This document shows positions 1-64,000 of a DNA stretch of 64,000 bases, piece by piece. This DNA is from Chloracidobacterium thermophilum B (GTDB taxonomy: Bacteria; Acidobacteriota; Blastocatellia; Chloracidobacteriales; Chloracidobacteriaceae). Position 1 is the first letter of the stretch; each line of letters opens with the position of its first letter. The DNA lies in contig NC_016024.1 in assembly GCF_000226295.1 (NCBI RefSeq), positions 975,501 to 1,039,500 of the forward strand, read 5' to 3'. Position numbers and translations under genes: made by a program. The notes beneath the pieces were generated by a model. The model did not search any database, was not told where the DNA came from, and saw only the letters and a list, made by a program, of their open reading frames with translations.

Positions 1-222
1 TTCATTCTCATTGAAGTTCCACTGGCCTGCTGCTTTGGTGATGGGCCGGGCATCGAGCAGATGATTTTCGTGACCCTCGCACCGGGACAGGAACTCAGCG
101 CCGCCAGTGACTACCCCGTGGCGGTCATCGGCACACTTCAGGTTGGGGTGCAGCGCCGGGAGAGCGGAGCCGTCGAAAGCCTTTACCGGATTGTCAATGC
201 GCGGGCGCGGAAGCTGGTGTGA
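1..222 (+). CDS. DUF3299-like protein, 3' end only
   Basis: An open frame runs from the first base to a TGA at 220-222, giving the last 73 residues of a protein that begins outside the window. The segment has an acidic Gly/Pro stretch (CCFGDGPGIEQMIFVTL), then a beta-rich part (YPVAVIGTLQVG) and a C-terminal SLYRIVNARARKL. This order resembles the end of DUF3299-type secreted proteins, where a Cys-containing loop is followed by a 'V-GTL' strand and a 'YRL' ending. The match is from memory of the family pattern. The N-terminus, and so any signal peptide, cannot be seen. Confidence 0.5.
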   Translation, partial: FILIEVPLACCFGDGPGIEQMIFVTLAPGQELSAASDYPVAVIGTLQVGVQRRESGAVESLYRIVNARARKLV

Positions 223-286
223 AAGCCCCCACGCTCCCGGTCTGTCGGTGCAACCGGAAACGGCCTGAAACCATAGGCTTGTCACG

Positions 287-1324
287 TCACGCCGGTTTTG
301 TCCGGCTGATGCTCACCGGGGTGCCGCGCTGGGCAAGTGAGGTCTGAATGGCTTCGAGCGTACGCACGACAGCCAAACCGCTTTTGCCGTCGGAAACCGT
401 CAGACTTCCCCGCCGCAGCCCGTCGAGGAAGTAGCGCGCCTGTGCCTTGAGCGGTTCTTCAAGCTGAATGCGTGGAATGGAAATGTCGCCTTCACGGGCA
501 AGTAGTTGGAATTGCCCGTAATCCTCGTAGTACGGCTCACGGATCACACCCTTGTCATAGACACAGATGGGCCCAATGGTGGCCAGGTCATCCCAGATGA
601 GCATTTTCCGGTCGCCCACAATGGTAATCTCGCGCACCTTGCGCGGGTTGAGCCACGACACATGGACGTGCGCCAGCAGGTCGTTGGGATAGCGCAGGGT
701 GATGAACGCCAGGTCTTCAATGCCGGGCTGGAGATAGGCCGCGCCCGAAGCCGAAACTTCGAGTGGTGTAGCGCCGGTCAGAAAGTCAAAAATGGCGATG
801 TCGTGGGAAGCCAGGTCATAAACGGCATTGACATCCTTGCGAATCGGCCCCAGGTTCGTGCGGGTCGAAACCATGGTGTAAATCCGCCCCAGATCGCCAA
901 ATTGCAGGTATTCCTTGAGCTTGAGAATCCCACGGTTGAACAGGAAGACTTGCCCGACCATCAGCAATCGGTTCCGTTCAGCCGCCAGGGTGACGAGTTC
1001 CTCGCCCTCTTCCGCTGTGCGGCAGAGCGGTTTTTCGACCAGAACGTGCTTGTCGGCCAGCAGGACATCCCGGACGATGGCATGGTGTGTACTTGTCGGC
1101 GTGGAGATAACGACGGCATGGATGTCGGTTTCAGCCAGCATCCGGCGGTAGTCCTCAAACAGGGTGAGTCCCGGATAAGCCCGGCCGACCCGTTCCAGGT
1201 TCTGGCGGCTGACATCGGCTGCCGCGACGACCTTGGCTTCGGGAAAGGACGAAAATGTGCGGATGTGGTTTGGTCCCCAGTGACCACACCCGATGACGGC
1301 GATATGAAAGGTGGTTTGGCTCAT
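287..1324 (-). CDS. Gfo/Idh/MocA family NAD(P)-dependent oxidoreductase
   Basis: 345 residues, typical of the family. The N-terminus (HIAVIGCGHWGPNHIRTF) is a Rossmann dinucleotide-binding loop, and LVEKPLCRTAEEGEELV near residue 100 is the EKP motif whose Lys acts in catalysis in sugar and inositol dehydrogenases. The rest is the beta-sheet C-terminal domain, with HVSWLNPRKVREITIVG. Members oxidise or reduce sugars, often UDP- or dTDP-sugars in envelope glycan synthesis; the substrate here is not readable. An in-frame start 72 bases upstream exists, but the extra residues (PGACSDATGRPTC) look non-homologous, so the ATG at 1324 just before the Rossmann strand is preferred. It is divergent from the membrane-protein gene at 1599. 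Confidence 0.85.
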   Translation of the reverse strand: MSQTTFHIAVIGCGHWGPNHIRTFSSFPEAKVVAAADVSRQNLERVGRAYPGLTLFEDYRRMLAETDIHAVVISTPTSTHHAIVRDVLLADKHVLVEKPLCRTAEEGEELVTLAAERNRLLMVGQVFLFNRGILKLKEYLQFGDLGRIYTMVSTRTNLGPIRKDVNAVYDLASHDIAIFDFLTGATPLEVSASGAAYLQPGIEDLAFITLRYPNDLLAHVHVSWLNPRKVREITIVGDRKMLIWDDLATIGPICVYDKGVIREPYYEDYGQFQLLAREGDISIPRIQLEEPLKAQARYFLDGLRRGSLTVSDGKSGLAVVRTLEAIQTSLAQRGTPVSISRTKPA

Positions 1325-1598
1325 AAAGGTCTCGTCAGGTTTTTGGATACAGGTTGGCCGGCCGGTGGCGTCCGAACATGCGCCGGGGTTGGCCAAAAGC
1401 GCAGCCGTCCAAGTGCAATCGGGCTTGCTCCCGAATATACATCGTTCAGTGGTGGAGCGGGTCGGTTTTGGTCATTGGGTCCGTCAAGCGGGATGCCGGG
1501 AAGGGAGCCAGTCACCGGCGGCACTGGCATCCTTTGTCTGTGGAACCGGCCTCGCAGGTGTTTTGCCGGACTGACCCGGTGCCACTGAAGCCTGCGAC

Positions 1599-3284
1599 AT
1601 GCTGCTTACCCTTGCCATCTGGACACTCATGATTGTGCTGGCGGGCCTGATCGGGCGGGTCTGCCTCTCCAAGGTTGTCTTTTCCAGCACGTCTGAGCAG
1701 TTCACGATCAGCCTGTGGTTTGGGGTCGGGGTGTTGTCCAACCTGTGGTTAAGCACGGCCTTCCTGCTCCCACTCGCGCCCTGGGTCGCCGCCCTGACGG
1801 CTGTCATTCTGCTCCTGTGGCTACAGCGGGTGAAGCCAGCCCATCGCCGTCTGTCCGAGTGGGGGAAGCGGCGTCTGTCGGCGGCAGCCGGACTGTCTGC
1901 ACTGGCCCTGCTGGCAGCGGCGGCGGTTGCCGTTTCTCCCGTCACACTGGTGGACACCGGGATTTACCACTACCCCGCGATGCGCTGGTTGGCCGAGTAT
2001 GGCGTGGTGAAAGGCACGGCCCTGCTCGATGTGCAACTGGGCTATGCCTCGTCGTGGTTTGCCCTCTTTGCGCCCTGTGTGCACGACGGCCTGAAAACAC
2101 GCGCGGCGGGGCTGTCCGGTGGTTTTGCTCTGGCGCTGTGGTTGATCGGGGCTGGACTGGCCGGCTGGCGGCTGTATCGCGGAACCGGCCGCCCTGGCGA
2201 CTGGTTTTTCGTCTGGGCCACGACGCTGGGGGTTGGGGCGCTCAGCACGGTGGAAGGACTGCTGGCATCTTCATCGCCGGATGTGCCGACGGCGGCCCTC
2301 ATCATCGTTGTGCTGTGGATGATGCTCGACTGCGAAGCCCTGCCGCTGCCCGCCCGCCGGGGCCGGGACTGGGCAGTGGCCGCCCTGGCTGGAATGGCGG
2401 CTGCCATCAAGCTGACGGCCGTCCCGTTGCTGCTGCTGTCCGGCTGGCTGGTGTGGAGGTCGGCCGCCCGCCGCCGGTGGACGGCGCTCATTGCCTTCGT
2501 TGCCCTTGAAAGTGTGGCGCTTCTGCCGGTGACGCTGGCGCGGGTGCTGACTTCCGGCTGTCCCTTCTTTCCCTCGAAGCTGCTGGCGCTGCCGGTGGCG
2601 TGGCGCTATGAGATGAATCCGTGGCAGTACTCGACCGGCATCCCCCGGTCACTGACCACGGTGATTCGTGATCAGGCGCGCTGGGACTGGGGAGCTTTGG
2701 CCGTGGCCCGCTACAGTACAGGTCCGCTCAACGGCTGGTTGGACTGGCACTGGCTTCCAGGTTGGCCGACGCACGAACCCGTCGCCGCCGGGTTGCTGGC
2801 CGGGAGCGGTCTGGCGACACTGGTCTGTCTGGTGCGGTGGCAGACCGTGCCTGCGAGTTGGCGGTGGGCGCTGGGAACCGGGTGGCTCGGAAGTCTCTAT
2901 GTACTGCTTCAGGCTCCGTCGCTGCGGTTTGGTGTCGGCTACTTCGTCGTCCCGCTGGCATTGGGGCTGGCGCAGCTTTCGAGGACGTTCCCCCGGTGGT
3001 CTCCGCTCCTGGTCTGGAGTGTGGAGCTATGCCTGCTCCCCTTTCCTTCGCAGTTGCCGCTGGTGCGTCCGCCGCGTCTGACGCCGGTTCCGGTTGTCCT
3101 CACTGATGTCAACGGCATGAAGCTCTACCAGCCGGTGCCCCGGCCAGGCATCTTTCCGCGCTGTGGTGACAGTCCGCTCCCGTGTGGCTCGAACATTGAT
3201 CCCACCGTCCGCCTGAGCGATCCCCGGCGCGGCGTTGCGGCCGGTTTCATCCGGGGGCCGGTGCCGGAAAGGGAAGCCTTCTGA
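1599..3284 (+). CDS. Polytopic membrane protein, function unknown
   Basis: 561 residues with about 10-12 hydrophobic segments, starting with one at residues 1-22 and further ones around 33-75, 88-108 and 170-190, and a soluble C-terminal tail of about 80 residues (FPRCGDSPLPCGSNIDPT, a pair of Cys that could form a disulfide). The general look (many helices, loop TGIYHYPAMRWLAEYG after the third helix) is like GT-C-fold or LIC_10190-type bacterial membrane proteins involved in envelope glycan work, but no diagnostic acidic loop motif is certain. Its stop overlaps the next start by one base, so it is probably cotranscribed with the EamA gene. Confidence 0.7.
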   Translation: MLLTLAIWTLMIVLAGLIGRVCLSKVVFSSTSEQFTISLWFGVGVLSNLWLSTAFLLPLAPWVAALTAVILLLWLQRVKPAHRRLSEWGKRRLSAAAGLSALALLAAAAVAVSPVTLVDTGIYHYPAMRWLAEYGVVKGTALLDVQLGYASSWFALFAPCVHDGLKTRAAGLSGGFALALWLIGAGLAGWRLYRGTGRPGDWFFVWATTLGVGALSTVEGLLASSSPDVPTAALIIVVLWMMLDCEALPLPARRGRDWAVAALAGMAAAIKLTAVPLLLLSGWLVWRSAARRRWTALIAFVALESVALLPVTLARVLTSGCPFFPSKLLALPVAWRYEMNPWQYSTGIPRSLTTVIRDQARWDWGALAVARYSTGPLNGWLDWHWLPGWPTHEPVAAGLLAGSGLATLVCLVRWQTVPASWRWALGTGWLGSLYVLLQAPSLRFGVGYFVVPLALGLAQLSRTFPRWSPLLVWSVELCLLPFPSQLPLVRPPRLTPVPVVLTDVNGMKLYQPVPRPGIFPRCGDSPLPCGSNIDPTVRLSDPRRGVAAGFIRGPVPEREAF

Positions 3285-4228
3285 TGGCAGCCATGACGCT
3301 GCACCGCTGGGCGCTGCTGGGGCTGATCGTGGCGAATGCGATCTGGGGCAGCACATTCGTTGTGGCGCAGGATGTTACCAATCCGGCACATCCCGGCAGT
3401 CTCGCGCCCATGCGCTACATCATGGTGCGGTTCGGGCTGGCCGTGGGGCTGATGTTGCTGGTGTGGGGCGGGCGATTGCGGCGGCTGCCGTCGCGGACAC
3501 TGCTTCATGGGCTGTGGCTCGGCGTCTTTCTGGGGCTGGGCTACGTCCTGCAGGCGCAGGGGCTGGCCTGGAGCGGTAGTCCCTCCAAAGCGGCATTTAT
3601 CACCGGGTCCAGTGTGTTGCTCGTTCCGCTGTTCGGAGTGTGGTTTGGAAAGCAGCGTCCGACGGCTGCGAATCTACTCGGCCTGATGGTGGCGTTCATC
3701 GGTTTTACCCTGCTGTGCTTTCCCGATGATGCGTCCCGTGGCTGGCGTTGGAGTGATGCTGTGTCGTTCGGATGCACCGTCCCGTTTGCTGTTCACATCG
3801 TCCTGATGGAGCGTTATGCCGGGCAGTCGGATGTGGACAGCCTCAACCTCGTGCAGCTCGGTGTCTCCGTGCTCGTGGCCGTAGCCGGATGGCTGGCGGT
3901 GGCCGGCTGGGTGCAACTTGCCCTGCCGCTGCCGGATGTACTGACCCCGGAACTGCGGCCGTTGTCCCTGACGGCCAACCAGGTGTGGGAACTGCTCTAC
4001 CTGGTCATGTTTGGAACGATTCTCTGCTATCGCCTGCAAACCTGGGCGCAGCGGCATGTTTCCGCGACGCAGACGGCCCTGACATTGACGCTCGAACCGG
4101 TTTTTGCCGCGCTTATCGCCTTTTTGGCCGGCGTTGAACGACTTGGCCCCCGTGAACTGGTCGGCGGCCTGCTGACCATTGCTGGAGTCGTGATTTCCGA
4201 AGTCCTGGCCGGAACCAAAAAGACTTGA
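3284..4228 (+). CDS. EamA/DMT-family transporter
   Basis: 314 residues with ten predicted helices in two repeats of five, the drug/metabolite transporter fold. The first repeat contains [12 protein letters not shown] near residue 15 and [25 protein letters not shown] around residue 85-110, a conserved stretch of RhaT/EamA proteins; the second ends in [20 protein letters not shown] and a final helix. Such proteins usually export amino acids or other metabolites from the cytoplasm; the substrate is unknown. The ATG shares one base with the TGA of the upstream membrane protein, so translation is likely coupled. Confidence 0.9.
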
Positions 4229-4313
4229 CCCACTTCACCAAAATGACGACACTCACTGGCTTCAGTTTTGCTCCCGGTTTCTTGAGTCAGGCACCGAAAG
4301 GAGGTCCCGCCCT

Positions 4314-4475
4314 ATGGCAAAGGCAAGCAAGCGCATCAACATCAAGTTGCAGAGTTCAGCCAGTTCACATTGCTACTACACGGAAAAGAACAAGCAGAAC
4401 ACCAGTGAGCGTCTCGTGCTGAAAAAGTATGACCCCATTGTGCGGCGGCACGTGGAGTACAAAGAGTCCAAGTAG
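4314..4475 (+). CDS. rpmG: 50S ribosomal protein L33
   Basis: A 53-residue protein beginning [20 protein letters not shown] and ending [10 protein letters not shown], matching bacterial L33 in length and in the conserved YYTEKNKQN...LVLKKYDP core. It has a near-perfect ribosome binding site, GAAAGGAGGT, at the usual distance before ATG 4314. Only one cysteine (residue 20) is present, so this is the zinc-independent (C-minus) form; the CxxC pairs of the zinc-binding version are absent. Genes for secE, nusG or a tRNA, often next to rpmG, are not seen here. A possible terminator follows at 4505. Confidence 0.95.
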
Positions 4476-4504
4476 CGACCTCAACGGTACGGTGGAATGT
4501 GGGC

Positions 4505-4542
4505 AGGGCGCGAGTCGGCAGGCTGGCGCCCTCGCTGTTTTC
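4505..4542 (+). terminator. Possible terminator after rpmG
   Basis: Arms AGGGCGC (4505-4511) and GCGCCCT (4526-4532) pair perfectly over seven bases around a 14-base loop and are followed by a T-rich stretch containing TTTT. The T-run starts a few bases late, so this is a moderate candidate for ending the rpmG transcript. Confidence 0.45.
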
Positions 4543-4707
4543 TCTGTCCAGGGCGCTGCGGCGGGTTCACCGACGCCTTTTTCCTGCTGAAAAGGTTGAC
4601 CCAGCGCATTACGCTCGCTAGTGTAGCAGTACACAAGCGAGCAACCAGCCAAGCTTTTCAAGAGCCGAACAGGGGCGTTCCCAGTTCTCCCCAACGGCAC
4701 GCAAGTC

Positions 4708-5358
4708 ATGAAATCTTCTGAAAGCGACAGCGGAGCAGGACGCCCGATTGCCCGGCGTCCGACACGTTACCGTCTGGAAAAAAAGGTCAACGGTGTGTGT
4801 GTCCTGGAAGTCGTGGGACGCCTTGCCCCCAGTACGGCGCAGGAAGAACTGACCACGCGCGTGGATGACCTCATTGCCTCCGGCCACACCAACTTTCTCA
4901 TTGACCTGCGTGGCGTGAGCTACATCAGCAGCACCGGCGTTGGGGCACTCATCGAGTGCTATCACCATGCGGAACGCGCCGGTGGCAAGCTCAAACTGCT
5001 CAATCCATCGCAGGCTGTGCGGCAAATTCTCACCGTTTCCAAGCTGGACAGCGTGTTTGACATCTGGACGGACGAGGAAGCCGCCATCCGCAGCTTTGGA
5101 ACAACTGGCACTGAGACTGCGCACCCGGAGGAAGACGACCCGCCGACGCTTGTCCCTGAAGCTGTCAAACGTCCTTCTGCTGCCGCTTCCGCGCCGGCGA
5201 CGTCAGCCGCTTCTACCCCCAAGGCGTCTCCGGCAGCACCGGAGACGCCAGATGTCAAACCGGCACCGGCGGCTCCCCAACCACGGATTGTCAAGGCCGC
5301 TGATGCCCCGCCACTGAAGAAAAGCCGTTCACGGCGCGCCAAGCCTTCCTCTTCCTAG
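4708..5358 (+). CDS. STAS-domain protein (anti-sigma-factor-antagonist type) with Ala/Pro-rich tail
   Basis: 216 residues. Residues about 20-125 form a STAS domain: VLEVVGRLAPSTAQEEL, then FLIDLRGVSYISSTGVGALI, the SpoIIAA/RsbV phosphorylation loop in which a Ser before TGVG is the usual kinase target. The domain ends AAIRSF. The last 85 residues are Ala/Pro/Ser-rich low complexity ending in basic KKSRSRRAKPSSS, unusual for minimal antagonists, which are about 110 residues. Family members bind an anti-sigma/kinase partner and release it by partner switching. No SpoIIAB/RsbW-type kinase or SpoIIE-type phosphatase is adjacent, so the partner lies elsewhere. Confidence 0.88.
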   Translation: MKSSESDSGAGRPIARRPTRYRLEKKVNGVCVLEVVGRLAPSTAQEELTTRVDDLIASGHTNFLIDLRGVSYISSTGVGALIECYHHAERAGGKLKLLNPSQAVRQILTVSKLDSVFDIWTDEEAAIRSFGTTGTETAHPEEDDPPTLVPEAVKRPSAAASAPATSAASTPKASPAAPETPDVKPAPAAPQPRIVKAADAPPLKKSRSRRAKPSSS

Positions 5359-5367
5359 AAACACGGC

Positions 5368-7320
5368 CTAACCTGCCGCCGACAGGCCGATGACCGTGCC
5401 AAAGGCCAGGGAGTCGCGGCTGCGCAGCGCCGTTCGGACGGCCTGCTGCAGGCGGATGACTGGGAAGGTGGGGGCCCGCCCCTCGGCCAAGTCCCGGAGA
5501 AAACCCTCGAAACAAGCCCGCTGGCTGGCAGGTGACGGCGTAAGGTCTTCGCGCTCAAGGTAGCCAGCCGGTGTTTGGACGGCCAGCCGTTCACGCGGGC
5601 TTTCTGCCCCGAACGTGGCGCTGATGTGAACGCTGCTCCCGTCGGCGAGTGCCAGCGTCAGGGCAAGCGTCGTCAGGCGTTCATAACTGACTTCCTGAGC
5701 ATAGAGCCGCTCCGGGACGCTGTCGGTGAAGCTCATCGCCAGCAGAATGGCTTCAGCCAGCCGGAATGTCGCCTCGGCAGAAGGTGCCGGGCAGGTGGCG
5801 TGGAAGTCATACCGCAGCCAGGACGGAGCATTTGTGTACAGCCGTTTCAATTCGGCAAAAGCCGGCGTCGTCAGCCGGGCAAAGCCAATCATCAGCGGTA
5901 CGTCCTGCGCCATGGCCAGCCGGAACACTTCCTCCAGTTCGCTTTCCTCATCCGCAGGCAACTGGGTCAGAAAAAGCGGCAGCCGACCCTGCAAAACCTC
6001 ACAGGCAAGACGAAAGGCGTCTCCGGTGCGTCCCAACAGCACCACGTCGGTTTTGCCGTCAGAACCCAGGGGCGACACGTCATTCGTGCCGTATTCGGCA
6101 TCGAAGGCTTTCACAAGCTGCCGTGCCTTTTCCGGGGTGGGTGCCACAACGCCCGTCACGCGAACCTGTCTGGAAGGGATGAGTTCCCGCAGCGCCTCCT
6201 GTCCGGTGTCGGCAATCACGGCCAGCCCGACCATGCCGCTGAGTTTGGGGCGCGCAACGCCGACATCGAACCGGACGGTTGGACTTCCCTCAACCGTGGC
6301 CGGATAGGTGACGGCCACGGCCCGGCCCGGCGCGGCGTCGGTGCGGAGCATCTCCCGTACGGCGGCATCAATGGCATCGAAGTCATGGCGCTCGATGTCC
6401 GGGCGTCCCGGCGGAGGCAGTGCCGTCACAAAACGCAGAAAGGACTCCATGGCTGGAAGAGGTGAGGCTGCCGTCGCCAGCGGGTCCTGCTCACCGCGTC
6501 CGCCAAACCAGGTAAACTGTATCTGCATTTCCTGGGCGCGACAGGCGGCCCAGGCCGCTTCGGGCAGCATCGGCAGGCTGGCAATCAGGCGCGCCTGTGG
6601 CTGGGCCAGACTGGAAAGCCACGGCGTCAGGCGTTCGGCGGCGGCTGTGTCGGTGACAATCAACACCGGGAGGCGTTGCGCACGGGGCGGCGCGGCGTTC
6701 AGGTCACAGAGGTCGGCTCCGGCAAGCTGGCACAGCCCACGCGCCAGTCGTCCGGCCAGGTTTTGCCCGCCGACGCCTACCGGCAGTCCCAGACGCACTT
6801 CAGCCGCCTCAACGGCCCGCCAGGCAATGCCGCCCGGAAGCGCCAGCAGTGCCAGATCGTCGGGCACGTCTTCCGGGATGGCCACCAGGCGGTTCGTGGC
6901 GACAAAAACCAGCGGGCCCGGAAGGTCCTGCCCGTAGCCAACCCAGGCCACCCGCTGTCCAATCTGGAAGCCACTGCGGGGTGCAACGGCCGTGATGACG
7001 CCGACGCCGCCGTGCTCGATGCTGAAGAGCGTCACCTTGCGCGTGACGAAGGTTTCGTAAGCCTTTTTGAAGCCTGCCTGCCGAAAGGAAGACCACACCC
7101 GACGGACGAGTCCAGGCTTGGCTGCCGGCGCCAGCGCCGTCGTTTCCGTGCCGGTGCGCGCTTCAGACGCGGCCGGCCTTTCATTTGCCGCCAGCGTCGC
7201 GGCGGCGTGCAGCAGGCACTGGCTGACGCGAATCACCGCGCCGCCCGGCGCCAGACGTGGGACAGGGGTTTCAGCATAGGTGAAGCGCCCCGTGCGGGGG
7301 TCCTGAACTGGTCGTTTCAT
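5368..7320 (-). CDS. Divergent bi-domain oxidoreductase (MDR-like N-terminus, Gfo/Idh/MocA-like C-terminus)
   Basis: 650 residues. Residues 1-210 follow the medium-chain dehydrogenase plan: VRRVWSSFRQAGFKKAYETF, GVGVITAV, FQIGQRVAWVGYG (a GD/GQRV turn), then a Rossmann-like GLPVGVGGQNLAGRLARG. Residues about 360-645 follow the Gfo/Idh/MocA plan, with a second nucleotide-binding-like segment and VPLMIGFARLTTPAFAELK, which corresponds to the 'MVGFNRRFSP' region of bi-domain oxidoreductases found in envelope polysaccharide clusters. The EKP catalytic motif is replaced by LFLTQLPADE (449-458), and the first glycine loop is abnormal, so catalysis as in the parent family is doubtful. It is the last gene of a minus-strand cluster with the zinc-ribbon and ABM proteins. 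Parentage is inferred from motif order. Confidence 0.65.
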   Translation of the reverse strand: MKRPVQDPRTGRFTYAETPVPRLAPGGAVIRVSQCLLHAAATLAANERPAASEARTGTETTALAPAAKPGLVRRVWSSFRQAGFKKAYETFVTRKVTLFSIEHGGVGVITAVAPRSGFQIGQRVAWVGYGQDLPGPLVFVATNRLVAIPEDVPDDLALLALPGGIAWRAVEAAEVRLGLPVGVGGQNLAGRLARGLCQLAGADLCDLNAAPPRAQRLPVLIVTDTAAAERLTPWLSSLAQPQARLIASLPMLPEAAWAACRAQEMQIQFTWFGGRGEQDPLATAASPLPAMESFLRFVTALPPPGRPDIERHDFDAIDAAVREMLRTDAAPGRAVAVTYPATVEGSPTVRFDVGVARPKLSGMVGLAVIADTGQEALRELIPSRQVRVTGVVAPTPEKARQLVKAFDAEYGTNDVSPLGSDGKTDVVLLGRTGDAFRLACEVLQGRLPLFLTQLPADEESELEEVFRLAMAQDVPLMIGFARLTTPAFAELKRLYTNAPSWLRYDFHATCPAPSAEATFRLAEAILLAMSFTDSVPERLYAQEVSYERLTTLALTLALADGSSVHISATFGAESPRERLAVQTPAGYLEREDLTPSPASQRACFEGFLRDLAEGRAPTFPVIRLQQAVRTALRSRDSLAFGTVIGLSAAG

Positions 7321-7374
7321 GGCAATCCAGCGCGTCAGACCTCCATCGCCGGCAGGATACGTGCCCCTCTGCCG

Positions 7375-7809
7375 TCAGGCATCGTCTTCGCCATTTGTGG
7401 GGTTCTGGTCGGCAAGGTAGGCTGCAATCTGCCGGGCAACTTCACTGTCCTGGAGTGCATAGCGGAGCGGTGCGTCGAGCGTCGTCAGACAGTCCGGGCA
7501 GAAACGCACGGCCAGCACGTCCAGCCGTTTTCCGCAACCGGCGCAGTGTTCCGCCAGAAAGCGCATCGTCTCGTTGGCGACGGCCTCCCACTGGGGATGG
7601 GCGTCGAAACGGTCACTGGCCAGCGCGCTCAACTGCCACACCAGCAGGGCCAGCTCACCGACTTCATGCCAACTGTCGGTGTAGCTCATGGCTGGCTCAA
7701 AGATGGATGGAAGTGTGATGTCCCGGGCGGTCACTTCGCGCAGCGTCCGCAAAAGCGCCTGCCGGTATTTGTACAGATGCTGCTTGGCCACATAGACCTG
7801 GGGATTCAC
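7375..7809 (-). CDS. Small zinc-ribbon protein, function unknown
   Basis: 144 residues, starting with GTG at 7809, which overlaps the TGA of the upstream ABM gene by four bases (coupled translation). The first 80 residues are helical with many aromatic residues (SYTDSWHEVGELALLVWQL); residues 89-107 hold CAGC and CPDC pairs spaced 12 apart, a clear zinc-ribbon/knuckle. The C-terminus is acidic. I do not recognise a named family. Its tight placement between the ABM protein and the bi-domain oxidoreductase suggests a shared task. Confidence 0.8.
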   Translation of the reverse strand: MNPQVYVAKQHLYKYRQALLRTLREVTARDITLPSIFEPAMSYTDSWHEVGELALLVWQLSALASDRFDAHPQWEAVANETMRFLAEHCAGCGKRLDVLAVRFCPDCLTTLDAPLRYALQDSEVARQIAAYLADQNPTNGEDDA

Positions 7810-8159
7810 GACGGCTCGGTTCCTTCTGCGAAAGGAACGGTCTCACCCGCCCTGGCCGGCCTGACGCTGTACAGGATGTCGTAGGCAAGTGGATGTTCAA
7901 GCAGTTCCCGGGCCGATTCCTGGAGGGCAGCGATGAAGGGAGAGGCAAGGTGGGTACGGAAGTTTTCCAAGCTGGTCCACACTTCATAGGACACAAAACT
8001 GGCTGGGTCATCAGCCCGCACGTGGAAGTCATAGTAGAGGCAGTGAGGATGCTGGCGGATGGGTTCGATGAGCGCGCTGACCGCACCCCAGACCTTATCC
8101 TCACAGCCTGGGCGAGCCGTAAGCCGCACCATGATGGCAACCGGGCCGTCGGGTGTCAT
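7806..8159 (-). CDS. ABM-domain protein (antibiotic biosynthesis monooxygenase fold)
   Basis: 117 residues in a single ferredoxin-like ABM domain: AIMVRLTARPGCEDKVWGAV, then HPHCLYYDFHVRADDPASFV and YEVWTSLENFRTHLASPFI, the pattern of YgiN/quinol-monooxygenase relatives. Such proteins act on quinols, haem or small aromatics, or only bind them. The frame stays open 34 codons upstream, but ATG 8159 has AAAGGAG at the right spacing and begins exactly at the domain, so it is chosen. It is the first gene of a three-gene minus-strand cluster and divergent from the acyl-CoA dehydrogenase gene. Confidence 0.85.
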   Translation of the reverse strand: MTPDGPVAIMVRLTARPGCEDKVWGAVSALIEPIRQHPHCLYYDFHVRADDPASFVSYEVWTSLENFRTHLASPFIAALQESARELLEHPLAYDILYSVRPARAGETVPFAEGTEPS

Positions 8160-8384
8160 GTCGTCTCCTTTGTGGCCTTGGGGGAGTTGTAAAGGCCCTG
8201 CCTGACCAAAGCCGACCGCCATGATGCCGTGAGGCATGAAGCCAAGCAAGTCATCAGCCATCGGCCAGGCACAACCAGTACGTCCTGGGATGAACTTTCA
8301 CACTCTGATTCGGTTTTCCGACCGGCCGTGTTATACAGGAAAAACGTTGCTTACCTCACATTTGTCAAATCAAGGAGTTCTGCG

Positions 8385-9566
8385 ATGTCTGCTGCTGCAC
8401 CTGTTCCGGTGGCGTCACCTGTCCCCGCGCTGACCACCCTTTCCGAAGATGAGCGCATGTTTCGTGACAGTGTTGCCGATTTTGCCCGTGAACGCATCCG
8501 TCCGCATGTGGCCCGCATGGATGAAGAAGGCGTCTTTGAACCTGCGCTTCTCAAGCAGTGTTTTGAACTGGGTCTGATGGGCATTGAGATTCCGGTCGAG
8601 TACGAAGGGTCGGGCGGAACGTTTTTCATGGCCACGCTCGCTGTTGAGGAACTGGGCAAGGTGGACGCCTCGGCGGCGGTCATCGTGGATGTCCAGAACA
8701 CGCTCGTCAACAATGCGCTGCTACGCTGGGGAACGCCGGAGCAGAAAAGGCAATACCTGCCCAAACTGGCTACAAACATGCTGGCCTCGTATGCCCTTTC
8801 TGAAGCCGGTTCCGGCAGCGATGCCTTTGCCCTGAGCTGCCGCGCCGTGGACAAGGGTGACTTCTGGGAACTCACCGGACGCAAGCTCTGGATTACGAAT
8901 GCCGCCGAAGCCGGGCTGTTCATTGTCTTTGCGACGGTCAACCCGGAAGCTGGCTACAAAGGCATCACGGCCTTTCTGGTCGAACGCGACATGCCGGGCT
9001 TTTCCGTCGGCAAGAAGGAAAACAAGCTGGGCATCCGGGCGTCCTCGACCTGTGAGCTGATTCTGGAAAACTGCCGCGTGCCAAAGTCAAATGTTCTGGG
9101 AGAGGTTGGCAAGGGCTACAAGGTCGCCATCGAAACGTTGAACGAAGGGCGAATTGGCATCGGTGCGCAAATGGTTGGTGTAGCTGCCGGCGCGCTGGAG
9201 CACGGCATCCGCTATGCCAAGGAGCGGGTGCAGTTTGGCAAACGCATTGCCGATTTTCAGGCCATTCAGCACCAGATTGCCGAACTGGCCACGCACATCG
9301 AGGCTGCGCGCCTGATGGTGTACAATGCTGCCCGCCTGCGGGATGCCGGACAGCCCTTCGTCAAGGAAGCCGCCATGACGAAATGGTTTGCGTCACAGGT
9401 GGCGGAGAGTGTCACTTCCCAGGTCGTCGAAATTTTCGGCGGCTACGGCTTCACCAAAGAGTATCCGGTCGAAAAATACTTCCGCGACTCCAAGATCGGA
9501 AAGATTTACGAGGGCACATCGTTTATGCAGCTCAACACGATTGCCAAGCTGCTGCTCGCCGACTGA
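8385..9566 (+). CDS. Acyl-CoA dehydrogenase
   Basis: 393 residues, the normal family length. Conserved features: YALSEAGSGSDAFAL (FAD and substrate binding), LWITNA, RIGIGAQMVG, and near the C-terminus GGYGFTKEYPVEKYFRDSKI followed by IYEGTSFMQLNTIAK; the Glu in YEGT is the position of the catalytic base in short-chain and butyryl-CoA dehydrogenases. It oxidises acyl-CoA to enoyl-CoA in the cytoplasm, passing electrons to ETF. The frame is open upstream, but ATG 8385 has a CAAGGAG site. The flavoprotein gene at 9588 follows by 21 bases and may be cotranscribed. Short- versus branched-chain preference is not resolvable here. Confidence 0.93.
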   Translation: MSAAAPVPVASPVPALTTLSEDERMFRDSVADFARERIRPHVARMDEEGVFEPALLKQCFELGLMGIEIPVEYEGSGGTFFMATLAVEELGKVDASAAVIVDVQNTLVNNALLRWGTPEQKRQYLPKLATNMLASYALSEAGSGSDAFALSCRAVDKGDFWELTGRKLWITNAAEAGLFIVFATVNPEAGYKGITAFLVERDMPGFSVGKKENKLGIRASSTCELILENCRVPKSNVLGEVGKGYKVAIETLNEGRIGIGAQMVGVAAGALEHGIRYAKERVQFGKRIADFQAIQHQIAELATHIEAARLMVYNAARLRDAGQPFVKEAAMTKWFASQVAESVTSQVVEIFGGYGFTKEYPVEKYFRDSKIGKIYEGTSFMQLNTIAKLLLAD

Positions 9567-9587
9567 GCTGCGTCAGGGAATCTCACA

Positions 9588-10532
9588 ATGGATAGCGGTG
9601 CACGGTCTGACCTGCTGATTGTGGGCGGTGGCCCGGCCGGCATTGCCGCCGCCCTGTGGGGCAAGCGGCTGGGGCTGGACCCGCTGCTGCTGGAAGCCGG
9701 TTCCCAACTGGGCGGGCAGTTGCTGCGCAGCTACAACCAGTCGGTGGACTGTCCGGGATTTTACGGACTCGTTGGCACGGACATTGCCGAGCGGCTGACA
9801 ATTCACCTCATACGCGAAGGCATACGTTTTCGGACAAATGCCTTGGTGACGCAGGTGGATTGTGCCGCCCGGAAGGTCGTCGTCAATGAGACGGAAACCC
9901 TCACCGGACGCGCTCTGGTGCTGGCGCTTGGCGTCCGCAAGCGCCGGTTGGGCATCCCCGGCGAGCGCGAGTTTGCCGGCCGCGGGGTGAGTACCTCAGC
10001 CACCCGCGACAAGGGGCGCTACGCCGGCCGGGAAGTCATCATTGTCGGCGGCGGGGACGGTGCATTTGAAGAGTCCCTCATCCTCGATGAAGCCGGTTGT
10101 CGGGTGACACTCGTGCATCGCTCCGGGACGTTTCGGGCGCGTCCTCTCTACCGCGATCGCGTGTTGACGCATCCACGGATTCGCGTCATGACGCACACGC
10201 GGCTGCTTGCCATTGAGGGAAGCCAACAGGTTGAGCGCGTCATCGTGGAGCGCAGCGCACCGGGTGAAGCCCCGCGTCAGCAGGTCATCCCGGTGTCTGG
10301 CGTCTTTCTGGCGCTGGGAGTTGTGCCGGCGACCGAACCCGTTGCCGGCCAGGTAGAGCGTGACGCCGAAGGCTATCTCATCACGGACCGCCACGGGGCA
10401 ACCTCCTGTCCCGGCGTCTGGGCCTGTGGCGATACAACGCGACCGCTGCTGTCGAGCCTTTCGACGGCTTTCGGTGACGGCGCTACTGTGGCCAAAGCCG
10501 CTTTTGACTGGCTTATGGCACAAAAGCAGTAG
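9588..10532 (+). CDS. Thioredoxin-reductase-like FAD/NAD(P) oxidoreductase lacking the CxxC pair
   Basis: 314 residues with the two-domain TrxR layout: FAD loop VGGGPAG (12-18), GGQL at 42-45, then the NAD(P) loop IIVGGGDGAFEES (151-163), and GVWACGDT near the end for FAD. Where thioredoxin reductases have CATC, this protein reads SATR (137-140), so the redox disulfide is missing. It therefore cannot reduce thioredoxin in the normal way. Cys-less relatives include ferredoxin/flavodoxin-NADP reductases of the TrxR type and other electron-transfer flavoproteins, but this protein also shows no obvious C-terminal extension. It sits 21 bases after an acyl-CoA dehydrogenase. Confidence 0.85.
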   Translation: MDSGARSDLLIVGGGPAGIAAALWGKRLGLDPLLLEAGSQLGGQLLRSYNQSVDCPGFYGLVGTDIAERLTIHLIREGIRFRTNALVTQVDCAARKVVVNETETLTGRALVLALGVRKRRLGIPGEREFAGRGVSTSATRDKGRYAGREVIIVGGGDGAFEESLILDEAGCRVTLVHRSGTFRARPLYRDRVLTHPRIRVMTHTRLLAIEGSQQVERVIVERSAPGEAPRQQVIPVSGVFLALGVVPATEPVAGQVERDAEGYLITDRHGATSCPGVWACGDTTRPLLSSLSTAFGDGATVAKAAFDWLMAQKQ

Positions 10533-10611
10533 CGGCCAGGGCTGACTTTGTTTATCGTCGGCCGCATCCCCCCGCCCGCGTCCCGATTCTGCTTCTTCAT
10601 CGTGGTGAGCG

Positions 10612-12030
10612 ATGCTTTTGTATGAAATCAATGCCCGCCTCAACGGGCAACGCTTTGCCGACATCAGCGAGAGCCAGTTGGAGGAGTATGCTGCGCTTGG
10701 CTTCGATACCCTGTGGCTGATGGGCGTGTGGGCCATCGGCCCCGAAGGGGTGATGATGTCAAAGCGCCATGCCCCGGACTTTGTCGGCTCGCCCTACGCC
10801 ATCAGTGACTACCATTTCAACCCGGAGCTTGGCGACGAAGCGGATTTTGCGGCGCTCCGCCGGCGCGCTCACCGCCATGGGCTGCGGCTGGTGCTCGATT
10901 TCATCCCCAATCACTTTGCCCGTGATACGCCGCTCATTCTGACGCACCCGGAATACTTCATGCACAGCAACCCGGAGTGGCGCGATGAATACCGGGATGA
11001 TTACTACTGGCATCCATCAGGGCGCTGTCTGGCGCATGGCAAAGACCCCCACTTTGCCGGTTGGGAAGATACCGTGCAGCTTGATTACACCGTGGCTGGC
11101 ACACGCGCCCACATGCGCGACACGCTTGTTCGGCTGGCGACCATGTGCGATGGCGTCCGATGTGACATGGCTATGCTGCTGCTGCGTGACCAAATCCGTC
11201 GGCAGTGGTATCCGCGACTGCCCCAGGAAGTCTTTGACCGCGCCATGCCGGGTGAGTTCTGGGATGAAGCCATTGCAGCGGCCAAGCGCGCCAATCCCGA
11301 TTTCGTCCTGATTGCCGAGGCCTACTGGGACACTGAGCTGAAACTGCTCTCGCTGGGTTTCGATTACGCCTACGACAAGCGGCTGCTCGATTGTCTCGTG
11401 GCGCATGATGCGCCTCGTGCTGTGGCTGAACGGCTGCGCTCGGTCTCCGAACTTTTTCTCAAAAACACGCTCCGCTTTACCGAAAATCACGATGAGGAAC
11501 GGGCGGCGGCGCGTCTGTCGCCGCTGGCCAATCGGCGCGCGGCAGCGCTGGTGTGCCTGCTGCCGGGTGGCGTTCTGATTCATCAGGGACAGATGGAGGG
11601 CGTCACGGAAAAAATCCCCGTTCAGCGTATCTGGCCGCTGCACCACCACAAGCCGGATGTGGCCCTTCAGACGTACTTCAAGGCGCTGCTGGACCTGGCA
11701 CGACGGCCCCTTTTCCGCCACGGCCGCTATGCCCGCGCCGAGTCCAATCTGCCCCACGTGGTGAGTTTCTGGCGGGCCCACGGCACTGCGGCCGAGCTGG
11801 TACTTGTCCCCATCGGGGACGCCCCTGTGCACCTGCCCGTCACACCGTGTGTCACGCTGCCGCCACCGGCTTACCAGGTCAATCCCTATGCAGCGCGGAT
11901 ACGCCAACGCCCGGAACAACGGCTGCCGGTTGTAACCCGGAACGACTGCTGGGAACTGAACGCTGCGGTGCTGGCCACGGCGTTTGAAGCATTCCCGTTC
12001 GTAAGCGTCACCTTTGACGCCGAGGTTTGA
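10612..12030 (+). CDS. Alpha-amylase-family (GH13) glycosidase
   Basis: 472 residues with the GH13 (beta/alpha)8 core and all key motifs: LVLDFIPNH (94-101), GVRCDMAML with nucleophile Asp185, IAEAYW with acid/base Glu236, and FTENHDEE with Asp294. No signal peptide is visible, so it acts on cytoplasmic alpha-glucans or oligosaccharides. There is no extra carbohydrate-binding module, and the catalytic region starts at residue 1 (YEINARLNGQ). Such compact enzymes may be hydrolases, glucanotransferases or sucrose-type phosphorylases; which one is not resolvable. The TGA abuts the methyltransferase gene. Confidence 0.88.
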   Translation: MLLYEINARLNGQRFADISESQLEEYAALGFDTLWLMGVWAIGPEGVMMSKRHAPDFVGSPYAISDYHFNPELGDEADFAALRRRAHRHGLRLVLDFIPNHFARDTPLILTHPEYFMHSNPEWRDEYRDDYYWHPSGRCLAHGKDPHFAGWEDTVQLDYTVAGTRAHMRDTLVRLATMCDGVRCDMAMLLLRDQIRRQWYPRLPQEVFDRAMPGEFWDEAIAAAKRANPDFVLIAEAYWDTELKLLSLGFDYAYDKRLLDCLVAHDAPRAVAERLRSVSELFLKNTLRFTENHDEERAAARLSPLANRRAAALVCLLPGGVLIHQGQMEGVTEKIPVQRIWPLHHHKPDVALQTYFKALLDLARRPLFRHGRYARAESNLPHVVSFWRAHGTAAELVLVPIGDAPVHLPVTPCVTLPPPAYQVNPYAARIRQRPEQRLPVVTRNDCWELNAAVLATAFEAFPFVSVTFDAEV

Positions 12031-12032
12031 AT

Positions 12033-12875
12033 GTGAACGCCCGGCTCACGACGCTGCTCCACGCCCTGCGCTGCCCGGTATGTGCCGGCGAAGCCCTTGC
12101 CTTTGAAGGTGAGTTTGAAGGCGTGCGCCGCACCGGGACGCTTTCCTGCCGTCAGTGCAGCGCCCGGTATCCGTTGCAGGATGGAATTGCCGATTTTCTG
12201 CCGACGGGCCACCCGGCGCTGACGCTGGCCCAGTTGACGGGCCAGTGGAAGCTGACGGCAACCGTGTATGAGCGCCTGTGGCGAACCCGCGCCCTGTCGC
12301 TGCTTTCCGGGGAGGCATTTCCGCCGGCGCGCGAAATTGGCTTGCTGCTCGATGCCCTTGAACCCACTTTTGCCGAAGACGGGCTATGGCTTGATGCCGC
12401 CTGTTCGACGGGCTACTACGGACGCCCGATAGCCAAACGACTCCTGGAGCAGGGCCGGACAGCTTCGCTTGTAATTGGGATCGATCTTTCGCTGGCAATG
12501 CTGGAAGAAGCCCGCGCCTACGCCAACCGTGAGGGCGTCGCCGAAGCCATGCTCTGGCTGCGGGCAGATATGTCCGCGCTGCCGCTGGCGGAGGCCACGG
12601 TGCGGGGCATTGCCTGCGGCGGCTCGCTCAATGAGTACCGCGATGCACTGGCTGTGTTGAAGGAAGGGCGGCGCGTCCTGCAACCCGAAGTCGGACGGTA
12701 CTTCGTCATGAACCAGCTCGACCCACCGCTCATCGTACGGGCGGCGCTGTCTTCCATGGGCGGGCTGACGTTTTTCACGCGCCCCAGGCTGGATGCGCTT
12801 TTTGAAGCTGCCGGGCTGCACAAGGTAACGGCCGCCGATTACGGCAAACTGGCCATCACGGTTCTGAAAGCCTGA
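12033..12875 (+). CDS. SAM-dependent methyltransferase with Trm112-like zinc ribbon
   Basis: 280 residues. The N-terminus carries CPVC (14-17) and CRQC (39-42) before YPLQDGIADFLP, which is the Trm112p-like zinc-ribbon pattern. A class I methyltransferase domain follows, with motif I as LWLDAACSTGYYGRP (a variant of D-x-GCGTG), VIGIDLSLAMLEEAR and LRADMSALPL. Target unknown. Two starts are possible: TTG 12027, which overlaps the GH13 stop but has no room for a binding site, and GTG 12033, preceded by CGAGGT six bases upstream; GTG is chosen. Similar proteins are annotated only as methyltransferase type 11. Confidence 0.85.
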   Translation: MNARLTTLLHALRCPVCAGEALAFEGEFEGVRRTGTLSCRQCSARYPLQDGIADFLPTGHPALTLAQLTGQWKLTATVYERLWRTRALSLLSGEAFPPAREIGLLLDALEPTFAEDGLWLDAACSTGYYGRPIAKRLLEQGRTASLVIGIDLSLAMLEEARAYANREGVAEAMLWLRADMSALPLAEATVRGIACGGSLNEYRDALAVLKEGRRVLQPEVGRYFVMNQLDPPLIVRAALSSMGGLTFFTRPRLDALFEAAGLHKVTAADYGKLAITVLKA

Positions 12876-12893
12876 ATACAGGCAACACAGGTT

Positions 12894-13667
12894 TCAGGAA
12901 ACGCTGGACGCCACAGCGGACTGCACTGCCACGGCATCAGGCGGAACGGAAGCAAAAAAGGCGCGCCAGTCGCTGACCGGAGGCGTGTCGTCAGAAACGA
13001 TTTCCAGTGTCCTGCCGTAGGCTGTGTCCGTCCACAGCGCCTGAACGCAGACTTCGGCCACGTCAGCACGTGGAATGGAACCGCTCGAAAGGGCATCGGC
13101 CGGAGCCACCCTGATGCCTTTCTGGAGCGGAGGCTGGTTGGTCAATCCGCCCGGTCGCACGATGGTGTAGCGCAGTCCCGACGTACGAACGGCCTTTTCG
13201 GCCTTGTCCTTCATCGTGAGGATGTCGCCAAAGGGCTTCATCATAAGGCTGAACGGATTGAGCGGTTGGTTGATGAGCATCGAGGTGACGATGACGATAT
13301 GTTCGGCGCCGACCCGCTTCATCGCTTCCAGCACATTGACGGTGCCACGGTTGTCCACGGCGTCAGCGCCATCCTCACCAAAACCGAAGAAGTCGGCGAG
13401 ACCCTTGCCCGTATTGGCAAAGCCAACGCGCGTGCCAACACAGTTGATGACCGCCCGGACACCGCGCAGCGCGTTTTCCAGTCCGGCCGGGTCCCGGACA
13501 TCCGCCACGGCCGTTTCAACACCCGGCCCGGCGACTTCTTTTAGTTTGGCTTCCGACCGGGCAATGGCGCGCACCTTGATGCCGTAGTGCTGCAACCGCG
13601 CCACAGCTTCCCGTCCAGTGCCGCCGTTGGCGCCCAGAACTGCCACGATACCTTCGCAAGTGGGCAT
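12894..13667 (-). CDS. NAD(P)-binding protein, atypical SDR / NmrA-like
   Basis: 257 residues. The N-terminal VAVLGANGGTGREAV is the glycine-rich NAD(P) loop of atypical short-chain dehydrogenases; VRAVINCVGT and the strand HIVIVTSMLIN follow, then YTIVRPGGLT. There is no YxxxK catalytic pair in the normal place, typical of NmrA and plant HCF173/TIC62-type relatives that bind NAD(P) as sensors or act as small reductases. It is the last of ten minus-strand genes and ends 18 bases from the convergent methyltransferase gene with no clear terminator. Confidence 0.82.
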   Translation of the reverse strand: MPTCEGIVAVLGANGGTGREAVARLQHYGIKVRAIARSEAKLKEVAGPGVETAVADVRDPAGLENALRGVRAVINCVGTRVGFANTGKGLADFFGFGEDGADAVDNRGTVNVLEAMKRVGAEHIVIVTSMLINQPLNPFSLMMKPFGDILTMKDKAEKAVRTSGLRYTIVRPGGLTNQPPLQKGIRVAPADALSSGSIPRADVAEVCVQALWTDTAYGRTLEIVSDDTPPVSDWRAFFASVPPDAVAVQSAVASSVS

Positions 13668-13715
13668 GAACCCTGTTCCTCACACACAAAGTACGGGGGG
13701 AGGAGAGGATTGATT

Positions 13716-14699
13716 TCACGGGGCTGTGACCGGCGCAACCTGTGCTGCCGGAGATGGCGCAGGTGTCACGGCACGCACGACCGCTTCAGCCACGACTTCC
13801 GCCGCAAGCGTTCCCAGGCAGCCGACATCCGTTACCGTCGCCGGCAGGTCAGGCGCGGCGACGGAGACAGCAAAGAGGGTGTCACCGTCGAAGGGGGTGT
13901 GGACGGGCGAAATCGTCCGGGCCAGCCCGTCGTGGGCCATCTGGGCGACTTTTGTGAGTTCAACCTTGGAAAGGGGAACGTTGGTGGCCACGACCCCGAT
14001 GGTCGTGTGGCTGGCCGGCGGCAGCGGCGAAAAACGGGTGATGCGTCCGTCGCGGATGCATGCGGCAAGGTCGGCAAAGCGGCCATCCTCCAGCCGTGCG
14101 CCGGCGATGATCTGCTGTGTTTGAGGATGCCGGACGTCGCCGACAGCATTGACAGCCAGCAGGGCAGCGACGCACACGCCGTTGGGCAGCGTGCGCTGAA
14201 AACTGCCAATACCGCCCCGTGAGGCGCGGGCAAAACCGAGCAGCTTGCCGACCGTTGCCCCTGCGCCGGCCCCAACGTTCCCTTCGGCAACCGGAGCTGT
14301 CGTGGCGGCCAGGCAAGCCTGGTAGCCCGCTTCAGCATCGGGATATATCGCCGGATCGCCGGTGTGCAGGTCAAACAGGATGGCCGCCGGGACAATCGGC
14401 ACCCGCGCCACACCAACGTCAAAACCAACGCCCTGCTCCCGCAGGTAGCGGACGACGCCGGTCGCTGCTTCCAGACCGAAGGCGCTGCCTCCGGCCAGAA
14501 CGATGGCGTGCACCTGGGCAACGAGGTTGAGCGGCGCCAGAACATCCGTTTCACGGGTGCCGGGCGCGCCGCCACGCACGTCCACGCCGGCTACAGCCGG
14601 GCGGTCGAAACACACGACGGTACAGCCGGTCGGCCGGCGCGTGTCGGTGAAGTGTCCGACGCGCAGCCCGGTAATGGCGGTCAGGGTCAGGTTTTCCAT
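13716..14699 (-). CDS. P1 family (DmpA/S58-type) peptidase
   Basis: 327 residues. Conserved stretches are ITGLRVGHFTD, VRGGAPGTRETD, VLAGGSAFGLEAATGVV and GNVGAGAGATVGK, followed by SRGGIGSFQ. In DmpA and BapA the precursor cleaves itself before a Ser that then acts as N-terminal nucleophile; the Ser in GGIGSF is the matching position. Substrates in the family include beta-aminopeptides and D-amino-acid amides. No signal peptide is visible. The gene overlaps the end of the RmlD-type reductase by 13 bases, consistent with coupled expression, although the functional link is not obvious. Confidence 0.9.
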   Translation of the reverse strand: MENLTLTAITGLRVGHFTDTRRPTGCTVVCFDRPAVAGVDVRGGAPGTRETDVLAPLNLVAQVHAIVLAGGSAFGLEAATGVVRYLREQGVGFDVGVARVPIVPAAILFDLHTGDPAIYPDAEAGYQACLAATTAPVAEGNVGAGAGATVGKLLGFARASRGGIGSFQRTLPNGVCVAALLAVNAVGDVRHPQTQQIIAGARLEDGRFADLAACIRDGRITRFSPLPPASHTTIGVVATNVPLSKVELTKVAQMAHDGLARTISPVHTPFDGDTLFAVSVAAPDLPATVTDVGCLGTLAAEVVAEAVVRAVTPAPSPAAQVAPVTAP

Positions 14700-15541
14700 A
14701 CTGCCAGACTTTCAGCCAAAGCGTCGCGCCAGTCGCGCAGTACCGGCAGCCCACGGGAAGCGTCCGCCGAGTGCGCCAGGACGCACGACATCGGGCGCTT
14801 TGCCGGGCGACGCAACTCGGCTTCCGTCACCCCAACCAGTGTGGCCTGGACGCGGGAGCCGAGCCATGCACGTGCCAGAGCGGCAAAATCGTACCAGCTA
14901 CAGGGTTCTCCGGCGCTGACGGCATGAAACAGCCCGCCAGCGCGGGCTTCCGCCAGACAGCGCAGGTACAGAGCAACGTCGGCTGCGTAGCTCGGAAGAA
15001 TGCGGTTGTCGGTGATGCCTTTGACGACGCCGGGACGGGTGAGCAGGTCGCCGATCACGCTGGCAAAGTTCTTGCCGCCGCGTCCAAAAAGCCCGGCTAC
15101 CCGTACGACGGCGAAATCCGGTGAAACGCTGTGCACGGCCTGCTCTCCCGCCAGCTTGGACGCGCCATAGACCGAAATGGGGTTGGGGGGACTCGTTGGC
15201 TGGTAGGGAAGTGGGCTGGTGCCGTCAAAGACATAGTCGGTGCTGATATGGATGAAGTAAGCCCCGATGGCCCTGGCGTTTTCGGCCAGATGGCGGGGGC
15301 CATCCGCGTTGTAGAGAAAGGCGGCGGCGCGGTCGGTTTCACACGCATCCACGTTCGTCATGGCGGCGCAGTTGATGATGACAGCCGGACGGTACTGCTC
15401 AAGGCAGGCTTTCACGGCTGCCGCGCCGCTGATGTCCAGCTCGGAGCGGCGCAGAGCGATGACCTCGTAGTGCTGGTGGCAGGCTTCAGCAACGTGGCGG
15501 CCAAGCAATCCGGCTGCGCCGGTGACAAGCAGGCTGGGCAT
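14687..15541 (-). CDS. rfbD: dTDP-4-dehydrorhamnose reductase-like SDR protein
   Basis: 284 residues with the RmlD plan: LLVTGAAGLLGRHV at the N-terminus, VIINCAAMTNVDACE, HISTDYVFDGT and SVYGASKLAGEQAV, where Tyr and Lys of YGASK are catalytic. RmlD reduces dTDP-6-deoxy-L-lyxo-4-hexulose to dTDP-L-rhamnose. rmlA, rmlB and rmlC are not nearby, and similar proteins serve as methionine adenosyltransferase regulators or other sugar reductases, so the exact substrate is inferred. It begins nine bases after the stop of the membrane kinase gene and overlaps the P1 peptidase gene. Confidence 0.8.
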   Translation of the reverse strand: MPSLLVTGAAGLLGRHVAEACHQHYEVIALRRSELDISGAAAVKACLEQYRPAVIINCAAMTNVDACETDRAAAFLYNADGPRHLAENARAIGAYFIHISTDYVFDGTSPLPYQPTSPPNPISVYGASKLAGEQAVHSVSPDFAVVRVAGLFGRGGKNFASVIGDLLTRPGVVKGITDNRILPSYAADVALYLRCLAEARAGGLFHAVSAGEPCSWYDFAALARAWLGSRVQATLVGVTEAELRRPAKRPMSCVLAHSADASRGLPVLRDWRDALAESLAVWKT

Positions 15542-15549
15542 GGCGGTTG

Positions 15550-17421
15550 TCAGTCACGCGGACGACGTTTGTCCTTGTCGTCCTTGCCGCGCAGTATCTT
15601 CCAGACCTCCCAGAAACGGCGTTTTTCGCGCTTTTCCTCACGCCTTTCAGCTTGCCGCTCCTCAGCGCGTGGCGCGCGCGTACTTCCAGAGCTGGGTTCT
15701 GCGCGAGGTGTGGGCGGCGGCTCCGTGCGCGTGGTTTCCACAGGTGGTCGGGAAGGTGGGGGAGCGGGTGTTTCGGCGGGTGGTTGGGCTGGGCGCGCTA
15801 CAGGGGCGGGCAGGCTGCTGTTTTCGTCCGGCTTGCTACGCGGGGGACGGGCCGCTTCATCCCTGACTCTTTCGGCGGCTGGCGTTGGACGACGGGCAGG
15901 GGGGGATACCACTGGTGAAGCCGCTGGAGCTGTTTCCACGGGCGGGTCGGCAGGTACAGGTGATAGCGATGGTGGAGCCGTTGGAGCAATTCCCGCTGAT
16001 GGAGGGGTGGCAGGCGTGGTGGCTGGGGGTGGTTCAGTCGCAGCCGGTGGTGTGACAACGGGTTTTTCGAGGGGAGGTGTCACCGGGGCGGCAGAACGCA
16101 GCCAGCTTGTTGCCGCCAGCACCCCAAGAAGCAGCACCGCCGAAATACCGCCCACAATACCCAGCCGCTGAACTGCCCTGGAGCGCGATTCGGGGGCCTT
16201 GGCCGTGGTCACGGTCTGAACCGTGACCATCTCCGGCGCCGGTGTGGACGCCGCGCCAATGGCCAGCGTACCCGTGCCTGCTCTGGGTGTGGGAGGCGCA
16301 GCCGCCTGGCTCAGATGGGATGACAATGGGGCAGCTTGTTCGTTCGTGTCTGATGGCTTTCCGAAAACCGCTGTCCCTTCCATGGAGACTTGTGCAGCTC
16401 CAGCCGATTGGAGGCTGTTGTTTTGGAGAGTGGCTTCCCGGGAAGGACGGACCTCCTGCGCCGGGGCGATGTTGCCATCTGGTGCCTTGAATGGCGCTGG
16501 CGCCGGCAGGGACAGCGGAATGGTCGGGCTGGGCTTTGCACCGTAGGCTGCGACATACGCGGCTTCAAGCCGGTTCCACCATTCAGCCACTGAGGCCGGG
16601 CGGTCGGAAGGCTTTTTGGCCAGCGCCGCCAGGACAGCTTCTTCCAAAGCCGGGGGCAGATCGGGATTGACTTCACGCAGTGGCGTTGGCGGTTTCTGAA
16701 TCTGCGCCGTGAGAATGGCGGCAACCCGCCCCCGAAACGGTGGTTGCCCAACCAGCATCTCGTAGGCAATCACGGCCAGACTGTAGAGATCAGACCGCGC
16801 ATCCAGGTCCTCGCCGCTGCAATGTTCGGGTGACATGTAGGCCGGCGTGCCGACCAACTCGCCTGTGCGCGTGATGCTCGACGAGGTTTCAGCCTCTTCG
16901 AGCGTTTTGGCCAGCCCGAAGTCGAGAACCTTGACCGTGGTGCTGCCGTCATCCCGCCGCTTGAGCATGATGTTGTCCGGCTTGAGATCGCGGTGGATGA
17001 TGTTGCGGCGGTGGGCAAATTCAACGGCGGCACAGACTTCGCGCAGAATCGGGAGCGCCAGCGGGGGTGGCAGTACCCCCTGTTCCAGCAGGATATGGCG
17101 TAGTCCCTTGCCCTCGACAAACTCCAGAATCAGGTAAGCGCCGCCGTCAGGAAGCTTGCCGAAATCATAAACCGTGACGATGTTGGGGTGTTCGGTGGCA
17201 GCCGCCGTGCGTGCTTCCCGGAAGAAACGTTCGAGTGAGCCTTCAACCGTCAGAATTTCCGGGCGCAGGACTTTGACGGCTACGGTCCGCTCCAGGAGCA
17301 GATGGCGGCCGCGATACACTGCACCCATGCCACCCTGTCCCAGGATGGCTTCCAGCCGAACCTTGTTGTCAATGATGCTCCCTACCAGGGATGACTCGGA
17401 CGCCGTATCGGGCTGGGGCAT
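15550..17421 (-). CDS. Membrane Ser/Thr protein kinase with Pro-rich outer tail
   Basis: 623 residues. Kinase domain about 17-290: ILGQGGMGAVYRG loop, Lys50 in VAVKVL, HRDLKPDN with Asp145, DFG at 167-169 and YMSPEH in place of APE. All catalytic residues are present, so it should phosphorylate Ser/Thr. A 130-residue linker leads to one transmembrane helix at about 421-441, followed by a 180-residue Pro/Ala/Thr-rich segment ending in a very basic tail. There is no recognisable ligand domain such as PASTA in the outer part. It lies 37 bases after cobT on the same strand. Confidence 0.93.
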   Translation of the reverse strand: MPQPDTASESSLVGSIIDNKVRLEAILGQGGMGAVYRGRHLLLERTVAVKVLRPEILTVEGSLERFFREARTAAATEHPNIVTVYDFGKLPDGGAYLILEFVEGKGLRHILLEQGVLPPPLALPILREVCAAVEFAHRRNIIHRDLKPDNIMLKRRDDGSTTVKVLDFGLAKTLEEAETSSSITRTGELVGTPAYMSPEHCSGEDLDARSDLYSLAVIAYEMLVGQPPFRGRVAAILTAQIQKPPTPLREVNPDLPPALEEAVLAALAKKPSDRPASVAEWWNRLEAAYVAAYGAKPSPTIPLSLPAPAPFKAPDGNIAPAQEVRPSREATLQNNSLQSAGAAQVSMEGTAVFGKPSDTNEQAAPLSSHLSQAAAPPTPRAGTGTLAIGAASTPAPEMVTVQTVTTAKAPESRSRAVQRLGIVGGISAVLLLGVLAATSWLRSAAPVTPPLEKPVVTPPAATEPPPATTPATPPSAGIAPTAPPSLSPVPADPPVETAPAASPVVSPPARRPTPAAERVRDEAARPPRSKPDENSSLPAPVARPAQPPAETPAPPPSRPPVETTRTEPPPTPRAEPSSGSTRAPRAEERQAERREEKREKRRFWEVWKILRGKDDKDKRRPRD

Positions 17422-17458
17422 AGGTCTGGCTCACATGTTTGGTTGGGGTTGCGTGACT

Positions 17459-18508
17459 TTAGCCCATCTGGGCCTCAGCAAAGGTCACCATGCCTACGTG
17501 CAGGCTACATGCTGCATCGAGAATTGAAAATGCCAAAGCCGCACCGCTGGCTTCACCCAGACACAGGTCAAGCTGCAAGAGCGGTGTCACTCCGAGCAAA
17601 TCAAGCAACACCTGATGCCCCGGCTCGGCCGAACGATGCCCAAACACCATAAACTCCCGCGCCGCCGGTGCCAGAGCGACGGCCACGGCGGCGGCGGCCG
17701 TCGAAACGTATCCGTCGGCAACGGCTATGAGTCCTTCAGCCGCGCACCCCAGAAACGCCCCACACATGGCGGCCAGATCAAGCCCCCCAACGTTCACCAG
17801 GATGTCGTACGGAGCATCGGGGCGCAGGCGATGGCGTTCGAGGGCATGCCGGATGACATCCGCCTTGTGCGCGACGCCTTCCGGTGAAAGTCCGCTGCCA
17901 CGGCCTGTCACCAGTTCGGGTGGCTTGCCGGTCAGGGCCGCCGTGACCGCGGCCGCCGCCGTCGTGTTGCCAATGCCCATTTCACCAATCGCCACGGCCC
18001 GGATGCCCCGTTGACGAAGTTCGGACACCGTTGTGTAGCCGGCGTGCAGGGCGGCGTCGCATTCCTCCGGCGTCATGGCCGGTTCGTGGGCAAAGTTGCG
18101 CGTCCCACGGCGTACCTTGCTGTGCCGGATACCGGACATGTGCGAAACATCGGCGTCAATGCCGACATCACAGATGACGAGTTCACTGCCGGTGAGTCTG
18201 GCGAGAACAGCAATCGCTGCCCCGCCGCCGATGAAGTTGTGCAGGTGCTGGTGGGTGATCCGTGTTGGAAACGCATTGACGCCTTCGGCACAGATGCCAT
18301 GGTCGGCGCAAAAAACCACAATTGCCCGTGGCCGGGACTGTGGGGTTTCCGTCGCCTGAATGGCAGCTATCCGGGCTGCCAGGGTTTCCAAGCGGCCGAG
18401 ACTGCCCGGCGGTTTGACAAGGCTGGCCTGCCGCACTGCTGCCTTTTCTGCCCAGACCGGCTGCGGTGGATGGATGTTTTCCAGAAGACTTTGCCACCAG
18501 TGCGTCAT
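17459..18508 (-). CDS. cobT: Nicotinate-nucleotide--dimethylbenzimidazole phosphoribosyltransferase
   Basis: 349 residues, the family length. Joins nicotinate mononucleotide and 5,6-dimethylbenzimidazole to make alpha-ribazole phosphate, the lower ligand of cobalamin. Motifs: VKPPGSLGRLETLAARIA, VFCADHGICAEGVNAFP, GEMGIGNTTAAAA and GRGSGLSPEG, with Glu in AFSILDAACSLHVGMVTFAEA near the end, where the catalytic Glu lies in CobT. The start overlaps the hydrolase stop by four bases (ATGA). It is apart from the main cobalamin locus at 23.8-33.5 kb and has no visible riboswitch of its own. Confidence 0.95.
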   Translation of the reverse strand: MTHWWQSLLENIHPPQPVWAEKAAVRQASLVKPPGSLGRLETLAARIAAIQATETPQSRPRAIVVFCADHGICAEGVNAFPTRITHQHLHNFIGGGAAIAVLARLTGSELVICDVGIDADVSHMSGIRHSKVRRGTRNFAHEPAMTPEECDAALHAGYTTVSELRQRGIRAVAIGEMGIGNTTAAAAVTAALTGKPPELVTGRGSGLSPEGVAHKADVIRHALERHRLRPDAPYDILVNVGGLDLAAMCGAFLGCAAEGLIAVADGYVSTAAAAVAVALAPAAREFMVFGHRSAEPGHQVLLDLLGVTPLLQLDLCLGEASGAALAFSILDAACSLHVGMVTFAEAQMG

Positions 18509-19443
18509 GACAGCGTACCGAAGGCCCGGCGCAGCGCGGCTGCCGATTCATCGAGGGCGCGGGAAGCGTCGTCAAACAAGCCCGTCAGCGCGAAAAAGCC
18601 GTGCAGCATGCCGGCATAGCAGGAAACCGAGGTGGTCACACCGGCGGCTTCAAGGCGCCGGGCATACGCTGTGCCTTCGTCCCGCAGGGGGTCGTACTCA
18701 GCCACGATGATGTGCGCCGGAGGCAGCCCGGACAGGTCTTTTTCAAAGAGCGGTGAGAGATAGGGATGCCGCCGGTCCTGGTCGGCCGGGACGTAGTGGC
18801 GCAAAAACCACTGCATGGTTTCTTTCGTCAGCAGGTAGCCTGTGCCGTAAGCCTCATAGGACGGTTGGCTGTGGGTGGCATCGGTCACAGGATAGACGAG
18901 CAACTGGAACACCGGCAGCTTTCCCTTGCGATTGCGCGCCATCAGGGCGGCCACGGTGGCCAGGTTGCCGCCAGCGCTGTCGCCCGCAACGGCAATCCGC
19001 GCCGGATCGCCGCCCAGTTCGGCCGCGTGGGCGGCCGTCCATTGCAGGGCGTCGTAAGCGTCAATGGGCGCTGCCGGGAAGGGATGTTCCGGGGCCAGCC
19101 GGTAGTCCACCGAGACCACCAGCGTCGGAGTCCGGTTGGCCAGAATGCGGCAGACGTTGTCGTGGCTGTCGAGATTGCCAATGACGAACCCGCCGCCGTG
19201 GAAGTAGAGCGTGATAGGCAACGGCTGGTCGCTCGGCGGCGCGTACAGGCGAACGGGAATTTCAGCCTGGCTGCCCGGAATGCGCCGTTCCTCGATGCGG
19301 GCCACAGGTTCCGGCGGCCCGGCCAGGGCCCGGAGCGCGAGGAACGACGCCCGCGCCTGCTCCGGCGTCAGCGTCCACATGGGCGGATTGCCCAGCGCCG
19401 CCATCTGGTTGAGAAAAGCTTCTGCCTGTGGATGCAGGGGCAT
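18505..19443 (-). CDS. Alpha/beta hydrolase (hormone-sensitive-lipase family)
   Basis: 312 residues. The HSL hallmarks are clear: FHGGGFVIGN (oxyanion hole), GDSAGGNLA with the nucleophile Ser, AEYDPLRDEG with the acid and MLHGFFALTG with the His. Carboxylesterase activity on short-chain esters is the usual role, in the cytoplasm. ATG 19443 is chosen because GGAGG lies eight bases before it; a GTG nine bases earlier would place the start over that site. Its stop overlaps cobT, but no role in cobalamin work is known for the family. Confidence 0.92.
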   Translation of the reverse strand: MPLHPQAEAFLNQMAALGNPPMWTLTPEQARASFLALRALAGPPEPVARIEERRIPGSQAEIPVRLYAPPSDQPLPITLYFHGGGFVIGNLDSHDNVCRILANRTPTLVVSVDYRLAPEHPFPAAPIDAYDALQWTAAHAAELGGDPARIAVAGDSAGGNLATVAALMARNRKGKLPVFQLLVYPVTDATHSQPSYEAYGTGYLLTKETMQWFLRHYVPADQDRRHPYLSPLFEKDLSGLPPAHIIVAEYDPLRDEGTAYARRLEAAGVTTSVSCYAGMLHGFFALTGLFDDASRALDESAAALRRAFGTLS

Positions 19444-19500
19444 CGGATACACCTCCGCTGCCAGGCGTGCGCGTTGTTCCCGCCCGGCTCAAGTCAGCTC

Positions 19501-20526
19501 TCACGTCAGCCGCACCGTCTGATCGCCGGCGATGATCTGTCCAATCGTGAAGACTTCATAGCCGCGCGCGCGCAGGTTTTGGGAAACGGCCTCGGCGTCG
19601 CCTGCGGCCACGACCAGCGCCATGCCAATTCCCATGTTGAATACCCGGTGGCTTTCTTCTTCAGGAAGCTGCCCCAAGGCGACAAGGTGGGAAAAGACCG
19701 GCAGGATGGGCCAACTCCCGCGCCGAAGTTCCACCGCACACCCTGCGGGCAGGATACGGGGCAGGTTGTCGAGCAGACCGCCACCGGTAATGTGCGCCAG
19801 CCCTTTCACCTGTCTGCTGCCGAGCAGAGGTTCGAGCGCCGGCAGATAGCACTGGTGCGGTTTGAGAAGTTCTTCGGCCACCGTACAGCCTAGGGCTTCA
19901 ACTTGGGTATCGGTTTCGTAGCGCGCCGTCTCAAAAAACAGTTTCCGCGCCAGGCTGTAGCCATTTGTGTGCAGTCCCACTGAGGGCAGTCCCAGTACGA
20001 CATCGCCGGGGCGGATGGTTTTCCCGTCAATGATGTGGGGACGGTCCACCCAGCCGACGATGAAGCCGGCGATGTCATACTCGCCATCGCCGTAGAAACC
20101 GGGCATTTCGGCCGTTTCGCCGCCGATGAGGGGGCAGCCGAAGTTGCGGCACGCCCGGGCCAGTCCGTCCACAATCGCGGCCACAATGCCAGGGGCCAGC
20201 CGCCCGGTGGCAATGTAGTCGAGAAAAAACAGCGGGCGCGCGCCCTGAACGAGAATATCGTTGATGCAGTGGGCCACAAGGTCGTAACCCACGGTGTGGT
20301 GAATGCCGGTCAGAAAGGCGATTTTGAGCTTCGTGCCAACGCCGTCGGCGCTCGCCACAAGCACCGGGTCAGTGGCGCCGGCAAAGGTCGGGCGAAACAG
20401 TGCGCCGAAGCTGCCGATGTCACTGAGCACCTGGGCGTTGAACGTCGTCTGTGCCAGGTGGCGGATGCGGCGCTTGGCTTCCTGAGCGGCCGCCAGATTC
20501 ACGCCGGCGTCACGGTATGTCACCAC
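19501..20526 (-). CDS. purM: Phosphoribosylformylglycinamidine cyclo-ligase (AIR synthetase)
   Basis: 341 residues, full length. Catalyses ATP-dependent closure of FGAM to aminoimidazole ribotide in purine synthesis. Motifs: YRDAGVNLAAAQEAKRRI, DGVGTKLKIAF, GGETAEMPGFYGDGEYDIAG, LGLPSVGLHTNGYSLARKL and HITGGGLLDNLPRILP. The start is GTG; two GTG codons lie in a row and GGAG sits eight bases before the first. Other pur genes are not in view; upstream are a DUF3006-like gene and yqeY on the same strand. Confidence 0.97.
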   Translation of the reverse strand: MVTYRDAGVNLAAAQEAKRRIRHLAQTTFNAQVLSDIGSFGALFRPTFAGATDPVLVASADGVGTKLKIAFLTGIHHTVGYDLVAHCINDILVQGARPLFFLDYIATGRLAPGIVAAIVDGLARACRNFGCPLIGGETAEMPGFYGDGEYDIAGFIVGWVDRPHIIDGKTIRPGDVVLGLPSVGLHTNGYSLARKLFFETARYETDTQVEALGCTVAEELLKPHQCYLPALEPLLGSRQVKGLAHITGGGLLDNLPRILPAGCAVELRRGSWPILPVFSHLVALGQLPEEESHRVFNMGIGMALVVAAGDAEAVSQNLRARGYEVFTIGQIIAGDQTVRLT

Positions 20527-20540
20527 GGTGGTTTCTCCAT

Positions 20541-20810
20541 TCAGAGATAGAAATCTTTCTGGTCCGGGTCCTGGCCCTGGGTCAGTTCGCGGAGCAGAGC
20601 TTTGACTTCGGCCTGGGCGCGCAGACGGGCGTCCTCATCGAGCGTGAAGGTCACACGCAGGTGATCGCCTTCGCGCAACCCGGCCGGAAGCAGGCTCACC
20701 GGACAGTCGAAATACACCCGGTCGTTGTCGTGGAGCACAAGCCGGGCAAGGCCCTCGGTCAAACTGTCCACGACGAGGTGGCAGGCGCTGGAAGTTGCCG
20801 GATCGTCCAT
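20541..20810 (-). CDS. DUF3006-like small protein
   Basis: 89 residues. The pattern VVDSLTEGLARLVLHDNDRV, LPAGLREGDHLRVTF then a charged helix ending DQKDFYL matches the small DUF3006 family, a beta-barrel-like domain with an 'LP-G-EGD' turn; the function of that family is not known. The frame is open upstream into the yqeY gene, but ATG 20810 has AAAGG at good spacing and avoids the overlap. It lies between yqeY and purM on the same strand. Confidence 0.72.
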   Translation of the reverse strand: MDDPATSSACHLVVDSLTEGLARLVLHDNDRVYFDCPVSLLPAGLREGDHLRVTFTLDEDARLRAQAEVKALLRELTQGQDPDQKDFYL

Positions 20811-20835
20811 GGGTATCGGCCTTTCAGATAATGGC

Positions 20836-21285
20836 TTAGGCGGAGAGTTTGGCGCGCACGAGGTCATTGACGGCTTTCCCGTCGGCGCGGCGTCCGGCCA
20901 GCCTGGCCATGACAGCTTTCATCACCCGGCCGATGTCCTTGGGTGAACTGGCTCCGGTTTCGGCAATGACAGCCGTGACGATGGACTCCAGTTCGTCAGC
21001 GCTGACGGCCGCCGGCAGGTAGCTTTCCAGAAGTTCCAGTTCGGCCTGTTCCCTGGCGGCCAAATCTGCGCGCCCGCCCTTGGCAAAGGACTCGGCGGCT
21101 TCCCGGCGCTGTTTGATCAGGGTCGAAAGCAGCGCCATGACTTCGGCATCGTCAAGCTGGTGCTGCACCTCGATTTCCTGTTTCTGGAGCGCCGCCTTCA
21201 CCATGCGCAGGGCTTCGAGGCGGGCGGTGTCCTTGGTTTTCAGCGCCGTGGTGAGGTCGGCAAGCAGGCGTTCACGAAGCGTCAT
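20836..21285 (-). CDS. yqeY: GatB/YqeY domain-containing protein
   Basis: 149 residues, the usual size of stand-alone YqeY. It starts MTLRERLLADLTTALKTKD, contains IKQRREAAESFAKGGR and LLESYLPAAVS, and ends with DIGRVMKAVMARLAGRRADG, the conserved helical motif also found at the C-terminus of GatB, where it contacts tRNA. Stand-alone YqeY proteins may act on aminoacyl-tRNA but their role is not settled. It is the second gene of the long minus-strand run, 16 bases after the DUF3386 gene. Confidence 0.93.
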   Translation of the reverse strand: MTLRERLLADLTTALKTKDTARLEALRMVKAALQKQEIEVQHQLDDAEVMALLSTLIKQRREAAESFAKGGRADLAAREQAELELLESYLPAAVSADELESIVTAVIAETGASSPKDIGRVMKAVMARLAGRRADGKAVNDLVRAKLSA

Positions 21286-21301
21286 ACAGGCTCAATCAGA
21301 C

Positions 21302-21985
21302 TTAATCCGCCAGCAGGGTAAGGTCATGCAGTTCGATGGCGCGAACCGTCGTGATGCCTTCCTGGTTGGTTTCGATGATACGGATGAAAGTGGGCAGGTG
21401 GATGCCGCCAACGAGCGCGTAGTGTTCCGTGTACTGGGCCACGCCCGAAAGCCGGCCGGTTTCGGGATCGAAGTAGGTCACAACGTAGTGCCTGGGCAGG
21501 TTACGCCCGTCTTCAGTGATGACCACGTCAAGCGTGGTGATGGTGAAGCGCGAGCCGTGCATCTGCCGGCAAACTTCGGTGATGACGCCATCCTGAATCC
21601 GGTAGCTGGAGCCGAGCGGGTCGCCCTCGAACACGATTTTGACCCCCAAGGCATTGTCCTCGCCTTCGGCAATGAACACGGGATAGTTGGTCGGCACGGG
21701 CATCCCGCCGCTGCGCTCCAGCCGGTGCGCCAGGTTCATCGCCAACACCCCGCGCAGCCACTCCAGGCTCTCCTGGCTCGCGCCGGGAAGGTCAAGGGTG
21801 ATGTCGCGGATGGTTTTCAGCGTGACGTGGCCGGTGAAGGTCTGGCTGCCTTCACGGAAGGTCACGGCTGCCATAAAACCGTGAAACTGGTCATCCGGGA
21901 AGGTGGCCCGGCGGGCACGCGCGTCTTGCAGCAGTGTTTCGGCCGTTGTGGAAGTGGCGTCGGGTACGGTGACAGAAACAGCCAT
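21302..21985 (-). CDS. DUF3386-like protein
   Basis: 227 residues. ARRATFPDDQFHGFMAAVTF, SQTFTGHVTLKT, ILR-like acidic stretch GEDNALGVKIVFEG, then GSRFTITTLDVV, RHYVVTYFDPETGRLSG and YALVGGIHLPTFIRII follow the order seen in DUF3386 proteins of cyanobacteria and plants (a lipoprotein-carrier-like beta sheet). No signal peptide is present. The function of the family is unknown; most members I know are from oxygenic phototrophs. This is the first gene of a ten-gene minus-strand run with a promoter-like sequence at 22045-22074. Confidence 0.7.
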   Translation of the reverse strand: MAVSVTVPDATSTTAETLLQDARARRATFPDDQFHGFMAAVTFREGSQTFTGHVTLKTIRDITLDLPGASQESLEWLRGVLAMNLAHRLERSGGMPVPTNYPVFIAEGEDNALGVKIVFEGDPLGSSYRIQDGVITEVCRQMHGSRFTITTLDVVITEDGRNLPRHYVVTYFDPETGRLSGVAQYTEHYALVGGIHLPTFIRIIETNQEGITTVRAIELHDLTLLAD

Positions 21986-22044
21986 GGTACGTTATCTTGA
22001 AACGGGTTCAGGTTTTTGAGCCGGCGAAGGGAGATGCGTCCAAC

Positions 22045-22074
22045 AGCATACCCAGCACGGCCGTGGTCGTGCAA
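22045..22074 (-). promoter_or_regulatory. Possible promoter of the DUF3386-yqeY-purM run
   Basis: Reading the minus strand, TTGCAC (22069-22074) and TATGCT (22045-22050) are 18 bases apart, 60 bases before the DUF3386 start. The spacer holds a perfect ten-base palindrome, CACGGCCGTG. The boxes match the vegetative consensus only partly. Confidence 0.35.
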
Positions 22075-22114
22075 TCCCGCGTGCGGTCAGGATGATGGAT
22101 GCAAGGTGTGTATT

Positions 22115-22144
22115 TTGACAAACCTTCGGCGGATTGGCTACGGT
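22115..22144 (+). promoter_or_regulatory. Possible promoter of the glutamine amidotransferase gene
   Basis: A perfect TTGACA (22115-22120) is followed after 18 bases by TACGGT (22139-22144), three of six matches to a -10 box, about 76 bases before the ATG at 22221. Confidence 0.45.
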
Positions 22145-22220
22145 AAGCGAATACGGTTTGATGTTGGTTGTCCATGGTTCCCCAACGGCGTCCCCGTGAC
22201 GAGGAAAGGACTGTGTTTCT

Positions 22221-23288
22221 ATGGCGCGACAGTGGAAAAACTACTGTGAGTTCGAGCCTATCGTGCAACGCATCGAGCACATGCGGGTGCTGGTGCTGGA
22301 TAATCTCATCGCCTGCATGTCTGACCTCAACGAGAAAGCGAAGGACGAACCCAACTTCGATGCCGAGGCGTGGGTTGCCGAAGAACGCAAGATCGCTGGA
22401 TTCGCCATCGGAAACATCACCCAGAACATCAACAACCTGGTTGTCAAGCCACACTGGCTGGTGGTCCGCCTCAATGAGCTGACGGATGCCCGGGTCGCCG
22501 ATTTTGACCCCGATGCCATCATCATCAGCGGCACGCTGCGCGACTTTGATCTCTACAATCCGAAACTCATTGCCAACCTGGAGTCCTTTCTGCAGCGCAC
22601 GACGGTTCCCGTGCTGGGCATCTGTGGCGGACATCAGATTATGGGGCAGGCGTTTGGCGTCCGGGTGGTGACGTTGGACGGTTTGAACCCGTGGGAAAAA
22701 CGTACCGAGCGCATGCGGGAGTACCAGTATTACCTCATCCACGTCCTGCGCCCACAGGACCCGCTGTTTGCCGGTATTTTGACCGAACGTGGGCGGCGGC
22801 TGCCGAAAAACACCCTGCGGGTGTGGCAAAACCACGGGCTGATGCTGGAGCGCGTGCCGCCCGGATTTTCGTTGCTGGCCAAAAGTGAGCTGACCCGCAA
22901 CCAGATTATGGTCAAGCGCGGCGACGGGCAGTTGCTCTATGGCGTGCAGTTTCACCTCGAAAAATCCTTCGAGGACTGGCGCAAGCTGCCCAGCCCGTGG
23001 GAACACCGGAACGAAAGCCGGGACGGACGGCGGATGTTTGAGAACTTTCTCATCGAGGCGCTCAAACACCGTGGTAAGGCGGATTTGGTACACGAGAAAG
23101 CCATTCTGCCGGCGCCGGTTGTCCAAACCCAGCCTGCCCAGCCGGCCTATGCGGTTGCGGCGAGCGGGCAACGGCTCAACGGGTATGGCAGTTCCGGGAA
23201 AGCGCTTCCGCCAGCGCGTCCGGCGGCGGAAGTCCCCACGCCGGAAGCTGAAGGCGAATACATTGCCGACCGCCTGACCGGCCTCTGA
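22221..23288 (+). CDS. Class I glutamine amidotransferase
   Basis: 355 residues. The central domain is a class I GATase: PDAIIISGTLRDFDLYN, then VLGICGGHQIMGQAFGV with nucleophile Cys135, and LLYGVQFHLEKSFEDW with His245 and Glu247 of the triad. It should hydrolyse glutamine and hand ammonia to a partner. The first 80 residues (helical, with KDEPNFDAEAWVAEER) and the last 75 (Ala/Pro-rich, ending GEYIADRLTGL) are extra compared with a simple GATase, and no synthase domain or neighbour is obvious, so the acceptor is unknown. AGGAAAGGA lies before the start. Confidence 0.85.
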   Translation: MARQWKNYCEFEPIVQRIEHMRVLVLDNLIACMSDLNEKAKDEPNFDAEAWVAEERKIAGFAIGNITQNINNLVVKPHWLVVRLNELTDARVADFDPDAIIISGTLRDFDLYNPKLIANLESFLQRTTVPVLGICGGHQIMGQAFGVRVVTLDGLNPWEKRTERMREYQYYLIHVLRPQDPLFAGILTERGRRLPKNTLRVWQNHGLMLERVPPGFSLLAKSELTRNQIMVKRGDGQLLYGVQFHLEKSFEDWRKLPSPWEHRNESRDGRRMFENFLIEALKHRGKADLVHEKAILPAPVVQTQPAQPAYAVAASGQRLNGYGSSGKALPPARPAAEVPTPEAEGEYIADRLTGL

Positions 23289-23303
23289 TGCCGGCCATTT
23301 TCC

Positions 23304-23328
23304 TGACCCGGTTCCTGATTCCGGGTCA
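23304..23328. other. Strong hairpin after the amidotransferase gene
   Basis: TGACCCGG (23304-23311) and CCGGGTCA (23321-23328) form a perfect eight-base stem around a nine-base loop, 16 bases after the amidotransferase stop. No T-run follows on either side, so it may be a non-classical terminator or a processing site. Confidence 0.5.
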
Positions 23329-23417
23329 TCGCTGCCCAAGGCATTTCCACGCCGGGGCCGAAAGCGGTATCTGCACCGTTCCTTCCCGTGTGCGTACCGG
23401 CCACACGTTCAAGCTGG

Positions 23418-23455
23418 CTCTTGCGTCCGTCTGTTTCTCTTGCGTCCGTCTGTTT
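23418..23455 (+). repeat. 19-base perfect tandem duplication
   Basis: The unit CTCTTGCGTCCGTCTGTTT occurs twice back to back at 23418-23436 and 23437-23455, about 35 bases before the cobalamin riboswitch. A TATAGC element (23461-23466) follows the second copy, so the duplication may overlap the promoter region. Confidence 0.9.
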
Positions 23456-23490
23456 CAGGATATAGCTTGTCCGCAGAGTAAGGTTCTTTT

Positions 23491-23674
23491 GGTTTTGGGT
23501 GCCCGTTGCTTCAAGCAAGCGAACGGGATAATAGGGAAGCGGGTGCAAATCCCGCACGGTCCCGCCACTGTGACGCCAACATCAGGTTTCGCGCCATTTC
23601 CTCAGTGAGCCACTGCGCACCAGCGTGGGAAGGCGCGGCGCGAAACGGCGAAGTCAGGAGACCTGCCCAAAGCC
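23491..23674 (+). promoter_or_regulatory. Cobalamin (AdoCbl) riboswitch
   Basis: The conserved elements occur in order: GGTGCCC at 23498-23504, ATAATAGGGAAGCGGGTGCAA at the junction, CCCGCCACTGTGACG, the paired GAGCCACTGCG and GGGAAGGCG arm, and AAGTCAGGAGACCTGCC at the 3' side. The closing helix P1 pairs GGTTTTGGG (23491-23499) with CCCAAAGCC (23666-23674). Riboswitches of this class shut down downstream genes when cobalamin is plentiful. Downstream, a hairpin TGGCCC/GGGCCA (23818-23842) ends two bases before the GGAAG site of cbiB, so control of translation start is plausible. Confidence 0.96.
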
Positions 23675-23853
23675 ACGCGCACGGAAAGCTTCTCGCGGAA
23701 GGAGCTGCGCGGCCAACAGTCTGCCGACCGGCGTCCGTTTCGGGCGCAGGTTCTTCGTCTGTTTGCTTTCCAGTGCGTGCGACTGAAGTTGCCGGGGCTT
23801 TGACGCCCTGACTGGCTTGGCCCGTCTTGTCAACGTGGGCCACGGAAGCGTTG
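23675..23853 (+). promoter_or_regulatory. Expression platform between riboswitch and cbiB
   Basis: No gene fits here. It contains a short GGGC/GCCC hairpin at 23795-23808 and a six-base TGGCCC (23818-23823) / GGGCCA (23837-23842) hairpin next to the ribosome binding site GGAAG of cbiB. No long T-run is seen, which argues for translational rather than transcriptional control. Confidence 0.5.
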
Positions 23854-24807
23854 ATGTCGCCGCTGTTCCTGATTGCCGCTTACACCCTTGACCGCCTCAT
23901 TGGCGATCCGCCGTGGCTGCCTCATCCCGTACGCTGGATGGGACGCTTCATTGCCATCGGCGAGCAGGGACTGCGCCCGTTGGCCACAGGGCCGGCAAGC
24001 CTGTTTCTGGCCGGAACCGGCTTGTCACTGGCGCTGGTGGGTCTCAGTTATGGCGGCAGTTGGCTGGCTTTGCGCAGCCTGTGTGCCTGGTCGCCGACCT
24101 TTGGCGCCATGGTCATGGTCTATCTGGCCGCCACGACGCTGGCGACCAAAGACCTGCTGGATGAAACCGCCACGGTCGTTGACCGTCTGCTTTGCCATGA
24201 CCTGCCCGGCGCGCGGGCGCGGGTGGCACGGATTGTCGGACGCGATACTGCCGAACTCAGTGAAAGCGAAGTCTGCCGGGCAACGGTGGAAACACTGGCC
24301 GAAAGCGCCTCGGACGGCATCATTGCGCCCTTGTTCTATCTGGCTGTGGGCGGCGTTCCGGCAGCGCTGGCCTACAAGGCCATCAACACCCTCGATTCCT
24401 GCATCGGTCACAAAGACGAACACTACTTCTGGTTTGGCAAGTTTGCAGCGCGGCTGGATGACCTTGCCAACTGGCTTCCGGCGCGGCTGACGGCGCTGCT
24501 GCTGGTGGTGGCCGCTGCACTTGGCGGCGCGGACTGGCGCGGCGCGCTGTCCACGTGGCGGCGGGATGCGCACCGCCACGCCAGCCCGAATGCCGGACAT
24601 CCCGAAGCCGCCATGGCCGGCGCGCTCGGCGTCCGCCTGGGCGGCCGCAACACCTACGCCGGCGTTCCCCACGTCACACCTTTTCTCGGTCAGGCTCTCC
24701 GTCCGCTGGATATAGTCGCTGTTGAAACGGCGCGGCGGCTCGTGGCCCGGGTCTCCTGGCTCGGCTTCGCAGCGGCGCTCATCTTCAGCTTGGGAGGGCC
24801 CCGATGA
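23854..24807 (+). CDS. cbiB: Adenosylcobinamide-phosphate synthase (CbiB/CobD type)
   Basis: 317 residues, membrane protein of the normal size. Attaches (R)-1-aminopropan-2-ol phosphate to adenosylcobyric acid. Family motifs: YTLDRLIGDPPWLPHPVRWMG at the N-terminus, DETATVVDRLL, SESEVCRATVETLAESASDG, LAYKAINTLDSCIGHKDEHY, FGKFAARLDDLANWLPARLT and SPNAGHPEAAMAGALGVRLGG. ATG 23854 has GGAAG five bases before it, whereas an upstream in-frame TTG (23827) would put the start inside the riboswitch platform hairpin. It is the first gene after the riboswitch and overlaps cobD by four bases. Confidence 0.96.
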   Translation: MSPLFLIAAYTLDRLIGDPPWLPHPVRWMGRFIAIGEQGLRPLATGPASLFLAGTGLSLALVGLSYGGSWLALRSLCAWSPTFGAMVMVYLAATTLATKDLLDETATVVDRLLCHDLPGARARVARIVGRDTAELSESEVCRATVETLAESASDGIIAPLFYLAVGGVPAALAYKAINTLDSCIGHKDEHYFWFGKFAARLDDLANWLPARLTALLLVVAAALGGADWRGALSTWRRDAHRHASPNAGHPEAAMAGALGVRLGGRNTYAGVPHVTPFLGQALRPLDIVAVETARRLVARVSWLGFAAALIFSLGGPR

Positions 24808-25916
24808 ATCCTTCTCCGTGGTTACTCGCACATGGTGGACGTGTTTTCGAGGCGGCGCAGCGGTGGGGCATTGCGCCGACGGAAGTGCTGGACTTCAGCG
24901 CCAGTCTCAATCCCTGGGGGCCGCCGGCTTCCGTCAGGTCGGCGGTGGCGCAGGCGGACTGGACACATTACCCCGACGACACGGCGCTGCGCGCCAGCTT
25001 TGCGCAACGCCATCGGCTCGATCCGGCAGCCGTCGTGGTTGGCAACGGCGTATCGGGACTGCTTTTTGATGCCTTGCGCATCTGGCGTCCCCGGCGCGTC
25101 CTGCTGCTGGAACCTTCCTTTACCGAGTACCGCCGGGCGCTCGTGGCCGTCAACGCCTGTCTCGTCACCTGGCCGCTGCGTGCTGAAGACGGTTTTCAGC
25201 CCAACTTCGGGCAGCTTGGGCCGTTCATCCGCGAAACGCGCGTGGATACGGTCCTGCTCAACACACCGCACAACCCAACCGGCGTCGCCTATCCGCCGGA
25301 GCACCTGCTGGAGTTCGTCCGTACCGTGGCCCAGCACAGCGTACGGGTCGTGCTGGACGAATCCTTCGTGGATTACCAGCCCGAAAACTCGCTGATTCAG
25401 AAAGCCGCCAACCTGCCCAACGTCGTCGTCCTGCGTTCGATGACAAAGTTCTACACGATGCCGGGCTTGCGCGTCGGGGTCGCCGTTGCCTACCCGCCGC
25501 TGGCGCAGGAGTTGCGCCGTCAGACGGCCGCCTGGCCCGTCGGCGTACCGGCGCTCGAAGCAGCCCAAGCCGCCCTGGCCGATGAGGATTTTGCTTCCCG
25601 GACGCGCCTGCGTACCGAGTGCGCCCGGCGCACCTTTGCCCACGCCCTCGATGAACTCGGCTGCACGGTGTTTCCCAGTGCGGCCAACTTTTTGCTTCTC
25701 CGCCTGCCACGCGGCACAGGGACGGATTTGGCCCGCTGGCTGGAACCACACCACGTCCTCATCCGCCGCTGCACGGATTTTGTCGGTCTGGACGACCGCT
25801 ATGTGCGGGTTGCCGTCCGCGACGATGCCGCCAACGCGCATCTGGTCGCCCTGCTGGTACGCTGGCTTGAGGAACGACGGCAGGCGGAGTTGACCAGTTC
25901 ACAAGATTCCCGGTGA
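24804..25916 (+). CDS. cobD: Threonine-phosphate decarboxylase / class I-II aminotransferase
   Basis: 370 residues. A PLP fold-type I enzyme with HGGRVFEAAQRWG and DFSASLNPWGPP at the N-terminus, both typical of CobD/CobC rather than of HisC; LNTPHNPTG, VVLDESFVDY and SMTKFYTMPGLRVGV, whose Lys binds PLP. It decarboxylates L-threonine-O-3-phosphate to the aminopropanol phosphate that CbiB uses. The ATG overlaps the cbiB stop (ATGA), so the two steps are translationally coupled. In Rhodobacter-type naming it is cobC. Confidence 0.93.
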   Translation: MNPSPWLLAHGGRVFEAAQRWGIAPTEVLDFSASLNPWGPPASVRSAVAQADWTHYPDDTALRASFAQRHRLDPAAVVVGNGVSGLLFDALRIWRPRRVLLLEPSFTEYRRALVAVNACLVTWPLRAEDGFQPNFGQLGPFIRETRVDTVLLNTPHNPTGVAYPPEHLLEFVRTVAQHSVRVVLDESFVDYQPENSLIQKAANLPNVVVLRSMTKFYTMPGLRVGVAVAYPPLAQELRRQTAAWPVGVPALEAAQAALADEDFASRTRLRTECARRTFAHALDELGCTVFPSAANFLLLRLPRGTGTDLARWLEPHHVLIRRCTDFVGLDDRYVRVAVRDDAANAHLVALLVRWLEERRQAELTSSQDSR

Positions 25917-25949
25917 GTACCGGAAATGAAATGAAAGGAAAAACCTGCC

Positions 25950-28406
25950 ATGAGTTCCATCTTTCGTGGTCTGATCCTTGGCGCTGCCTGGTGGCTGCTG
26001 CTGGTCAGTAGCGCCGCAGCCCAGTCCAATGCCATTCGGGGACGCATCCTGGATGAACAGGGAAGCCCTGTTCCCAATGCCAGAGTGGCCCTGCAGGGGC
26101 GTGATGTCAGTGTGCGGCTCACGACGGTCAGCAGTGCCAACGGCGAATATGCCTTTGAAAACGTGGCCGGACGCGAATACCTCATCGAGGCCGAAGCGCC
26201 CGGCTTTGCCCGGACGACGCGCCGCGTCACACCCGGCGAGGCTGCCGACGTTACTCTCAAGGTGGAAGGAATTGCCGATGTCGTGGTGGTCACGGCCGCT
26301 GGTGCGCCCCAAACCGTGGATGAGGTCTCCAAGGCCATCACCGTCATTGACCGCCAGGAAATCCTCGACCGCAACGAGTTTGCCCTCTACGAAGTGTTGC
26401 GCACCGCGCCGGGTATCCAGATTCTCAACAACGGCGGTCCGGGCGCCTTTACCCAGCTTCGGACGCGGGGGCTGCGCCCGGATGCCACAGCCATCCTCTA
26501 CGACGGGTTGCGCTTCCGCGATGCCTCAACCACACAGGGTGATGCCACATCGTTTATGTCCAACCTCAACTTTGTGGATTTCGGACGGGTGGAGTTTCTG
26601 CGCGGGTCGGGTTCGTCGCTCTACGGGACGAATGCCGTGGGCGGCGTCGTCAACATCGTCTCCAATCCCGGCGGCGGCCCGACAACCGGCTCACTGCAAC
26701 TCGAAGGTGGCGGACTGGGACTGTTTCGCGGACGGTTTCAGCTTCAGGGCGGACTGGCCGGCGACCGTTTCACCTACAGCTTTGCCACAACGCACCTCAA
26801 CGTCACACGCGGCGTCAACGGCTGGACGCCCACGCGCAGCACGGGGGTTCAGGGAACGCTGCGCTATGACTTCACGCCCAACATTTCGTTGACCGGGCGC
26901 GTCAATGCCTCAGACGACTTTGTGGCGCTGCAAATCAGTCCGACGACGGCGGGCATTCCGGCGGCCAACTTTCCCACGGTCGGCGTCATTCCGGCGCGGT
27001 TTCTGCCGGCCGACCAGGTGCGGCGGCTGATTGCCGGTGTGCCGTCCTCCCAAATCATCTGGGGAGATACGACCATCATTCCCAACCGGCAGGACCCGGA
27101 CAACCGCCGGTCGTCTGACTTTGCCATGGGAGCGGTCATCTTCAACCACACCATCAACCCGACGGTAGGCTACCGGGTGGCGTGGCAGCGGGTGCATACG
27201 GCGCGCGTCTTTCAGAACGGCCCCGGCGGCTTTGGCTTCCAGCCGGTTACTTCCAACTTCCTCAACTATGTCGGCGACATTGACACCGTGGATGCACGGG
27301 TCAACTGGCAGCCGGCGCGCTGGTTCACCTTTACGGCCGGCTACGAGTTTGAACACGAAGCCTACTTTGACCGGCAGGACAACCGCCTGCCCGATCCCCG
27401 GCGGCGGGTGAACGTACAGACCAACATCAGCCAGAACGCCCATGCCGGCTACTTTCAGGCGCAGTTCCGGTTGCTCGAAGACCGGCTTCAGCTTTCCCTG
27501 TCGGGACGGACGCAGGGCTTCCGGTTGAATCGTCCCACGTTTGTGGCGACCGGGACGACCAGTGCCTACGCCAACGTGCAGCTCAAAGCACCGCCAACGG
27601 CCTACACCGGAGACATTTCAGCCTCGTATTTCGTCCCGACAACCAGGACCAAGCTGCGCGCCCACGTGGGCAATGCCTATCGCGCGCCGGCGCTCTATGA
27701 ACGCTTCGGGGGTGGCTTTTTCAACAATCCCGTCACCGGTCTGGTCAACTTCACGCCCTATGGCGATCCGTTCCTCGCCCCGGACCGGTACAACTCGTTT
27801 GACGCCGGAGTGGACCAGTATTTTTTCCGCGACCGGCTGCAAATCGGCATCACCGGCTTTTACACCCGCGTCGTGCAGATTACAGCCTTTGATTCGAGTG
27901 GCGTGCTGAATCCGGCCACCGATCCTTACGGGCGCTCTTCGGGATACATCAACGGTTCGGGCGGTATTTCACGCGGCGTTGAGGTCAGCTTCAATGCGCG
28001 TCCCACGACGACGCTGACGCTGAATGGTTCCTACACCCACACCAGCGCCGGCACGGACCGCGACGTATCGGTACGCGGCTTTTTCCGCATCTTTGGTGTT
28101 GCCGAACACACCTTCACCTTTGTGGCCAATCAGGCACTCGGCAAGCGCGTCAATATCAACTTTGACCTGGCGGCCTACAGCCGCACCTATGCGGCGCTGT
28201 TTGCCGTCAACCGGTCACGGGCGTTTGAAGTGCCGGGCTATGTCAAGGCCGATGTCATGGGCAGCTACACCCTTCCGGTCGGCAATGACCGGACGTTGCG
28301 TTTCTACGGTCAGGTTGAAAACCTGTTCAACCGGCGTTACTTCACCGGAAACGGCTGGCTGGCGCCGGGTGTCGTGGGGCGCGGCGGTGTGGCCTTCCAG
28401 TTCTAG
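25950..28406 (+). CDS. TonB-dependent receptor, probable cobalamin receptor (BtuB-like)
   Basis: 818 residues. A signal peptide ends near SAAAQ (residues 20-25). Residues about 28-110 form a carboxypeptidase-regulatory-like domain (IRGRILDEQGSPVPNARVAL). The plug follows (VDEVSKAITVIDRQEIL, APGIQILNNGGPG, YGTNAVGGVVNIVSN), then a 22-strand barrel ending in GRGGVAFQF with the terminal Phe. Outer-membrane uptake of a chelate is driven by TonB. The cobalamin assignment comes from its place in a riboswitch operon between cobD and btuF, 33 bases after cobD; the sequence alone would say only siderophore/cobalamin receptor. Confidence 0.88.
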   Translation: MSSIFRGLILGAAWWLLLVSSAAAQSNAIRGRILDEQGSPVPNARVALQGRDVSVRLTTVSSANGEYAFENVAGREYLIEAEAPGFARTTRRVTPGEAADVTLKVEGIADVVVVTAAGAPQTVDEVSKAITVIDRQEILDRNEFALYEVLRTAPGIQILNNGGPGAFTQLRTRGLRPDATAILYDGLRFRDASTTQGDATSFMSNLNFVDFGRVEFLRGSGSSLYGTNAVGGVVNIVSNPGGGPTTGSLQLEGGGLGLFRGRFQLQGGLAGDRFTYSFATTHLNVTRGVNGWTPTRSTGVQGTLRYDFTPNISLTGRVNASDDFVALQISPTTAGIPAANFPTVGVIPARFLPADQVRRLIAGVPSSQIIWGDTTIIPNRQDPDNRRSSDFAMGAVIFNHTINPTVGYRVAWQRVHTARVFQNGPGGFGFQPVTSNFLNYVGDIDTVDARVNWQPARWFTFTAGYEFEHEAYFDRQDNRLPDPRRRVNVQTNISQNAHAGYFQAQFRLLEDRLQLSLSGRTQGFRLNRPTFVATGTTSAYANVQLKAPPTAYTGDISASYFVPTTRTKLRAHVGNAYRAPALYERFGGGFFNNPVTGLVNFTPYGDPFLAPDRYNSFDAGVDQYFFRDRLQIGITGFYTRVVQITAFDSSGVLNPATDPYGRSSGYINGSGGISRGVEVSFNARPTTTLTLNGSYTHTSAGTDRDVSVRGFFRIFGVAEHTFTFVANQALGKRVNINFDLAAYSRTYAALFAVNRSRAFEVPGYVKADVMGSYTLPVGNDRTLRFYGQVENLFNRRYFTGNGWLAPGVVGRGGVAFQF

Positions 28407-28418
28407 GTGGCAGCCGAA

Positions 28419-28937
28419 ATGGAAGCCGGGCCGCCAGACCGTTTTCTCGATGTGGTGCGCGCCGATGGCGTCGTCAGGGAACTGCGCGTCATCGAGGGGC
28501 AGCTTTTCGTCTGCCAGGGCTGCTGCTGCGGACAGACGGAGCGGGGGATTCCAGCCGTACCGCTCGACGCCTACAAGCGTGAGTGGAAAGGGCGTGGGCT
28601 GCGGTTGCGCGTGCACCTGACAGTCACCGGCTGCCTGGGCCCGTGCCCACTGGCCAACGTCATCCTCATTCTCTTTGGCGGGGAAACGGTCTGGCTGCAC
28701 TCCGTCAACGATGAAGCGACCGTGATGGCGGTGTTTGACTACCTTGAAGCCATGCTGGCCGCCGGGCGGTATCTCCCTCCGCCCGGCGCGCTGGCGGCGC
28801 GGCATTTCAACCGCCACATCTTTGATTCCGCTTCACCCGGCGTCTGGCGCAGTGAGAAGCGGAGTGACCTGACGCAACCGCCTTCAGCAGACCCGGCGGC
28901 AGGACAGGTGACAGCTGTCGGAAAGGTGTCCGGGTAA
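28419..28937 (+). CDS. Thioredoxin-like 2Fe-2S ferredoxin-type protein, cobalamin-cluster-associated
   Basis: 172 residues. VCQGCCCGQTERG gives Cys32, 35, 36, 37 and HLTVTGCLGPCPLAN gives Cys72 and Cys76. The layout (Cys near the N-terminus, then 'TGCLGPC' after a beta-alpha unit, then VSIL-like strand LILFGGETVWLHSV) is that of thioredoxin-fold [2Fe-2S] ferredoxins. I do not recognise a named member; similar cysteine-rich proteins are often found next to cobalamin transport genes. A reductive role on corrinoids is inference. GTG 28407 directly after the btuB stop lacks a binding site, so ATG 28419 (AGGTGG before it) is chosen. Confidence 0.75.
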   Translation: MEAGPPDRFLDVVRADGVVRELRVIEGQLFVCQGCCCGQTERGIPAVPLDAYKREWKGRGLRLRVHLTVTGCLGPCPLANVILILFGGETVWLHSVNDEATVMAVFDYLEAMLAAGRYLPPPGALAARHFNRHIFDSASPGVWRSEKRSDLTQPPSADPAAGQVTAVGKVSG

Positions 28938-28943
28938 GCCTTC

Positions 28944-29909
28944 ATGACACGACTTCTGGCCAATCTGGGACTGGTGGTATTGGCGCTGGGGCTGTCAGCG
29001 CTGGCCGGGAAGTACGGCTTTGCCTGGCAAAAAGCTGCGCTTTCGATGCCGCACCACAGCGACAACACCGCAGCGCAGCGCCCATCACGCATCATTTCAA
29101 CCGAATACAATGTCAATGAAATCGTCATGGACATGGTTGCGCCGGAGCGGATTCTGGCGCTCAGCCAGGATGCCGACAATCCGGGCCTATGCAACATCTT
29201 GGAACGCACCGCGCAGATTCCGGGACGGGTGGCGTCCAATCCGATCCGGGTCGAGCAAATTCTGGCGCTCGAACCGGATGTGGTCTTCGTTGGGGCTGCG
29301 TGCCCGGCAGAAACCGTGTCGTTGCTTGAGCTGGGCGGTGTGCGTGTCGTACGCATCAACCGTGGTTATACGATTAGCGAAATTCAGGAAAACATCCGGC
29401 TTATTGGCAACGCCGTTGGCGAACCGGCGCGGGCGGAAGACCTGATTGCCGGGATGAATCGTGAACTGGCGACTATCCGCCGCATTGTGGCTGATGCGCC
29501 AGCGCCACGGGCGCTCTACATCGGAAGCGGTTATGGGTACACCGCCGGGATTGGCACCTACACCGATGAGTTACTTCATGCGGCCGGCGCGCGCAATGCC
29601 GCACGGGAAGCCGGCATCAAGGCGTGGGGCAAAATCGCCCTCGAAACGGTCATTGAGATGGACCCGGATGTGATTTTTGTACCCGACACCGGCGGTCGCG
29701 CGCACGGTGCCGTCGGTATGCGGCTGGTCATTCCGCCAAAACCACTCGAACAGGACCCGGTGTGGCAGGACGTGCGGGCCGTCAAATCCGGCCGGGTGGT
29801 GACGTTGCCCTCAAGCCTGCTGCTCTGTAACTCGCACTACAACACGCGGGCGGCGTGGGCTATGGCACGGGCGCTGCATCCTGACCGGTTTCAGCAGAAT
29901 TCGCCATGA
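28944..29909 (+). CDS. btuF: Periplasmic corrinoid-binding protein (BtuF-like)
   Basis: 321 residues. An N-terminal hydrophobic stretch (LANLGLVVLALGLSALAG) is a signal or membrane anchor without a lipobox Cys at the usual site. The mature part follows the BtuF/FhuD two-lobe plan: RIISTEYNVNEIVMDMVAPERILALS, ALEPDVVFVGAACPAE, and VSLLELGGVRVVRIN, with a long connecting helix. It would deliver cobalamin to BtuCD. Overlaps btuC by four bases. The ligand is inferred from context; haem-binding relatives look similar. Confidence 0.85.
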   Translation: MTRLLANLGLVVLALGLSALAGKYGFAWQKAALSMPHHSDNTAAQRPSRIISTEYNVNEIVMDMVAPERILALSQDADNPGLCNILERTAQIPGRVASNPIRVEQILALEPDVVFVGAACPAETVSLLELGGVRVVRINRGYTISEIQENIRLIGNAVGEPARAEDLIAGMNRELATIRRIVADAPAPRALYIGSGYGYTAGIGTYTDELLHAAGARNAAREAGIKAWGKIALETVIEMDPDVIFVPDTGGRAHGAVGMRLVIPPKPLEQDPVWQDVRAVKSGRVVTLPSSLLLCNSHYNTRAAWAMARALHPDRFQQNSP

Positions 29910-30940
29910 CGCGCCGTGACGCATGGATGTTGACCGGATTGACGCTGCTGCTGACCGGGGTGGTCATTCTGGCAACCGCTCTGGGGACAGCAAATGTGCC
30001 CCCGCTGCGCGCCATGCGCATCCTGTGGGATGTCCTGACCGGCAACGAAGGTGACTATCCGGCGTGGCAGCGAACCGTCCTGTTGTGGGTACGTCTGCCG
30101 CGCGTCCTGACAGCGGCGCTGGTCGGAGGCGGGCTGGCGCTGACCGGGGCCGTGATGCAGGCGATTTTTCGCAATCCGATGGCCGAGCCGGGCATCATCG
30201 GCGTCTCGGCGGGGGCGGCTTTTGGGGCGGTGACGGCGCTGTATCTTGGCGCGACGACCTTCTCGATGCTGCTGGCTCCGACAGGCGCTTTCATCGGCGC
30301 GCTCGGCTGCACGTTTGTCGTCTATGCTCTGGCGTCAAGCGGGCGCGGACGGCTGTCGGTCACGACCCTGTTGTTGTCGGGGGTTGCCGTGGGCAGTATC
30401 GTGTCGGCCCTGACCTCGTTTGTGCTCGCTTTGTCGCTGCGCCAGTGGGAGGTCGGGCGGCAGATGCTCTCTTGGCTGATGGGGGATTTTGAAGGGCGCT
30501 CGTGGGGCCACGTGGCGCTGGTATTTCCGCTGACCCTGGTGGGGAGTGTCTGGCTGGCACTGCACGGCCGGGAACTCAACCTGCTGCTGACCGGTGAAGA
30601 ATCCGCGCTGTCGCTGGGGATTGACGTGCCGGCGCTGCGCCGCAACCTGATTGTCTGGGCTTCGCTGGTGACGGCGGCGGCGGTCTCGGCCGTGGGGGCC
30701 ATTGGGTTTGTTGGCTTGATTGTGCCGCACCTGTTGCGTCTGGTGATGGGGCCGGACAACCGCCGTCTGTTGCCAGCGGCGTTTCTGGGCGGAGCGGCCT
30801 TTCTGGTGGTGGCTGACATGGTGTGCCGTCTGGCGTCTCTGTCGGACTTGCGTCCGGGTGTCGTCACCTCGCTGGTCGGTGGGCCGTTCTTTCTCTACCT
30901 GCTCATCCGGTCGCGGCGCACGTGGGCGGCCACGGTGTGA
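29906..30940 (+). CDS. btuC: FecCD-family ABC permease (BtuC-like)
   Basis: 344 residues with about ten helices. Typical elements: RLPRVLTAALVGGGLALTGA, MQAIFRNPMAEPGIIGVSAG, then LSWLMGDFEGRSW, LSLGIDVPALRR, and GAIGFVGLIVPHLLRLVMGPDNR with the L-loop for the ATPase. This is the inner-membrane channel of the corrinoid importer. The start overlaps btuF (ATGA), and btuD begins seven bases after its stop, as usual for an ABC importer. Confidence 0.92.
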   Translation: MTRRDAWMLTGLTLLLTGVVILATALGTANVPPLRAMRILWDVLTGNEGDYPAWQRTVLLWVRLPRVLTAALVGGGLALTGAVMQAIFRNPMAEPGIIGVSAGAAFGAVTALYLGATTFSMLLAPTGAFIGALGCTFVVYALASSGRGRLSVTTLLLSGVAVGSIVSALTSFVLALSLRQWEVGRQMLSWLMGDFEGRSWGHVALVFPLTLVGSVWLALHGRELNLLLTGEESALSLGIDVPALRRNLIVWASLVTAAAVSAVGAIGFVGLIVPHLLRLVMGPDNRRLLPAAFLGGAAFLVVADMVCRLASLSDLRPGVVTSLVGGPFFLYLLIRSRRTWAATV

Positions 30941-30947
30941 AGCTTTT

Positions 30948-31754
30948 ATGGCATTTCTTGAACTCAACGACGTGTGGTTTGAGGTGAATGGCAAGGCGAT
31001 TGTACGCGAAGTGTCCCTGTCGCCGCCGCCAGGCAGCTTTCTGGCCCTGATCGGACCGAACGGCTCCGGGAAGACAACGGTGATTCGGTTGCTTGCCGGG
31101 CTGCTGTTACCAACCCGTGGTGTGGCTTATCTGGAAGGCCGTGACCTGCGCCAGTGGTCGCGCCGGGAAGTGGCGCGGAAAGTGGCAGTCGTTCCGCAGG
31201 ATACGCATCTGGATTTTGCGTTTACCGTGCGCGACATCGTCGCCATGGGACGGCACGCACATCTGGGACGTTTCCAGCCGGAAGGGGCGCACGACCGCGC
31301 CGTGATTGAACAGGCCATGGCGCGGGCCGACATCCTGGATTTGCGCGCGCGGCTGGTCACAGAGCTTTCCGGCGGAGAGCGCCAGCGCGTCCTCATTGCG
31401 CGCAGCCTGGCAACCGAAGCGCCGACGATTCTGCTCGATGAACCCACGGCCAGTCTGGATGTGGCGCACGCGCTTGAAACCTACGAGCTGTGCCGAAGGC
31501 TGGCCCGCGAAGGCAAAACCATCGTGATGGCCGTCCACGATCTCAATGCCGCCGCCCGTTATGCTGACCGGGTGGCGGTGATGCAGGGGGGGCGGTGTGT
31601 GGCGCAGGGCCGGCCCGAAGAGGTGATGAACGAACGCCTGCTGGCCGACGTGTTTGGCGTACAGGTGGAAATGTACCGGTCACGCGGCGGGTGGATGAGT
31701 TTTGTCTTTCACCTGGGGCCGGTTGCCGCTGAAGTGGCGGAGTATCCGCGCTAG
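30948..31754 (+). CDS. btuD: ABC transporter ATP-binding protein (BtuD-like)
   Basis: 268 residues. Walker A GPNGSGKT (36-43), Q-loop VPQDTHLDFAFTVRDIVAMG, signature ELSGGERQRV, Walker B ILLDEPTASLD and the switch His in VMAVHDLNAAA. The frame is open 30 codons upstream into btuC but ATG 30948 directly precedes the domain start (MAFLELNDVWFEVNGKAIV). It powers the BtuCDF importer and is the last gene before the terminator at 31763. Confidence 0.93.
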   Translation: MAFLELNDVWFEVNGKAIVREVSLSPPPGSFLALIGPNGSGKTTVIRLLAGLLLPTRGVAYLEGRDLRQWSRREVARKVAVVPQDTHLDFAFTVRDIVAMGRHAHLGRFQPEGAHDRAVIEQAMARADILDLRARLVTELSGGERQRVLIARSLATEAPTILLDEPTASLDVAHALETYELCRRLAREGKTIVMAVHDLNAAARYADRVAVMQGGRCVAQGRPEEVMNERLLADVFGVQVEMYRSRGGWMSFVFHLGPVAAEVAEYPR

Positions 31755-31762
31755 TCCTCTGA

Positions 31763-31795
31763 ACAGACCCGTGCATCGTGCAGGCCTGTTTTTGC
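31763..31795 (+). terminator. Terminator of the cobalamin uptake operon
   Basis: ACAG...CTGT, CC/GG and TGCA/TGCA pair in a stem broken by small mismatches (31763-31789), directly followed by TTTTTG. It begins nine bases after the btuD stop and separates the operon from cobQ. Confidence 0.65.
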
Positions 31796-31805
31796 CGTAA
31801 GTGTC

Positions 31806-31845
31806 TGTGGGAGCGTCGCCCGGAATGGCCGGGCTGATCGCCACA
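31806..31845 (+). promoter_or_regulatory. Structured leader hairpin before cobQ
   Basis: Nested arms TGTGG (31806-31810) / CCACA (31841-31845) and GCCCGG (31818-31823) / CCGGGC (31829-31834) enclose a five-base loop. It lies 109 bases before the cobQ start. It is not a cobalamin riboswitch as I know the class; it could be a regulatory or stabilising leader. Confidence 0.45.
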
Positions 31846-31953
31846 GAGGGCTGGCTTTGCCGTGGACATCATGGCTAAAAGCACGGTGGTTCTCTTTGGC
31901 AGCCCACTTTTCGGGACATACCCGGACAGACGCAGACAGAGGAGGTGTTCACC

Positions 31954-33492
31954 ATGCCGGCGCGGGCGCTGATGGTGCTGGGGACGGCATCCCATGTGGG
32001 CAAGTCGCTGCTGACGGCCGGGCTGTGCCGCATCTTCAGACAGAACGGCTGGCGCGTTGCTCCGTTCAAGGCGCAGAACATGGCACTCAACTCGGCGGCC
32101 ACACCCGACGGCGGAGAAATCGGCCGGGCCCAGGCGCTTCAGGCCGAAGCCTGCGAACTGGCCCCGACGACCGACATGAACCCGATTCTCATCAAGCCGT
32201 CGTCTGATCAGACGGCGCAGTATGTCGTTCAGGGGAAGGTTTGGCGCAACCTGACGGCGCGCGATTACTTTTCTTTTCGGGTACGGGAACTGTTCCCGCG
32301 TGTTCTGGAAAGCTACACCCGCCTGGCTGAACAGTTTGATCTCATCGTTCTCGAAGGAGCCGGCTCGCCGGCGGAAATCAATCTCCGCGACTACGACATC
32401 GTGAACATGCGTATGGCACACGCGGCCAATGCCGCCTGCCTGCTGGTGGGGGATATTGACCGGGGCGGAGTGTTTGCCTCTCTGGTGGGGACACTTGTGC
32501 TGCTGGACGAAGCCGACCGCGCGCGGATTCGCGGGACGGTCATCAACAAGTTCCGGGGCGACCGCAAGCTGCTCGAACCGGGGCTGGCTATGCTGGAAGC
32601 CCATACGCAGCGGCCATGTGTGGGCGTTGTCCCATACCTGCCCAACCTCAAGCTCGATGAGGAAGACAGCGTGGCGCTGGAAGACCGCCAGACACCGGCC
32701 CGCATCTGGAAGAGCTTGCCAAACACGCCGGAGCGACCGCTGCGCATTGGCGTCATCGCGCTGCCGTGGATGTCGAACTTCACGGACTTTGATGCCCTGG
32801 CTGCAGAGCCTTCCGTGGCCCTGGCCTTTCTGGAACGTCCTGAAGACGTGGCGGCGGCAGATGTCATCATCCTGCCCGGAACGAAGCAAACCCTGCACGA
32901 CCTGCGCTACCTCCGCGAACGTGGCTTTGTGCCGCCGCTGCTGGCGCATGCCCGAACCAGGCCGCTGGTGGGCATCTGCGGTGGGATGCAAATCCTTGGG
33001 CAGCGGATTGAAGACCCGACCGGCGCGGAAGGCGGTGGCTGGGATGAGGGGCTGGGATGCCTGCCCATTGTGACCGTGCTGCGGTCCAGGAAGTGGACGA
33101 CGCCAGCCACCGGGCGTTGGCGGCCGCCGACCCTGTTTGGCCAGCCGGCGCCGAACCTGCGCGCCGAAGGCTATGAGATTCATCTGGGCGAGACCGTCTA
33201 TGCCCCCGGCGCTGAAGGGCTGTTCGACGTAGTGCGCGCCACCGGGGAACAGGTCGTGGATGGCGCCGTTTCACCGGATGGACGAATCATCGGAACGTAC
33301 TTGCACGGACTGTTTGATGACGACAATTTCCGGCATCACTTCATCGCGGCTGTCCGCCGCATGTGTCATCTGTCGCCGGCCGAAAGCCTGCGCAGCTACC
33401 GGTCAGAGCGACGGCAACGCCTGGACGATCTGGCGGCGGCCTTGCGTACGGCGCTGGACGTGACCCGGATCGAGCGTTGGCTCGCAGCCTGA
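31954..33492 (+). CDS. cobQ: Adenosylcobyric acid synthase (glutamine-hydrolysing)
   Basis: 512 residues. N-terminal DTB-synthase-like P-loop domain (VLGTASHVGKSLLTAGLCRI) and PFKAQNMALNSAATPDGGEIG; then MNPILIKPSSDQTAQYVV, VGDIDRGGVFASL, VINKFRGDRKLLEPGL, and a class I GATase-like domain with LVGICGGMQILGQ, whose Cys is the nucleophile, ending in GTYLHGLFDD. It amidates four side chains of adenosylcobyrinic acid a,c-diamide to cobyric acid, the step before CbiB. ATG 31954 follows GAGGAGG by eight bases. It is in its own transcription unit after the btuD terminator. Confidence 0.96.
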   Translation: MPARALMVLGTASHVGKSLLTAGLCRIFRQNGWRVAPFKAQNMALNSAATPDGGEIGRAQALQAEACELAPTTDMNPILIKPSSDQTAQYVVQGKVWRNLTARDYFSFRVRELFPRVLESYTRLAEQFDLIVLEGAGSPAEINLRDYDIVNMRMAHAANAACLLVGDIDRGGVFASLVGTLVLLDEADRARIRGTVINKFRGDRKLLEPGLAMLEAHTQRPCVGVVPYLPNLKLDEEDSVALEDRQTPARIWKSLPNTPERPLRIGVIALPWMSNFTDFDALAAEPSVALAFLERPEDVAAADVIILPGTKQTLHDLRYLRERGFVPPLLAHARTRPLVGICGGMQILGQRIEDPTGAEGGGWDEGLGCLPIVTVLRSRKWTTPATGRWRPPTLFGQPAPNLRAEGYEIHLGETVYAPGAEGLFDVVRATGEQVVDGAVSPDGRIIGTYLHGLFDDDNFRHHFIAAVRRMCHLSPAESLRSYRSERRQRLDDLAAALRTALDVTRIERWLAA

Positions 33493-33523
33493 TCGCCCCC
33501 AAGCTTTCCTTCCCCTCGTACGT

Positions 33524-36487
33524 ATGAGATTCCGCCTCACCCGCCATCCATTTACCGTTGTTACCTGTGGCCTGGCGGCCGTGGCGTTGTTTTACATCGT
33601 CTTTGCGATAGTTGTTCTGGGGCGCTACGGTGGGTATGAAAAGGATTTCGGGTGGCAGTACAAGGTTGAAGCTGACCACTATGCCCTGGCGGCCAGGGAT
33701 GAGTCCTTGCGCGAGGTGGACGGCTGGCGGCTGGTGGCCATCAATGGCGACACGCGGCTGTTTCCCATCGCCCGCGACCGGATGATATGGCTGCACCTGC
33801 GTGACATCGCACCGGGGCAGACCTACACCCTGCAGGTTTCCCGGGGGGCGGAGATGCGGGAACTGACCCTGACCTCGTCTCTGCGCTGGCAGTGGCAACT
33901 CGTGTGGCACGCGCTGGCATACGGCCTCGTCACGCTGTCGTTTGCCGGTTTTGCGCTCTTTCTGGGGTTTCTGCGCCCGGAAGACGGACTGGCGCGGCTG
34001 GCGGCGCTGGCCGCTTTTGCCACATCCGCCATTCCCTGTTTTCGCATGCTGGAACCGGTCGCGCCGTTGTTCTCAACGGTGGAGTTGACCCTGTTCTATG
34101 CCATGGTCACGTCGTACCCGATCTTCCTGGCGCTGGGGGTGCACTTCTACGCCCGTTTCCCGTCGCGCGCACGGCTGGCTGCGGTATGGCGTCCGGTCAT
34201 TGTGCTTGGCTACGTACTTGGGGCGCTCATTGGGGGTGGGTATCGCTGGCTGGACTGGGTGACGGTACAGGGGCGGCCGCAGGCCATCGAGTTGATGATT
34301 CGCTTCGGGACGGTTTTTTATGCCCTTGACCCGCTGGCGTTGGTGTACCTGCTGGCCGGGTTTGTCGTGCTGGTTGTGGTTGTCACCGGGAACTACCGGC
34401 GTTTGAAGGAACCAGACGACCGCCGCCGAATTCAGTGGGCCGTGTATGGGACACTGGTCGGTATTGCTCCCTTTGCCGTGTTGACCGCCGTCGAGGTGGT
34501 TTTTGGAGCGTATCGCGGGGCGCTGGCCGCCAATCCAACCTACCAGCTTCTGACCTTTTTTTCCGAGATAACCTACATCGCCATCCCGGTGACACTGGGT
34601 TACACCATCGTGCGCCACCGGCTGTTCGATGTGAAGGTCATCGTCCGGCGGGGGGTACAGTACGCCCTAGCCAAACGCGCCCTGACCGCACTGGTTGTCG
34701 TCCCGCTGGCCTGGCTGGTGTTGATGGCCCTGCTCAACACGCATCTGACCGTCCGTGAGCTGTTTCTGACGAATCCGCTTTCAGTGGCGCTGGGCATCTT
34801 TGCGGCACTGGCCCTGCGTTTCCAGGCGCCATTGCAGCAGTGGATCGATCGCCGTTTCTTTCGTGACCAGTATGACCGTGAGCGGTTGCTCATCGAGCTG
34901 CCCGAACAGCTCAAGCAACAGACCTCGCTGGACGAGCTGACTGACCTGGTGACGCGGGAAATCACGGCGGCGCTGCATCCGAAAACCTTTCGGCTGGTGT
35001 TTCTCTCTACAGCGGCAGGGCAGGAAACCCTGGCGGAGACCCAGAGGCCAAGCCGGTATCTGTCGCTGCCAGAACGCTCTCCGCTGGCGGACTACATGCA
35101 GTTGGCGACCGGCGCCCAGGATGTGCCGCTGCCCCCGGAAGCACAACTCAGTGCGTTTGAGCAGTCTATCCTTGAACAGGTGCAAGCGGCCCTGCTCGTG
35201 CCGATGAAGAATGCCGATGGGCGGCTCGTCGGTTTGATGATGTTGGGGGAAAAACAATCGGAAGAACCCTATTCGGCGCTTGACCGTCAGACCCTGCAGG
35301 CGATTGGCGCACAGGTTGGCATCATTCACGACAACACCCGGCTTCGGGCACAGGTGGAGCGGGTTGAACGGATGCGCCGCGAAGTGCTGGCGCGCCTGGA
35401 CGAACAGGAAATCAACCTGGTCAAGGAATGTCCGGTGTGCGGCCGGTGCTACGATGCCAACGTCAATCTCTGCGCTGATGACCGGGCGGAACTCACCCTG
35501 TCCCTTCCGGTCGAGCGGGTCATTGAAGGGAAGTACCGCCTGGACAGCCTGTTGGGAAAGGGTGGGATGGGCGCGGTCTATCTGGCCCACGATCTGCGCC
35601 TCAACCGGTCGGTGGCCATCAAGGTCATTCTGGCGCACCTGTTTGGCGATCCGGCGGCACTGCGCCGCTTTGAACGCGAGGCGCGCACGGCGGCGGCGCT
35701 GCGCCATCCCAATCTGGTGGCCGTGTATGACTTCGGGCGCACGGGTGCTGGCGGCGCATACCTCGTCATGGAAGTGGTGCGGGGACGCTCCCTGCGGGCC
35801 GAGCTGCGCCAGCGCAGACGACTGGACGGCCCGACGGCGGCGCTCTGGTTCGACCAAATCTTTGAGGGGATCAAAGCGGCGCATGCGGCCGGGATTGTCC
35901 ACCGCGACCTGAAGCCCGAAAATGTGGTCATCTGCGATGACTGCTCCGCTGAAAGCCGCCAGCCGGTGATCAAGGTGCTTGACTTTGGGCTGGCCAAATC
36001 CAGCCTCGAAGACGAGCAGACCATCACGCGCCCCGGCATGGTGATGGGAACAGTGGGGTACATGGCGCCAGAGCAGGCCATGGGGCGTGAAGCCGTCGCG
36101 GGCAGCGACATCTTTTCACTGGGCGTCATGCTGGTTGAGGCGCTGACAGGCGATGTGCCATTCCCGCGCCGCAACTTCAGCGAATACGTCGTCGCCGTCA
36201 GAAATCAGACCATGCATTTGTCTCTGGGAACGACCCCGGAGGCGAAGACGCTGGAGCGCATCGTGCGCCGTGCCCTGTCGCGTGAGCCGGAAGAACGGTA
36301 TGCGTCGGTTGCCGAGTTTCAGGCGGCAGTCATCCCGGCCCTACAGTTCTATGCGGTGCATCCAGCCGCTGCGCCAAAACCTGCGTCAGCCGACGATATG
36401 CCAACTTTGCCCGCTCCCCGCCACCTGGAAGGCTCCGCCCACGCCCCCACCCTGGCCGAACCGGCCGCGCCGGACATCAAGCCATAA
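33524..36487 (+). CDS. Membrane sensor-Ser/Thr kinase: PDZ-like, multi-helix, GAF, zinc ribbon, kinase
   Basis: 987 residues. A helix at about 10-32, then a PDZ-like segment (about 60-118, WRLVAINGDTRLF and LQVSRGAEMRELTLT), about seven or eight membrane helices (125-430), a GAF-like domain (about 455-605), a helical linker and a zinc-ribbon CPVCGRC with a fourth Cys (636, 639, 642, 650). The kinase spans about 670-950: GKGGMGAVYLA, Lys700, HRDLKPEN with Asp795, DFG 820-822 and APE 848-850, so it should be active. The membrane-GAF front is the sort usually seen in histidine kinases and SpoIIE phosphatases. Convergent with selB, overlapping by 11 bases. The signal is unknown. Confidence 0.9.
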   Translation: MRFRLTRHPFTVVTCGLAAVALFYIVFAIVVLGRYGGYEKDFGWQYKVEADHYALAARDESLREVDGWRLVAINGDTRLFPIARDRMIWLHLRDIAPGQTYTLQVSRGAEMRELTLTSSLRWQWQLVWHALAYGLVTLSFAGFALFLGFLRPEDGLARLAALAAFATSAIPCFRMLEPVAPLFSTVELTLFYAMVTSYPIFLALGVHFYARFPSRARLAAVWRPVIVLGYVLGALIGGGYRWLDWVTVQGRPQAIELMIRFGTVFYALDPLALVYLLAGFVVLVVVVTGNYRRLKEPDDRRRIQWAVYGTLVGIAPFAVLTAVEVVFGAYRGALAANPTYQLLTFFSEITYIAIPVTLGYTIVRHRLFDVKVIVRRGVQYALAKRALTALVVVPLAWLVLMALLNTHLTVRELFLTNPLSVALGIFAALALRFQAPLQQWIDRRFFRDQYDRERLLIELPEQLKQQTSLDELTDLVTREITAALHPKTFRLVFLSTAAGQETLAETQRPSRYLSLPERSPLADYMQLATGAQDVPLPPEAQLSAFEQSILEQVQAALLVPMKNADGRLVGLMMLGEKQSEEPYSALDRQTLQAIGAQVGIIHDNTRLRAQVERVERMRREVLARLDEQEINLVKECPVCGRCYDANVNLCADDRAELTLSLPVERVIEGKYRLDSLLGKGGMGAVYLAHDLRLNRSVAIKVILAHLFGDPAALRRFEREARTAAALRHPNLVAVYDFGRTGAGGAYLVMEVVRGRSLRAELRQRRRLDGPTAALWFDQIFEGIKAAHAAGIVHRDLKPENVVICDDCSAESRQPVIKVLDFGLAKSSLEDEQTITRPGMVMGTVGYMAPEQAMGREAVAGSDIFSLGVMLVEALTGDVPFPRRNFSEYVVAVRNQTMHLSLGTTPEAKTLERIVRRALSREPEERYASVAEFQAAVIPALQFYAVHPAAAPKPASADDMPTLPAPRHLEGSAHAPTLAEPAAPDIKP

Positions 36488-38366
36488 GGCGGATGTTGCC
36501 ATAGCGCCGGGTGACGCCGGTTTGGTCAAGCCATTCGAGCAGGGGAATGGCGTACTTGCGCGGCAGGTCGAACAGCACCTTGAAAGCCCCCACATCGAGG
36601 GTTTCACCTTTCGTTTTTGCCTGCCGCAGGCGCGCCAGCAGTTCGGACGCGGCTTCAGCGTGCAGAAAAAAATCCCCGACCCGCACCAGCCGCCCTTCGA
36701 TTATGAGCAGTTGAACATCGGCCAGCACCTGTGTCGCCGGGCGGTTGGTCAGACGGCACAGGTCAGGCAGCGTCGGCATGTGCCATCCGGCCTGGCGGCA
36801 GAGTTGTTCCACGGTCTGTTTCTGCGCCGTATCGGAAGCAGAAAGTTGTACCTGGTGGCTGGCCAGGCGCATGGCATGCGCATCAGCCACAATCCGTTGC
36901 TCGTGGACAAGCCGGGTGACGGCATGCTGGAAGACTTCCGTTGGCAGGTTGTGGGCCGTCCGCTGGCGGATTTCCTCCCGTGGCAGGTCAGGTTGGCGGG
37001 GCCGTTCCCGGTGGAGCGTTTCGAGCGTGGTGGTGATGTTCTGACAGAGCTGGTCAAGGGCCGTCTGTGCGACCAGACGCCGGGCCGGGCCAAGGAAGAC
37101 ACACTCCGGGGTGCGGCGGGCAAAGGCTTCCAGTTCGGCATCGCTGTCGCCGGTCAGGCTGGCCAGTTCGGCAAGCGTCAACCCGGTCGCGCCAGTGCGC
37201 CGGACAAATGCCATCCGCCGCTGGTCGCCGCCAGCCGCCAGTTGTTTTAGAACGTCATCCGTCTGCCGCGAGCGGCCGCGCCGGCGCGGTGGATGGACAT
37301 CGAGAATCTTGCCGCCGCCAATGGTTGTCGCCGGTGAGTAGCGCCGGAGAATGAACCGGTCATCGGGCAGGGCCAGCAGAGGCGCTTCCAGCCGGAGTTG
37401 GGCAAAACAGACGTTGCCGGGGGGCAGCTCGTGCCGACCGTCGAGCAACGTCACCCGCGCCATGACTTCGCTGGTGCCGTGGTGCAGGCGTACGCGGGTG
37501 TTATCCGTCAGTGGACCGGGTGCGTCGGCCAGCAGTTCAAGCTGTACGTCAAGGCGCGACGTTGGATGGAAGCGGTGCAGCGGTGTGACGACATCGCCCC
37601 GGCGCAGGTCGCCAACCTCCAGAGACGTGAGATTGAGGGCCACCCGTTCCCCGGCGTGGACTTCCTTGCGCGCGACGCCGTGGACTTCAAGCCCGCGAAT
37701 CCGTGTGACAATTCCGCCCGGCTCAATGCTGACTTCTTCCCCAACGGCGAAAGTTCCTGAAATCAATGTTCCTGTGACAACCGTTCCAAAGCCCGGCCGG
37801 GTGAAGATACGGTCAATGGGCAACCGTGGTGGACAGGCGACCGCGTGGGGGCGGACAGCGGCTGCTTCGCCGGCCAGCGCCTGAAGCAACGCCTCACATC
37901 CCGCGCCAGTGTGGGCGCTGACGGCAACGACCGGTTTGCCGGCCAGAAAGGTGCCCTGGGTGAAGCGGGCGACATCATCGCGGATGAGTGCCAGCCAGTC
38001 GGGTTCGACCAGGTCGCACTTGGTCAGGGCAATGACACCGTGGGAAAGTCCCAGCAACTGGCAGATGGACAGATGCTCAACGGTCTGGGGCATGACGCCT
38101 TCATCAGCTGCGATGACCAGCAGCACCAGGTCAATGCCGTGGGCTCCAGCGAGCATGTTTTTGATGAACCGCTCGTGGCCGGGCACATCCACGAAGGCAA
38201 ACCGCCAGTCCCGGTAATTCAGGTGGGCAAACCCCAGATCAATCGTCATGCCGCGCCGCTGCTCTTCGGGCAGCCGGTCCGGGTTGGTGCCGGTCAATGC
38301 CTGGACAAGCGAAGTTTTGCCGTGGTCAATGTGGCCGGCTGTGCCAATGATGACGCTGCGTTCCAT
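36477..38366 (-). CDS. selB: Selenocysteine-specific translation elongation factor
   Basis: 629 residues, the full SelB length. GTPase motifs: [33 protein letters not shown]; the pattern [21 protein letters not shown] is typical of SelB rather than EF-Tu. Domains II-III follow, then a C-terminal set of winged helices (about 370-629) that bind the SECIS hairpin. It delivers Sec-tRNA to UGA codons. selA, selD and tRNA-Sec are not seen in this window, nor an obvious selenoprotein gene. Tail-to-tail overlap with the sensor kinase is 11 bases. Confidence 0.95.
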
Positions 38367-38401
38367 GCCGACTGTCCACGCCTGCCAAAGAGGCAGGGGG
38401 C

Positions 38402-38944
38402 TTATCTGAATCCGGCCTGGCGGGACGGAAGGCGCAGGGAGTTGGCAATGACCCCAACCTCCCGGTCGTAGCGGGCGCGGTTGTTCACCGGATAGACAAA
38501 CTCAAAGCCAACCTGAAGCGACGGGCGGACAATTTTTCTGAGGTAGAAAATCCGCGTGCCATCCGATTCGTAGCCCGACACGACGAAAAAGCCCCTGCCG
38601 ACCGTACGGTATGTGATCTGCCGCCGGTTTTCCGCGCAGCGGCGGAGTTCTTCCCGCAGGGCGCTGGCAGGTGTTTCCCCAAGAACGTTGTACCCGCCCC
38701 AGACGCGCAGTTCGGCATCGTCTCCGCCGGTGAAGACTTGCCCATCGCCGTTGTCGGATTCACCTTGGGGGGTGAAGTCGGCCGGGTAGGCAATACGATA
38801 ACCAAAGCGGGCATTGGTGTAGGTCTGAAAACCCGCTTGTGCCGGGGTAAGTGCGGTTGTTGTGGTGGGGGCCAGCGTCAGGACCCAGCCGAACCACACC
38901 AGCCCGATGAGCCAACGCGCTGACTTGATGGCTGATTTCATCAT
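38402..38944 (-). CDS. Secreted protein of unknown function
   Basis: 180 residues. A signal peptide ([20 protein letters not shown] to about TPAQA, residues 1-37) precedes [60 protein letters not shown] and [18 protein letters not shown]. Proteins with this 'FGYRI-YP-DF...DNGDG' layout occur widely as secreted hypotheticals with a PsbP/LpqN-like look, but I give no function. The start is at two tandem ATGs with GGAG five to eight bases upstream; a longer reading would run into the neighbouring gene. Confidence 0.75.
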
Positions 38945-38960
38945 GGTGACTCCGGTGAGT

Positions 38961-40025
38961 TCAAAGAGGACGGCGGTCCCGATGCCACGGCCCCTTGAAC
39001 CGCATGGCATTGGCGATGCTCCGTCCGGGGTTGAGAAAACTGCGCACGATTCCACGCCAGAACTGATTTCGGACGCGCTTCTCAAAGCGTTGGATGAGAT
39101 GCTTGTCCAACGCATCTTCGCCCATCAGCCACAGCGTGCCCACTGTGGGCGTAATGATCAAATCCACATAGGACATCGGACTTTTCCCATCCGGCCGGGG
39201 TGCCCGTCCGACGTTGCCCAGCGAGGCTTCGCTGATGGGGCCCAACTCAAACTGCGTGCTGTAGGCGGCTGACCAGACCATCGCTTTCAGGCGGCTTTTC
39301 CAGTAGGTCTTGCGGGTGGGTTCGAATTCGAGGTAGCGGCCGCGCGGATCATTCTGAATCTGGATATATCCCGACGCCGCACCCATGATGGGGTGTCCGA
39401 TGTAGTTGACCAGAAACGGGTCCCCGTCCCGCCAGCCGCGCAGGTTGCGAACGGACTGGAACCAGTCCCGGAAAAAGGGGCCTTTGATTTCCTTGCGCGT
39501 CCCGTCCTCGGTGGCAAAGCGCAGAATATGTTGCAGGCTGTTGAACAGCGCCGCCTGCCGCAGGGCCTCACCCCACTGAAAGCGGTCTTCCGGGGCCTGT
39601 CCATCACCTTTTGCCGGGGCCTCATCCGGGTCCGTTGCCGGGGATTCATCTGTCGCTCCCTCACTGGGGCCTTTGGGGTTGGAAGCCGGTGGCTTCAGGT
39701 ATCCCCTGGTCTCCGGGGATGGCTCCAAAGACTTCTGAGGGAAGCTGGCGACAGGAAAGACCAGCCTTGTGGGCGGATTGGAATGGGCGTCGTACGAAGA
39801 AGCAACCGGTTCAGGCGTGGAAGGGATGTCTTTTGGCGACCAGCCGATGTGCAGCGGCTTGATGTCGTCTGATGTCTCCGAATGGGGCGGACTGTCCTGT
39901 GCCAGCGCTGAGGGCGTCAACACCAGACAGCATGCCATGACGAACCCCCGAGCACACCTCCGGGCTCGTCGTTTGGATGCTCTATGTAAGACAGAAGTTA
40001 CATAAGGGTAAGACTTCAGTTTCAC
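38961..40025 (-). CDS. Secreted or outer-membrane-associated protein, DUF3943-like
   Basis: About 354 residues. A signal peptide with an Arg-rich front (SKRRARRCARG) and hydrophobic FVMACCLVLTPSALAQ is followed by a Pro/Ser-rich linker and a C-terminal domain: NSLQHILRFATED, FLVNYIGHPIMGAASGYIQ, MVWSAAYSTQFELGPISEAS and YVDLIITPTVGTLWLMGEDA. The 'HP--G' and 'D-IITP--G' pair is reminiscent of DUF3943 outer-membrane proteins. The start is uncertain: GTG 40025 has GGAGGG ten bases before it and keeps the Arg-rich signal, while ATG 39938 would leave an unusually short one. Divergent from the Oar-like receptor. Confidence 0.65.
   Translation of the reverse strand: MKLKSYPYVTSVLHRASKRRARRCARGFVMACCLVLTPSALAQDSPPHSETSDDIKPLHIGWSPKDIPSTPEPVASSYDAHSNPPTRLVFPVASFPQKSLEPSPETRGYLKPPASNPKGPSEGATDESPATDPDEAPAKGDGQAPEDRFQWGEALRQAALFNSLQHILRFATEDGTRKEIKGPFFRDWFQSVRNLRGWRDGDPFLVNYIGHPIMGAASGYIQIQNDPRGRYLEFEPTRKTYWKSRLKAMVWSAAYSTQFELGPISEASLGNVGRAPRPDGKSPMSYVDLIITPTVGTLWLMGEDALDKHLIQRFEKRVRNQFWRGIVRSFLNPGRSIANAMRFKGPWHRDRRPL
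39983..40014. promoter_or_regulatory. Inverted repeat TATGTAA-N8-TTACATA with repeated GTAAGAC
   Basis: TATGTAA (39983-39989) and TTACATA (39998-40004) form a perfect seven-base inverted repeat with an eight-base spacer. GTAAGAC occurs at 39986-39992 and again at 40008-40014, 22 bases apart. It lies 90 bases before the Oar-like receptor start and within or just before the 5' end of the divergent gene, a good place for an operator. Confidence 0.5.
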
Positions 40026-40093
40026 GCCAATGTTTCCCTCCACGGCTTGTTCTCGAACTTTTCGTTTTGGCATCAAAGGAGAAAAAGACGCCT

Positions 40094-43093
40094 ATGCCGT
40101 CTTGCAAGCGTTCTCCCCGGAGACATCTTTTCTTCGCGCGCCTTCATCACACTTCGCTTTGCTTCTGGCTGGTTGGGATGCTACTGGGATGCTTTTCAGT
40201 TGTCAGCGCCCAGTCGGAATCCGGTAGTGCCGGCATCGAAGGTATCGTTTCGGAGGCATCTGGTACGCCTGTCGCTGGGGTCAGGGTAGTCATCAAAAAT
40301 AAAGAAACCGGTTATACCCGAACTGTGACGACAGACGCCAATGGGCGCTATGCCGCGGGCGTACTTCCCGTAGGATTGTATGAGATTGAAGCTGCCGCGC
40401 TGGGTGGTGGTCAACCCGGTCGGCAACTTGTCAAGCTGACGGTGGGCAATACCGAGCGGGTGGACATCACGCTCGAAACGGAAAACGTCCGGGAGTTCAT
40501 CGAAGTCACGGCTGACCAGGGCGTTGTGGACGTACAGGAATCCGCCTCCGGTCTCAACATCAGCGAGCGGGCGATTCGTGACCTCCCGGTGCGCGGACGC
40601 AACTTTGCCGAGTTTTTTCAACTCCAGCCAGGCGTGATGCAGGAGCAGGACCGGAGTGGGCTGGTGGTTGCCGGGCAGCGTTCAATCAACTCCAATGTCG
40701 CCGTGGATGGCGCTGACTTCAACGACCCGCTTCAGGGGAATCAGCGCGGCGGCAATGAAGCCGTGTTCTTTTTCCCCCAGTCGGCTGTTCGTGAGTTTCA
40801 GGTGGTGCGCGCTGGCGCCAGCGCCGAAATTGGACGCACCAATGCCGGCTTTCTGAATGTCGTGACCAAAAGCGGCACGAACGAGTTTCACGGCGAAGCC
40901 TTTTACTTCAACCGCAACCGGTTTCTGACCTCACCGGACGCCTTTGGGCGTGACCTGGACAACCTCCAGAATCAGTTTGGCGGCAGCTTTGGCGGCCCGA
41001 TCAAGCGCGACCGTGTCTTTTTCTTCACGGCCATCGAGCAGAACTTTCTGCGCGTACCGTTTGTGGTGAGTTTCAACGTCCCGACCGGGCAGACGCTGCC
41101 GCAGGTGCTGCGCGACCTGGAAGGCGAAAAACGCGGCAGCAACAACCCGACGGCGCTGTTTGTCCGGGGCGATTACATTCTCAACAGCCGCAACACGCTC
41201 AACACCCAGTACAACTACACGCGGCTGCAAGGTGACAACTTCAATTTTGAAAACGCCCGCCAGACCAGGGCCGAATCGGTCAACTACTCGCGCCAGAACC
41301 GGAGCCACGGCTTCAAGACAAGCCTGGTGACGGTGGTGACGGATCGGTTCGTCAATGAAATCCGGGGGCAGATCGCCGGTGACGACCGCGACGAAGTGCC
41401 CAACTCGCTGGATTCACAGATTGACATTTCCGGCGTTGGGACAGTGGGAGGGGACAACAGCCGGCCGCGGACGTTCCGCACGCGCCGTTTCCAGCTTTCC
41501 GACAACGTCAGCTTCAACGGCGGACGGCATCAGTTGCGCTTTGGTTTCGATCTGAACATCAACCGCGTGCAGCAGCAGCGCGCCGCCGCTATTCAGGGGC
41601 GGTATGGTTTCACCGGGGGGAACGCCCTGCTCAACTACACCCGCGCCCTGGCCGGTGTGAACACCATCAACCGCTACCGGGGCTTTCTGCCGGGAACGCC
41701 GCAGGAACCGGCGACCTTCCGGGGCGTCCAGCAGGAGATTGCCGCTTTTATCACTGACAAGATTCGGGTCCTGCCAACCCTGACCATCACCTTGGGGCTG
41801 CGTTGGGAAGGGCAGTTCAATCCGCAACCGGCCTCACCCAATCCCGACATTCCTGAAACCCAGCGCATTCCCAACGATCTCGAACAGTGGCAGCCGCGTC
41901 TTGGGTTGGCCTGGAACATCAACGGCGACAAAAAGACCGTCGTCCGCGCCTCGGCCGGGTTGTTTACGGCGCGCACGCCGGCGACGCTGTTCCAGCGCGT
42001 CAACACCGAAAACGGCATTGCCAACCTGGCCATAGACACCAACAACATCCCTTCCGGCTCACGCCGCAACGCGCTGCTGGCGGCCATCTTCCCGTCCTTC
42101 CCGCGTGCGATCACGACGCTGCCGGCCGGTTTTGCTCCGATTGACTTTCCGCAGCGGGTCTATGGCTTTGCCCCGGACTTCCAGAATCCACGGTCCTTTC
42201 AGGCATCGCTCACCATTGAGCGGCAACTGTTTCAGCACTGGAATGCGACGCTTGGGTTCATCCGCAACTCAACCTGGGATTTGCAACGGCGCGTCAACCG
42301 CAACCTGCCGCCGCCGGGCAGCCCCGGCTACGTTGTTGTTGGAAACTCCGGCTATGTGTTCTTCAACACGGCGTTCCGTCCGATTCAGATTCTGAACGGA
42401 CGCAACTACGGCCCGATTCTCATCAACGAGTCGTCGGCGCATTCGAGTTACAACGGCGGCATGCTCACTGTCACCCGACGCTATGCCAACCGCTTCCAAC
42501 TGACAGCCAACTACACGTTCTCACGGACGATGGACGATGACTCCAACGAGCGGAACTTCAATCAGGAGTTCGCCATCAACCCCTTCAACCTCAAGCTGGA
42601 GCGCGGGCCGTCGAAGCAGGACATCCGGCACAACTTCAACCTGAGCGGACTGGTGGACCTGCCCTATGGTTTCATCGTAAGTGCCATCATTGTCGCCCGG
42701 TCAGGGCTGCCCTACACAGCCATCATCGGGGATGATGTGAACAATGATGGCAATGACAACGACCGCGCCATCATCAATGGCGTCGTTGTCGGACGAAACA
42801 GCTTCCGCCAGCCCAACTTCTTCAACCTCGACCTGCGGGTGGCCAAGAGTTTCCGGCTCGGCGAAACCAGGCGGCTTGACTTTCTGGCTGAATTCTTCAA
42901 CGTGACGCGCAACACCAACAAAAACTACGACGTGGATGCCATTGCCATCGTCGAAGGCCCGCGGCCGTTATCCAACGGCACGCTTTCGACAGCGGCGCTC
43001 AATCCGGCTGGTTTTCTGCCCTACAGTGCGCCCTCGACCGCGCGTTTTGGCGGCCCACGGCAGGTACAGCTTGGCGTTCGCTTTACGTTTTGA
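40094..43093 (+). CDS. TonB-dependent receptor, Oar-like, with carboxypeptidase-regulatory-like domain
   Basis: 999 residues. A basic N-terminus and hydrophobic stretch (LCFWLVGMLLGCFSVVSAQ) form a signal peptide. IEGIVSEASGTPVAGVRVVI to about residue 110 is the carboxypeptidase-regulatory-like domain; the plug has LPVRGRNFAEFFQLQPGVM, QRSINSNVAVDGADFNDP and GRTNAGFLNVVTKSGTNEFH, the Oar pattern common in Acidobacteriota. The barrel ends GPRQVQLGVRFTF. Substrate unknown. ATG 40094 has AAAGGAG about 12 bases upstream; the longer reading adds a non-signal stretch. No exbB/exbD/tonB nearby. Confidence 0.9.
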   Translation: MPSCKRSPRRHLFFARLHHTSLCFWLVGMLLGCFSVVSAQSESGSAGIEGIVSEASGTPVAGVRVVIKNKETGYTRTVTTDANGRYAAGVLPVGLYEIEAAALGGGQPGRQLVKLTVGNTERVDITLETENVREFIEVTADQGVVDVQESASGLNISERAIRDLPVRGRNFAEFFQLQPGVMQEQDRSGLVVAGQRSINSNVAVDGADFNDPLQGNQRGGNEAVFFFPQSAVREFQVVRAGASAEIGRTNAGFLNVVTKSGTNEFHGEAFYFNRNRFLTSPDAFGRDLDNLQNQFGGSFGGPIKRDRVFFFTAIEQNFLRVPFVVSFNVPTGQTLPQVLRDLEGEKRGSNNPTALFVRGDYILNSRNTLNTQYNYTRLQGDNFNFENARQTRAESVNYSRQNRSHGFKTSLVTVVTDRFVNEIRGQIAGDDRDEVPNSLDSQIDISGVGTVGGDNSRPRTFRTRRFQLSDNVSFNGGRHQLRFGFDLNINRVQQQRAAAIQGRYGFTGGNALLNYTRALAGVNTINRYRGFLPGTPQEPATFRGVQQEIAAFITDKIRVLPTLTITLGLRWEGQFNPQPASPNPDIPETQRIPNDLEQWQPRLGLAWNINGDKKTVVRASAGLFTARTPATLFQRVNTENGIANLAIDTNNIPSGSRRNALLAAIFPSFPRAITTLPAGFAPIDFPQRVYGFAPDFQNPRSFQASLTIERQLFQHWNATLGFIRNSTWDLQRRVNRNLPPPGSPGYVVVGNSGYVFFNTAFRPIQILNGRNYGPILINESSAHSSYNGGMLTVTRRYANRFQLTANYTFSRTMDDDSNERNFNQEFAINPFNLKLERGPSKQDIRHNFNLSGLVDLPYGFIVSAIIVARSGLPYTAIIGDDVNNDGNDNDRAIINGVVVGRNSFRQPNFFNLDLRVAKSFRLGETRRLDFLAEFFNVTRNTNKNYDVDAIAIVEGPRPLSNGTLSTAALNPAGFLPYSAPSTARFGGPRQVQLGVRFTF

Positions 43094-43125
43094 TTCCCGT
43101 CTGGCAGGAAGGGGCGGCTTTCCGT

Positions 43126-44694
43126 TCAGTTTGACGGTGGCTGCCTCTCCTGCTCCAAGGCGTGCATGACGCGCAGCACAAGGTCTTCCCGCCAGTGGCG
43201 CGCCACGACCTGCACGCCAACCGGCAGGCCGGCGCTGTCACGCTCAACCTCGCGGGCTGTGCGCTGGGTCAGATCAACCGTGTCCGGCCGGTCGCTTTCT
43301 TCGTTGGGTCCGACGGCTGTCCACGGCACAACGCCGGCCGGCATACCAAGCAGGTTGTAAAGCGCCGTGTAACTGACGGCTTCTGTTGTGTAGGCGCTTG
43401 CCCCGTGCGTCAGGGCCGGCAATCCGTCGGCCGGGCAGAGCAGCACGTCGCAGCGTTGCTCATCGAGTTTGGCCAGAAATCGCTCGCGGTATCGCTTTTG
43501 GGCTTCGACGAGCTGCCAGTATCCGGTGGCCGTTCGGGAACGCGCCGCCCGCAGCAGCCGGGCCGTGGCGCGCTGTCCGGCAACGTCAGCGATGCGGGCC
43601 AACATGTCACGGGCCACGTTTGGCAGCCGCACCAGAAGCAGGTAGGGCCAGAGAGGCGTCCAGATTGGTTCGTCCGCGAGCAGGTCGCGCGCGTAGCGCA
43701 GGTCATCGGCCAGCAGGATGCCGATAAACAGCCCAAAGGCTTCGGCAACGTCCGGCGGCTGCCAGGGGATGACCTCTGCGCCGCGCCGCTCAAGGGCATC
43801 GGCGGCTTCCCGGATGGCGCGCCGGATGGCCGGCGCGGGACGGAACAGCCCGTTGTCAAGGTAGTAGCCGACGCGCAGCCCCTGAAGTGTGGAGGTGGTT
43901 TCCGGCTCTGTCCAGGGAACGGGTGGAACGGCCGGGTCGCGGCTGGTGTCTTGTCCGTTTGCGGTCAGGACGCGCATGGCCAGTATCAGGTCTTCCACGT
44001 GGCGCGCCATGGGTCCCGGCTGGCAGACAATGGCTTCCATGCCGGGGAACACCTCGGCGTGCCCCTGCATCGTCAACCGGTGAGCGGTTGGCTTGAGTGA
44101 AGCGATGCCGCAGGCATGGGCCGGCAGGCGCAGGCTGCCGCCAATGTCACTGCCCAACCCAAGCGGCGAGCCGTAAGCGGCGATGATGGCGGCCTCGCCG
44201 CCGCTGCTCCCGCCGGGTGCCCGGCGTGCGTCAAGGGGGTGTACCGTCCGTCCGTACAGTGGATTCTCACACTCATTCGCCATGGCGATCTGCGGCAGGT
44301 TGGTCTTGCCCAGGACAATCGCCCCGGCCTGACGCAACCGGGCCACAAGTGGCGCATCCTGGTTAGCCTGGCTGTAGGCGCGTTGTGTCAGTCCAAGTGT
44401 GGTTGGCGTCCCGGCCAGATCGAAGGATTCCTTGATGGTGATGGGCAGCCCGTGCAACGGCCCGAGTAGCGCGCCTTGGGCGCGGCGGGCGTCGGCTTCG
44501 TCAGCCGCGCGGCGGGCCTCCTCAAAGCACGTCACCACGACCGCCCTGAGCTGTGGGTTGACTGCCTGGATGCGTTCGATGTGGGCATCCACGACGGCGC
44601 GTGCCGAAACCTCGCCCGACGCCAGGCGGCGGACAAGGTCGGTCGCACGCATCTGAACAAGTGGATTTTCCGGCTGGGGAAGTCGTTCGGTCAT
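43126..44694 (-). CDS. Amidase (amidase-signature family)
   Basis: 522 residues. The Ser-cisSer-Lys triad is visible: Lys in PITIKESFDLAG, Ser in GGSSGGEAA and the catalytic Ser in GSDIGGSLRLPA (G-x-D-x-GGS). The C-terminal half carries the usual core without an extra domain. Such enzymes hydrolyse amides of varied kind; GatA-like transamidosome function is less likely because gatB and gatC are not next to it. Start ATG 44694 is preferred because GAGG is eight bases upstream; the longer start 21 bases earlier has the site too close. Confidence 0.92.
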   Translation of the reverse strand: MTERLPQPENPLVQMRATDLVRRLASGEVSARAVVDAHIERIQAVNPQLRAVVVTCFEEARRAADEADARRAQGALLGPLHGLPITIKESFDLAGTPTTLGLTQRAYSQANQDAPLVARLRQAGAIVLGKTNLPQIAMANECENPLYGRTVHPLDARRAPGGSSGGEAAIIAAYGSPLGLGSDIGGSLRLPAHACGIASLKPTAHRLTMQGHAEVFPGMEAIVCQPGPMARHVEDLILAMRVLTANGQDTSRDPAVPPVPWTEPETTSTLQGLRVGYYLDNGLFRPAPAIRRAIREAADALERRGAEVIPWQPPDVAEAFGLFIGILLADDLRYARDLLADEPIWTPLWPYLLLVRLPNVARDMLARIADVAGQRATARLLRAARSRTATGYWQLVEAQKRYRERFLAKLDEQRCDVLLCPADGLPALTHGASAYTTEAVSYTALYNLLGMPAGVVPWTAVGPNEESDRPDTVDLTQRTAREVERDSAGLPVGVQVVARHWREDLVLRVMHALEQERQPPSN

Positions 44695-44730
44695 ACTGCA
44701 TACCTCACTCTTCATCCGCCGGTTCTCATT

Positions 44731-45792
<1,062 letters not shown>

Positions 45793-45881
45793 ATTCTGCT
45801 CCTTCCTCAAAAAGCTCTGCTGACGGTTTCAACGACTGAACTTTTCACGAACGAAACTTCGCGTAACGCCCCAGCAGCTTT

Positions 45882-46382
45882 TTATTGTCGCTGGGTTTGT
45901 CTGGCAGCTCTCCAGTCTGGCAGGGGGTGTAGCGGGCGCACATAGAGATGGTTGCCTTCAATGCGTACCACTTCGCATTCTTCACCAGGTTTCAGGTGAT
46001 CTCCGCCCAGGGGCAGCGCCGTCCAGACGGTGCCATCGAGTTCCAGTTCCGCTTCGCTGCGCGGCCCCCGGCTTTCCGTGACGACGACGCCCCGTTTTCC
46101 AATCAGGCTGATGTCGCCCAGTGCCGGCAGCGCCGGTGTGGAGCGTTCCAGCCACCGCTGGAAGATGCGCCGTGTGCTCACCGTCAGCAGGGTTGAAACC
46201 ACAACGAAGGTGAGCAGTTGGAAGGGGAAGCTGAAACCAAATGCAGCCACCAGGGCAGCCCCAGCAGCTCCGATGCCGAACCACAGGGCTATGAACGTCA
46301 CCGTGGAGACCTCTACCACAGCAAACAAAGCTGCGATCACCAGCCACACCGCCCAAAGGTAGTCTGTTATGCCCTGCATCAT
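45882..46382 (-). CDS. NfeD family membrane protein
   Basis: 166 residues with several hydrophobic segments (about 7-30, 30-50 and 60-85: YLWAVWLVIAALFAVVEVS, FIALWFGIGAAGAALVA, FQLLTFVVVSTLLTVS) and a soluble OB-fold tail with LIGKRGVVVTES, DGTVWTALPLGGDHLKPGEE and VRIEGNHLYVRPL, the NfeD pattern. It is the short NfeD1b-type without a ClpP-like protease domain. It pairs with the paraslipin gene downstream. Starts at GTG 46385, ATG 46382 and ATG 46379 are all in frame; AGAGG lies seven bases before ATG 46382, the choice here. Confidence 0.9.
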   Translation of the reverse strand: MMQGITDYLWAVWLVIAALFAVVEVSTVTFIALWFGIGAAGAALVAAFGFSFPFQLLTFVVVSTLLTVSTRRIFQRWLERSTPALPALGDISLIGKRGVVVTESRGPRSEAELELDGTVWTALPLGGDHLKPGEECEVVRIEGNHLYVRPLHPLPDWRAARQTQRQ

Positions 46383-46584
46383 CACCTGACCTCTTCTTTG
46401 CCTGCCCTATACGCCGGCACTCAGCAAAATGTTTTTGTTTTTGCGCAATCCAGGGAAGACTAAGGAATGTAACACGCTTTGGCGAGTGACATCACCAAAA
46501 CACGGCATTGGTGTGACCAGGCAAAGAAAAAACCCAAAGCCGACCGCCCGAAAATCCCCGGAAAACGCCGGAAGCCGGGCGTCC

Positions 46585-46598
46585 GTGTGAAATCACAC
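46585..46598. promoter_or_regulatory. Inverted repeat GTGTGA-AA-TCACAC before the tolC promoter
   Basis: Perfect six-base arms with a two-base spacer, ending at the base before the TTGACG box. The arms resemble a Crp half site, but the spacer is two, not six, so it is not a normal Crp/Fnr site. Confidence 0.55.
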
Positions 46599-46627
46599 TT
46601 GACGTTTCAGTCGGTGGGGCGTAAGAC
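46599..46627 (+). promoter_or_regulatory. Promoter of the TolC-MFS-TetR operon
   Basis: TTGACG (46599-46604), 17 bases, then TAAGAC (46622-46627). The -35 is close to consensus, the -10 is a weaker match. The start point would fall about 46634, inside the palindromes. Confidence 0.5.
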
Positions 46628-46630
46628 TTG

Positions 46631-46644
46631 CATTCAAACGAATG
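46631..46644. promoter_or_regulatory. Inverted repeat CATTC-AAAC-GAATG
   Basis: Perfect five-base arms around AAAC, at the expected transcription start. It sits next to the larger palindrome at 46645 and may be a second operator half. Confidence 0.5.
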
Positions 46645-46664
46645 TTTCAATCAAGTGATTGAAA
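46645..46664. promoter_or_regulatory. Palindromic operator-like site TTTCAATCA-AG-TGATTGAAA
   Basis: A perfect nine-base inverted repeat with a two-base centre, ending 10 bases before the tolC ATG. Size and layout fit the operator of a TetR-family dimer. A TetR-family gene is the third gene of this operon, so autoregulation is the simplest reading. Confidence 0.65.
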
Positions 46665-46674
46665 TGGTGAACTT

Positions 46675-48552
46675 ATGAACATTCCTCGTTACTGCACATG
46701 GGTCGGGCTGGCATTCATTCTGGCAGCTCTGATGACATCCCTGGTACGCGCCCAGGACGAGTTTCCGGTTTCCAGTCCTGCTTCCGACGAACCGGGCCGC
46801 CCGGCCATCGCTGGGATTGTGCGGACGGCAGCCCAGACGCCGACAGCCTCCACAACGACTTCCGATCAGGACCTCATCGAGCAGGCACGTCGCCAGATCG
46901 CCATCGAGCCACGGGTGGGGGTTGTGCCGGGGTTGAGCCGCCCGCTGGCGCTGCGCGAGGCCATTCTTATGGCGTTGCGGGCCAATCCAGACGTGGAAAT
47001 TCAGCGGATTGCCGTACAGCAGGCGGCATTTGATGTCAACCGCACCAAGGGGTTTTACGACGTGGTGCTGACAAACCAGTTTGCCTACTCGGCGCTCCGC
47101 AATCCGGCCGTCAATCCCTTTGCCGGAGCCGATGAAAACGGAGCCGTCGAGATTCGCGCGGCACAAAACACCTTTGCCTTCACCAAGCCGCTGATGACCG
47201 GCGGGCGCGTCGGGGCCGAGTTCACCGTGGCGCGGCAGGACACAACCAACATCTTTGCCGGGGTCAATCCGCTGTTCAGTTCCCAGTTGACCTTCACCTT
47301 CACGCAGCCGCTGTTTCGCAACTTTCGGACGGATGAATCCCGCCGCCAGATTGAACTGGCCAAAAAGCGTCTGACGCTGTCGGATTCGCAGTTCCGGCAG
47401 CGCGTCATAGACATCGTGGCGCAGGTGCAGTCGGCGTACTGGGATTTGGTCTTTGCCCGCCGCGAAGTCGAAATCCGCGCCGAAGCTGTGGCGCTGGCAC
47501 GCATCCAGCTTGAACAGAACCGGCGCTTCGTCGAGGCCGGTACGGCGGCTCCAGTGGAGATCGTATCGGTCGAAGCCCAGCTCGAACAGCGCCAGGAAGA
47601 GTTCCTGCTGGCGCTGGAAAATCTGACGCGCGTGGAAAATGCCCTCAAGTCCCTCATCCTGGACCAGCGCCAGGCGCCCCTGTGGCAGGAAGCCATTGTG
47701 CCCACTGAACAGGTCAACCTCGAACCGGTCAACATTTCGCTTGATGAAGCCGTGCGAGCCGCGCTCGCCAGGCGGCCGGAAATGGAGCAGTTCGACATTC
47801 AGAAGACGGCCAACGAGATTGACATCCGGTTTTTCCGCGACCAGCTCCGTCCGCAGTTGGATTTCGTCGGTTCCTACAGCTTGCAGGGGCTGGCCGGGAC
47901 GCCGCTCCCCATCACGACCAATCCTTTTGCCGGTGGTTTCAATACGGCCGTGCTGGAAAGGTTGAACCTCCTTTCGGCACAGGCTGGACTGGGGCCGGTC
48001 GTGATTCCGCCGCCGACCAACCAGACACCGGGCGTGTTCATCGGCGGGTTTGGGCGCAATCTCAGCAATCTGTTCACCAAGAACTTTTATGGCGTGCGGG
48101 TTGGCGTCAACCTGAGCTTCACGCTCAACAACCGTACGACCCAGGGCGCACTCGGCCGGGCGTTGGCTCAGGACCGGCTCATTGCCGCCCAGCGCCAGCG
48201 TTTTGAAACCCAGGTGGAAACGGAAGTGCGTAACGCGCTTCAGTCCGTGCAGACGGCGTTGCGGCGGGTGCAGGCGGCGCGGGCCTCACGGGTGGCAGCC
48301 GAGGCGCAGTACGCCAGCGAAATGCGCCGCTATCAGGTGGGTGAGTCCACGAACTTCCTCGTGCTTGACCGGCAAAATGCCCTGTCTGCGGCGCGGGGAC
48401 GGGAAGTGCGCGCCCTGACGGACTACAACAAGGCGGTCGTAGCCCTTCAGCGGGCGATGTCCACCACGCTGGATGCCAACAGTCTGACGGTCAAGCCGGC
48501 GGATGGGTCACGTCCGGCGGATGTACATCCCGATGTCGAGCCAACACCCTGA
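46675..48552 (+). CDS. TolC-like outer-membrane efflux protein
   Basis: 625 residues. A signal peptide (MNIPRYCTWVGLAFILAALM to about VRAQ) is followed by a disordered stretch and two outer-membrane-factor repeats: LALREAILMALRANPDVEI, long helices (VEIRAEAVALARIQLEQNRR), and NLSFTLNNRTTQGALGRALA with ALQSVQTALRRVQAAR. It is a trimeric channel that completes export across the outer membrane, working with an inner-membrane pump. The MFS gene follows by 10 bases. No membrane-fusion protein gene is present here. Confidence 0.93.
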   Translation: MNIPRYCTWVGLAFILAALMTSLVRAQDEFPVSSPASDEPGRPAIAGIVRTAAQTPTASTTTSDQDLIEQARRQIAIEPRVGVVPGLSRPLALREAILMALRANPDVEIQRIAVQQAAFDVNRTKGFYDVVLTNQFAYSALRNPAVNPFAGADENGAVEIRAAQNTFAFTKPLMTGGRVGAEFTVARQDTTNIFAGVNPLFSSQLTFTFTQPLFRNFRTDESRRQIELAKKRLTLSDSQFRQRVIDIVAQVQSAYWDLVFARREVEIRAEAVALARIQLEQNRRFVEAGTAAPVEIVSVEAQLEQRQEEFLLALENLTRVENALKSLILDQRQAPLWQEAIVPTEQVNLEPVNISLDEAVRAALARRPEMEQFDIQKTANEIDIRFFRDQLRPQLDFVGSYSLQGLAGTPLPITTNPFAGGFNTAVLERLNLLSAQAGLGPVVIPPPTNQTPGVFIGGFGRNLSNLFTKNFYGVRVGVNLSFTLNNRTTQGALGRALAQDRLIAAQRQRFETQVETEVRNALQSVQTALRRVQAARASRVAAEAQYASEMRRYQVGESTNFLVLDRQNALSAARGREVRALTDYNKAVVALQRAMSTTLDANSLTVKPADGSRPADVHPDVEPTP

Positions 48553-48562
48553 GCCACTTCCA

Positions 48563-49876
48563 ATGAACACCATGCGTGGTTGGCTTCAGCGCCCGTTTCT
48601 GCGCCAGTGGGCGGCCGACTGGTCGCCGCTGCGGAGACGTGCCTTCCGTCTCTACTTTGGTGGACAGGCGGTGTCGTTGCTCGGCACCTGGATGCAGATC
48701 ACGGCACAGTCGTGGGTGGTATGGGAACTAAGTCACTCGATGCAGTCCCAAGGCGTTGTGGCGCTGCTCGGTTCCTTGCCGCTGATATTGTTGGCGCCGT
48801 GGGCCGGCGCAGCGGCTGACCGTTTCGACCGCCGGAAACTGCTCATTCTGGCGCAGGTGGCCGCGATGCTGCTGGCCTTTGCGCTCGCCCTGCTGGTGCA
48901 AACGGGGTGGATTCGGCTCTGGCACGTCTATGGACTGTCGTTTCTGCTTGGCGTCGTCGCGGCGGTTGAAATGCCGGCCCAACAGGCTTTCATCGGCGAT
49001 CTGGTCGGGATGTCCGAAGTTCGCAAGGCGTTGGCGCTCAACGGCATTATCGTCCAGCTTGGACGGACGGTGGGACCAACGCTTGCCGGCTGGGCGATTG
49101 CCCACATCGGCGTGGCCGAAGCCTTCTGGGTCAATGGGGTGAGTTTTCTCGCGGTTATTGCCAGCCTGCTGGCCATCCGCAGCGTCACCACGGAGCGGGC
49201 TTCCCAGACCGGCATCAGTCGGGGTGGCTTTGGTGAGGCCGTCCGGTATCTGCGCTCCCAACCGCGCCTGCTCGACCTGCTGGCCTTCACCATGCTGGCC
49301 GCCTTTTTCGTCCTGTCGAACCTGACGATTTACCCTGCGCTGGCCACAGTTGTTCTCCGTGGGGATTCCCGCACCTTGGGCTGGCTGCTGGGGGCTTCGG
49401 GGGTAGGGGCGCTCATCGGTTCAGTACTGGTGACGCACCTGAGCCGGGCCATTCCACGGGTGGGGGCGGCGCTGGTTGGGTGTACGGTGTGGGCCGGCGT
49501 CATGGTGGTGTGCAATTCCTGGAGTCGTACGCTCCCGGCGGCGGTTTCGTGTATTGTGGCGACAGGGCTGGCCGTTCCCTTCATTTTCACGACGGCCAAC
49601 GGATTGACGCAGATGCTCGCTCCAGTGCAGATGCGCGGGCGGCTGTTGAGCATCCTGCTGATGGCCGGCTTCGGTCTGCAACCGGTTGTAGCCATTGGCA
49701 TTGGTTGGATTGGCGACCGGTTTGGCCCGTCACAGGCTCTGCTCATCAACGGTCTGTGCCTGATTGGCGGCGGACTGCTGATGATGGGGCGTCCCGGACT
49801 TCTGGGTTGGCAGGTTGGCGTGGCGACGACGGGGGAATCTACACCGCCGGGCGTGGCACCGGCTCAACCGGCATAA
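48563..49876 (+). CDS. MFS exporter, EntS/MFS_3-like
   Basis: 437 residues with about 12 helices. AFRLYFGGQAVSLLGTWMQITAQSW, LLAPWAGAAADRFDRRKLLI (the MFS loop 2-3 motif), IGDLVGMSEVRKALALNGII and GRTVGPTLAGW are typical of the EntS/MFS_3 group, which exports siderophores and drugs. It follows the tolC-like gene by 10 bases, and the TetR-type gene lies 97 bases after its stop. An earlier in-frame start overlaps tolC and adds a hydrophilic stretch; ATG 48563 was chosen, though the binding site is weak. Substrate unknown. Confidence 0.9.
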   Translation: MNTMRGWLQRPFLRQWAADWSPLRRRAFRLYFGGQAVSLLGTWMQITAQSWVVWELSHSMQSQGVVALLGSLPLILLAPWAGAAADRFDRRKLLILAQVAAMLLAFALALLVQTGWIRLWHVYGLSFLLGVVAAVEMPAQQAFIGDLVGMSEVRKALALNGIIVQLGRTVGPTLAGWAIAHIGVAEAFWVNGVSFLAVIASLLAIRSVTTERASQTGISRGGFGEAVRYLRSQPRLLDLLAFTMLAAFFVLSNLTIYPALATVVLRGDSRTLGWLLGASGVGALIGSVLVTHLSRAIPRVGAALVGCTVWAGVMVVCNSWSRTLPAAVSCIVATGLAVPFIFTTANGLTQMLAPVQMRGRLLSILLMAGFGLQPVVAIGIGWIGDRFGPSQALLINGLCLIGGGLLMMGRPGLLGWQVGVATTGESTPPGVAPAQPA

Positions 49877-49973
49877 ATACCCTGACTGGTGTCAGCCTTG
49901 GGGTCAGGTGCCTGAGACAGGCTGACCCGGAAACCCGATTTTGAAGCGCAAGCACAACGCAGGAATGAAACCT

Positions 49974-50795
49974 ATGGCTCAAGCCAATGCTGGTCATCAG
50001 GCGGCGGCTCCGGCAGGTGAATCCAAGCTGCCAAAACGCAAGGCAAAACGCGCGGCTGAGGGCGAAACAGCCGATGCCAAGACCCGCCTGCTGGTGGTGG
50101 CGGAGCGGATGTTCGCTGAGCGGGGCTTTGCCTGTACGAGCGTCCGCGATCTGGCCGCCGAAGCCGGCGTCAACATTGCGGCTGTCAACTATCACTTCCG
50201 CAGCAAGGAAGAGCTGTACCTGGAAACCCTGCGTTATGCGATGCGGCGCTCAAAGGACATCACTCCGCGTTTTGCGCGCATTCTGCGGCAGGCCCAGCAG
50301 GTGGGCACGCCAGAGGCCGCACAGCAGGGCATTGTGCACTTCATCGAGACCTTCATCAGCCATCTCTATGGTCAACCGGCCGGAACAGACTACTCGGCAG
50401 CGTTGATGTCGCACGAGATGCTCCATCCGACCGGCGCCCTTGACATCGTGGTGCAGGAATTCATCCAGCCCCGCTTCGAGATTCTCATGGCGCTGATCCG
50501 GCTGGCGCGCCCCGATCTCAAGCCGGACCTCGATGTAGCTTTCCATGCCTTCAGCATCGTTGGGCAGTGCCTGCACATGCACTTCTGCCGTCCCATCGTT
50601 CTGCAACTGACGGGAGAAGGGAAGCTGACGGCGCGTTTCCTGCGTCGCATGGCGCGTCACATTGCCGGATTTTCCATCAGGGGGCTGGCGGTGGCGGCGC
50701 CGCGGCCGGTGGAGACGCGGCTGGCGGGGACTCCGGGCGCAGGTGGGGAAACAGAATCACATCCCGAATCGAACGCTGATTCGTCAGCAGCATAA
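49974..50795 (+). CDS. TetR/AcrR-family regulator with CecR-type C-terminal domain
   Basis: 273 residues. After a basic disordered front, [40 protein letters not shown] and [13 protein letters not shown] form the TetR helix-turn-helix. The C-terminal domain ([37 protein letters not shown]) fits the CecR/DUF1956 type, which senses small molecules and controls export. ATG 49974 is preferred over ATG 49965 since AGGA lies nine bases before it. It is the third gene of the operon and the likely repressor of the operator at 46645. Its 3' end overlaps lysS by 119 bases. Confidence 0.9.
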
Positions 50796-52215
50796 CCAGC
50801 CGGTCAATGCCGATGCCTTCGCCGGCCGTGGGCGGCATGCCGTAGGCCAGCGCCCGAATAAAATCTTCATCGAGCGGCATGGCTTCGTCATCTCCCGTGG
50901 CGCGCGCGGCCAGTTGCTGCTCAAAGCGCCGCCGTTGTTCGTCGGGATCGTTGAGTTCGGTAAAGGCATTGGCGCATTCCATGCCGCCGATGAACAGCTC
51001 GAAGCGATCCACAAAGTTCGGGTCGTCGTCAGCGTGGCGGGCCAGGGGACTCAACTCGGTCGGAAAGCGCGTGATGAAGGTCGGCTGGATAAGGTGCGGC
51101 TCGGCGACGTGTTCAAAGAGTTCGCCCAACCGTTTGCCATAGCCAGCCGTCGGGGCCACGGGCAGATGGAGACGTTCCATGGCGCGCGTTACGCCATCAA
51201 GGTCGGCTAAGTCGGCCAGTTGCGGCCGGTCAGGCGTTGGCCAGTAGGCGATGATGGCTTCCTGCATCGTCAGGCGACGCCAGGGACGGGCAAAGGAGAT
51301 CGTAGCGTCGTTGTAGGTGATGGTCTCTGTCCCGCAGGTCTGGGCGACGACTTCGGTGATGAGTTCTTCCGTCAGCGTCATGAGGTCTTCGTACGTGGCA
51401 TAGGCTTCGTAGAACTCCAACATGGTGAACTCCGGGTTATGCCGCGTCGAAAGCCCTTCATTGCGGAAGTTGCGGTTGATTTCATAGACCTTTTCAAAGC
51501 CGCCGACGATGAGCCGCTTTAGATACAGTTCCGGTGCAATGCGCGCATAGAGCGGCATGTCCAGCGCGTTGTGGTGGGTGATAAAGGGCCGCGCCGTCGC
51601 CCCGGAAGCGATGGGCTGGAGCATGGGCGTTTCCACTTCGAGATACCCACGGGCATCAAAAAAGCGCCGGATGGATTGAATAATCCGGGCGCGCTTGACA
51701 AACACCGCCCGCACGTCCCGGTTGGCCATCAGATCGGCGTAGCGCCGCCGGTAGCGCAGCTCGATGTCGTGCAATCCGTAGTGCTTGTCCGGTGGCGGGA
51801 GCAGCGCCTTGGTAAGAAAGGTAAGCTGTTCGGTATGAACGGACAACTCGCCGGTTTTCGTCCGAAACAGTTTGCCGGCAACGCCGATGAAGTCGCCGAG
51901 GTCAAGCCGTTTGAAGAGCAGCCATTCGTTTTCCGGGAGTTCGTTCCGGCGCAGGTAGGCTTGGAGCGTGGCCGCGCCGTCGGTAAAGCGGATGAACGCC
52001 GCCTTGCCCATAAGGTTGATGGCCTGAATCCGGCCCGGAACCCGGACGGCAATCGCTTCCTGCTCCAAGGCTTCAGCCGGGTAGGTTCCGTAGGTGGCAA
52101 CAATCTCACTGACGCTGTGCGTCCGGGAGTAACCTGCCGGATGGGTGGCAAAACCCAGCGCGGCAATGTCGGCCAGATGTTGGCGGCGTTGTCGGGTGTA
52201 TTCGTTGTCTTCCAT
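50677..52215 (-). CDS. lysS: Lysyl-tRNA synthetase, class II
   Basis: 512 residues. N-terminal OB-fold anticodon domain ([20 protein letters not shown]) and the catalytic domain with motif 2 [20 protein letters not shown] and motif 3 [22 protein letters not shown]. It charges tRNA-Lys. Class II LysRS normally ends shortly after RDVILFP; here 20 further residues, mostly Pro/Ala, follow and overlap the TetR gene on the other strand. The ATG at 52215 has a poor binding site. Confidence 0.97.
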
Positions 52216-52245
52216 GGTGTGTCGTCAACCGGCGGGTGGGCGGGG

Positions 52246-52962
52246 CTAAGTGCCAATCACTTTCATCCGCCGCAGGATACGGGCCAGCTCGATGCGCCCC
52301 CGGTTGATGCGGGATTTGACCGTGCCTTCCGGGATTTGGAGCTTTTCGACGATTTCCTGGTAGGTCATTTCTTCAATGTCGCGCATGATGACGCACTGCC
52401 GCAGGTCGGGGGAGAGCTTTTCAATGGCCTGCATAATCTGAAGCGACTGTTCCTGGCGCTCGATGCGCTGCTGGGGATGATCCGTCCGGCTTTGCAGGCG
52501 GTGAACATGGGCTTCCAGGTCCTCGCCGCCTTCGACAGGTTGCCGCTGCCGGCGGCGGTAGTCGTCAATAATGAGATTGCGCGCCAGGCGTAACAGCCAG
52601 TTTGGGAAATCGCCGACCTCCGGGTTGTACTGATCGAGCGAGCGGTAAATCTTCAGAAACACTTCCTGAGTCAGGTCTTCCGCCTGCTCGTGGCGTCCGA
52701 CGAACTTGTAGGCCAGTTGATAGACCCGCCGGGAGTACTGGCGGACAAGATACTCCCACGCGGCGGGTTCGCCAGCGCGGCAGCGTGCGGCCAGCTCAAC
52801 GTCCGCCGCCCGGTTGCGGGCCGCCTGAGCCGGTGCTGGCAGTACCGCTTCCAGTGCTTCCAGCGCCTCACGCTGCTCCGCCGGAAGATCATTCACGTCA
52901 TCGGAAGCATCTGCGGCCGGGCCAGACGGCAGGGCCGGATGGGTCGTCTCTGGCGAGGACAT
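52246..52962 (-). CDS. ECF-type RNA polymerase sigma factor
   Basis: 238 residues. Sigma2: VRQYSRRVYQLAYKFVGRHE and EDLTQEVFLKIYRSL; then WLLRLARNLIIDDYRRRQR; sigma4: LSPDLRQCVIMRDIEEMTYQ and IPEGTVKSRINRGRIELARI. It has a long acidic N-terminal stretch (about 50 residues) before sigma2. No anti-sigma factor gene is next to it, so its signal is unknown. It is 30 bases upstream of lysS on the same strand. Confidence 0.93.
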   Translation of the reverse strand: MSSPETTHPALPSGPAADASDDVNDLPAEQREALEALEAVLPAPAQAARNRAADVELAARCRAGEPAAWEYLVRQYSRRVYQLAYKFVGRHEQAEDLTQEVFLKIYRSLDQYNPEVGDFPNWLLRLARNLIIDDYRRRQRQPVEGGEDLEAHVHRLQSRTDHPQQRIERQEQSLQIMQAIEKLSPDLRQCVIMRDIEEMTYQEIVEKLQIPEGTVKSRINRGRIELARILRRMKVIGT

Positions 52963-53094
52963 CAGACAAAACCGTACGGCGCTAGGTCAGGAGTTCAAAG
53001 GTCATGGCGAAGTTACGCTTTTTGGGGGTGCAAGTCAAAACCCCGGCGCTTGGACGGAGGGCTTCCGGCAGGTATTGCTGGCTGAAAAGCACAC

Positions 53095-53125
53095 GAAAAA
53101 AGGCGATGGGGAATACCCATCGCCT
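53095..53125 (-). terminator. Strong terminator of the TonB receptor gene
   Basis: On the minus strand a perfect ten-base stem (AGGCGATGGG with CCCATCGCCT) around a five-base loop is followed by TTTTTT. It begins 28 bases after the receptor stop at 53153. Confidence 0.9.
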
Positions 53126-53152
53126 GATCGGAAAGCTGACGTTGTTTGGCCT

Positions 53153-56947
<3,795 letters not shown>

Positions 56948-57503
56948 GCCCAGACCACTCCTCTTTCAATGTAAAGTCATCCAAGCCAGCCAGCCGCCCA
57001 GGACTGGCGCAGCACCTGTCCCCATGCGAGCTGACGTGGTTTTCCAACTGTGCTGATTGGTTTGTCTTGTAACACACGTTTCACGCGATGGAAACCGAAA
57101 ATATGGCGGTGTCGTCGCACCGGGTGGCCGTCCGAAGCCTGCTCAACCACCCCTGCCATGGGGGCTGACCGTCGCCGCTGGCAAGGCGTGGCGGCCCGTA
57201 CCATGTCCCGGCGTCTTCCAAACCGCATTGGATTGAAGCCGAAATGTTCTGGATTCAAGGGGTTTGCCTGGGCGTACGGTTGACACTGGCAGCCCATTGT
57301 GAATAGGGTTGGCCACATCATCGGTTGCCCACCGGATTTCCATTGTTTGTCTGTCACATCCCATAGCCCCACCAATCCACAGCCCCATCAATGGATTACT
57401 TCCTGCATTGCACTCACCGGATTTTCAAAACCAGCCGGAGCTGTGCCCCTGGTGTTTCGATGGAGGCCTCCAGCCAAAGGCGCAGAAAATCGCTTTCAGT
57501 ACC
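56948..57503. other. 556-base intergenic region
   Basis: No protein-coding frame of convincing type is seen. It should contain the divergent promoters of the Oar-like receptor and the glycosyltransferase. Noted signals: a small CCCC/GGGG hairpin (57150-57163) and a TTGACA (57280). Confidence 0.4.
57280..57309 (+). promoter_or_regulatory. Possible promoter of the glycosyltransferase gene
   Basis: A perfect TTGACA (57280-57285) is followed after 18 bases by TAGGGT (57304-57309), three of six matches. It would leave a leader of about 190 bases. Confidence 0.35.
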
Positions 57504-58415
57504 ATGAGTTTTGGGTTCGTCATTCTTTCCCATCGGGCGGAGGACTGGGACTTACTGGCACGGCTGTTGCCGCGCCTGCGGGAACTTGGCGATGTGGAGA
57601 TTGTCCTCCACCACGATACCTATCAGTCTCCGGCCGACCTGTCGCTGGTGAAACGGTATGGGGTCCGGCTTCTGCCGCCCGTCCGGCAAACCCGCTGGTC
57701 ACACATCAGCAAGGTCTTTGCCATCATCCGCGGTCTGGAGTGTTTGTTTCGTTTGCCGAAACCGCCCCGGTGGTATGCCACGCTGTCCCCCACCTGCTAT
57801 CCCATCAAACCGGCGTCAGTGATCGCCAACCGGCTCAATCAGCTCACCGCCGATTTCTACGTGGATATGCGCCGGGTGGATTTTCAGTCCAGTGGTATCG
57901 AGCTTGACAAACATGTTGAGGATGCCGTGGCCCGGCGCACCATTGGCGTAATACCCTTCATCTCCCGGCGCGGGCAGTTCTACTGGCGTCCGCTCCGGGT
58001 TCGTCGCCCGCGTGCGGTCATTCCCTTTGGGGAGAATTTCCGGCTTTATCACGGTTCAGACTGGTTTGTGCTGGGGCAGCGGGCCGTTGCCTATCTGCTC
58101 AACCTGAATGTCTGGGAACACCCGGTCGTGCAGTTTTACCTGACGGCCTACCCACAAAACCGCTCCCAAGCCCCTTCACCCGTGGAAACCGTCATCCAGA
58201 GCCTTCTGGGAAATGCCAGCCAGCTTCGTGGTCAGTACCGTAACTGGCACTACATTGACTGGCGGGGAACGACCGATTGGCATCCCCGGCTTCTGACCGA
58301 GCAGCACTGGCCTGAACTTCTGGAATCAGACGCGCTTTGGGCGCGGAAGCTGGACGTTGAACGCAGTGCCAGGCTGCGGCAGCTTTTGGATACCCACATT
58401 CTCGGCAAGGAATGA
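57504..58415 (+). CDS. Core-2/I-branching-type (GT14) glycosyltransferase
   Basis: 303 residues. MSFGFVILSHRAEDWDLLARL, VEIVLHHDTYQSPADL, WYATLSPTCYPIKPASVIA, and then YHGSDWFVLGQRAVAYLLN with RNWHYIDWRGTTDWHPRLLT and LLESDALWARKLDVERSARL follow the order of beta-1,6-N-acetylglucosaminyl/xylosyltransferases of GT14 (Core-2/I-branching). The DW-HP and DALWARK pattern is a good match. Activated sugar and acceptor are unknown; a role in surface glycan is likely. The frame is open 65 codons upstream, but homology begins at ATG 57504, so that start is chosen despite a weak binding site. Confidence 0.82.
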   Translation: MSFGFVILSHRAEDWDLLARLLPRLRELGDVEIVLHHDTYQSPADLSLVKRYGVRLLPPVRQTRWSHISKVFAIIRGLECLFRLPKPPRWYATLSPTCYPIKPASVIANRLNQLTADFYVDMRRVDFQSSGIELDKHVEDAVARRTIGVIPFISRRGQFYWRPLRVRRPRAVIPFGENFRLYHGSDWFVLGQRAVAYLLNLNVWEHPVVQFYLTAYPQNRSQAPSPVETVIQSLLGNASQLRGQYRNWHYIDWRGTTDWHPRLLTEQHWPELLESDALWARKLDVERSARLRQLLDTHILGKE

Positions 58416-58454
58416 TACGCGCCACCGGCTTTCCATCCCTTGTTGGGATGAAAG

Positions 58455-58484
58455 CTGCATCCGGGCATTGAAGCAGCCGTTTTG
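58455..58484 (+). terminator. Terminator-like hairpin after the GT14 gene
   Basis: GCTGC (58455-58459) and GCAGC (58474-58478) enclose a 14-base loop and are followed by CGTTTTGT. A second hairpin, CATCCC/GGGATG (58434-58451), lies just before it. Confidence 0.5.
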
Positions 58485-58549
58485 TCTTCCCTCACTTGGC
58501 AGGCAGACATAGATTACGGCCGGCAAGCTCTCCGGGCTGAGGAAGACAG

Positions 58550-59962
58550 GTGTCAGGCGACGTGCTCCAACTTGAAAATGTGGTTCTGGCCGGGCGATAC
58601 CGCATCCGCTCGCGCCTGGTGACAGGGAGCCGCTCCGGGATTTTCCTGGCGCTCGATGACGTCAGCCAGCAGTTGGTCGTGATCAAGGCTTTTCCAACTC
58701 CATGTTCTGCGCCAGGTCTTCCGGCGCCCACGGCCGATGGGCCGGATTGGCGACAGACGCGGTTTCGGCTGGAAGGTGTCTGGCTTGATCGCGTCAGTCA
58801 CCCGTACATCGTGCTGCGGCTGGACAGCGGGAGTGCCCACGACCCGGCGGGCTGCCCCTTTGATTACCACGTCCTTGAGTACCTTGCAGGCGGCACGCTG
58901 GCTGCGCTGAGCCACGCCTGGCAGGGGCTATCGTTGCTCAAGACCGTGAACCTGCTGCGGCAGGCTGCGGCCGCCCTGACCCACTGCCATGCCTTGGGCG
59001 TCATCCACGGCGATGTCGTGCCGGAAAATCTGCTGCTGACCGGTGATCACCGGACGCTGAAACTCGCCGACTTCGGTTCCGCCACTGGCGATGATGAGTT
59101 GGTGGCCATGAACGAAGGGAAGTTCACCGGGTGGCTGTCCCGCTATGCGCCACCGGAAGCCCGGCTGGGGGCTGGCCTCCCGCTTTCGGCTGCCGCCGAT
59201 GTGTATGCGCTGGCCAGAACCTTCCATGCCACGCTGACAGGCGATCCTTTCCTCGAAAGCCGGACGCCAATCCAAACACTGCCTCCCAAGCTGGCGACGC
59301 AACCCGGCGCTGAGGCGCTGTTGCAGGTTCTTCAGCGGGCCACGGCGACGAACGTCACGGATCGCTACCCCACGGTGGCGGCATTCTGGGCGGAAGTGGA
59401 GCACGCCGTAGCCGCAATGCCAACGACCGAGATTCCGCTGACCACATCCACTGCGGCGGTGGCTTCCGTTCAGGCGGTTCCTGACAATCCGCTGGCTGCT
59501 GCTGACGAGACGGACGATGCCTCCATCGCGACCGGTGCTGCCGGGGAAACGTTATGTGATGTCGCCTCTCCGGTGGAGCTACCGTCGCCGCTGACGACCC
59601 GCCTGATTGGCGTCGGGGTTGTCGTAGCCGTTGTGGTCTTGTTCATCAGCGGTCTGGTGGCACTGTACCGGCTGGCGCGTGCTTCCGCCCGCGCGCACTG
59701 GTATGGACAGTCTCCGCCAGCCGCTTCTGCGCGCCCGCTGTTTCAGGTCAAGGTGTTGCGGCCGACCAAGGCCTACGCGACGCCCACCGAAAACCCAACC
59801 CCGCGTGACTGGCTGGGCGAACTGCCAGCCGGGGTCGAAGCCGATGTTCTGGAAATCAGCGGCCGGTTTTACCGGGTGCGTCCGCAGCGGTGGGGACGAC
59901 GCAAGTCCCCGGCGGTGAACGAAGGCTGGGTGTTGCGGGAGTACGTAGATGGTGGACTGTGA
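58550..59962 (+). CDS. Probable pseudokinase with transmembrane helix and SH3-like tail
   Basis: 470 residues. The kinase-like domain (about 15-290) lacks the normal glycine loop (LVTGSRSGIFLAL), keeps Lys46 (VIKAF), and has HGDVVPEN (153-160) instead of HRDLKPEN: the catalytic Asp155 and Asn160 remain but the loop Lys is Val157. DFG (174-176) is intact. A transmembrane helix (about 351-374) leads to an SH3-like domain (about 397-467, FQVKVLRPTKAYATPTENP and FYRVRPQRWG...EGWVLREYV). GTG start, with GAGGAAG seven bases before it. It could be a pseudokinase or a weak kinase; the outer SH3-like part might sense cell-wall material. Confidence 0.82.
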   Translation: MSGDVLQLENVVLAGRYRIRSRLVTGSRSGIFLALDDVSQQLVVIKAFPTPCSAPGLPAPTADGPDWRQTRFRLEGVWLDRVSHPYIVLRLDSGSAHDPAGCPFDYHVLEYLAGGTLAALSHAWQGLSLLKTVNLLRQAAAALTHCHALGVIHGDVVPENLLLTGDHRTLKLADFGSATGDDELVAMNEGKFTGWLSRYAPPEARLGAGLPLSAAADVYALARTFHATLTGDPFLESRTPIQTLPPKLATQPGAEALLQVLQRATATNVTDRYPTVAAFWAEVEHAVAAMPTTEIPLTTSTAAVASVQAVPDNPLAAADETDDASIATGAAGETLCDVASPVELPSPLTTRLIGVGVVVAVVVLFISGLVALYRLARASARAHWYGQSPPAASARPLFQVKVLRPTKAYATPTENPTPRDWLGELPAGVEADVLEISGRFYRVRPQRWGRRKSPAVNEGWVLREYVDGGL

Positions 59963-60004
59963 CGGCAGGCTGAGACAGGGTGGAAACCGCTCCCGGCCTG
60001 CCGT
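59962..60004. terminator. Long-stem hairpin between convergent genes
   Basis: ACGGCAGGC (59962-59970) and GCCTGCCGT (59996-60004) form a perfect nine-base stem with a 25-base loop, at the end of the pseudokinase gene and before the convergent Crp/Fnr gene end. No T-run follows; a shared terminator role is plausible. Confidence 0.4.
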
Positions 60005-60037
60005 GGATGTCCAGGTGCGCTGCGACCGGCCGGGAAG

Positions 60038-60685
60038 TCAGCTTGTGACGAGGAACTGGCGCAGTTTTTCGACGTGCGGACTGACTTCACTTCGCCGGTA
60101 GTCAATCAGCCCCTCCTCACGAAACTGGTTCATGATAGTGGTGATGATTTCACGGGAGGTCCCAACCATCTGTGCCAGTTCTTCGTGGGTGAGGCGAAGC
60201 CGCTCCAGACCGGAATCGCTGCTCGATTTGAGCAGCACCCGCGCCAGGCGGCGCGTCGTGTTGTCAAAGGCCAGCGTTTCGATCTGCTGCTGGGCTTCTG
60301 ACAGCCGTTTGCAGAACAGGGACAGCATATCCAGCAGCGCTTTTGGATTTTCACGCAGCATGGCCAGGAAGTCGTGGACCCGAATGGCCAGCACGCGCGT
60401 TGGTTCCATGGCTACAGCCTGATCGCTGCGGCGGTCATCCACCTCACAGAAACACAACTCGCCAAAAATCTCACCGGCGCGGTGAATGCTGATGATCTTT
60501 TCCTTGCCGTCATCCGAGACGCGCGTGATCTTCACGCTGCCTGAGAGGATGTAGAAGATGTGGTCGGCTGGATCGTCAAGGTGATAAATCGTTTCATTCC
60601 GGTGATATTCCCGCTCGCCGCTAACGACGCGGATTTCGTTGAGCTGGCCCTGAATAAACTCCGCAATCGGGTCAATCGTGCTCAT
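60038..60685 (-). CDS. Crp/Fnr-family transcriptional regulator
   Basis: 215 residues. A cyclic-nucleotide-binding-type fold (about 12-125: YHLDDPADHIFYILSGSVKI, GEIFGELCFCEVDDRRSDQA) then the long dimer helix and a Crp helix-turn-helix (LTHEELAQMVGTSREIITTIM). The ligand pocket keeps GELCF in place of GEL-LL and Arg85 in DRRSDQA, close to the cAMP-binding pattern of Crp (GE-x6-R-x2). No N-terminal Fe-S Cys motif of Fnr is seen. GAGGTGG precedes ATG 60685. Confidence 0.92.
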   Translation of the reverse strand: MSTIDPIAEFIQGQLNEIRVVSGEREYHRNETIYHLDDPADHIFYILSGSVKITRVSDDGKEKIISIHRAGEIFGELCFCEVDDRRSDQAVAMEPTRVLAIRVHDFLAMLRENPKALLDMLSLFCKRLSEAQQQIETLAFDNTTRRLARVLLKSSSDSGLERLRLTHEELAQMVGTSREIITTIMNQFREEGLIDYRRSEVSPHVEKLRQFLVTS

Positions 60686-60724
60686 AGCTGAACCACCTCG
60701 GCGCTGGTAGGCAGGGACGTACCC

Positions 60725-60748
60725 GCCGGGGAGCTTCAGCTACCCGGC
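60725..60748. other. Hairpin in the Crp-gene leader
   Basis: GCCGGG (60725-60730) and CCCGGC (60743-60748) pair, with an inner AGC/GCT pair and a TTCA loop. It lies about 40 bases before the ATG, in the presumed leader. Confidence 0.4.
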
Positions 60749-60822
60749 AGGACTGACAACTCGGTAAACGACTGTGAATGTGCGGGGACGGCTAAACTAT
60801 TGTCACTGAAGGAAACCTGGAG

Positions 60823-61020
60823 TCACAGCGACTCTTTTTCCTTGGGGGGCAGAGCGGCAAGCTCCTTACGCTTGGCTTCGTCCGGGTCCTCGTTGAGAGC
60901 TTTCTTGAAGTTGCGGATGCCTGTGCCCAGCCCGCTGAAGAGTTCAGGAATCTTCCTCGTCCCGAACAGCAGCACCACAACCAGGCAAATCAGGAGGATT
61001 TCGGACGTACCAAGATTCAT
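60823..61020 (-). CDS. tatA: Sec-independent protein translocase subunit TatA/TatE
   Basis: 65 residues. [20 protein letters not shown] is the short transmembrane helix, followed by [21 protein letters not shown], the FG-x-KKLPEL and amphipathic helix pattern of TatA, and a charged tail. It is a pore-forming part of the twin-arginine exporter. tatC and tatB are not nearby. GAGGAG lies about 11 bases before the ATG, and a good promoter is at 61068. Confidence 0.95.
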
Positions 61021-61067
61021 AGCGTGGCCAACTCCTCGCGCTGCCGGAAACCGGCTAGAGTAAGTGC

Positions 61068-61096
61068 ATACTAAGAGTGTGTTGGAATACTGTCAA
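61068..61096 (-). promoter_or_regulatory. Promoter of tatA
   Basis: Minus strand: TTGACA (61091-61096), 17 bases, TAGTAT (61068-61073). The -35 is perfect and the -10 matches at four of six. It lies about 48 bases before the ATG. An inverted repeat ACTGTCA-N9-TGACAGT (61089-61111) overlaps the -35 box. Confidence 0.7.
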
Positions 61097-61340
61097 TTCA
61101 ACCATGACAGTTGTGTAACAGGTGCGCCACCGCCTGCACCGGCGGTCATAGGGGTGCCGGAAGGTAGCCGGGGACGCCGTGACCACACCACACAATGCCT
61201 GTGGCGGATTTTCACTCGCACGGTCCGGGCGGATTGGCGTATCGTCAGTGAACACCAAAGCTGTTTCAGGGCTTGTGTCCCACATCGTTGCCGACCGGAT
61301 TCGGAAACTGGCGGCCACTGACTCGCTGAGAACCATCACC
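61097..61340. other. Intergenic region upstream of galU
   Basis: Together with 61021-61096 this makes a 320-base gap between tatA and galU. Beyond the tatA promoter I see no gene. The galU promoter should be here, but I find no clear boxes. Confidence 0.35.
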
Positions 61341-62204
61341 ATGAGGAAAATCCGTAAAGCCATCTTTCCTGCCGCCGGGTTGGGGACCCGTTTTTTGCCG
61401 GCGACGAAAGCCCAACCCAAGGAAATGCTGCCGCTCGTGGACAAACCGCTCATCCAGTACGGCATCGAGGAAGCCATTCTGAGCGGCATCGAGCAGGTCA
61501 TCATCGTCACCGGGCGCGGGAAGAACGCCATTGAGGACCACTTTGACATTTCCTTCGAGCTGGAACATCTGCTGCGCGAGAAAGGCAAACTCGATCTGCT
61601 CGAACAGGTTCAGGAAATTTCCAAGATCAACGTCTCGTACGTGCGGCAAAAACAGGCCCTGGGATTGGGCCACGCCGTGCTCGTCGCCCGCGAACTGGTG
61701 GGCGACGAACCCTTCGCCGTGATTCTTGGGGACGACATCGTGGACTCCAAAGTGCCCTGCCTGCGCCAGATGATCGAGGTGTATGAACGTTACGGGCGCT
61801 CCGTCATCGGAACCGCCCGCGTGGAAGGCGAGGCCATTTCCCGCTTCGGCGTGCTGGCCGTGGACCCTATCGAAGACCGGGTCTATAAAATCCGCGACAT
61901 GGTTGAAAAGCCACCCTTTGCCGAAGCGCCATCCAACCTGGCCATCATCGGTCGTTACATTCTCATGCCGGAAATCTTCGACGTGCTGGAAAAGACACCC
62001 AAAGGTGCCGGCGGAGAGATTCAGCTCACCGACGCCATGCGCCTGTTGCTCAAAGAGCAGGCCATGTATGCGCACGAGTTCCACGGCGTCCGCCACGATG
62101 CCGGCGACAAGCTCGGTTTTCTCATCGCCACGGTCGAGTTTGCGCTTCAGCGTCCAGACCTCGGCCCGGAGTTCCGCGCCTATCTCAAGTCACTCACCCT
62201 GTAA
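61341..62204 (+). CDS. galU: UTP-glucose-1-phosphate uridylyltransferase
   Basis: 287 residues. IFPAAGLGTRFLPATKAQPK and MLPLVDKPLIQYGIEEAI form the nucleotide-sugar loop; VILGDDIVDS and GVLAVDPIEDRVYKIRDMVE, FSAPSN-like part and GAGGEIQLTDAM follow, all standard for GalU. It makes UDP-glucose for glycan and lipid sugar synthesis. The frame is open upstream for 54 codons, but the homology begins at ATG 61341. It could supply UDP-sugars for the local glycosyltransferases. Confidence 0.96.
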   Translation: MRKIRKAIFPAAGLGTRFLPATKAQPKEMLPLVDKPLIQYGIEEAILSGIEQVIIVTGRGKNAIEDHFDISFELEHLLREKGKLDLLEQVQEISKINVSYVRQKQALGLGHAVLVARELVGDEPFAVILGDDIVDSKVPCLRQMIEVYERYGRSVIGTARVEGEAISRFGVLAVDPIEDRVYKIRDMVEKPPFAEAPSNLAIIGRYILMPEIFDVLEKTPKGAGGEIQLTDAMRLLLKEQAMYAHEFHGVRHDAGDKLGFLIATVEFALQRPDLGPEFRAYLKSLTL

Positions 62205-62281
62205 CCCCGAAATCCTGAAACTGGTGTGCCCGGCGGGTTGCCTGACGTAAACCGCTGCGGGCAACGCCGCGCTCTGTCGCC

Positions 62282-64000
62282 ATGCCACTGTACCGAACCG
62301 TGAACTGGAAACGAATCGTCAGAACCGCCCGTCCCACACTCCGACGGAGACTTGCCCTGTGCGGCATGGCTTTCGTCGCAGCGCTCATTGCCCCGGCCCG
62401 GCTCTCCGCACAGACACCGCCGGCAGCGGCCAAGCGCCCCATCACCCACGAAGACGTGTGGCTGATGAAGCGCGTCGGCGCGCCGGTTCCCAGCCCCGAC
62501 GGGTTGTTCGTCGTGTTTTCCGTCGTTGACCCGGCCTACGATCCCAAAGACCAGTCCAGTGACCTGTGGCTGGTACGCGGCGATGGCAGCGCTCCGCCCC
62601 GGCAGTTGACGTTCACCAAAGCCGCCGAGTCGGATGTCACCTGGAGTCCTGACAGTCGCCGCATTGCCTTCGTCACCAAACGGGAAGGCGATGAGGTCAA
62701 CCAGGTCTATCTCCTGGATGTGGTCGAAGGCGGAGAAGCCCGGCGGGTGACATCCCTTTCGACGGGCGCGAGCGCCCCGCGCTTCAGCCCTGACGGCAAG
62801 ACCCTGCTGTTTTCGAGCGTGGTCTTCCCCGGTGCGCTCACCGACGCCGACAACCAGCGCATTGCTGCTGAACGAAAAAACCGGAAGTACAAGGCACGGG
62901 TTTATGACGGCTACCCGATCCGGCGCTGGGACCACTGGTTGGACGATACGCAGACCCACCTGTTCGTACAGCCACTGGAGAAAGGCGCGCCAGCCCGGGA
63001 TGTGCTGGCCGGGACAAAGCTTGTCGCGGAACCCGGCTTTGGTGGGCGTGCGACAAATGCCGCCGACACGCTCGATGCCATCTGGACGCCGGACGGTGCG
63101 GCCATCGTGTTTACGGCCACCACCGAGCACAAACAGGCTGCCTATGCTCCCGTTGAAACACACCTGTATGTGGTGAGCGCCCAGGGCGGTGAACCGCGCC
63201 GCCTGACCAGCCCCGGTCACACCTACAGCCGCCCGCTGTTCGCCCCGGACGGGAAGAGACTCTATGCCTTGTGTTCGCCGACCACTGACGGCAAGGTGTA
63301 TCACCTTGACCGTCTGGCACGCTTTGACTGGCAGAATGGCCAACTGGTGAACGAGTCGCGCCCGGCAGAAGGCTTTGACCGTTCCGTGGAGTCTTTTGGT
63401 CTGACACCGGACAGCCAGACCGTGTACGTGACGGCGGAAGAGGCCGGACACGAAAAGCTCTTTCGCATCCCGGCACGTGGCGGCCCGGCACAGCTTGCCT
63501 TTGAGGTGAAACTCGGCTGCTACACGAACCTGTCCATTCCCCCGCAGGCCGCAAGTCCACTGCTGTTTGCCAACTGGGAAAGCGCCGTCAATCCGGCCGA
63601 AATCGTACGGATTGACCCCGACGCCGGGCGGCACGTGGCGTTGACCAGCTTCAACGTGGCGGCGGCGGCGCAAATTGACTGGCAACCGCTGGAGCACTTC
63701 TGGTTCACGAGCCGGGCCGGCAAGCGCATCCACAACATGCTTGTGCTGCCGCCGAACTTTGATCCCAAGCGGCGCTACCCCATCTTTACTTTCATCCACG
63801 GCGGCCCCCACACCATGTTCCGCGATCAGTTCTTTCTGCGCTGGAACTATCACCTGCTGGCGCAGCCAGGCTATCTCGTTCTGCTGACGAACTACACCGG
63901 CTCGACCGGTTTTGGGGAAGCCTTTGCCCAGGCGATCCAGGGCGATCCCTTCGGAACCTGCGGGAGTGAAATCACGGAGGCCGTGGACGCGGTGGCCAAA
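62282..64000 (+). CDS. S9-family peptidase (prolyl-oligopeptidase type), 5' part
   Basis: 573 codons are in view, cut by the window end. A signal peptide (RRRLALCGMAFVAALIAPAR to SAQ) leads to ITHEDVWLMKRVGAPVPSPD, the start of an S9C-type beta-propeller (WSPDSRRIAFVTKREGDEV, FSPDGKTLLFSS), and to the hydrolase domain (FTFIHGGPHTMFRDQFFLRW, LLTNYTGSTGFGEAFAQAI). The catalytic Ser (G-x-S-x-GG) would come after the window edge, so activity cannot be confirmed. Such enzymes cleave small peptides in the periplasm. Confidence 0.93.
   Translation, partial: MPLYRTVNWKRIVRTARPTLRRRLALCGMAFVAALIAPARLSAQTPPAAAKRPITHEDVWLMKRVGAPVPSPDGLFVVFSVVDPAYDPKDQSSDLWLVRGDGSAPPRQLTFTKAAESDVTWSPDSRRIAFVTKREGDEVNQVYLLDVVEGGEARRVTSLSTGASAPRFSPDGKTLLFSSVVFPGALTDADNQRIAAERKNRKYKARVYDGYPIRRWDHWLDDTQTHLFVQPLEKGAPARDVLAGTKLVAEPGFGGRATNAADTLDAIWTPDGAAIVFTATTEHKQAAYAPVETHLYVVSAQGGEPRRLTSPGHTYSRPLFAPDGKRLYALCSPTTDGKVYHLDRLARFDWQNGQLVNESRPAEGFDRSVESFGLTPDSQTVYVTAEEAGHEKLFRIPARGGPAQLAFEVKLGCYTNLSIPPQAASPLLFANWESAVNPAEIVRIDPDAGRHVALTSFNVAAAAQIDWQPLEHFWFTSRAGKRIHNMLVLPPNFDPKRRYPIFTFIHGGPHTMFRDQFFLRWNYHLLAQPGYLVLLTNYTGSTGFGEAFAQAIQGDPFGTCGSEITEAVDAVAK

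Follow-up and report, generated by a model that had tools for sequence, protein, structure and literature searches.

Results

Organization of the tolC-mfs-tetR locus

The window, that is, the whole 64,000-nucleotide stretch of the Chloracidobacterium thermophilum B genome (3,695,372 bases in two contigs) analysed here, carries an efflux operon on its forward strand. The first gene encodes a tolC-type outer-membrane efflux protein (46675..48552; PF02321, 7.2e-37) and is preceded by a probable ribosome-binding site, GGTGA (46666..46670, same strand), that is conserved in six of the seven genus genomes. It is followed by a gene for an MFS_3 exporter (48503..49876; PF05977, 2.1e-53), which in this reading overlaps the end of tolC, and by a gene for a TetR/CecR-type regulator (49941..50795; PF00440, 7.2e-16; PF09209 CecR_C, 3.7e-22) whose start codon is uncertain. 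On the 5′ side the opposite strand has one gene each for NfeD and Band 7 proteins, and the order nfeD / tolC-mfs-tetR / lysS is found in all seven genus genomes, the window included. The regulator gene and the convergent lysS gene overlap at their 3′ ends by ~119 bp in this reading (50677-50795), and the two genes likewise lie end to end in other genomes of the genus.

The regulator scores 58.1 bits against TetR_N and 79.1 bits against CecR_C (PF09209), both above the cut-offs of 24. Against the NCBIfam equivalog models for CecR and for PsrA (Vibrio) it reaches 67.7 bits (cut-off 365) and 61.1 bits (cut-off 300) respectively, below both cut-offs. As far as its sequence tells, the protein would work like CecR or PsrA, and we claim identity with neither.

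Inverted repeats and promoter upstream of tolC

Three perfect inverted repeats lie upstream of tolC, where the initial annotation had placed them; both the sequence itself and a repeat finder confirm them. The first, GTGTGA-AA-TCACAC (46585-46598, no strand assigned), immediately precedes a predicted -35 box, TTGACG (46599..46604, forward strand), that is present in all seven genus genomes. The second, CATTC-AAAC-GAATG (46631-46644, likewise strandless), and the third, the 9-bp-arm palindrome TTTCAATCA-AG-TGATTGAAA (46645-46664), lie beyond a predicted -10 box, TAAGAC (46622..46627, forward strand; TARRAN in the genus), which was placed from the genus alignment and is separated from the -35 box by a 17-bp spacer. 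The -10 box is weak and was not reported by a consensus promoter scanner. As a promoter the pair is nevertheless plausible, and it is conserved in the genus; its start point is a prediction.

Inverted repeats with perfect arms of at least 9 bp and gaps of at most 8 occur four times in the 64-kb window, the 9-bp palindrome included. The other three, at 5223-5249, 16206-16229 and 53101-53125, have arms of 10-11 bp and are GC-richer. With gaps of at most 4, the window background is 0.44 per 80 bp for arms of at least 5 bp and 0.12 per 80 bp for arms of at least 6 bp, so that the two smaller palindromes are individually unremarkable. Of the three palindromes only the 9-bp one is unusual; the other two need no explanation.

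Comparison within the genus leads the same two palindromes to be set aside. GTGTGA-AA-TCACAC is perfect in one genome of seven, the others keeping 5, 4, 4, 3, 3 and 2 of the 6 arm pairs, and CATTC-AAAC-GAATG is also perfect in one of seven, with 3, 3, 2, 2, 1 and 1 of 5 pairs elsewhere. Since neither is conserved, the reading as three independent operators was rejected, and the suggestion that these two repeats point to a second regulator finds no support. A CRP-like reading of GTGTGA-AA-TCACAC was dropped on spacing, which is 2 here and 6 in a CRP site.

A predicted composite 31-bp operator conserved in the genus

The alignment of the seven genus promoters keeps TTGACG, the -10 region and TTCAAAC-RARY-GTTTCAATC-RARY-GMTTGAA. 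Within it two 18-bp boxes of the form TTnAAnC-N4-GnTTnAA can be recognized: box 1, TTCAAACGAATGTTTCAA (46633..46650), conserved in all seven genomes, and box 2, TTCAATCAAGTGATTGAA (46646..46663), kept in six of them. Their centers are 13 bp apart and TTCAA is common to both. Together they make up a 31-bp element, TTNAANCNNNNGNTTNAANCNNNNGNTTNAA (46633..46663; like the boxes, without strand), which is found at the tolC promoter in 7/7 genus genomes with at most one mismatch, while the reversed pattern used as a control gave zero or close to zero matches. The boxes follow the conserved TTGACG/TARRAN promoter, downstream of its predicted -10 box and ahead of the tolC gene. Two genomes depart from the pattern: G002 has a worn right arm in box 2, and G005 a different first letter in box 1. 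An exact direct-repeat finder reports no repeat at the operator because the two boxes differ in letters.

At the place of the CATTC and GAATG arms the genus keeps TTCAAAC-N4-GTTTCAA, which by its form is another box to be read by a regulator of this kind. CATTC-AAAC-GAATG, which overlaps box 1 and has another center, is probably an accident. On this alignment, the conserved element of the genus is one predicted 31-bp operator rather than three palindromes.

The same boxes at homologous regulators elsewhere

In sister genera and families a homologous regulator (42-50% identity) lies in another operon, without tolC-mfs beside it, and here the boxes are directly upstream of the regulator gene itself. 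Six such loci (L039, L040, L041, L043, L044 and L046) have two or three boxes that follow one another every 13 bp, some of them weaker, with three in L043; L042 has one box.

We then consider a wider set made up of the best 80 of 557 candidate loci, whose regulators have 28-41% identity and most of which are metagenome-assembled; it covers Planctomycetes, Verrucomicrobia, Deltaproteobacteria, Acidobacteria, Nitrospira and others. One locus (L123) has too little upstream DNA, leaving 79 that are testable. With a scan matrix trained on 26 boxes from acidobacterial loci only, the window included, 74 of these 79 loci gave a box in the 300 bp ahead of the regulator gene, compared with an expectation of 3.27 from dinucleotide-shuffled sequence. 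Under a lenient chain rule, which accepts 8 of 10 letters and gives neighbouring boxes four matched letters free, the spacing of box pairs in the 74 loci is 13 bp in 81 cases, 26 bp in 21 and 39 bp in three, with at most four pairs at any other spacing up to 60 bp; two or more boxes form a chain in 63/74 loci and a second box is lacking in 11. When only the unshared 13 bp are scored, a 13-bp chain is present in 44/74 loci and 30 are without a second box; this strict rule places a second box at 26 bp in ten loci and at any one of the other spacings from 14 to 52 in at most three. Chains are two to four boxes long. Among the Nitrospira loci, none of the four with a box has a phased neighbour.

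Over the whole 64 kb, a matrix built from the loci of other phyla gives its highest score to box 1 of the window and its second highest to box 2, a test that is not fully independent given that the boxes behind that matrix had been picked with the acidobacterial one. Over an 8-kb stretch of Escherichia coli K-12 the top match of the same other-phyla matrix lies directly upstream of cecR, and no clear 13-bp chain is seen at that promoter. The boxes track the regulator family across loci and phyla, mostly beside efflux genes. Four loci with more distant regulators (L047-L050; about 24-29% identity and another recognition helix) were excluded from the alignment and the matrix. AT-rich palindromes with AATCAA lie upstream of the tetR genes of three of them (L047, L048 and L049), perhaps a related operator of another subfamily.

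An unlinked ABC exporter and tolC orthologs carry the box

Exact boxes occur three times in the source genome: two are those at tolC, and the third lies 55 bp ahead of an ftsX-abc-hlyD operon ~110 kb from the tolC operon, where it is the single strong box (L153, 3938-3955). The orthologous ftsX is preceded by this box in all seven genomes of the genus. A second, less strong box lies in phase with it, 13 bp further upstream, and is weak in six of the seven. Among the ORFs listed around ftsX-abc-hlyD in L153, no tolC-like gene was recognized. In five sister genomes (G007, G009, G011, G012 and G013) ftsX (68-71% identity) directly follows the regulator gene, and in G008 the regulator gene is followed by ftsX-abc-hlyD (69-85% identity), with a contig end hiding the DNA upstream of the regulator. 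L042 has the regulator and none of the ftsX-abc-hlyD genes within the stretch examined.

Two tolC orthologs that are not linked to the CecR-type regulator of their genomes (G007:C74 and G009:C173; 57-58% identity) have three phased boxes upstream, at L154 7391-7434 and L155 7453-7496; these tolC genes follow an RND pump gene. Other tolC-like genes (L180-L190, at most 46% identity) have no phased boxes upstream. For the genes downstream of the regulators, 65 of the 80 loci qualified and 60 were scanned, L056, L084, L115, L119 and L123 having been left out by hand; these 60 gave FtsX 20 times, MacB_PCD 20 times, OEP 17 times and HlyD_3 14 times. Taken together, the box positions support one small regulon joining an outer-membrane channel, pumps and their own regulator.

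Exact boxes in G004:C2, G005:C2 and G006:C5 were rejected as regulon members, as they lie inside coding sequence. The exact boxes at L191 2853-2870 and L192 3085-3102 are at the 3′ end of orthologous coding sequence and are likely produced by the coded peptide, which calls for caution in counting boxes.

Discussion

A model for regulation of the efflux genes

The conservation of the element in the genus, the boxes at homologous regulators and the likeness to PsrA sites agree with the proposal of the initial annotation that the last palindrome belongs to a TetR-family operator, and point to the TetR gene of the operon as the best candidate for its binder. We consider it probable, with good confidence, that a CecR-type autorepressor controls TolC, the MFS pump and the ABC exporter by the cooperative binding of at least two dimers. 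The feature expected of a TetR-family autorepressor, an operator over the promoter of the regulator's own operon, is seen here by position only.

From these sequence arrangements we infer the following scheme. The CecR_C-type regulator, the product of the last gene of the operon, would bind 46633-46663, where two dimers would occupy the overlapping boxes, with their centers 13 bp apart and one TTCAA in common. The simultaneous presence of two dimers on one operator is suggested by the 13-bp phasing only, and they would bind cooperatively. Bound dimers would cover the predicted start region of tolC-mfs-tetR and block its transcription, which would place the operon under the control of its own product. 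Release from the DNA would be brought about by an effector, possibly a fatty acid or another amphipathic efflux substrate; this ligand is a guess drawn from the fatty acids of PsrA and from the efflux genes. The same regulator would act in trans on the unlinked ftsX-abc-hlyD operon, so that channel, MFS pump and ABC exporter would be made together and TolC might serve the ABC exporter as well.

It is possible, and in our judgement improbable, that one dimer only binds, on the 9-bp palindrome of box 2, with box 1 weak or irrelevant. Box 2 is indeed the better palindrome in the window (8/9 pairs, compared with 6/9 for box 1), and several loci elsewhere have one box. However, within the genus box 1 is conserved at least as well as box 2, which is the one that is worn in G002, and chains with an exact 13-bp step recur far above chance. 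The main binder could also be a TetR-family protein of the cell other than the operon's own, given that two weaker TetR-family matches occur elsewhere in the genome and that regulation in trans is possible; but across loci and phyla the box goes with this regulator family, and it stands upstream of the regulator gene itself when the order of the operon differs, which makes such a binder very unlikely. For a second regulator acting in this species only, on GTGTGA-AA-TCACAC, one can point to the perfect 6-bp arms adjoining the -35 box and to the nearest relative, which has five of the six pairs. A regulator of this kind is highly improbable all the same: five other genus genomes have only two to four pairs, arms of this size occur 0.12 times per 80 bp, and the palindrome is probably no operator. 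A role for the 9-bp inverted repeat as a hairpin of the 5′ leader RNA is scarcely credible, and was rejected on a fold z-score of only -0.91: the repeat does fold as a hairpin there, but arm changes in G003, G006 and G002 are uncompensated and the boxes elsewhere form chains at 13-bp steps, not one hairpin.

The preferred reading of cooperating dimers can be extended to a general proposal, for which we judge the chances evenly balanced: that CecR/PsrA-like efflux regulators of several phyla use an extendable operator with TTNAA every 13 bp, each TTNAA being common to two neighbouring dimers, and that the number of boxes in the cooperating chain, from two to four, sets the strength of repression. 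If dimers do chain in this way, the number of boxes would give promoters a simple natural way of tuning repression. For a widespread and little studied group of efflux regulators, one that reaches Acidobacteria, Planctomycetes, Verrucomicrobia and others, the pattern amounts to an operator rule that can be tested, and the operator sequence in common ties the channel in the outer membrane to an ABC exporter encoded elsewhere in the genome. The case also illustrates how genome comparison tells a real operator from accidental palindromes.

Comparison with known systems

The operator boxes resemble the binding site of PsrA, published as C/GAAAC-N2-4-GTTTG/C, with TTCAAAC-N4-GTTTGAA in Pseudomonas putida (PMC13104628). 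Box 1 (CAAAC-GAAT-GTTTC) fits this published pattern, and box 2 (CAATC-AAGT-GATTG) is off it by one position per arm. Smlt2053, a PsrA relative of Stenotrophomonas, is described as having two such repeats at its own promoter and forming two complexes (PMC10304680). A box of the TTCAAAC-N4-GTTTGAA type and autorepression, here a prediction, are common to PsrA, Smlt2053 and the present system. The targets differ, being fatty-acid degradation or rpoS for PsrA and Smlt2053 and export genes here, and the 13-bp step seen here goes unmentioned for the other two in the passages compared.

CecR (YbiH) of E. coli resembles the present regulator in combining TetR_N with CecR_C. It is listed as the regulator of its own ybh operon and of rhlE (PMC8249747). 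The cecR operon also contains an HlyD/ABC exporter, listed as a CecR target, whereas the operon here holds another transporter set. The unlinked operon has a likeness to the DevBCA-TolC exporters, in that it encodes a permease of the FtsX/MacB type together with an ATPase and an HlyD adaptor; its proteins match the DevA, DevB and DevC models with 236.6, 71 and 47.9 bits against curated cut-offs of 295.8, 129 and 290.35, and because all three scores fall below these the operon can be called DevBCA-like only.

Two dimers on one operator are a known arrangement among TetR-family proteins, QacR being an example. DarR, another member, is reported to place two dimers on overlapping palindromes of one operator (PMC10636190). 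The literature compared, mainly titles, abstract openings and open-access passages, names no operator with a 13-bp step for this family. DarR uses one 20-bp operator, whereas the boxes described here form open-ended chains of two to four with a fixed 13-bp step.
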